IMG/VR virus record: IMGVR_UViG_3300046001_001247 | Location: 1-22,393 of that record | Length of the DNA: 22,393 bases | Reading direction: 5' to 3' (one strand) | DNA from: a virus | In this document: positions 1 through 22,393 of the stretch, in pieces | Layout of the letters: each line of letters starts with the position of its first letter | How positions within the stretch are numbered: position 1 is the stretch's first letter | The notes under the pieces: generated by a model | Database searches by the model: none | Told to the model about the DNA's origin: nothing | The model's input: only the letters and a program-made list of their open reading frames with translations | Translations under genes and position numbers: made by a program

Positions 1-1
1 T

Positions 2-226
2 AATACTGAAACGATTAACGAAGCTAAAGTTAATCAGAATATTATGAATTCGATGGTTTCGCAGAATAAAGCCGAACTGGATGCAATGACCAAGTTAATG
101 CTTGCTCGCATGGATACAAACCAGTTACAGGCTGAGATTGCAAAGCGTGACGCTGAAACACAACAAATGTACGCATTTTCTGAGGGTGAAGTTCACACAG
201 AAACTAGCCCATTCATTCAGCGTTGA
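2..226 (+). CDS. C-terminal end of a portal protein (partial, runs off the left edge)
   Basis: The reading frame is open from the first bases of the window to the TGA at 224-226, so this is the tail of a longer gene and the internal ATG codons at 44 and 53 need not be starts. The 74 visible residues are polar, alpha-helical in character and rich in Gln, Glu, Asn and Met, with no hydrophobic core. The protein lies directly before the scaffold and coat genes. In P22-like phages that position belongs to the portal, whose C-terminus is a long helical barrel, so portal is the best guess. This rests on gene order and composition, not on a recognised motif. Other virion proteins are possible. Confidence 0.5.
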   Translation, partial: NTETINEAKVNQNIMNSMVSQNKAELDAMTKLMLARMDTNQLQAEIAKRDAETQQMYAFSEGEVHTETSPFIQR

Positions 227-250
227 CATTTAATATATTTGGATTATTAT
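223..250 (+). promoter_or_regulatory. Putative sigma70-type promoter before the scaffold and coat genes
   Basis: A perfect -35 hexamer TTGACA lies at 223-228, 16 bases upstream of TATTAT at 245-250, which matches five of six bases of the -10 consensus. The intervening DNA is AT-rich. The -35 box overlaps the stop codon of the upstream gene. Transcription would start near 257, about 40 bases before the scaffold ATG. The spacing is one base shorter than the optimum. This is one of the few intergenic gaps in the rightward operon, and the most abundant virion proteins follow it. Confidence 0.5.
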
Positions 251-261
251 TAGCACACTTA

Positions 262-279
262 CCAGTTAGTTAAAACTGG
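262..279 (+). other. Small hairpin in the scaffold leader
   Basis: CCAGTT at 262-267 pairs with AACTGG at 274-279 around a six-base loop. No T-run follows, so it is not a standard intrinsic terminator. If the promoter at 223-250 is used, this hairpin would sit almost at the 5' end of the transcript, where such structures often protect mRNA. That role is inference. Confidence 0.35.
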
Positions 280-299
280 GTCAATTCTTGGATAAAACC

Positions 300-1175
300 A
301 TGTCAGATAGTCGTGAAGCAGGAACAGTTGTAACTAGTGAAAATATTGCAGAGTTTACGGCACAGAAATTAGGTTTAGCTGACCGTGCAGATACTGAGGC
401 TGATGATTCAGAGCCAGATCAAGCACCGGAACAGAGTGAACCGAAGTCCGAGGACGAAGCTAAAACAGGTAAACAAAGTCCTAAACTTGAAAGGCGGTTT
501 TCTGAGATTACTAAGCAACGTGAACAGGCTCGTGAAGAAGCGAAGCGTGAACGTGAAGCGAGGGAGTCTCTAGAAGCAAAGGTAGCGGAACTAGAAAGAC
601 GGACTCAGCCACAACAAAGGGTTGATGCGTTAGACGAAGAACCAAAACCTGAGCAATTCAACGATGCTTTTGAATATGCAAGAGCGTTAGCTGAATATTC
701 TGCTGAACAAGCGTTAAAAAATCGTGATCGAGTAGAGCTTGAAAAGAAGTATCAAGCAGAGCATGACAAACTAATTGAAGTTTGGAATGATCGGCTAGAG
801 ACTACTAAGAAAGAACTACCGGATTATCAGGACATGATTGAGTCATCAGACGTAATGGTTTCAGACCAAGTGCGTGATGCTTTATTAGAAAGTGATGCAG
901 GCCCAAGAATCCTGTACCACTTAGCTGAGAATCCTGATTACGCTGAAAAACTGTCGAAGATGACAGTCATTAGCGCATTGAGAGAGATAGGGAAACTGGA
1001 AGCTAGGTTTGAAAAGACCGAAACTAAACCTGTTGTGCGGTCTAAAGCACCAGCACCGATTAACCCTTTGCGGGCTACGGGCGGTTCGATGGATACCACA
1101 ATCGGCAGCGATGGTGAGTTTCACGGAACGTATAGCCAATGGCGTGAAGCCAGAAAAGCGGGGAAGATTAGGTGA
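300..1175 (+). CDS. Scaffolding (capsid assembly) protein
   Basis: This 291-residue protein is highly charged and mostly helical. It has an acidic, disordered stretch at about residues 33-55, a long charged coiled coil at about 60-102 with many Arg-Glu and Lys-Glu repeats, a conserved-looking segment at 193-221 (residues around SDAGPRILYHLAENP), and a basic C-terminus ending WREARKAGKIR. A charged helical body with a basic C-terminal coat-binding tail, placed directly before the coat gene, is typical of phage scaffolds, which template the procapsid and leave before or during packaging. I chose the ATG at 300 because TTGGAT precedes it at a good distance. An in-frame TTG at 288 would add only four residues. 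No enzyme or protease motif is seen. Confidence 0.75.
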   Translation: MSDSREAGTVVTSENIAEFTAQKLGLADRADTEADDSEPDQAPEQSEPKSEDEAKTGKQSPKLERRFSEITKQREQAREEAKREREARESLEAKVAELERRTQPQQRVDALDEEPKPEQFNDAFEYARALAEYSAEQALKNRDRVELEKKYQAEHDKLIEVWNDRLETTKKELPDYQDMIESSDVMVSDQVRDALLESDAGPRILYHLAENPDYAEKLSKMTVISALREIGKLEARFEKTETKPVVRSKAPAPINPLRATGGSMDTTIGSDGEFHGTYSQWREARKAGKIR

Positions 1176-1210
1176 TGGAAAAATCTAATTTTTGATTAAA
1201 GGAAATTATT

Positions 1211-2449
1211 ATGAGTAATACTCTACTCACCATCAGCAAGATCACCAATGAAGCATTGATGGTCTTGGAAAACGAATTGACTTTTACTGGTCAAGTCGAG
1301 CGCAAGTACGATGACCAATTTGCTGTTGTCGGCGCAAAAATCGGTAACACTGTTAACGTCCGTAAGCCTGGTCGCTTCATCGGTACAACTGGCCCAGCTC
1401 TGAACGTTGAAGATTTCAACGAAACTTCTGTGCCTGTTACCCTGTCCACACAGTTCCACGTTGACACACAGTTCACGACACAAGACTTGGCATTGAGCCT
1501 CGATTCGTTTTCGGATCGTGTTCTCAAACCCGCTATTGCAGCGATTGCCAACAAGGTCGATGCTGACGGTCTAACAATGGCTAAAAACGCTACTGCTAAC
1601 ACCGTTGGTTCTGCTGGCACAACCCCAAGCGCATTGCTCACCTTTTTGACTGCACAGGCTTTTCTGGACAGCGAAGGCGCACCCCGTGACGGTAAGCGTT
1701 CTTGCATTATTGAACCATTCACTTCAGCTTCGATTGTTGACTCGCTCAAGGGCTTGTTTGTTCCATCGAACGTGATTGCCGATCAGTACAAGAAAGGCAT
1801 GATGGGTCGTGATTCAGGCGGCATGAACTGGTACATGGATCAAAACGTTGTGAACCAAACGTATGGCAACTTTGCTGGTACTGCTGTTGTTGCTACCACG
1901 ACTGCTACAGGTTTCCTGACTAGCGGCTGGGCATCAACTTCAACGATCAGCTTGACTTCGACTGGTGCTGTTAGCCTGAACGTTGGCGATACCATTCAGA
2001 TTGCTGGCGTGTTTGCTGTTAACCCACAGAACCGTGCTGCTTACGGTACTAACAAACTGCGTTCGTTTGTTGTTACTCAAGCTGCTTCGGGTACTGGTGC
2101 AACGTTTAACGTAGTGGTTTCCCCTGCTGTTATTACTGGCGGTCAATTCCAAAACGTTTCGATCCCAACTACTTCGGCAACTGCTGCTGTGACTTTCTTT
2201 AACAAGACTGGTACGGTTTCGCCACAAAACATCGTGATGCACAAAAATGCGTTCACTTTGGCTTGTGCTGACCTTGAGTTGCCAGACGGTGTGCATTTCG
2301 CAGGTCGTGCCTCTGATAAAGAGCTTGGCTTGTCGATTCGTGTGGTTCGTCAATACACTATCAACAACGATTCGATCCCGACTCGTTTAGATGTGCTGTA
2401 CGGCTGGGCCCCGCTGTATCCCGAACTGGCTTGCCGAGTCGCAGCCTAA
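1211..2449 (+). CDS. Major capsid (coat) protein, P22 gp5 family
   Basis: This 412-residue protein builds the icosahedral head. The start has an AAAGGA ribosome site seven bases upstream. The N-terminal helix, the region around NTVNVRKPGRF, the run of beta and helix through residue 130 (LKPAIAAIANKVDAD), and the end (LDVLYGWAPLYPELACRVAA) resemble the P22 coat family, which has an HK97 fold. Residues of about 224-341 form a beta-rich, Thr- and Val-rich segment interrupting the fold (SLNVGDTIQIAGVFAVNPQN and onward), where P22 gp5 carries its insertion (I) domain. Length is close to P22 gp5 (430). The codons are richer in C- and G-ending triplets than in the tailspike downstream, as expected for a very highly expressed gene. 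Confidence 0.88.
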   Translation: MSNTLLTISKITNEALMVLENELTFTGQVERKYDDQFAVVGAKIGNTVNVRKPGRFIGTTGPALNVEDFNETSVPVTLSTQFHVDTQFTTQDLALSLDSFSDRVLKPAIAAIANKVDADGLTMAKNATANTVGSAGTTPSALLTFLTAQAFLDSEGAPRDGKRSCIIEPFTSASIVDSLKGLFVPSNVIADQYKKGMMGRDSGGMNWYMDQNVVNQTYGNFAGTAVVATTTATGFLTSGWASTSTISLTSTGAVSLNVGDTIQIAGVFAVNPQNRAAYGTNKLRSFVVTQAASGTGATFNVVVSPAVITGGQFQNVSIPTTSATAAVTFFNKTGTVSPQNIVMHKNAFTLACADLELPDGVHFAGRASDKELGLSIRVVRQYTINNDSIPTRLDVLYGWAPLYPELACRVAA

Positions 2450-2450
2450 T

Positions 2451-2478
2451 TTAGTGGGGGGTGAAAGCCCCCCGTTAA
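2451..2478 (+). other. Strong hairpin directly after the coat gene
   Basis: An 11-bp stem is formed by 2451-2461 and 2468-2478 around the loop TGAAAG. It has six consecutive G-C pairs, two G-T wobbles and three A-T pairs. It begins one base after the coat stop codon. No T-run follows, so intrinsic termination should be weak. A 3' mRNA stabiliser or a partial attenuator is more likely. The next gene's ribosome site lies just downstream and stays single-stranded. Confidence 0.6.
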
Positions 2479-2499
2479 TTAAAATCAAAGGAAATTATC

Positions 2500-2919
2500 A
2501 TGTCGAATCCAGGCCCAGCAGTAACCATTAGCTCGCACCCACAGGTTGCGGGTACTAACCAAGCAATTCGTTTGCTTGCATCGTTTGAAAGCGTAAATGT
2601 CAACGCTCTTGGCGATACCGTTTTGCAAATCATCAACACCACTAGCTACAGCGTTTCTAACGTTATCGTGACTAATGCAAGCATCAGCCTGTCAACGGCT
2701 GAAGCAGGACTGTTTACAGCCCCTGCTGCTGGCGGCACAGCGATTGTTGCAAACGCAGCATTGTCGGCTTGTAGCTCTGCATCGGTTGTGTCACAACGCA
2801 GCGTTGCAAGCACAGCAGCTCAAGCAGGGCAAAAACTCTACTTCAATGTAGCGGTTGCCCAAGGTGCTGCGGCAACTTGTGATGTGTTTGTTTACGGCTA
2901 CGACTTGACGTTTAATTGA
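2500..2919 (+). CDS. Small virion-type protein after coat, candidate head decoration protein
   Basis: This 139-residue protein is rich in Ala, Ser, Thr and Val and has a predicted all-beta character. It lacks a signal peptide, membrane segment or enzyme motif. The start has the same AAAGGAAATTAT(C/T) leader as the coat gene, so strong translation is likely. It is the last gene before the intrinsic terminator at 2937-2970, and therefore belongs to the scaffold-coat transcript. Being made at coat-like levels, small and beta-rich fits a head decoration or head-fibre protein. That role is inference from position and composition, as I recognise no family. Confidence 0.6.
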   Translation: MSNPGPAVTISSHPQVAGTNQAIRLLASFESVNVNALGDTVLQIINTTSYSVSNVIVTNASISLSTAEAGLFTAPAAGGTAIVANAALSACSSASVVSQRSVASTAAQAGQKLYFNVAVAQGAAATCDVFVYGYDLTFN

Positions 2920-2936
2920 TTAGTCAAAGCGTGAAG

Positions 2937-2970
2937 AAAGCCACTCGGTAAAATGGGTGGCTTTTTTTCT
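2937..2970 (+). terminator. Rho-independent terminator
   Basis: AAAGCCACTC at 2937-2946 pairs with GGGTGGCTTT at 2955-2964, with one G-T wobble, around an eight-base loop. It is followed by a run of seven T at 2962-2968. This is a textbook intrinsic terminator closing the head module. No convincing promoter lies between it and the next gene at 2986, so downstream late genes must depend on read-through, antitermination or a promoter I cannot recognise. Confidence 0.85.
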
Positions 2971-2985
2971 TAAAAAAGGATTATC

Positions 2986-3318
2986 ATGGCTTACAACAGT
3001 CCATTTTCACCATTTGGGCCAACAGTTCTAGTTGGAACATCATCGGTGCAAGTTTCGTCATCCAATAACGATCAGCCAACAAGCTATCGGGTAAAAAATA
3101 TGTTGAGTACGACTCAATATTTTTCGTGGAAACCGCCACAACCAAACAATGCAGTCCAAAGCATCACTGTGACTGCACCGACAGCGGGTAATCCGTCGGC
3201 TAATACTATTGGTATGTTGCCGTATTCAGTTGAAATCTTTGGCGGCTTGCCAGGCAACGCATGGTTTGAAGCGGATGCTGTGGGTGCGTTTGAGATAACA
3301 CCAGGGGAAGGGCTATGA
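2986..3318 (+). CDS. Conserved-type small virion protein, function unknown
   Basis: This protein of 110 residues opens with MAYNSPFSPFGPT and ends in FEITPGEGL. It is beta-rich, with no transmembrane segment or signal peptide. The overall pattern (SYRVKN, YFSW, NTIGMLPYSVEIF, AWFEA) resembles small proteins I associate with the tail region of podovirus-like phages, but I cannot assign a function. The ribosome site AAAAAAGGAT lies seven bases before the ATG and only about a dozen bases after the terminator. The stop overlaps the start of the next gene by four bases, so the two are translationally coupled. Confidence 0.6.
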   Translation: MAYNSPFSPFGPTVLVGTSSVQVSSSNNDQPTSYRVKNMLSTTQYFSWKPPQPNNAVQSITVTAPTAGNPSANTIGMLPYSVEIFGGLPGNAWFEADAVGAFEITPGEGL

Positions 3319-3914
3319 GTCTGCGAGCCGTTGCATCATCGTTTCAGTCCGTTAATTATCAAGGCACATGGGACGCTTCAGCCAACACACCTACATTGAC
3401 TTCAAGTGTTGGTACAAAAGGTCATTATTACGTTGTTTCCGTTGCTGGATCAACAAACCTAAACGGCATCACGAATTGGGGTGTCGGTGATTGGGCGGTA
3501 TTTAACGGTTCGGTATGGGAACGTGTCGAAGGTGGTGCTGACGGTAACTTTGTTAACTTGTCCGTCACCGGAACTAGCACATTGACTGATGTAGCTGCTG
3601 CGGATTACACATTGTTACCTGCGGGAATTATCACCGAAGCTACAACGGCTCGCACATTATCTGCTGCTGACAATGGTAGAGTAATTTACTGCACTAGCGG
3701 ATCGGCAACAACAATCACTTGTGCGGCAGGACTAGGTGCAGGATTTAGTTGCACAATCATTCAAGGCGGTGCGGGTAAGGTAACGGTAGCGGCTGGCGGT
3801 CAGACGCTTGTATCGTATTCAAGTCTATTTAGTACAATGGGCCAAAATGCGGTAATTAGTGCTATTTGCCCTGTTGCTAATACTTTCCTACTTGCTGGTA
3901 ATTTAGGGGTTTAA
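3315..3914 (+). CDS. Short tail-fibre-like protein
   Basis: This 199-residue protein starts in an ATGA overlap. Residues 15-72 hold the YQGTWDASANTP ... GHYYVVSVAG ... WGVGDWAVFNGSVWERV pattern, a module that recurs in many phage fibre and collar proteins. The C-terminal half (from about residue 100) is a beta sandwich-like segment with LSAADNGRVIYCTSG and GAGFSCTIIQGGAGKVTVAAGG, also typical of phage fibres. No chaperone or lyase domain is present. It is likely a virion-surface or adaptor fibre that works with the tailspike encoded next. Confidence 0.65.
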   Translation: MSLRAVASSFQSVNYQGTWDASANTPTLTSSVGTKGHYYVVSVAGSTNLNGITNWGVGDWAVFNGSVWERVEGGADGNFVNLSVTGTSTLTDVAAADYTLLPAGIITEATTARTLSAADNGRVIYCTSGSATTITCAAGLGAGFSCTIIQGGAGKVTVAAGGQTLVSYSSLFSTMGQNAVISAICPVANTFLLAGNLGV

Positions 3915-3915
3915 A

Positions 3916-6153
3916 ATGGCGGTCACATTATCCAGTTTGGCAGGTGCGGGCGCACAATTTTTTGACAATAACGGTGTGCCTCTTGCGGGTGGATTGATCT
4001 ATACCTATCTTGCGGGTACAAGTACACCTGCTGCGACTTACACAAGTAGCACGGGTTTAATTGCCCATGCAAACCCAATTGTGCTTGACGCAGCGGGTCG
4101 CATTGCTACTGGTGAGGTATGGTTAACTTCAGGTATAGAATATAAATTTGTTGTTAAAACTTCACTTTTTGTGCAAATTGGGTCATACGATAATATCCCA
4201 AGTATTAATGACTTTACTTCTATTTATGCTGCGCTTGCCAATACAGCAAACCCAGCATTAGGTGATGCTTTAATTGGATTTCGACAATCAAATAGCGCAG
4301 GTAATTTAAGTAATTCTGTAGGGCGCACCGTTCATCAAAAATTGCAAGAGATGATTAGCGTTTTGGATTTTGGAGCAGACAATACTGGCGTAGCAGATAG
4401 TTTGTCAGCTTTTCAAGCCGCAATTAACTCAGGCAAATTGGTTTATGTCCCGCCTGGCGAGTATTACGTTAGCGGGACTATTGAAATCAACACAAGCTAT
4501 TCAGGTCTTGTTGGGCATCAACAAATGCCAAGAATCAGGACAGTCGCGGCGAATGGCCCGATTGTCAAAGTTTCTGCTGTAGGTTCTACGCTAAACGAAT
4601 TTAGCCGCATTGAAAACATTATTTTTTATTGCAACGACAAACCATCATTTAGCACAACACCAAACAGCACTAATTGCGGCGTTGCAGTTGATGGGTCGGG
4701 AGCGTCTGTAGCTGCTGCGGTACAAAGATTTAAAATGTCTAATTGTCGTGTGATTGGGTTTTCATGCGGCATTAACGTTGCAAGCACTGTTAACACTTTG
4801 TTAGAGCGTATTTACATTGAACAGCACACAAATTGGTCTGCTGAAACTGGATATACTTCTGCAAACTTATATGTTGGCGTTAATTTTGATTTGCAACCAT
4901 TTACTGTTGGCGGAATATCTCCCCAAGCGTCTATTGAATGTGTACAAATTGTCGTAAACGGCAACAACGCTCCTAGCGCAGTTACTTCCCAATGTTTCCG
5001 TATGGTTGGACTTGATCCAAGAGATATTTTCTTTGATCGTTGCGAGACGGTAGGCGGTAATTACGGTTGGTACATTCAATCAACGGGAACTGCGTACAAC
5101 ATTGATGTGCATATTCGCAGACCAATTATTGATGCGGTTAAAACAATTGGTATTTATGTTTTAGATTATCTTGGATACGGTGCGCTTACGATTGATGGTG
5201 GATACATTGTCAAATCTAGTGACCTAAGCGGAGCAGCTATTTGGATTGAAAATAGCCAAGGCGTAGTGGTTACTGGCGGTATGCAAATTCTAGGTGTTTC
5301 TTTAAATACCGCAAACGATGACGGTGTTCGCATCCTTAATTCAAAAAACTGCGCTGTTGTCGGGAACGTGTTTGAGAATCTTAATTTTGGTATAAGTTTG
5401 CAGGGTTCTGTTGGGTGTGTGATTTCAAGTAACACAATTGCTGCTTCAGCGGCAGCGTTTGAACCAACACCAACATTGACTTCTGGCATCCGTTTGCTTG
5501 GAACTTGTGCAGAAAATTCAATTGTTGGCAATACTATTTTTGGCGCAAGTGCTACATATAAATACACAAATGGCATTTACACTGAGGTAAATTCAACAGA
5601 CAACATAATAATTGGTAATAGTGTTGATATTACTACAGTAACTACTCAATATAATATTGCGACAACAACCAATTTGGTTGAACGTCAAAGCGGCGGCGTT
5701 ATTTCTGTAAGAGAAGCGCATACTCAGCATTTAATTTCTTACAACGGAACACAAGTTTATCAAGGTAACAGCGTAACTTACCCGCATCAATTTAAAGATG
5801 GGTTAGGCGCAAATTTAGTTGCTCTTGATAACGCAGGTAATTGGGTTATTAATTCAGACATAACATTAAAAGAAAACATTGTCCCATTGTCTTATGGACT
5901 AAATGACGTACTAGCGTTGCTACCAAAGTTTTACAATTTAAAATCAGAGAAAATTATTTCTGACGCAAACAGCGTAGCTTGTCCTGTACGGATTGGATTA
6001 ATTGCTCAAGAAGTAGAACCTATCATTCCTGAGATTGTGACCCTAAACGGTTCTATAAAGGGAATGGATTATTCTTCTCTGATTCCTGTTTTGATAAACG
6101 CAATCCATGAGTTAAATGCAAAGATTGAAAACCAACAAGGTGGTGCAGCATGA
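3916..6153 (+). CDS. Tailspike: head-binding domain, beta-helix, S74 self-cleaving chaperone
   Basis: This 745-residue protein is probably the receptor-binding or polysaccharide-degrading spike. Residues 1-95 (FDNNGVPLAGGLIYTYLAGT ... LDAAGRIATGEVWL) are the particle-binding domain common to podovirus spikes. From residue 148 (SVLDFGADNTGVADSLSAFQ, VYVPPGEYYV) begins a pectate-lyase-3 type right-handed beta-helix running to about residue 590. Residues of about 646-740 match the intramolecular chaperone (peptidase S74): SDITLKENI, GLIAQEVEPIIPEIV, YSSLIPVLINAIHEL. The Ser-Lys pair of this family is S647 and K652, with cleavage expected just before S647. The substrate sugar cannot be read from sequence. 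The gene looks more AT-rich than coat, hinting at exchange. Confidence 0.88.
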   Translation: MAVTLSSLAGAGAQFFDNNGVPLAGGLIYTYLAGTSTPAATYTSSTGLIAHANPIVLDAAGRIATGEVWLTSGIEYKFVVKTSLFVQIGSYDNIPSINDFTSIYAALANTANPALGDALIGFRQSNSAGNLSNSVGRTVHQKLQEMISVLDFGADNTGVADSLSAFQAAINSGKLVYVPPGEYYVSGTIEINTSYSGLVGHQQMPRIRTVAANGPIVKVSAVGSTLNEFSRIENIIFYCNDKPSFSTTPNSTNCGVAVDGSGASVAAAVQRFKMSNCRVIGFSCGINVASTVNTLLERIYIEQHTNWSAETGYTSANLYVGVNFDLQPFTVGGISPQASIECVQIVVNGNNAPSAVTSQCFRMVGLDPRDIFFDRCETVGGNYGWYIQSTGTAYNIDVHIRRPIIDAVKTIGIYVLDYLGYGALTIDGGYIVKSSDLSGAAIWIENSQGVVVTGGMQILGVSLNTANDDGVRILNSKNCAVVGNVFENLNFGISLQGSVGCVISSNTIAASAAAFEPTPTLTSGIRLLGTCAENSIVGNTIFGASATYKYTNGIYTEVNSTDNIIIGNSVDITTVTTQYNIATTTNLVERQSGGVISVREAHTQHLISYNGTQVYQGNSVTYPHQFKDGLGANLVALDNAGNWVINSDITLKENIVPLSYGLNDVLALLPKFYNLKSEKIISDANSVACPVRIGLIAQEVEPIIPEIVTLNGSIKGMDYSSLIPVLINAIHELNAKIENQQGGAA

Positions 6154-7409
6154 TTACACCCTCGTTTGGATTAACTGCTACTGAGCGTGTGTTGCCCCGC
6201 ATGGCGTTGGATTTCACAACTGCTAGTCTTGACCCACGGGTAACATTTACCCGAACAGGCAACACGGCAACCGTTACAAACTCAAGCGGTTACGTTGTTC
6301 CAATTAATGCTGATTTGCCTAGATTTGATTACAACCCAATTAGTTTAGTGTGCAAAGGGTTGTTAATTGAAGAATCACGGGAAAATATAGCAACTTATTC
6401 AGCGCAATTTGATCAAGCAGTATGGAATAAAGATAATTCTTCCATAACCGCAAATGCTACGCTTGCTCCTAGCGGAGCGTTAGACGGGGATGATTTAATT
6501 GATAATGCTGTTACTGGTGTCCACAGAGTTAGGTATGAGCCGATAGTAGTTCTTGGTGGCACTTATACTATAAGTGTATATGTAAAAAAACTGTCTGTTG
6601 ATTATTTTTTTATGAGAGAAAATTTAGGCGGCGTGTCAGGTAATTCTTTTTTTAACATAAGTAACGGAACAATTGGCACAGTAGACGCTGGAAGAACCGC
6701 ATCAATTACTTCAGTTGGAAATGGCTGGTATCGTTGTTCAATCGTAACAACTGCAACGGCTGGGTCAAAATTCATTTCCTTTTGTGCGGCAACTGCCGAC
6801 AATACTCCAAATTACACAGGCACAGGCGTAGCTACTTTATCCCTTTGGGGCGCACAATTTGAACTTGGTGCATTTATCTCTAGCTACATCCCCACAGTCG
6901 CAACCGCTGTCACCCGCAATGCTGACGTAGCGACAATGACGGGGACAAATTTTAGTAGCTGGTATAACGCTAGTGCTTCAAGTTATGTGGCTGAATTTAC
7001 AACCCCAACAGGATTTGCTTCAGGATCGGTTTATAACCTTGTGACGTTTTGGAACGGATCATCCGCAAACAATCAAATTACTTCACGGTACGGGCCTGGT
7101 CTTGGTGGGTCGCCAGGAACTATAGATACATGGGTTAGAGAAAATGCTGTAACTGTAGTTGATAGCGGCGGCGCAACCATTCAAGCTAACACGACATACA
7201 AACACGCTGTTGCGGTAGAATTAAATAGTGGGGCTAACTCAACAAATGCGGGGACAATTTTCCCTGCTGCGCCAACTTCTATGCCGACAGGCGTCACGGT
7301 TTTAACATTTGCAGCAAGTGCAGCGTCACAACCTAACCATACTCTACGGAAATTCTTTTATTTTCCGCAACGATTACTTAATGCTGAACTACAAGCATTT
7401 TCTAAATAG
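6150..7409 (+). CDS. Tail-fibre or spike protein with carbohydrate-binding-like domains
   Basis: This 419-residue protein overlaps the spike stop in ATGA. Residues of about 20-95 contain LDPRVTFTRTGNTATV ... PRFDYNP ... CKGLLIEESRENIATYS ... WNK, a motif seen at the front of many phage fibre and putative glycan-binding proteins. Residues 95-250 form a beta-sandwich-like region (YTISVYVKK, GWYRCSIVTT, LSLWGAQFELGAFISSYIPT). The C-terminal part (about 270-419) ends in TLRKFFYFPQRLLNAELQAFSK, typical of concanavalin-A or laminin-G-like folds. It is likely a second adhesin accompanying the spike. It has no catalytic motif I recognise. Confidence 0.68.
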   Translation: MITPSFGLTATERVLPRMALDFTTASLDPRVTFTRTGNTATVTNSSGYVVPINADLPRFDYNPISLVCKGLLIEESRENIATYSAQFDQAVWNKDNSSITANATLAPSGALDGDDLIDNAVTGVHRVRYEPIVVLGGTYTISVYVKKLSVDYFFMRENLGGVSGNSFFNISNGTIGTVDAGRTASITSVGNGWYRCSIVTTATAGSKFISFCAATADNTPNYTGTGVATLSLWGAQFELGAFISSYIPTVATAVTRNADVATMTGTNFSSWYNASASSYVAEFTTPTGFASGSVYNLVTFWNGSSANNQITSRYGPGLGGSPGTIDTWVRENAVTVVDSGGATIQANTTYKHAVAVELNSGANSTNAGTIFPAAPTSMPTGVTVLTFAASAASQPNHTLRKFFYFPQRLLNAELQAFSK

Positions 7410-7416
7410 GCTCTTT

Positions 7417-7707
7417 ATGAAAATCATTGAGCACCCCGCATACGCTTTGCTATTTATGGCAATCGTAGGCTTGCCTACAGGCAACTGGTTTGCAGGTGCG
7501 ATGTTGGGTGTTGGGTTCTTTTTAGGTCGAGAACACGCTCAAGCTGAGTACCGTGTGATTCAAAAGTTCTACGATGGTAAACGAGCCAATATGCCTTGGT
7601 ACGGTGGGTTTGAGCCCCGTGGATGGAATTTAAAGAGCGTATTGGACTTTGGATTGCCAATTATTGTTACTACAATTGTTTTAATTATTATTAAATTTAT
7701 AGGCTAA
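7417..7707 (+). CDS. Small two-span membrane protein
   Basis: Starting at the ATG at 7417 gives 96 residues, with TAGG six bases upstream. Earlier in-frame starts would run back inside the preceding gene. The first hydrophobic span is at about residues 8-36 (with [15 protein letters not shown]), then a polar loop with [14 protein letters not shown] and [12 protein letters not shown], then a second span at the C-terminus ([23 protein letters not shown]). The loop pattern resembles a small membrane protein found among podovirus tail genes, whose role is unknown to me. It may be an assembly factor or a minor lysis helper. It sits three bases before the adaptor gene. Confidence 0.6.
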
Positions 7708-7709
7708 AA

Positions 7710-8678
7710 ATGACTACGCCTTTAGACATTATCTCAAGATCACTAAAAGATATTGGCGCACTTGAATCGGGTGAAACCCCGACAGCAGATGCAACGCAAG
7801 ATGCTTTTGAGATGCTTAATGATCTTTTAGATCAATGGTCAAATGAAGGCATGATGGTCTATTATCAGACCGAAATTGTATTTCCAGTAGTGTCTGGACA
7901 GACTCAATACACGATTGGCCCAGGCGGTCAGATTGGCGCAATCTTTACGGGTTCGATTTCAGGTACAACTTTGACTATTAGTGCCATTGCATCGGGTGCG
8001 ATTGCTGTTGGTCAAACATTAAGCGGCACTGGCATTACACCAGGCACGACAATCACAGGTTTTTTAACGGGCGCAGGTGGCAACGTTAACGAAGTTGGTA
8101 CTTATACAGTCAGCCTATCCCAAACGGTTGCTAGCACCACTATAAACGGCTATTACCAACGTCCTACGGCGATTAATTCAGCTTTCGTCAGAATCAATAC
8201 AAACTCTAACGGTGTGCCGATTATTAACGGCGGCTTGGATTATCCTGTGGCTGTTTTAGGGATTGACCAATACGAAATGATTGGACTTAAAACGCTGTCA
8301 GGGCCGTGGCCAAAGGCGATTTATTATCAACCGACGGAGTTGTTGGGTAACATTTTTGTGTGGCCTAACCCAAGTCAGGGTGAATTGCATTTGTTTTGTG
8401 ATACCCAGTTTGCTAAGTTTATGACGTTGACCAACACGATTAACTTGCCACCAGGCTTTAACATGGCGTTGCGTTGGTGTTTGGCTGAAAGACTGATGCC
8501 GATGTATGGCAAAAGCAATACAACACAAATTGCAATGATTAACGCTTTATCGGCACAATCTAAAGCCACACTTAAGCGTACAAACATGAAGCCAGCACCA
8601 GTGGCTCGTTATGATGATGTATTGCTCACAGGCAAAGCTAAAGATGCGGGATGGATACTTTCAGGGGGTTTTAGATGA
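7710..8678 (+). CDS. P22 gp4-like tail adaptor (head completion) with inserted beta module
   Basis: This protein likely forms the ring that joins the portal to the tail and keeps packaged DNA in. Residues 1-75 ([54 protein letters not shown]) and 149-310 ([69 protein letters not shown]) fit the gp4-like adaptor family. At 322 residues it is far longer than P22 gp4 (166). Part of the excess is an insertion at about residues 80-147 that splits the conserved YTIGPGG and RP motifs. The ribosome site AGG lies six bases before the ATG. The stop overlaps the next start in ATGA. Confidence 0.8.
7947..8150 (+). repeat. Inserted beta-rich module, copy 1 (in the adaptor)
   Basis: This stretch encodes residues 80-147 of the adaptor, Thr-, Gly- and Ser-rich, with landmarks [30 protein letters not shown] and STTI. 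A related copy is in the fibre at 12011-12199. By eye about 36 of 63 aligned residues are identical, with a four-residue gap. The likeness is at the protein level; the DNA is more diverged. Confidence 0.65.
8665..8677 (+). repeat. 13-nt start cassette GGGGTTTTAGATG, left copy
   Basis: This is the ribosome site, spacer and ATG of the short fibre gene. It matches 12 of 13 bases with the cassette at 9476-9488 that starts the next gene, so the fibre gene is flanked by near-identical direct repeats. A third relative, GGGGTTTAAAATG, lies at 3906-3918 at the tailspike start. Confidence 0.55.
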
Positions 8679-9475
8679 CTACTACAACGTTTGTTGATGG
8701 CGTAACTGTTATTGAAGCAGATTGGTTAAATGACGCAAACAGCGTTATTTATAATGGCACATTTCAAACTAATAATGTGCAACTTGTTACGCCTACGCTT
8801 GGTACACCTGCGTCTGGAACATTGACCAACTGCACGGGTTTGCCAGTAATATCAGGTGTTGCAGGTTTAGGCACAGGTGTTTCTACTTTTTTAACAACTC
8901 CATCAAGTGCAAACTTGCGAGCTGCGTTGACAGATGAAACTGGAACGGGTTCAGCGGTATTTGCAACATCACCCACCATTGCATCACCAACATTAACCGC
9001 CCCAATATTAGGCACGGTTGCATCGGGCAACATTTCGGCGTGTACTAGCACTTCAATGGTATTAGTTACTCCAAATATAGGTGCGGCAACTGGCACTAGT
9101 TTAAATACGACTGGCAACCAAACCATTACTGGCACAGGCAAGCAAGGCTACGCCACAGGTTCAGGCGGTGCTGTTGTTCAACTTACAAGTAAAGCAACGG
9201 GTGTCACATTAGACAAATCCAACGGTCAAATTACAATGGATGCTGCCAGTCTTTCGGCGGCAACGGTTGTATCGTTTACATTGACAAACAGCATAATTGA
9301 AGCTGGCGATATTATTGTGATGAACCATATATCAGGCGGTACATTGGGGGCATATATATTTAATGCTTCAACGGCGACTGGGTCTGCATCAATCAATGTA
9401 AGCAATTGGACTTCTGGCGCACTTGCTGAAGCGATAGTAATTCGCTTTGCTGTGATTAAAGTTGTAAGTGCATAA
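8675..9475 (+). CDS. Short tail-fibre protein
   Basis: This 266-residue protein is rich in Thr, Gly, Ser and Ala. The N-terminus ([22 protein letters not shown]) is an attachment-like motif common to phage fibres. Residues 38-120 contain repeats of the [20 protein letters not shown] and [19 protein letters not shown] type. The C-terminal domain from about residue 155 ([51 protein letters not shown]) is a beta domain common at the ends of phage fibres. It lies between the adaptor and the gp10-like gene, where P22 has no fibre. Probably a tail-attached fibre; receptor unknown. Confidence 0.7.
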
Positions 9476-9488
9476 GGGGTTTTAAATG
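9476..9488 (+). repeat. 13-nt start cassette GGGGTTTTAAATG, right copy
   Basis: This is the ribosome site, spacer and ATG of the gp10-like gene, one base different from the cassette at 8665-8677 that starts the fibre gene before it. Confidence 0.55.
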
Positions 9489-11021
9489 CCTGATTTTGGG
9501 TTTGTTGGGGCAAGCTACGAAGCACCTAGTATCTATCAAGATGCTCAGGAATGTATTAACTTTTTTCCTGAAATTGACCCAGTAAAGCCTCCAGGCGAGC
9601 GAGGCGTGGTTGCGTTGTATCCGACACCAGGTTTAATTCAATATGTACAGTTAGCAAACGCACCAGTTAGAGGAATGCGAGCATTGTCCGGTGGGCAAAT
9701 TTTAGTTGCAGTCGCTGGTGCAAATGTATATTCAATCAATACATCTTGGCAAGCAACGTTAATCGGTACGCTTACAACAAGTAATGGTTATGTATCCATT
9801 ACCGACAACATTATGACGGGTAGTGGGTTAACGGCTTACATGGTAGATGGTGTGAACCGATACACATGGATTGCGGCAACTAATACCTTTGCGACATTGC
9901 CATCTACAGACGGTGCATGGCAAGGTGCTACGGTTTGCGATGTGATTGACGGATATGTGGTTTATAACCAGCCAGGCACACAGAATTGGGCAAACACAGA
10001 CTTAGATTCTCGATTATCCACAGCGGCTTTATACGGCACAAAGAATGGTGCACCCGATCCAATTATTTCTTTATGGTGCGATCATCGGCAAGTTTATCTA
10101 TTAGGCGAAAAGACAACGGAAATCTGGGTAGACGTTGGTGGAACAATTCCATCCATTACCACTTTCCCGTTTCAACGTATTAGTGGAACGATGATTCAAC
10201 ATGGTATTGCTGCACCGTTTTCGGCAGCCCGTTTTGCTGAATCCATGATGTTTGTTGGTCGTGATGATCGAGGCACGGCTACGATTGGCATGATTAACGG
10301 TTATGAATACGTTAGATTGTCTACCCATGCGGTAGAAAACAGCATACAAGAAGTGTATGTAGGAAATGCAATTGCGTTTACACAGCAAATTCGTGGACAT
10401 GAAATGTATGTTGTAACGTTTCCCGATGCTGATTTGACATGGGTTTATGACTTTCAAACAAAACTATGGCACAAGTGGCTATCATGGGAAAACGGTGAAT
10501 TCCATCGGCATCGTGCAAATTGCGGCACTTTCTTTAATGGCCACAATATTGTTGGCGATTATGAGAACGGATCAATTTACGATGTTGATTTAGAAACTTA
10601 TACTGATAACGGCAATACAATTCGTCGAGTTCGTCGCTGCCCACATTTAGTTTCTGACTTACAACGGTTTTATTTCCATGAGTTACAAATTCAATTTCAG
10701 CCTGGCGTTGGTTTAGTCAACGACTTAAACCCCTATGCGGCGGTTGCAGGTGTAGCAATAACTGGTGTAGCGATTGCCGGATCGGGGGCGGTTACTTCTG
10801 GTGTTGATCCTCAAGCAATGTTGCGTTGGTCAAATGACGGTGGTTCAACTTATTCAAACGAACATTGGACAAGTATCGGACAAATTGGCGCATACAAAAA
10901 TCGTGCGATGTGGCGCAGACTTGGCTATGCGAGGGATCGTGTTTTTGAGGTTGTAGTGACTGATCCAGTTAAGGCTGTGATTATAAGTGCTAACTTAAAA
11001 GCCTCGGTTGGTGACAACTAA
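9486..11021 (+). CDS. Packaged DNA stabilisation protein, P22 gp10-like
   Basis: This 511-residue protein likely forms the tail hub beneath the adaptor and seals the DNA exit channel. The N-terminus ([34 protein letters not shown]) matches the family opening, where a statement of names and a path of short beta repeats precede a propeller-like body. Further landmarks are [50 protein letters not shown] and [20 protein letters not shown]. The C-terminus ([20 protein letters not shown] ... [13 protein letters not shown]) closely parallels the P22 gp10 end. Length is near P22 gp10 (472). The stop TAA overlaps the next ATG by one base. Confidence 0.85.
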
Positions 11022-12544
11022 TGGCTAACCTTATTTTTCCACAAAGTCCATTTCTTGACCCAAATGGAAGGCCAGCCCGTGAGTGGATTCAATGGTTACA
11101 AAACCCTGACGTTAATACAATTACGGCGGTAACTTTTAACGTTGATAACGTTGTTTTAACTTTGCCGCTAGAAGTTATTTATGGTGGTACAGGGTTAACG
11201 GCAATACCTACAAACGGTCAATTATTGATCGGTAATGGTACGGGTTACACACTTAGCACATTAACGGCTGGCACTGGTTTAGCAATTACTAACGCTGCTG
11301 GATCAATCACCCCAAGAATTGCAAACACAGGTGTCACTGCTGGAACTTACGGCTCTGCATCGTCTGTCACAACTTTGACTGTAAACGCTCAAGGTCAATT
11401 GACGGTTGCGGGATCGGTAGCAATTGCTATTGCTGCAAGTCAAATTACAAGCGGCACAATTGCTTCAGCCCGTATTTCAGGATCATATACAGGCATTACA
11501 GGCGTTGGAACGCTGACTGTTGGCACATGGAACGCCACAGCAATCGAAGCAGTTTATGGCGGCACTGGACAAACAAGTTATGTAATTGGCGATTTATTAT
11601 TTGCCAACACTACTACAACATTGTCAAAATTAGCAGATGTTGCGACAGGCAATGCGTTAATTTCAGGCGGTGTTGGCGTTGCGCCTAGCTACGGCAAAAT
11701 AGGATTGACCACTCATGTATCAGGTGTTTTGCCAGAAACTAATGGTGGCACTAATCAATCTACTTACGCTGTAGGCGATATTCTGTATGCGTCTGCTGCG
11801 AACACTTTATCTAAATTAGCAAAGCCAACAGCCAGTTCATATTTAGCAATGACTTCAGCGGGTGTGCCTAGTTGGAAAAATCCTAAATATGGCACGTTTT
11901 ACAATACAACGACTGAAACCGTTGGCATTATCAATACGGCGTATCCACTTAATTTTAATACAACAGATTTAAGCAATGGCGTGACGGTTGCAACGACTGC
12001 TGCGGTGGTAACGGGCAGCATTGCGTTATTTGTATTGACTGTCACAGCGGTCACAAGCGGCACTTTGTCGATTGGTCAAGTAATTAGCGGAACGGGCGTG
12101 ACGGCTGGAACTCGAATTGTTGCGTTTGTATCTGGATCGGGCGGTGCGGGAACTTATACCGTTGATAAATCACAAACTGTTTTAAGCACAACGATTTCAG
12201 CAACTAAGCAATCAAGATTAACGGTAGCGGCTGACGGTGTGTATAACTTTCAGTTTTCTTGCCAACTTGATAAAACAAGTGCGACTGCTAAAAGCCTTTA
12301 TATATGGCCTCGTATTGATAATGTAGATGTGCCCGATTCAGCAACAAAAATTACATTATCTGGCTCAAATGCTGCGACTGTTGCGGCATGGAACTTTGTT
12401 TATAACCTGTCGGCTAATAGTTATTTTGAGTTAATTTGGTCTGCGGAAGATACGGATTGCATTATGCCAGCATCGGCGGCGGCTGCACCAGTTCCTGCAA
12501 TACCAGCAATTATTATGACGGTAACGGACAATATCAGCGTATGA
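11021..12544 (+). CDS. Fibre in the tail-needle slot, with C1q/TNF-like C-terminal domain
   Basis: This 507-residue protein begins directly after gp10, where P22 encodes the tail needle gp26. The N-terminus ([24 protein letters not shown]) is a motif seen at the start of many podovirus fibre proteins. Three repeats of the YGGTG type occur at about 54, 179 and 241, each leading to G(D/Q)LL or GDIL segments; the body is Gly- and Thr-rich. The C-terminal part (about 310-500: [61 protein letters not shown]) resembles a C1q/TNF jelly roll. It is interrupted by a 63-residue module (331-393). It is likely a tail tip or fibre with a receptor-facing knob. No coiled coil is evident. Confidence 0.7.
12011..12199 (+). 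repeat. Inserted beta-rich module, copy 2 (in the needle-slot fibre)
   Basis: Encodes residues 331-393 of the fibre, from TGSI through [31 protein letters not shown] to STTIS. It splits the jelly roll between NGVTV and [12 protein letters not shown]. It is the relative of the module at 7947-8150. Confidence 0.65.
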
Positions 12545-12906
12545 GCGCACTATTTATGATCTACAAATCTGTAGAAAATAGATTGCCATTTGGATTTGAT
12601 AAGTTTAGTGAAGCGGTATCTGATTGGGAAATAATCCCTGTAATACAAAGGGGCAAGTTATTTGGCGGTGTGATGGTCAAAGGCAACGAAATCCATGTTG
12701 GATTTGCTGAAAAACCTACGGCGAGTATTCGGGGCAATATTAAGGCGGTGCTTAAACCATTGTTTGAAAAACATGGTTTTGTGGTTACAGCGGTAAAAAA
12801 AGACAATATTAACGGTTTAAATTTTTGCAAACGGCTTGGATTTGTTGAATCTGGGCAAGATAGCGATAAAATCTTATTGAAGTGTGACGGGAGTCATTAT
12901 GTTTAA
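12541..12906 (+). CDS. GNAT acetyltransferase-like protein beside the ejection genes
   Basis: The start is the ATG at 12541, overlapping the previous TGA in an ATGA, and gives 121 residues. An upstream alternative start would lie inside the fibre gene. The C-terminal part ([17 protein letters not shown]) matches the end motif of GNAT N-acetyltransferases, and the middle ([17 protein letters not shown]) fits the central beta strands. The classic acetyl-CoA-binding Q/RxxGxG/A signature is weak or absent, so activity is uncertain. A GNAT-like protein also occurs next to internal virion proteins in T7-type phages (gp13), so a virion assembly role is likely. The gene ends eight bases inside the following one. 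Confidence 0.6.
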
Positions 12907-14146
12907 AGTTTATCTCAGCCGAAAGCAAACGAAAGCAATGTCTGCGGATCATCCAATTGGCGATCCAACAGGCGGCGCAGCTTATCGGGAAATGCGTGAT
13001 CCAACGACTGCGATTGCAGCCTCGGCGGGTGCGAATGTGCTTGGCTCTGTAATTGGAGGCGAGGCATCAAAATCTGCGGCTGGCAAACAATCCAAAGCGG
13101 CGTTACAAGCGGCTGAAGCTCAACAGCGTATTGCATCACAGCAAATTGGTGAAATGCAAAAAATGCGAGCGCAGCAGATTATTGAGCTGCAAAACGCTCA
13201 AACTGATGCAGTTAATCGTGGTCAACAGGATCGAGCTGCTGCGATTCAAATGCTTGTCGATCAACGTACAGACGCATTGGCTCGCATTTACGGATCAAAA
13301 GACACCGCTTTAAATGTTATCAATACTCAGCGAGAAAGCGCATTGCAGACGTTTCAACCTTATATGCAGGTTGGTCAGCAAGGCGTTGGTGCGATTAGTC
13401 AACAGCTTCCGTACTTTCAACAGACATTTGGGCCAGAGCAATTCAAAGCCAACTTAGACCCAGGCTATGAGTTTATGAAACAACAAGGTCTTGGCGCAAT
13501 TCGTCAGGGCATGAACGTTGGGGGCGGCGGTTCTAACATTGATCGGGCAGCTACAAAGTTTGCTGAAGATTACGCTAATACTGGTTACCAAAACGCTTTT
13601 AATCGGTTTACAGGTCAACAACAGAACATTTACAACCGATTGGCAGGGATTGCAGGAATTGGGCAATCTGCTACGGGTACAGCGGCGCAGACTGGTCTTG
13701 GCTATGGTCAACTTGGCGCACAGACTGGTCTAGGTTACGAAAGTCTTGGGGCGCAGACAGGCTTAGGTTACGGTCAATCAATTGCAAATACAGGGCTTGG
13801 TTACGATCAAATGATAGGTAATCAGCAACTTGGTTACGGTCAATCAATGGCTCAATTTAATCAAGGCGTAGGTGCAAACATTGCTAACTTAGCTACTGGT
13901 ATGGGTACAGCGCAAGCGCAAGGCATTACAGGATCGGCTCAAGCTCAAGCAGCGGGTGATGTTGGTCAAGCCAATATCTACGGCGGTGCTATTGGAAACC
14001 TTGGACAACTTGGTATGCAATATTCTTACTTGCAATCACCTGCAATTCAAAAAGCATTAGGATTAGGTGCTTATGCACCCCAAACAGGCGGTATAAGCGG
14101 CTCAGACCTTACGTCTGGAATTGATTTTGCTTACAGACCTGCATAA
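12899..14146 (+). CDS. Ejection-type (DNA transfer) protein 1, with 11-residue repeats
   Basis: The ATG at 12899 has GGAG five bases upstream and overlaps the GNAT stop by eight bases, giving 415 residues. An upstream GTG at 12884 is less likely. Residues of about 60-150 form a long Gln- and Ala-rich coiled coil (LQAAEAQQRIASQQIGEMQK). Residues 160-250 contain FQPYMQVGQQGVGAISQQ, DPGYEFMKQQGLGAI, NAFNRFTGQQQNIYNRLAGI, a pattern found in podovirus DNA-transfer proteins. Residues 265-319 are five tandem 11-residue repeats. Ejection proteins leave the virion with the DNA and help build a conduit across the host envelope. The gene is the first of three large ones in the place of P22 gp7, gp20 and gp16. 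The individual equivalence is not certain. Confidence 0.7.
   Translation: MFKVYLSRKQTKAMSADHPIGDPTGGAAYREMRDPTTAIAASAGANVLGSVIGGEASKSAAGKQSKAALQAAEAQQRIASQQIGEMQKMRAQQIIELQNAQTDAVNRGQQDRAAAIQMLVDQRTDALARIYGSKDTALNVINTQRESALQTFQPYMQVGQQGVGAISQQLPYFQQTFGPEQFKANLDPGYEFMKQQGLGAIRQGMNVGGGGSNIDRAATKFAEDYANTGYQNAFNRFTGQQQNIYNRLAGIAGIGQSATGTAAQTGLGYGQLGAQTGLGYESLGAQTGLGYGQSIANTGLGYDQMIGNQQLGYGQSMAQFNQGVGANIANLATGMGTAQAQGITGSAQAQAAGDVGQANIYGGAIGNLGQLGMQYSYLQSPAIQKALGLGAYAPQTGGISGSDLTSGIDFAYRPA
13691..13855 (+). repeat. Five tandem 33-nt in-frame repeats
   Basis: The units begin at 13691, 13724, 13757, 13790 and 13823 and each encodes 11 residues of the form TGLGYGQLGAQ. The shared core is LGY-G/E/D-Q/S. 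The DNA has diverged at synonymous sites, so the repeats are old and kept at the protein level. Fainter copies precede (residues 254-264) and follow (320-341). Confidence 0.85.
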
Positions 14147-14155
14147 AGGATAATC

Positions 14156-15820
14156 ATGGCTGATAACACCATTGCATTGCAAGCAAGACCAATGCCGCAA
14201 ACCAATATTCTTACCCCAATTACTGACGTAATGAATTTGGGTCGTGCGGCTGTTGGTTTACAGCGTGAAACCGAAACCTTGCCATCTCAAATTGAAATGG
14301 CTAAGGGACTTGCATCACAAGCTACTACTGGCGCAGAAAGTTCTATATTTAAGCTAAATACTGAGCAATCACAGTTAGCGTTAAACATTGCAGGTGGTCT
14401 TGCAAACGATGATTCGATCATCAACGCAGGTAAGAATCCTAAAGCTGCAATGGATACGATTCTGCAAGCTAAAACACGGATGCTTGCTCAGGGTGTGCCA
14501 GCGCACGTTGTAGAAGCCAACACAGCACCGTTGATTACAAGTCTAGTGTCTAACCCTGGCGGGTTCTTGCAGACGCTTAAAAACGTCATTCAAGGCGGTC
14601 TTGGCGCAACAGGTCAGCAAGCATTGCAAACCCCAGAGCTTACCGAAGCTGGCGGCGCACCTGCAACATTCCAACGAGGCACAGGCGCATTACGCACTAC
14701 GCCTATCATGCCAGCCGCACCTACCGCACCGCCCCAAGGCGAAGCACAAGGCGCACCTACTGCACCACAAGCTGCACCAGCCGCACCAGATGGCGATATG
14801 TATGCCAAAGGTCAGCCAACAGGCAAGCCTGGCACATTCTTTGGTGAAAACGGTCAGATTGTTGACGCAAGAGGAAATGTTGTCTTTGATGCTGCGGTGC
14901 GTGATTCGTCCGGTGCGGTGGTTGACTTCAAGGCGATGCCACCGGAATATGAGCCTAATGTAAAACCAGTTGATAGAACGGTTGGCACAGTAGCGCAACC
15001 TTTCCCTGTGCAACCTACAGTTGGGCAACAAGGCGCACCAATTGCACCACAAGCAGGCGTGACTGCGGATCAAATGGCACAACCTGCGGGGGGATCACCA
15101 GGCTTTAAGTTATCGTATCCAGTTCGTAAGGCGGGCGAAGCTGCACAACGTTTACCTGCTGAAATTGCAGACGAAAACGCTGGCAATATGTACCGCAATT
15201 CGTTGATTAAGAATCAAGGTAACTTGGTTACTAACCGTCGAAATCTTGAAGAAGTTATTTCCGAAGCCGACAAAGTTGAAAAGAATCTCAGTATCTTAGG
15301 GATGAAAGTTGATAATGCTGGATTTTTGGGCGCAGGGGCAAGAAAACTTAACGAATTCTTTGGTACTGAAACAGGCATTACGCTTAAACAACTGAACAAA
15401 GACTTGGCTAACGTTGCCATTTCTAACATTCAAGCGGCTGGCGGTTCAATGGATACCGTTGCGGGTCAGCAATTAACTCGCATGGCTAACGGTGACGAAA
15501 CGTATCCACCAGTTATTTTGAAGGATATTGCCCGTCGTGCAATGTCTGATATGACTAACTTAGATATGCAAGCCCGTGGCGCACAGGAATTTGCCCGTAA
15601 GTTTGGCACTGCTAACCTAAACGATTACCGTCAGCAATGGTCTAAAAATGCTGACTCAAGATTGTTTGAATTGATTAATATTGAAAACAGTTCAATGAGT
15701 GCAGAACAACGTCAGGCAGCACGGTCAAAGTTGTTCCAGAACATGAACGATAAGCAAAAAGCGGAAATGGCTCAGAAACTGCGTAACTTGCAAAAGTTAT
15801 CCACAACCGGACAACTATAA
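14156..15820 (+). CDS. Ejection-type protein 2
   Basis: This 554-residue protein starts after AAAGGAT, with a helical N-terminal region (about 25-160). A long low-complexity stretch rich in Pro, Ala, Gln and Gly follows at about 165-310 (QGAPTAPQAAPAAPDGDM and similar). A helical C-terminal region covers about 340-554, with RRNLEEVISEADKVEKNLSI, LKQLNKDLANVAISNIQAAG and charged ends. No enzyme motif or membrane span is seen. Its position between two other ejection-type genes and its disordered linker fit a DNA ejection protein like P22 gp20. The assignment is by context, not by a clear signature. Its stop overlaps the next ATG by one base. Confidence 0.6.
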   Translation: MADNTIALQARPMPQTNILTPITDVMNLGRAAVGLQRETETLPSQIEMAKGLASQATTGAESSIFKLNTEQSQLALNIAGGLANDDSIINAGKNPKAAMDTILQAKTRMLAQGVPAHVVEANTAPLITSLVSNPGGFLQTLKNVIQGGLGATGQQALQTPELTEAGGAPATFQRGTGALRTTPIMPAAPTAPPQGEAQGAPTAPQAAPAAPDGDMYAKGQPTGKPGTFFGENGQIVDARGNVVFDAAVRDSSGAVVDFKAMPPEYEPNVKPVDRTVGTVAQPFPVQPTVGQQGAPIAPQAGVTADQMAQPAGGSPGFKLSYPVRKAGEAAQRLPAEIADENAGNMYRNSLIKNQGNLVTNRRNLEEVISEADKVEKNLSILGMKVDNAGFLGAGARKLNEFFGTETGITLKQLNKDLANVAISNIQAAGGSMDTVAGQQLTRMANGDETYPPVILKDIARRAMSDMTNLDMQARGAQEFARKFGTANLNDYRQQWSKNADSRLFELINIENSSMSAEQRQAARSKLFQNMNDKQKAEMAQKLRNLQKLSTTGQL

Positions 15821-18099
15821 TGGAATTTCAGAGCGCAATAGATTTTTTGTCAGGAACGAAAAAGCCAAAAGTCGAAGGCGGCTTTGATTCCGCATTACAG
15901 TTTTTAGAAGGATTGTCTGCACCACCTGTTGCGCCATTAACGCCACAACAAGCGCAAGCGCAATTTGCCCAAATCCCGTATCAAGCGGGAAATGCGCCAC
16001 CAGTTCAAGCCCCACAAGCACCGCAAGGTAATGTTGTGCAACGTGCGATTGCACCTGCTGCGTCATTCCTTGATGTAACTTTGGGCGGTGTTGCACCTGG
16101 CATTATTGCGCCTGTCACTTACGCAGGATCACGGGCATTTGGTGCGACTCCAGAACAAGCTACGGCATCATCACAAGCGGCTGCTGCGCCATTTGTAGAC
16201 CCGTTTGGCAAGGCATTGGGCATTACAGGGTTGCCACAGTACAAAGGCGAAGCAACCCGTCAGATCATGGATTTCGTCGGTGCGAACATGGGCAAAGGTG
16301 CTGCATGGATTTCGCAGCAAACCGGACTTCCTGCGGCTGATATTGAAAACATGATGCAAACCTTATCGGCTGGCGGTGGTGTAGCGGCAAGTCGAGCATT
16401 GGCAGGTCGTATGGGTGTTAGCCCAGCGGTTAGTCAGGTTCAGGATCAATTTAAACAAGCCCAAGCTGCTAGAGGTCGAGTTGAACCAGTAATGACTCCC
16501 GAAATGGCGGGGGCGGTTACACCTGAAACAGTAGCGGCTGTGACTCCTGAAGTTGCGCCTGTTGTTACACCTGAAGGTCAATTAGTAGTGTCGAAAGCAC
16601 CAGGCATCGAGGTTTCGTACATTGAACCTACGCCTGTTGCGCCACCAAATACACCGTTTATCACAAGTCCGTTGCAAGAGCGTATTGCGCCGACTTCAAC
16701 GACAACACCCCGTCCGACAATTGACAATCCCTTTGTCGAGCCAATGTATGCCAAAACGGGAAAATTGCCTGTTGAAGAACAGTTATATCGGGTTGAAACT
16801 GTTAAAGAGTTAGGCGTACCAACAATTCGTGAAGGCACTCGAACTGGTGACGGGTTTAAGACTGCTGACGAATACGTTACGGCAAAGACTAGCGGCCCGA
16901 ATAAAGACCTATTCAATCAACAGATTGCTACCGAACAACAAGCGTTGCGAAACTATGCAAACGGCATTGTTGAAAAGACGGGCGGCAGTGTTGGATTGGA
17001 TGAGAACGCTTTATACAATCGTGGACAATCTATTGCACAACCATTTGATGCGTTTAAGAATCTGCTAACAGAGCAAATGCGTAATGCTTATGGCGCAGCA
17101 AAAGAAGTTGCAGCCGACGCACCAGCGGTTCAGCCTGAAACATTCCAAAAGTTTTTGAATACAAACTCAAACTTTGTGGTGAATGACAGCTTTAAGTCTT
17201 TGCGAAACGGTATTAAGTCGCATTTGACAGAGCAGGGTTTGGTTAACAAAGATGGCAGCATTAAGCCAATGACTGTTGACCAATCCGAAATGCTTAGACA
17301 ATACATTAACTCGAACTGGAATCGTGACCGCTCTGGGATTATCCACAAGCTGACAGATTCTATTGATAATGATGTAACAAGAGTAGCTGGTGCTGACATT
17401 TACGAAGCAGCCCGTGGTATTCGTACCAAGATGGCAAACCTATTGGAAGACCCAGTAGGAGTGTCTAAGATCATGGACTACGATCCAAAGACTCCAATCA
17501 ATCGTTCTACGGCTTTCCCTGACATTCCGAAAGCTGTTGAAAAAATGACACCGGATCAGCAAGCACATTTGATTAAAGTGCTGCAAGATATGCCGCCTGA
17601 GTTACAGCCGCAAGCTCAAAAAGCTATTGCCGAAATAAAATCACAGTTTGCAAACCGTATTTCTGAAATCGGTGGCAAGGGTGAGTTTTGGAACGCACCA
17701 GCGGTTAGTAAGTATTTGAAAGACAACAACCGATCCTTGCGTATCCTAACTGGTGATCCAGAAATGGCAAGAGCGTTGACTGTCTTAAATGACGGTGGAC
17801 ATTTTCTAAGAATGGATAACGGCTATAAGGGTGCTGCAATCCAGTTTAAGAATATGTACGACAATCCATTGATTAGCGGCACAGCTCAGGCGTTAGGCGG
17901 TGCTGTTGGTGGTGGCATTGCGTTCGGAATGGGTGGTGGCGGTGCTGTAGGGGCTACCCTTGCACCATTTGGTGCGGCCTATGGTCGAGGCGTTGCGGCT
18001 GGTAAAGTAGAACGGGCAGCAGCTCGCAGTTCAGCTCGGAAAGGTCAAGAAAGTTTGCAACCAATTCAAGACGTTTTGAAACGATTAGAGAAAAAGTAA
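15820..18099 (+). CDS. Ejection-type protein 3 (largest)
   Basis: This 759-residue protein begins in a TAATG overlap. Two similar motifs open it: FQSAIDFLSG (residues 3-12) and FDSALQFLEG (22-31). A Pro/Ala/Gln stretch (32-70), a Gly/Ala-rich helical region (80-205) and four TPE units exactly eight residues apart (T226, T234, T242, T250) follow. The rest to about 680 is mainly helical, with MTPDQQAHLIKVLQDMP and ALTVLNDGGHFLRMDNGYKG. Residues 687-722 form a Gly/Ala-rich hydrophobic stretch that could insert into a membrane, then a basic end. A large late protein ending in a membrane-active segment fits the gp16-like ejection role. No lytic transglycosylase motif is visible. The assignment rests on context. 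Confidence 0.6.
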   Translation: MEFQSAIDFLSGTKKPKVEGGFDSALQFLEGLSAPPVAPLTPQQAQAQFAQIPYQAGNAPPVQAPQAPQGNVVQRAIAPAASFLDVTLGGVAPGIIAPVTYAGSRAFGATPEQATASSQAAAAPFVDPFGKALGITGLPQYKGEATRQIMDFVGANMGKGAAWISQQTGLPAADIENMMQTLSAGGGVAASRALAGRMGVSPAVSQVQDQFKQAQAARGRVEPVMTPEMAGAVTPETVAAVTPEVAPVVTPEGQLVVSKAPGIEVSYIEPTPVAPPNTPFITSPLQERIAPTSTTTPRPTIDNPFVEPMYAKTGKLPVEEQLYRVETVKELGVPTIREGTRTGDGFKTADEYVTAKTSGPNKDLFNQQIATEQQALRNYANGIVEKTGGSVGLDENALYNRGQSIAQPFDAFKNLLTEQMRNAYGAAKEVAADAPAVQPETFQKFLNTNSNFVVNDSFKSLRNGIKSHLTEQGLVNKDGSIKPMTVDQSEMLRQYINSNWNRDRSGIIHKLTDSIDNDVTRVAGADIYEAARGIRTKMANLLEDPVGVSKIMDYDPKTPINRSTAFPDIPKAVEKMTPDQQAHLIKVLQDMPPELQPQAQKAIAEIKSQFANRISEIGGKGEFWNAPAVSKYLKDNNRSLRILTGDPEMARALTVLNDGGHFLRMDNGYKGAAIQFKNMYDNPLISGTAQALGGAVGGGIAFGMGGGGAVGATLAPFGAAYGRGVAAGKVERAAARSSARKGQESLQPIQDVLKRLEKK

Positions 18100-18321
18100 A
18101 TGGATTCACAAATGTTATTTAATATTGTGATTGGTTTAGCTTCTTTTTTTGGTGGCTGGGTGCTAAACAACATCACTAAATCTATTGATCGTTTGGATGA
18201 TGATGTGCGTAAGTTACCAATGACTTATGTATCTAAAGACGAATATCATCGTGACATTGCTGAGATTAAAACCATGCTTGGCAAGATTTTTGATAAGCTA
18301 GATAACAAGGTTGACAAGTAA
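18100..18321 (+). CDS. Small single-span membrane protein with coiled-coil tail
   Basis: This 73-residue protein starts immediately after the previous stop (TAAATG). Residues 5-24 are a hydrophobic span (LFNIVIGLASFFGGWVLNN). The rest is charged and helical (TKSIDRLDDDVRKLP, YVSKDEYHRDIAEIKTMLGKI, DKLDNKVDK). The N-terminal anchor plus coiled coil is compatible with an inner-membrane spanin or with a lysis accessory, but no matching outer-membrane lipoprotein is visible. Function unknown. Its stop overlaps the next ATG by one base. Confidence 0.65.
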   Translation: MDSQMLFNIVIGLASFFGGWVLNNITKSIDRLDDDVRKLPMTYVSKDEYHRDIAEIKTMLGKIFDKLDNKVDK

Positions 18322-18995
18322 TGGTGGCGGCTAAAAAAATAGTTGCTAAGAAAGCACCGATTAGAAAAGCACCAGTTAAGAGAGTCAATCCTATTCAAAA
18401 GCAGGACATGACGGACAAGATTCTTGACCTTATTAAGTGGGTGGATAACCCGTTTAAACTTGTTTCCGTCATTTTGCTGTCAACGATTGCTTTCACCGGA
18501 TACTTTGCTTGGGACAGCCGTCAGGTTATCTTGGCTGCAATTAAGTCAAACAGCTCGATGCCGCAACTTAAAGAGCACGAACAGTTGCTTCCACTGGCAA
18601 ACGCTTTGGTTAAAGAGATAAACGCTGTCGGGGTTGTTGTTAACAAGGTAAATCTTGCAACAAACTCACGCACAACAGTATTAGCCATTGCTAACGGTGA
18701 GCGCAATCACAAGCTCGAAGGTTTAACAGTCAGCCTGTTTGCCGCCAGCCCTGAGCGCAATGCAGATGTAGTCTCAATGCTAAATAACGAAGTGGCGTGT
18801 AAGCCGTTTGAATCGTCTAGCCCAGTCGGTGAATGGGCAAAGTTGATGGGCGTTACTTATATGTGCAGGGCTTCAATACCTAACGAGATTGGCAAGTTTG
18901 CTGGGTACATTGCTGTAGGCTTTAAGTCTGAACCACGGGATTTAATATCCGTTAAGACCCGAATGATATTAGCCGCATCGGAGATGGACAAATGA
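18321..18995 (+). CDS. Membrane-anchored protein with Lys/Ala/Pro-rich N-terminus, unknown function
   Basis: This 224-residue protein opens with a strongly basic Lys-Ala-Pro tail (residues 1-22). A single hydrophobic span follows at about 47-64 (LVSVILLSTIAFTGYFAW), then a soluble domain to the end. By the positive-inside rule the basic tail is cytoplasmic and the domain periplasmic. The domain has a mixed alpha/beta character (ALVKEINAVGVVVNKVN, TTVLAIANGE, FAGYIAVGFKSEPRD) that looks loosely GAF- or PAS-like. It has exactly two Cys, C160 and C182, which could form a disulfide in the periplasm. It lies between ejection and holin genes. I do not recognise a family. A spanin-like role or a superinfection-related role is possible. 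Confidence 0.6.
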   Translation: MVAAKKIVAKKAPIRKAPVKRVNPIQKQDMTDKILDLIKWVDNPFKLVSVILLSTIAFTGYFAWDSRQVILAAIKSNSSMPQLKEHEQLLPLANALVKEINAVGVVVNKVNLATNSRTTVLAIANGERNHKLEGLTVSLFAASPERNADVVSMLNNEVACKPFESSSPVGEWAKLMGVTYMCRASIPNEIGKFAGYIAVGFKSEPRDLISVKTRMILAASEMDK

Positions 18996-19078
18996 AAGCA
19001 AAATGGGAAACATTTAAGGCTTGGTGTATTGCCAAGTGGACAGCAACTAAAGCATGGTTTTCAGGCGTGAGGTTCTAA
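18992..19078 (+). CDS. 28-residue Trp-rich cationic peptide
   Basis: The ATG at 18992 overlaps the stop of the preceding gene in ATGA, and the TAA at 19076-19078 ends one base before the holin ATG, so the frame fills the gap between the two genes exactly. The peptide has four Trp (5, 11, 16, 22), five Lys, one Arg, one Glu and one Cys, and consists mostly of two 11-residue units: KWETFKAWCIA at 4-14 and KWTATKAWFSG at 15-25. It would form an amphipathic cationic helix. The holin ribosome site (GAGG, 19069-19072) lies inside it. Perfect fit between neighbours supports translation, probably by coupling. A role in lysis timing or membrane action is inference. Confidence 0.55.
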   Translation: MKAKWETFKAWCIAKWTATKAWFSGVRF

Positions 19079-19079
19079 T

Positions 19080-19511
19080 ATGTTACCGATAATGGATATT
19101 CTTGGCATCGGCATGAAGGTGCTAGACAAGTTTTTTCCTGATCCTGAGCAAAAAGCAAAAGCACAGCTAGAACTGATGCAGATGCAGCAAAACGGCGAAC
19201 TTGCCAAGATGCAAGCCGATATGCAAGAGCAAGGCGAGTTAACCAAGCGTCAAGAAAACGACATGAAGTCAGATTCTTGGTTGAGCAAGAACATTCGCCC
19301 GATGACGTTGATTGCGATTCTTGCTGGCTACTTTACGTTCGCTATGATGTCTGCCTTTGATATGGAAACTAACAGGGCGTATGTCGAACTGCTTGGGCAA
19401 TGGGGTATGTTAATTATGTCTTTTTACTTTGGTGGCAGGACGTTGGAAAAGATTATTGACATGAAATCTAAAGAAAAAATTACTGAAGCGGAGATTAAAA
19501 ATGCAAAGTAA
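19080..19511 (+). CDS. Holin, GTA_holin_3TM-like
   Basis: This 143-residue protein sits directly before the endolysin. An N-terminal amphipathic region (MDILGIGMKVLDKFFPDPEQ) leads to a Gln/Met/Glu-rich coiled coil (24-60). The family-typical DSWLSKNIRPMTL follows, then two hydrophobic spans at about 75-93 and 101-118, and a charged tail. This matches the holin family found with gene-transfer agents and many proteobacterial phages, which forms lesions that let the endolysin reach the cell wall. GAGG lies seven bases before the ATG at 19080. An in-frame ATG at 19092 could give a shorter second product, as in dual-start holins, but its own ribosome site is poor. The gene overlaps the endolysin by 11 bases. 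Confidence 0.8.
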   Translation: MLPIMDILGIGMKVLDKFFPDPEQKAKAQLELMQMQQNGELAKMQADMQEQGELTKRQENDMKSDSWLSKNIRPMTLIAILAGYFTFAMMSAFDMETNRAYVELLGQWGMLIMSFYFGGRTLEKIIDMKSKEKITEAEIKNAK

Positions 19512-20013
19512 CTGGGACAACGCTTTTAAAATGATGCTTGCCTCGGAAGGCGGTTATGTTAACCATCCGTCTGATCCAGGCGGCATGACCAATCTCGGCG
19601 TGACCAAGCGGGTCTGGGAAGAATGGGTTGGGCGTGAATCAAACGAAAAAGAAATGCGTTCGCTGACTCCTGAGATGGTTGAACCGCTCTATAAGCGTAA
19701 ATTCTGGGATGCTTGCAAATGCGATGATTTGCCGTCTGGAATTGATTACTTGGTGTTTGATTTCGCTGTCAACGCTGGCTGTGGGCGTAGCGCAAAGATT
19801 CTACAGACTGCCGTTGGTGTAACGCCTGATGGTGGGATAGGGCCAATGACTTTAGCCGCTGTAAAAGCTATCCCTGAAGCCGAGCTGATTGAGAAGTTTA
19901 GCCAAGCCAAAGAGGACTTTTACCGCAGCTTAAACACCTTTGAAACTTTTGGCAAAGGCTGGCTAAACCGTGTCGCTGCGGTAAAAGGTAAAGCAACGTC
20001 TATGCTTACTTAG
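19501..20013 (+). CDS. Endolysin, glycoside hydrolase family 108 with PG-binding domain
   Basis: This 170-residue enzyme cleaves the glycan strands of peptidoglycan. Residues 7-92 form the GH108 domain, with the signature SEGGYVNHPSDPGGMTNLGVT; the catalytic Glu is E16. FDFAVNAGCGRSAKILQTAVG leads into the C-terminal peptidoglycan-binding domain (about 95-165), which contains GVTPDGGIGPMTL. Length is normal for the family. There is no signal peptide or membrane anchor, so release depends on the holin encoded just upstream. GGAG lies seven bases before the ATG. The last bases overlap a small gene on the opposite strand. Confidence 0.92.
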   Translation: MQSNWDNAFKMMLASEGGYVNHPSDPGGMTNLGVTKRVWEEWVGRESNEKEMRSLTPEMVEPLYKRKFWDACKCDDLPSGIDYLVFDFAVNAGCGRSAKILQTAVGVTPDGGIGPMTLAAVKAIPEAELIEKFSQAKEDFYRSLNTFETFGKGWLNRVAAVKGKATSMLT

Positions 20014-20155
20014 AATTTAATGTGCTTGGTGGGATAAATCCAAACCGCTTAAAAGTTTCAGCAATGTTTGTAGACGCTGAAGGAATGTATTTCCAATTGG
20101 GATCATTCATTAACGGACATGGCAATTTAGGTTTTTCTGTTAATTCGTAGCTCAT
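20006..20155 (-). CDS. Small phage protein, 49 residues, unknown function
   Basis: On the reverse strand, an ATG at 20155-20153 opens a 49-codon frame that ends in TAA at 20008-20006. The start has a perfect AAAGGAT ribosome site five bases upstream and overlaps the stop of the preceding leftward gene (ATGA). The protein contains CPLMNDPNWKYIPSASTNIAETFKRFG, given here in outline only: a short Cys-Pro turn, a Trp-x-Tyr motif and a Thr-Asn-Ile-x-x-Thr-Phe helix, a pattern shared by small phage proteins I have seen in this position. It converges with the endolysin and the two coding regions overlap by eight bases. Confidence 0.7.
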   Translation of the reverse strand: MSYELTEKPKLPCPLMNDPNWKYIPSASTNIAETFKRFGFIPPSTLNSK

Positions 20156-20352
20156 TTTTTATCCTTTATTAAATAGTACCGAGCAAAGCGCACTTCACCA
20201 TCATCTATCATCCAGGTCACAATGTTGTGGCCTCTTTGCTTTAGTTTAAACACAATGTCGGCAAGTCGTGTCGCATGGTAAAGCGTGATGGCCTCCCAAG
20301 AAGTAATAGGTTTCTTTTTAAGGTGCGCTAATACTTTGTCAGTTTTAGTCAT
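20152..20352 (-). CDS. Helix-turn-helix protein
   Basis: This 66-residue protein has the pattern TDKVLAHLKKKPITSWEAI, then LYHATRLADIVFKLKQRGHNI and a beta hairpin with GEVRFARYYL. It fits a small winged helix-turn-helix domain common among phage-encoded proteins (helix-turn-helix domain family of the HTH_39 type). It probably binds DNA and may regulate neighbouring leftward genes, but no operator can be picked out. The start overlaps the stop of the upstream gene (TGA at 20351-20349), with TGGAT just upstream. The stop overlaps the next gene's ATG. Confidence 0.75.
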   Translation of the reverse strand: MTKTDKVLAHLKKKPITSWEAITLYHATRLADIVFKLKQRGHNIVTWMIDDGEVRFARYYLIKDKK

Positions 20353-20471
20353 TTTGTAATCCAGTACATAAGTGGAAGAAAACCAAACACAGCAAACAAC
20401 ACGATTGCGCCAAGCACATAACCCTCAAGCGGTATGCGCTGATCTTCAGGTTTGTATTTTAAATATTTCAC
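20349..20471 (-). CDS. Small single-span membrane protein, GTG start
   Basis: A GTG at 20471-20469 begins a 40-residue frame that overlaps the upstream stop in a GTGA, with GAGGGG about ten bases before. This coupling decides the start over an in-frame GTG at 20480. Residues 1-18 are charged (KYLKYKPEDQRIPLEG). The remainder is one hydrophobic span (YVLGAIVLFAVFGFLPLMYW), then a short basic end. No function can be assigned. It is well supported as coding because it closes the gap between two genes exactly on both sides. Confidence 0.6.
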   Translation of the reverse strand: MKYLKYKPEDQRIPLEGYVLGAIVLFAVFGFLPLMYWITK

Positions 20472-20704
20472 GGAAGCCACCCCTCGATTTCATCTTCTAA
20501 TTCTTTGACTAGTTCTGCATATTTTGGGTCTTTGCGATTACGCACGATCATCATCACGATGTTGTACATAGCGTCACCGGATTCGATGCGTTTGTACCAA
20601 TCCAACCAATGCAGACCGTCTTTGTCGATCCCGCTGAACTGGATCACATCCATCACATCGTCAACGTCTTTTGTGTATATGTTGAAGCGTTCGTCATCAT
20701 CCAT
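20468..20704 (-). CDS. Small acidic protein, 78 residues, unknown function
   Basis: The ATG at 20704 has AGG eight bases upstream; a GTG at 20713 would add only three residues. The 78-residue protein is strongly acidic and helical, with MDDDERFN at the start, a His-Trp-Leu-Asp-Trp-Tyr patch in the middle, and a Glu-rich end (KYAELVKELEDEIEGWLP). No family recognised. It is the first gene after the 174-base gap with a possible promoter, so it may lead the short leftward cluster of four small genes. Acidic small phage proteins are often inhibitors of host nucleic-acid-binding proteins, but nothing here shows that. Confidence 0.65.
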   Translation of the reverse strand: MDDDERFNIYTKDVDDVMDVIQFSGIDKDGLHWLDWYKRIESGDAMYNIVMMIVRNRKDPKYAELVKELEDEIEGWLP

Positions 20705-20748
20705 TTTATGCACCTGTATGTAGTTAATGGCGTTGTTGCCATATAGAA

Positions 20749-20777
20749 ATATTAAGCTGTCTTAACAATACAATCAA
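20749..20777 (-). promoter_or_regulatory. Possible leftward promoter
   Basis: Read on the reverse strand, TTGATT (plus 20772-20777) and TAATAT (plus 20749-20754) are separated by 17 bases. Each hexamer matches four of six consensus positions and the region is AT-rich. Transcription would begin near 20742, about 40 bases before the ATG at 20704. An alternative pairing (TTGTTA with TATATG) overlaps it. The match is modest. Confidence 0.3.
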
Positions 20778-20824
20778 GCAATATTACTAGGTGTTTTCCC
20801 TAAGTGTTGTATTTTTGTTGGGGG

Positions 20825-20873
20825 TGCGGGTACTCGCCGAACAAGGAGTGGAGGGACACTAGCTTTCCCCGCA
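20825..20873. other. GC-rich structured element in the intergenic gap
   Basis: TGCGGG at 20825-20830 can pair with CCCGCA at 20868-20873. Inside, ACTC (20832-20835) can pair with GAGT (20846-20849), and AGTG (20847-20850) with CACT (20857-20860) as an alternative. The element is markedly richer in GC than the AT-rich sequence on both sides and is not coding on either strand as far as I can see. It could be an RNA structure, a protein-binding site or a terminator-like element. No T-run is placed correctly for an intrinsic terminator on the leftward strand. Confidence 0.3.
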
Positions 20874-20878
20874 ATTGA

Positions 20879-21613
20879 TTATAGGTTGTTTTTAATTGTG
20901 TAAAACAATAATAAACATTCAAAACAATGCCAGGCTTTGTCTAGATCATCCTCGCTATGCTCAATGACTTTTACATCACCATCGACTGTGAAAAAGACAT
21001 TAGCGCAACGAGCTGTAGGTTTGCCAATACCTTGACGGTAAGCCGCCAGTTGCATGATCTGCTCAAAATACGGCGCCACCTTGTCGAGATTGTCTTTGCT
21101 CTTAAAGTCTATAACGATGTTAGAGCCGCTTAAATCAACTTTGCCACCAAACCCTTGAGGATGTGCAAAAGACGCTTCAGCCGTCCATTCCTGCGTTCCA
21201 AAGTGCTCTGTGATGGCCTTGTCTACTTCGGCAACATAAACTGGATAGTCAGCATCTTGACCGCTATAGAATTGCTCAAGCACCCCGTGCATCATTGTGC
21301 CTCTGTCCATAGCGTCACGGCCCGTAGACTTGGAATCGGTCATAACCCGTTCTAACCAAGATTCCTCGGATTCGTTCTCACGCCTGGGCAATGTCAGAGC
21401 AGCCAGTAAGACTTGAGTTTGCAACCAAGTGTTAAGCCCAGGCTTGGCAATAAGCCCCAAAATTGTGGTCACGCTTGGTTTTAGCCCAAGTTCTCTTGCG
21501 TCTTTAACCGTTGTATTGCGCTCTTTGCCATTTTTACCAATGATCCGGTAAGCTGGGCTACCGTCTGGTGCATACCAATGGCCCGACTCTGAATCTGCTG
21601 ATTTAATAATCAT
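20879..21613 (-). CDS. PD-(D/E)XK nuclease, RecB/exonuclease-like
   Basis: This 244-residue protein matches the PD-(D/E)XK nuclease superfamily, which includes RecB-type and phage recombination exonucleases. A leading segment (KPSVTTILGLIAKPGLNTW) precedes RGTMMHGVLEQFY (G105, H109, E113). The active-site core follows: E146, GGKVD with D160, and VIDFKSK with D169 and K171. QIMQLAAYRQG (Q185, Q188, Y192) is the trailing motif of RecB-like nucleases. All key residues are present, so it should be active with a divalent metal. It probably processes double-stranded DNA ends in replication or recombination. No iron-sulfur Cys cluster is evident. It overlaps the upstream stop in ATGA, with GAGGG as ribosome site. 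Confidence 0.8.
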   Translation of the reverse strand: MIIKSADSESGHWYAPDGSPAYRIIGKNGKERNTTVKDARELGLKPSVTTILGLIAKPGLNTWLQTQVLLAALTLPRRENESEESWLERVMTDSKSTGRDAMDRGTMMHGVLEQFYSGQDADYPVYVAEVDKAITEHFGTQEWTAEASFAHPQGFGGKVDLSGSNIVIDFKSKDNLDKVAPYFEQIMQLAAYRQGIGKPTARCANVFFTVDGDVKVIEHSEDDLDKAWHCFECLLLFYTIKNNL

Positions 21614-21807
21614 GCTTCCCTCGCTTTTAAAAGAGCATCGGCAACTTTATAAGACCATGCTGCAACTTCATCAAGGGTCATTGATGCTTTGCTGTATCCC
21701 ATGTATCCCTGCATAGCTGCTGACGCAAAGTAATCTCGCAATGACATACCATGAGCCATATTGTCTGTTTCAATCCACGTTGGGAAAGCTGGTTGGGTAA
21801 TTTTCAT
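21610..21807 (-). CDS. Small conserved phage protein with SLRDYFA motif
   Basis: This 65-residue protein carries HGMSLRDYFASAAMQGYMG and ends with YKVADALLKAREA. The MSLRDYFA and ADA(M/L)L-x-AR blocks are found in a widespread small phage protein whose function is unknown. The start overlaps the stop of the preceding gene in ATGA and has AAAGG seven bases upstream. It lies directly before the nuclease gene and is translationally coupled to it. A role beside the nuclease is possible from position only. Confidence 0.7.
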   Translation of the reverse strand: MKITQPAFPTWIETDNMAHGMSLRDYFASAAMQGYMGYSKASMTLDEVAAWSYKVADALLKAREA

Positions 21808-21944
21808 TTTTGCACCTTTGCTAGTTGTTTGAGCATCTCAATGGCATCTTGCAAATCTTGCATGGCTCTAGCGTCAAGAACCATGCCCTCGTACCACTGT
21901 TGAAGCCGCCAAGAAATTAAGATTGCTTCCTCATTTTTGTTCAT
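21804..21944 (-). CDS. Small helical protein, 46 residues, unknown function
   Basis: A reverse-strand ATG at 21944-21942 overlaps the stop of the HNH gene in ATGA, and its TGA overlaps the next ATG, so it bridges two genes without a gap. The 46 residues are almost entirely helical (NEEAILISWRLQQWYEGM, DLQDAIEMLKQLAKVQK). No transmembrane span, no known motif. Its own ribosome site is weak, so translation probably depends on coupling. Confidence 0.6.
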   Translation of the reverse strand: MNKNEEAILISWRLQQWYEGMVLDARAMQDLQDAIEMLKQLAKVQK

Positions 21945-22372
21945 GTCAAAACCATTTCTTTATGGCGTTGTTTATGGCATGGCTGACATAACCACATAAC
22001 ATCCAAAGGCTTGTTGTAATCTTCGTGGTGTGCGAGGCTTTTGAGTTCACCACATCGAACACAGGGCATTGGGCTAAGTTCATTGTTTCTAATAGCCTTA
22101 GCGACTGCGTTATGGCATTTTGATCTACGTTTGTCTGCCAACCGCCATTCTTGATTAACCCGCAATGCCAACTTAATTCTGTCTGGCAATTTTGCTCTGC
22201 GTTTGTCATATTCCCTCACCTTTTCAATGTTTTTTAACCTATGCTCAAGTGCATCTTTTTTGTTGCACTCTTTGCATTTGTTTAAATGACCGTCAGCCAT
22301 TGCGCTGTGTTTGTAAAACTCATCCAATAACTTGACGGTCTGGCATTTAAAACACGTTTTAGAACGAATCAT
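21941..22372 (-). CDS. HNH endonuclease-like protein with extra zinc finger
   Basis: This 143-residue protein has two Cys-rich parts. The N-terminal CFKC (7, 10) and CKEC (33, 36) make a likely zinc finger. The C-terminal part carries CVRCG (104, 107), LAHHEDYNKPLDVMWLC (H115, H116, N120, C129) and PCHKQRH (C132, H133, H137), the pattern of phage HNH domains. The middle is basic and helical (HRLKNIEKVREYDKRRA) and should hold DNA. HNH proteins can be free-standing homing nucleases or aid packaging or replication. Its place at the head of a coupled operon, rather than within a gene, favours a working phage function. AAAGGAG at 22379-22385 lies six bases upstream of the ATG. Confidence 0.75.
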   Translation of the reverse strand: MIRSKTCFKCQTVKLLDEFYKHSAMADGHLNKCKECNKKDALEHRLKNIEKVREYDKRRAKLPDRIKLALRVNQEWRLADKRRSKCHNAVAKAIRNNELSPMPCVRCGELKSLAHHEDYNKPLDVMWLCQPCHKQRHKEMVLT

Positions 22373-22393
22373 GCTGTACTCCTTTGCGTGGAA

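Follow-up and report, generated by a model that had tools for sequence, protein, structure and literature searches.

On the evidence of its sequence and those of its relatives, the 28-residue reading frame considered here, which had gone unnoticed between two lysis genes in a freshwater phage, is a genuine protein-coding micro-gene and belongs to an unannotated family of Trp-rich peptides of 20–31 residues. Lysis timing sets phage fitness, and annotation passes over genes of fewer than 30 codons; this family indicates that a peptide so small can be under selection within a lysis cassette. The whole stretch of DNA that was analysed (22,393 nucleotides, IMG/VR record IMGVR_UViG_3300046001_001247) is referred to below as the window, and its relevant features are:

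18100..18321, + strand: 73-aa protein with one N-terminal membrane segment (phrog_462)
18321..18995, + strand: 224-aa membrane protein (phrog_31287) with predicted T4-holin-T-like architecture and fold
18980..18983, + strand: GGAG, SD-like, 8 nt 5' of the peptide ATG (seen in the sequence and conserved in relatives)
18992..19078, + strand: gene of the 28-aa Trp-rich micropeptide, MKAKWETFKAWCIAKWTATKAWFSGVRF (from translation, intact homologs and codon models)
19001..19033, + strand: first 11-residue unit, KWETFKAWCIA (from translation and a shuffle test)
19034..19066, + strand: second 11-residue unit, KWTATKAWFSG, which is missing from the 20- and 23-aa forms
19069..19072, + strand: GAGG, SD-like sequence of the holin, lying within the last peptide codons (VRF; seen in the sequence)
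19080..19511, + strand: holin of the GTA_holin_3TM family (PF11351, E 2.7e-11)
19501..20013, + strand: endolysin, glycosyl hydrolase 108 with a peptidoglycan-binding domain

The micro-gene and its family

The initial annotation, made from the letters of the window, had proposed a hidden coding frame filling the gap before the holin, and its geometry is correct in every respect: the start overlaps the stop codon of the 224-aa gene (18993–18995) as ATGA, while the TAA stop at 19076–19078 is followed by one free base and then by the holin ATG at 19080. The Trp residues do fall at positions 5, 11, 16 and 22, and the reading of the peptide as two tandem 11-residue units is upheld, in that the repeat scores above shuffles for the window peptide (p = 0.0008) and for relatives (p = 0.0002–0.02). 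RNA structure across the ORF junction is not unusual (z = 0.99), and a frameshift fusion of the peptide with the 224-aa protein was rejected, as no slippery heptamer could be seen by eye at the ATGA. Elsewhere in the window, a 156-aa ORF at 12436–12906, within the structural region, looks by eye like an acetyltransferase (GNAT-like).

Family members were collected from IMG/VR, using the holin and neighbouring genes as queries together with degenerate DNA patterns, and nearly all of them come from uncultivated contigs. This yielded 56 intact DNAs, distinct by DNA sequence rather than by lineage, that encode 45 distinct peptides; a 57th entry (L007) proved to be a false regex match and was dropped, as were pattern matches inside long unrelated ORFs (L091, L366 and L368). 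The peptides occur in five lengths, of 20, 23, 27, 28 and 31 aa (for instance MNWIKEKWAQLVEWFKGLKL, MIDYLKSEWQAFTAWLWRMVAKF, MTYLKAKWEAFKAWCWRMVAWFKNVRF and MNWIKAKWEALKAWCHAKWTAIKIRFSGVRF for the 20-, 23-, 27- and 31-aa forms respectively), and their core is K-x-(K/E)-W-x5-W, in which the two Trp are kept almost without exception. The 20- and 28-aa forms are bridged by the 31-mer, which begins like the former and carries the second unit of the latter, and one further member (MTYLKAKWAQFVAWFKGLRL, from L292) looks like a cross between the 27-aa form and the 20-aa form. All 56 DNAs start with ATGA, and most relatives, including the stand-alone TAATAAGGAGTGCAAATGA (L192), have an SD-like sequence 5' of the start.

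Existing resources have little to say about these peptides. The window peptide has no match in Pfam and only chance-level matches in PHROG (E 0.11–0.12, four relatives giving none), tblastn against the phage collection returned either nothing or chance matches in tape-measure and similar proteins, and a search of the open literature found nothing on such a family. A scan of genome contigs gave six relatives of the holin, three of them in betaproteobacterial MAGs. One deposited record among the loci examined, Limnohabitans phage DC33 (L325, PQ492659.1), carries an Inoviridae label that looks wrong for a record of 39 kb that includes an endopeptidase gene for lysis.

Comparison of synonymous with non-synonymous change, which had been suggested as a check, gives a consistent picture of purifying selection. 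Values of pN/pS are 0.37 among the 28-mers, 0.18 among the 20-mers and 0.06 for the shared unit of 27- versus 28-mers, as against 0.49–1.95 in the two shifted frames. Maximum-likelihood estimates of omega are 0.384 for the 28-mers, about 0.11 for the 20-mers and about 0.17 for all forms together, and omega = 1 is rejected in each case (2dlnL 12.9, 44.9 and 48.2 respectively). The Trp core is conserved although the 27- and 28-mer versions are synonymously saturated. Broken frames in related phages, which would have spoken against coding, were also sought: wherever the contig runs on beyond a close relative of the 224-aa gene the ORF is undamaged, with the exception of L159, which has no gap there at all, a result that rests on a gene-by-gene listing, since the regex used to collect peptides itself demands an intact frame. 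Taken together, purifying selection and intact relatives imply that the peptide is coding and that its sequence matters.

As to the character of the peptide, the description of it as strongly cationic holds for the window sequence (net charge +5) but not for the family, in which charge runs from 0 to +6, the 23-mers carrying almost none and the peptides of GTA-type cassettes +2 to +6. This range speaks against antimicrobial action by positive charge alone. The suggested helix is matched by AlphaFold2, which predicts a single helix over residues 2–28 of the 31-aa form, so that the traits of the family appear to be richness in Trp and (predicted) helicity. A classic amphipathic helix is harder to sustain: the hydrophobic moment at 100 degrees is not above shuffles in the 28-mer (p = 0.29) and is clearly so only in the 23-mers (p = 0.004–0.01). 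Neither a signal sequence nor a transmembrane segment is present in the peptide, and no true family member reaches the transmembrane hydropathy value. Trp-anchored helices of this kind tend toward the membrane interface.

The lysis cassette and its modularity

In the contigs searched, the peptide was always found directly 5' of a holin candidate and never outside that slot; in six contigs of 32–38 kb it is present as a single copy, only there. The holin candidates that follow it are of three unrelated kinds, namely GTA_holin_3TM proteins, a 65-aa protein with two TM segments (MDRWK type) and a 73-aa membrane protein (MNIF type, L351), the last two being putative holins judged by topology and position. 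The gene on the 5' side varies, and may be the 224-aa protein, a 73- or 84-aa phrog_462 protein or, in L149, a 116-aa membrane protein (3684–4034) of no recognised family, which there separates the 224-aa gene from the peptide.

Presence or absence of the ORF is exact, with both flanks retained. The near-identical cassettes of L198 (GACAAATGA, peptide, TTTTAATGG) and L210 (GACAAGTAATGG) differ in that exactly the peptide ORF is missing from the latter, and compared with the window L159 lacks the peptide ORF, the holin ATG there taking over the ATGA. The existence of near-identical cassettes without exactly this ORF makes it an optional module, and such pairs are ready-made natural controls. 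The spanin genes, the T-like gene and the arrangement of the endolysin each vary independently of the peptide. Behind the ORF, relatives show either a 1-nt spacing or a 4-nt overlap, while peptide-free cassettes are coupled directly by TAATG or ATGA; as translational overlap is retained with and without the peptide, coupling does not need it.

Several other features of these cassettes may be recorded here. They seem to combine a T-like gene, a GTA or MDRWK gene and a gene for a 70-aa "VADR" protein with two TM segments, all of them holin-like. Other small Trp/aromatic-rich micropeptides, in these cases transmembrane, are found in distant cassettes in the same or a similar slot, either just 3' of the 224-aa homolog (L176–L183, e.g. 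MDNERLFWIILGIAAWLLIGYFMGAFI) or before the holin (L043, L068). At L167–L173, L175, L184–L188 and L190–L191 the 224-aa homolog is followed by a secreted-looking protein of 94–96 aa (MRWLLLPLLL...), overlapped at several loci by an ORF in another frame, which may represent a lysis or spanin gene not yet recognised as such. In the deposited record MW202520.1 (L324), an MDRWK-type holin candidate and an Rz/Rz1 pair are present at 2483–3108 but unannotated.

The 224-aa neighbour is probably itself a T-like holin, judging from its predicted fold and from the site of a homolog. Its AF2 model (pLDDT 75) has the T4-type holin T architecture, with an N-terminal cytoplasmic helix (30–41), a TM and bridge helix (44–76) and a globular domain whose top structural matches are 6px4_B and 6psk_T (T4 holin T, periplasmic domain; Z 13.9, rmsd 3.1–3.2), with GAF domains close behind (Z about 13); an hmmsearch of the 224-aa alignment against PDB sequences did not recover T. 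In Edwardsiella phage GF-2 the homolog stands alone between Q and lysozyme, where a holin would be expected and where no other gene is annotated.

Possible roles of the peptide

The reading preferred here, tentatively and with a chance of being correct that we would put just short of even, is that of a peptide at the membrane interface that is produced along with the holin and tunes its action. Translation of the peptide would begin by re-initiation at the stop of the upstream gene, and its last codons and stop would hand ribosomes on to the holin start; ATGA re-initiation and the presence of the holin SD within those codons suggest that peptide and holin are co-produced. The peptide would then associate with the cytoplasmic membrane on its inner face, as a Trp-anchored interfacial helix, and there modulate the holin step, by delaying hole formation or by promoting it. 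Its constant placement before the holin suggests that opening of the host membrane is probably the step it acts on, and the early suggestion that it influences holin timing, or is a tiny lysis factor, fits that slot, with membrane or partner as the conjectural target. Since many cassettes manage without it, any effect must be conditional or mild. Weak amphipathicity in the 28-mers is a counterpoint to the interfacial helix.

Whether such a peptide would touch the holin directly is a separate matter. Its position makes holin binding, or an antiholin role, a candidate, and regulation by a helix on the cytoplasmic side has a precedent in T4, whose holin switches to hole formation through an amphipathic helix of its own in the cytoplasm, to which the cytoplasmic antiholin RIII binds (PMC12162936). 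However, three unrelated holin partners would be unusual for a specific antiholin, and because unrelated holins are accompanied, an effect at the membrane interface is likelier than a tight lock-and-key contact; the peptide would thus be an add-on working with several unrelated holins. The stronger version of this proposal, a plug-in micro-regulator of lysis that is exchanged between lysis cassettes as a precise single-ORF module and tunes structurally unrelated holins at the membrane interface without any specific binding, is possible but doubtful.

Clearly less likely is a disruptin-like function, in which a cationic, Trp-rich peptide destroys the outer membrane after holin and endolysin have acted and so replaces the spanins. 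The PhiKT disruptin is a short amphipathic antimicrobial helix, and whether spanin-less phages carry disruptin-like peptides is stated as an open question (both from PMC12819732). The window and the GTA-type cassettes do look the part: no spanin is detectable in the lysis cassette of the window, an i-spanin homolog was found in 0 of 136 GTA-holin cassettes, a lipobox scan of the window and six peptide-bearing relatives of 32–38 kb gave no convincing lipoprotein, and the GTA-type peptides are all cationic. The family as a whole does not. All 12 of the scored peptide-positive MDRWK cassettes have an i-spanin, as does the peptide-positive MNIF cassette L351; MDRWK-type examples contain an embedded proline-rich Rz1-like lipoprotein (L112, L144, L198, L201, L206), embedded Rz1-like lipoproteins being present in the cassettes inspected, although the match of the i-spanin to PHROG Rz-like profiles is weak (E 0.004). 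Conversely, L030 and L159 are spanin-less with the same genes and have no peptide, and the 23-mers are nearly uncharged. Because presence of the peptide does not track absence of spanins, this reading fits the family poorly; it is possible for the cationic forms, and is not the simplest account of the whole. The family gives a direct way of testing whether tiny interfacial helices regulate holins generally, and whether spanin-less phages use such peptides.

Of comparably low probability is a peptide that is active on membranes or in host takeover and resides in the late operon with no bearing on holin function, for instance one that depolarises the cell, blocks superinfection or acts on some host target. 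Its optional, modular, moron-like gain and loss as an exact ORF, its Trp-rich composition and the unrelated holins alongside would all suit this. Against it, every copy in the contigs searched stands immediately before a holin candidate, and expression from the late operon would suit lysis better than takeover. It is very unlikely that the peptide is a co-holin or mini-pore subunit, inserting and helping to form the hole in the manner of the switching N-terminal helix of the T4 holin, here supplied in trans; the predicted helix and the T4 model of a cytoplasmic amphipathic helix that turns transmembrane (PMC12162936) would accommodate it, but the hydrophobic moment of the 28-mers is unremarkable and the argument is one of analogy throughout. 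Finally, the notion that the ORF simply couples translation, passing ribosomes on from the preceding gene to the start of the holin with a functionless product, draws on the ATGA, the close 3' junction and the internal holin SD, but is barely credible given omega well below 1, a Trp core conserved at synonymous saturation and peptide-free cassettes that are coupled by direct overlaps.

Comparison with known systems

The PhiKT disruptin (Holt et al. 2022, as described in PMC12819732) resembles the present family in being a short, cationic, helical peptide of a phage without recognisable spanins. The Trp-rich peptides differ in that they also occur beside Rz/Rz1, are in some cases near-neutral, and lie directly before the holin. 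TisB-like type I toxin peptides (29 aa) are of similar length and are small peptides with membrane activity, which the present family may share. TisB-type peptides insert across the membrane, however, whereas the Trp-rich family falls below the transmembrane hydropathy value, and no toxin–antitoxin context was seen around it. T4 RIII is larger, at about 82 aa, and differs in that some cassettes with the Trp-rich peptide yielded no T-like gene. The likeness to RIII (cited in PMC12162936) is one of place and proposed role: the peptide, too, would be a cytoplasmic partner at the holin step, and in the window it is a T4-T-like protein that is encoded directly 5' of the peptide.
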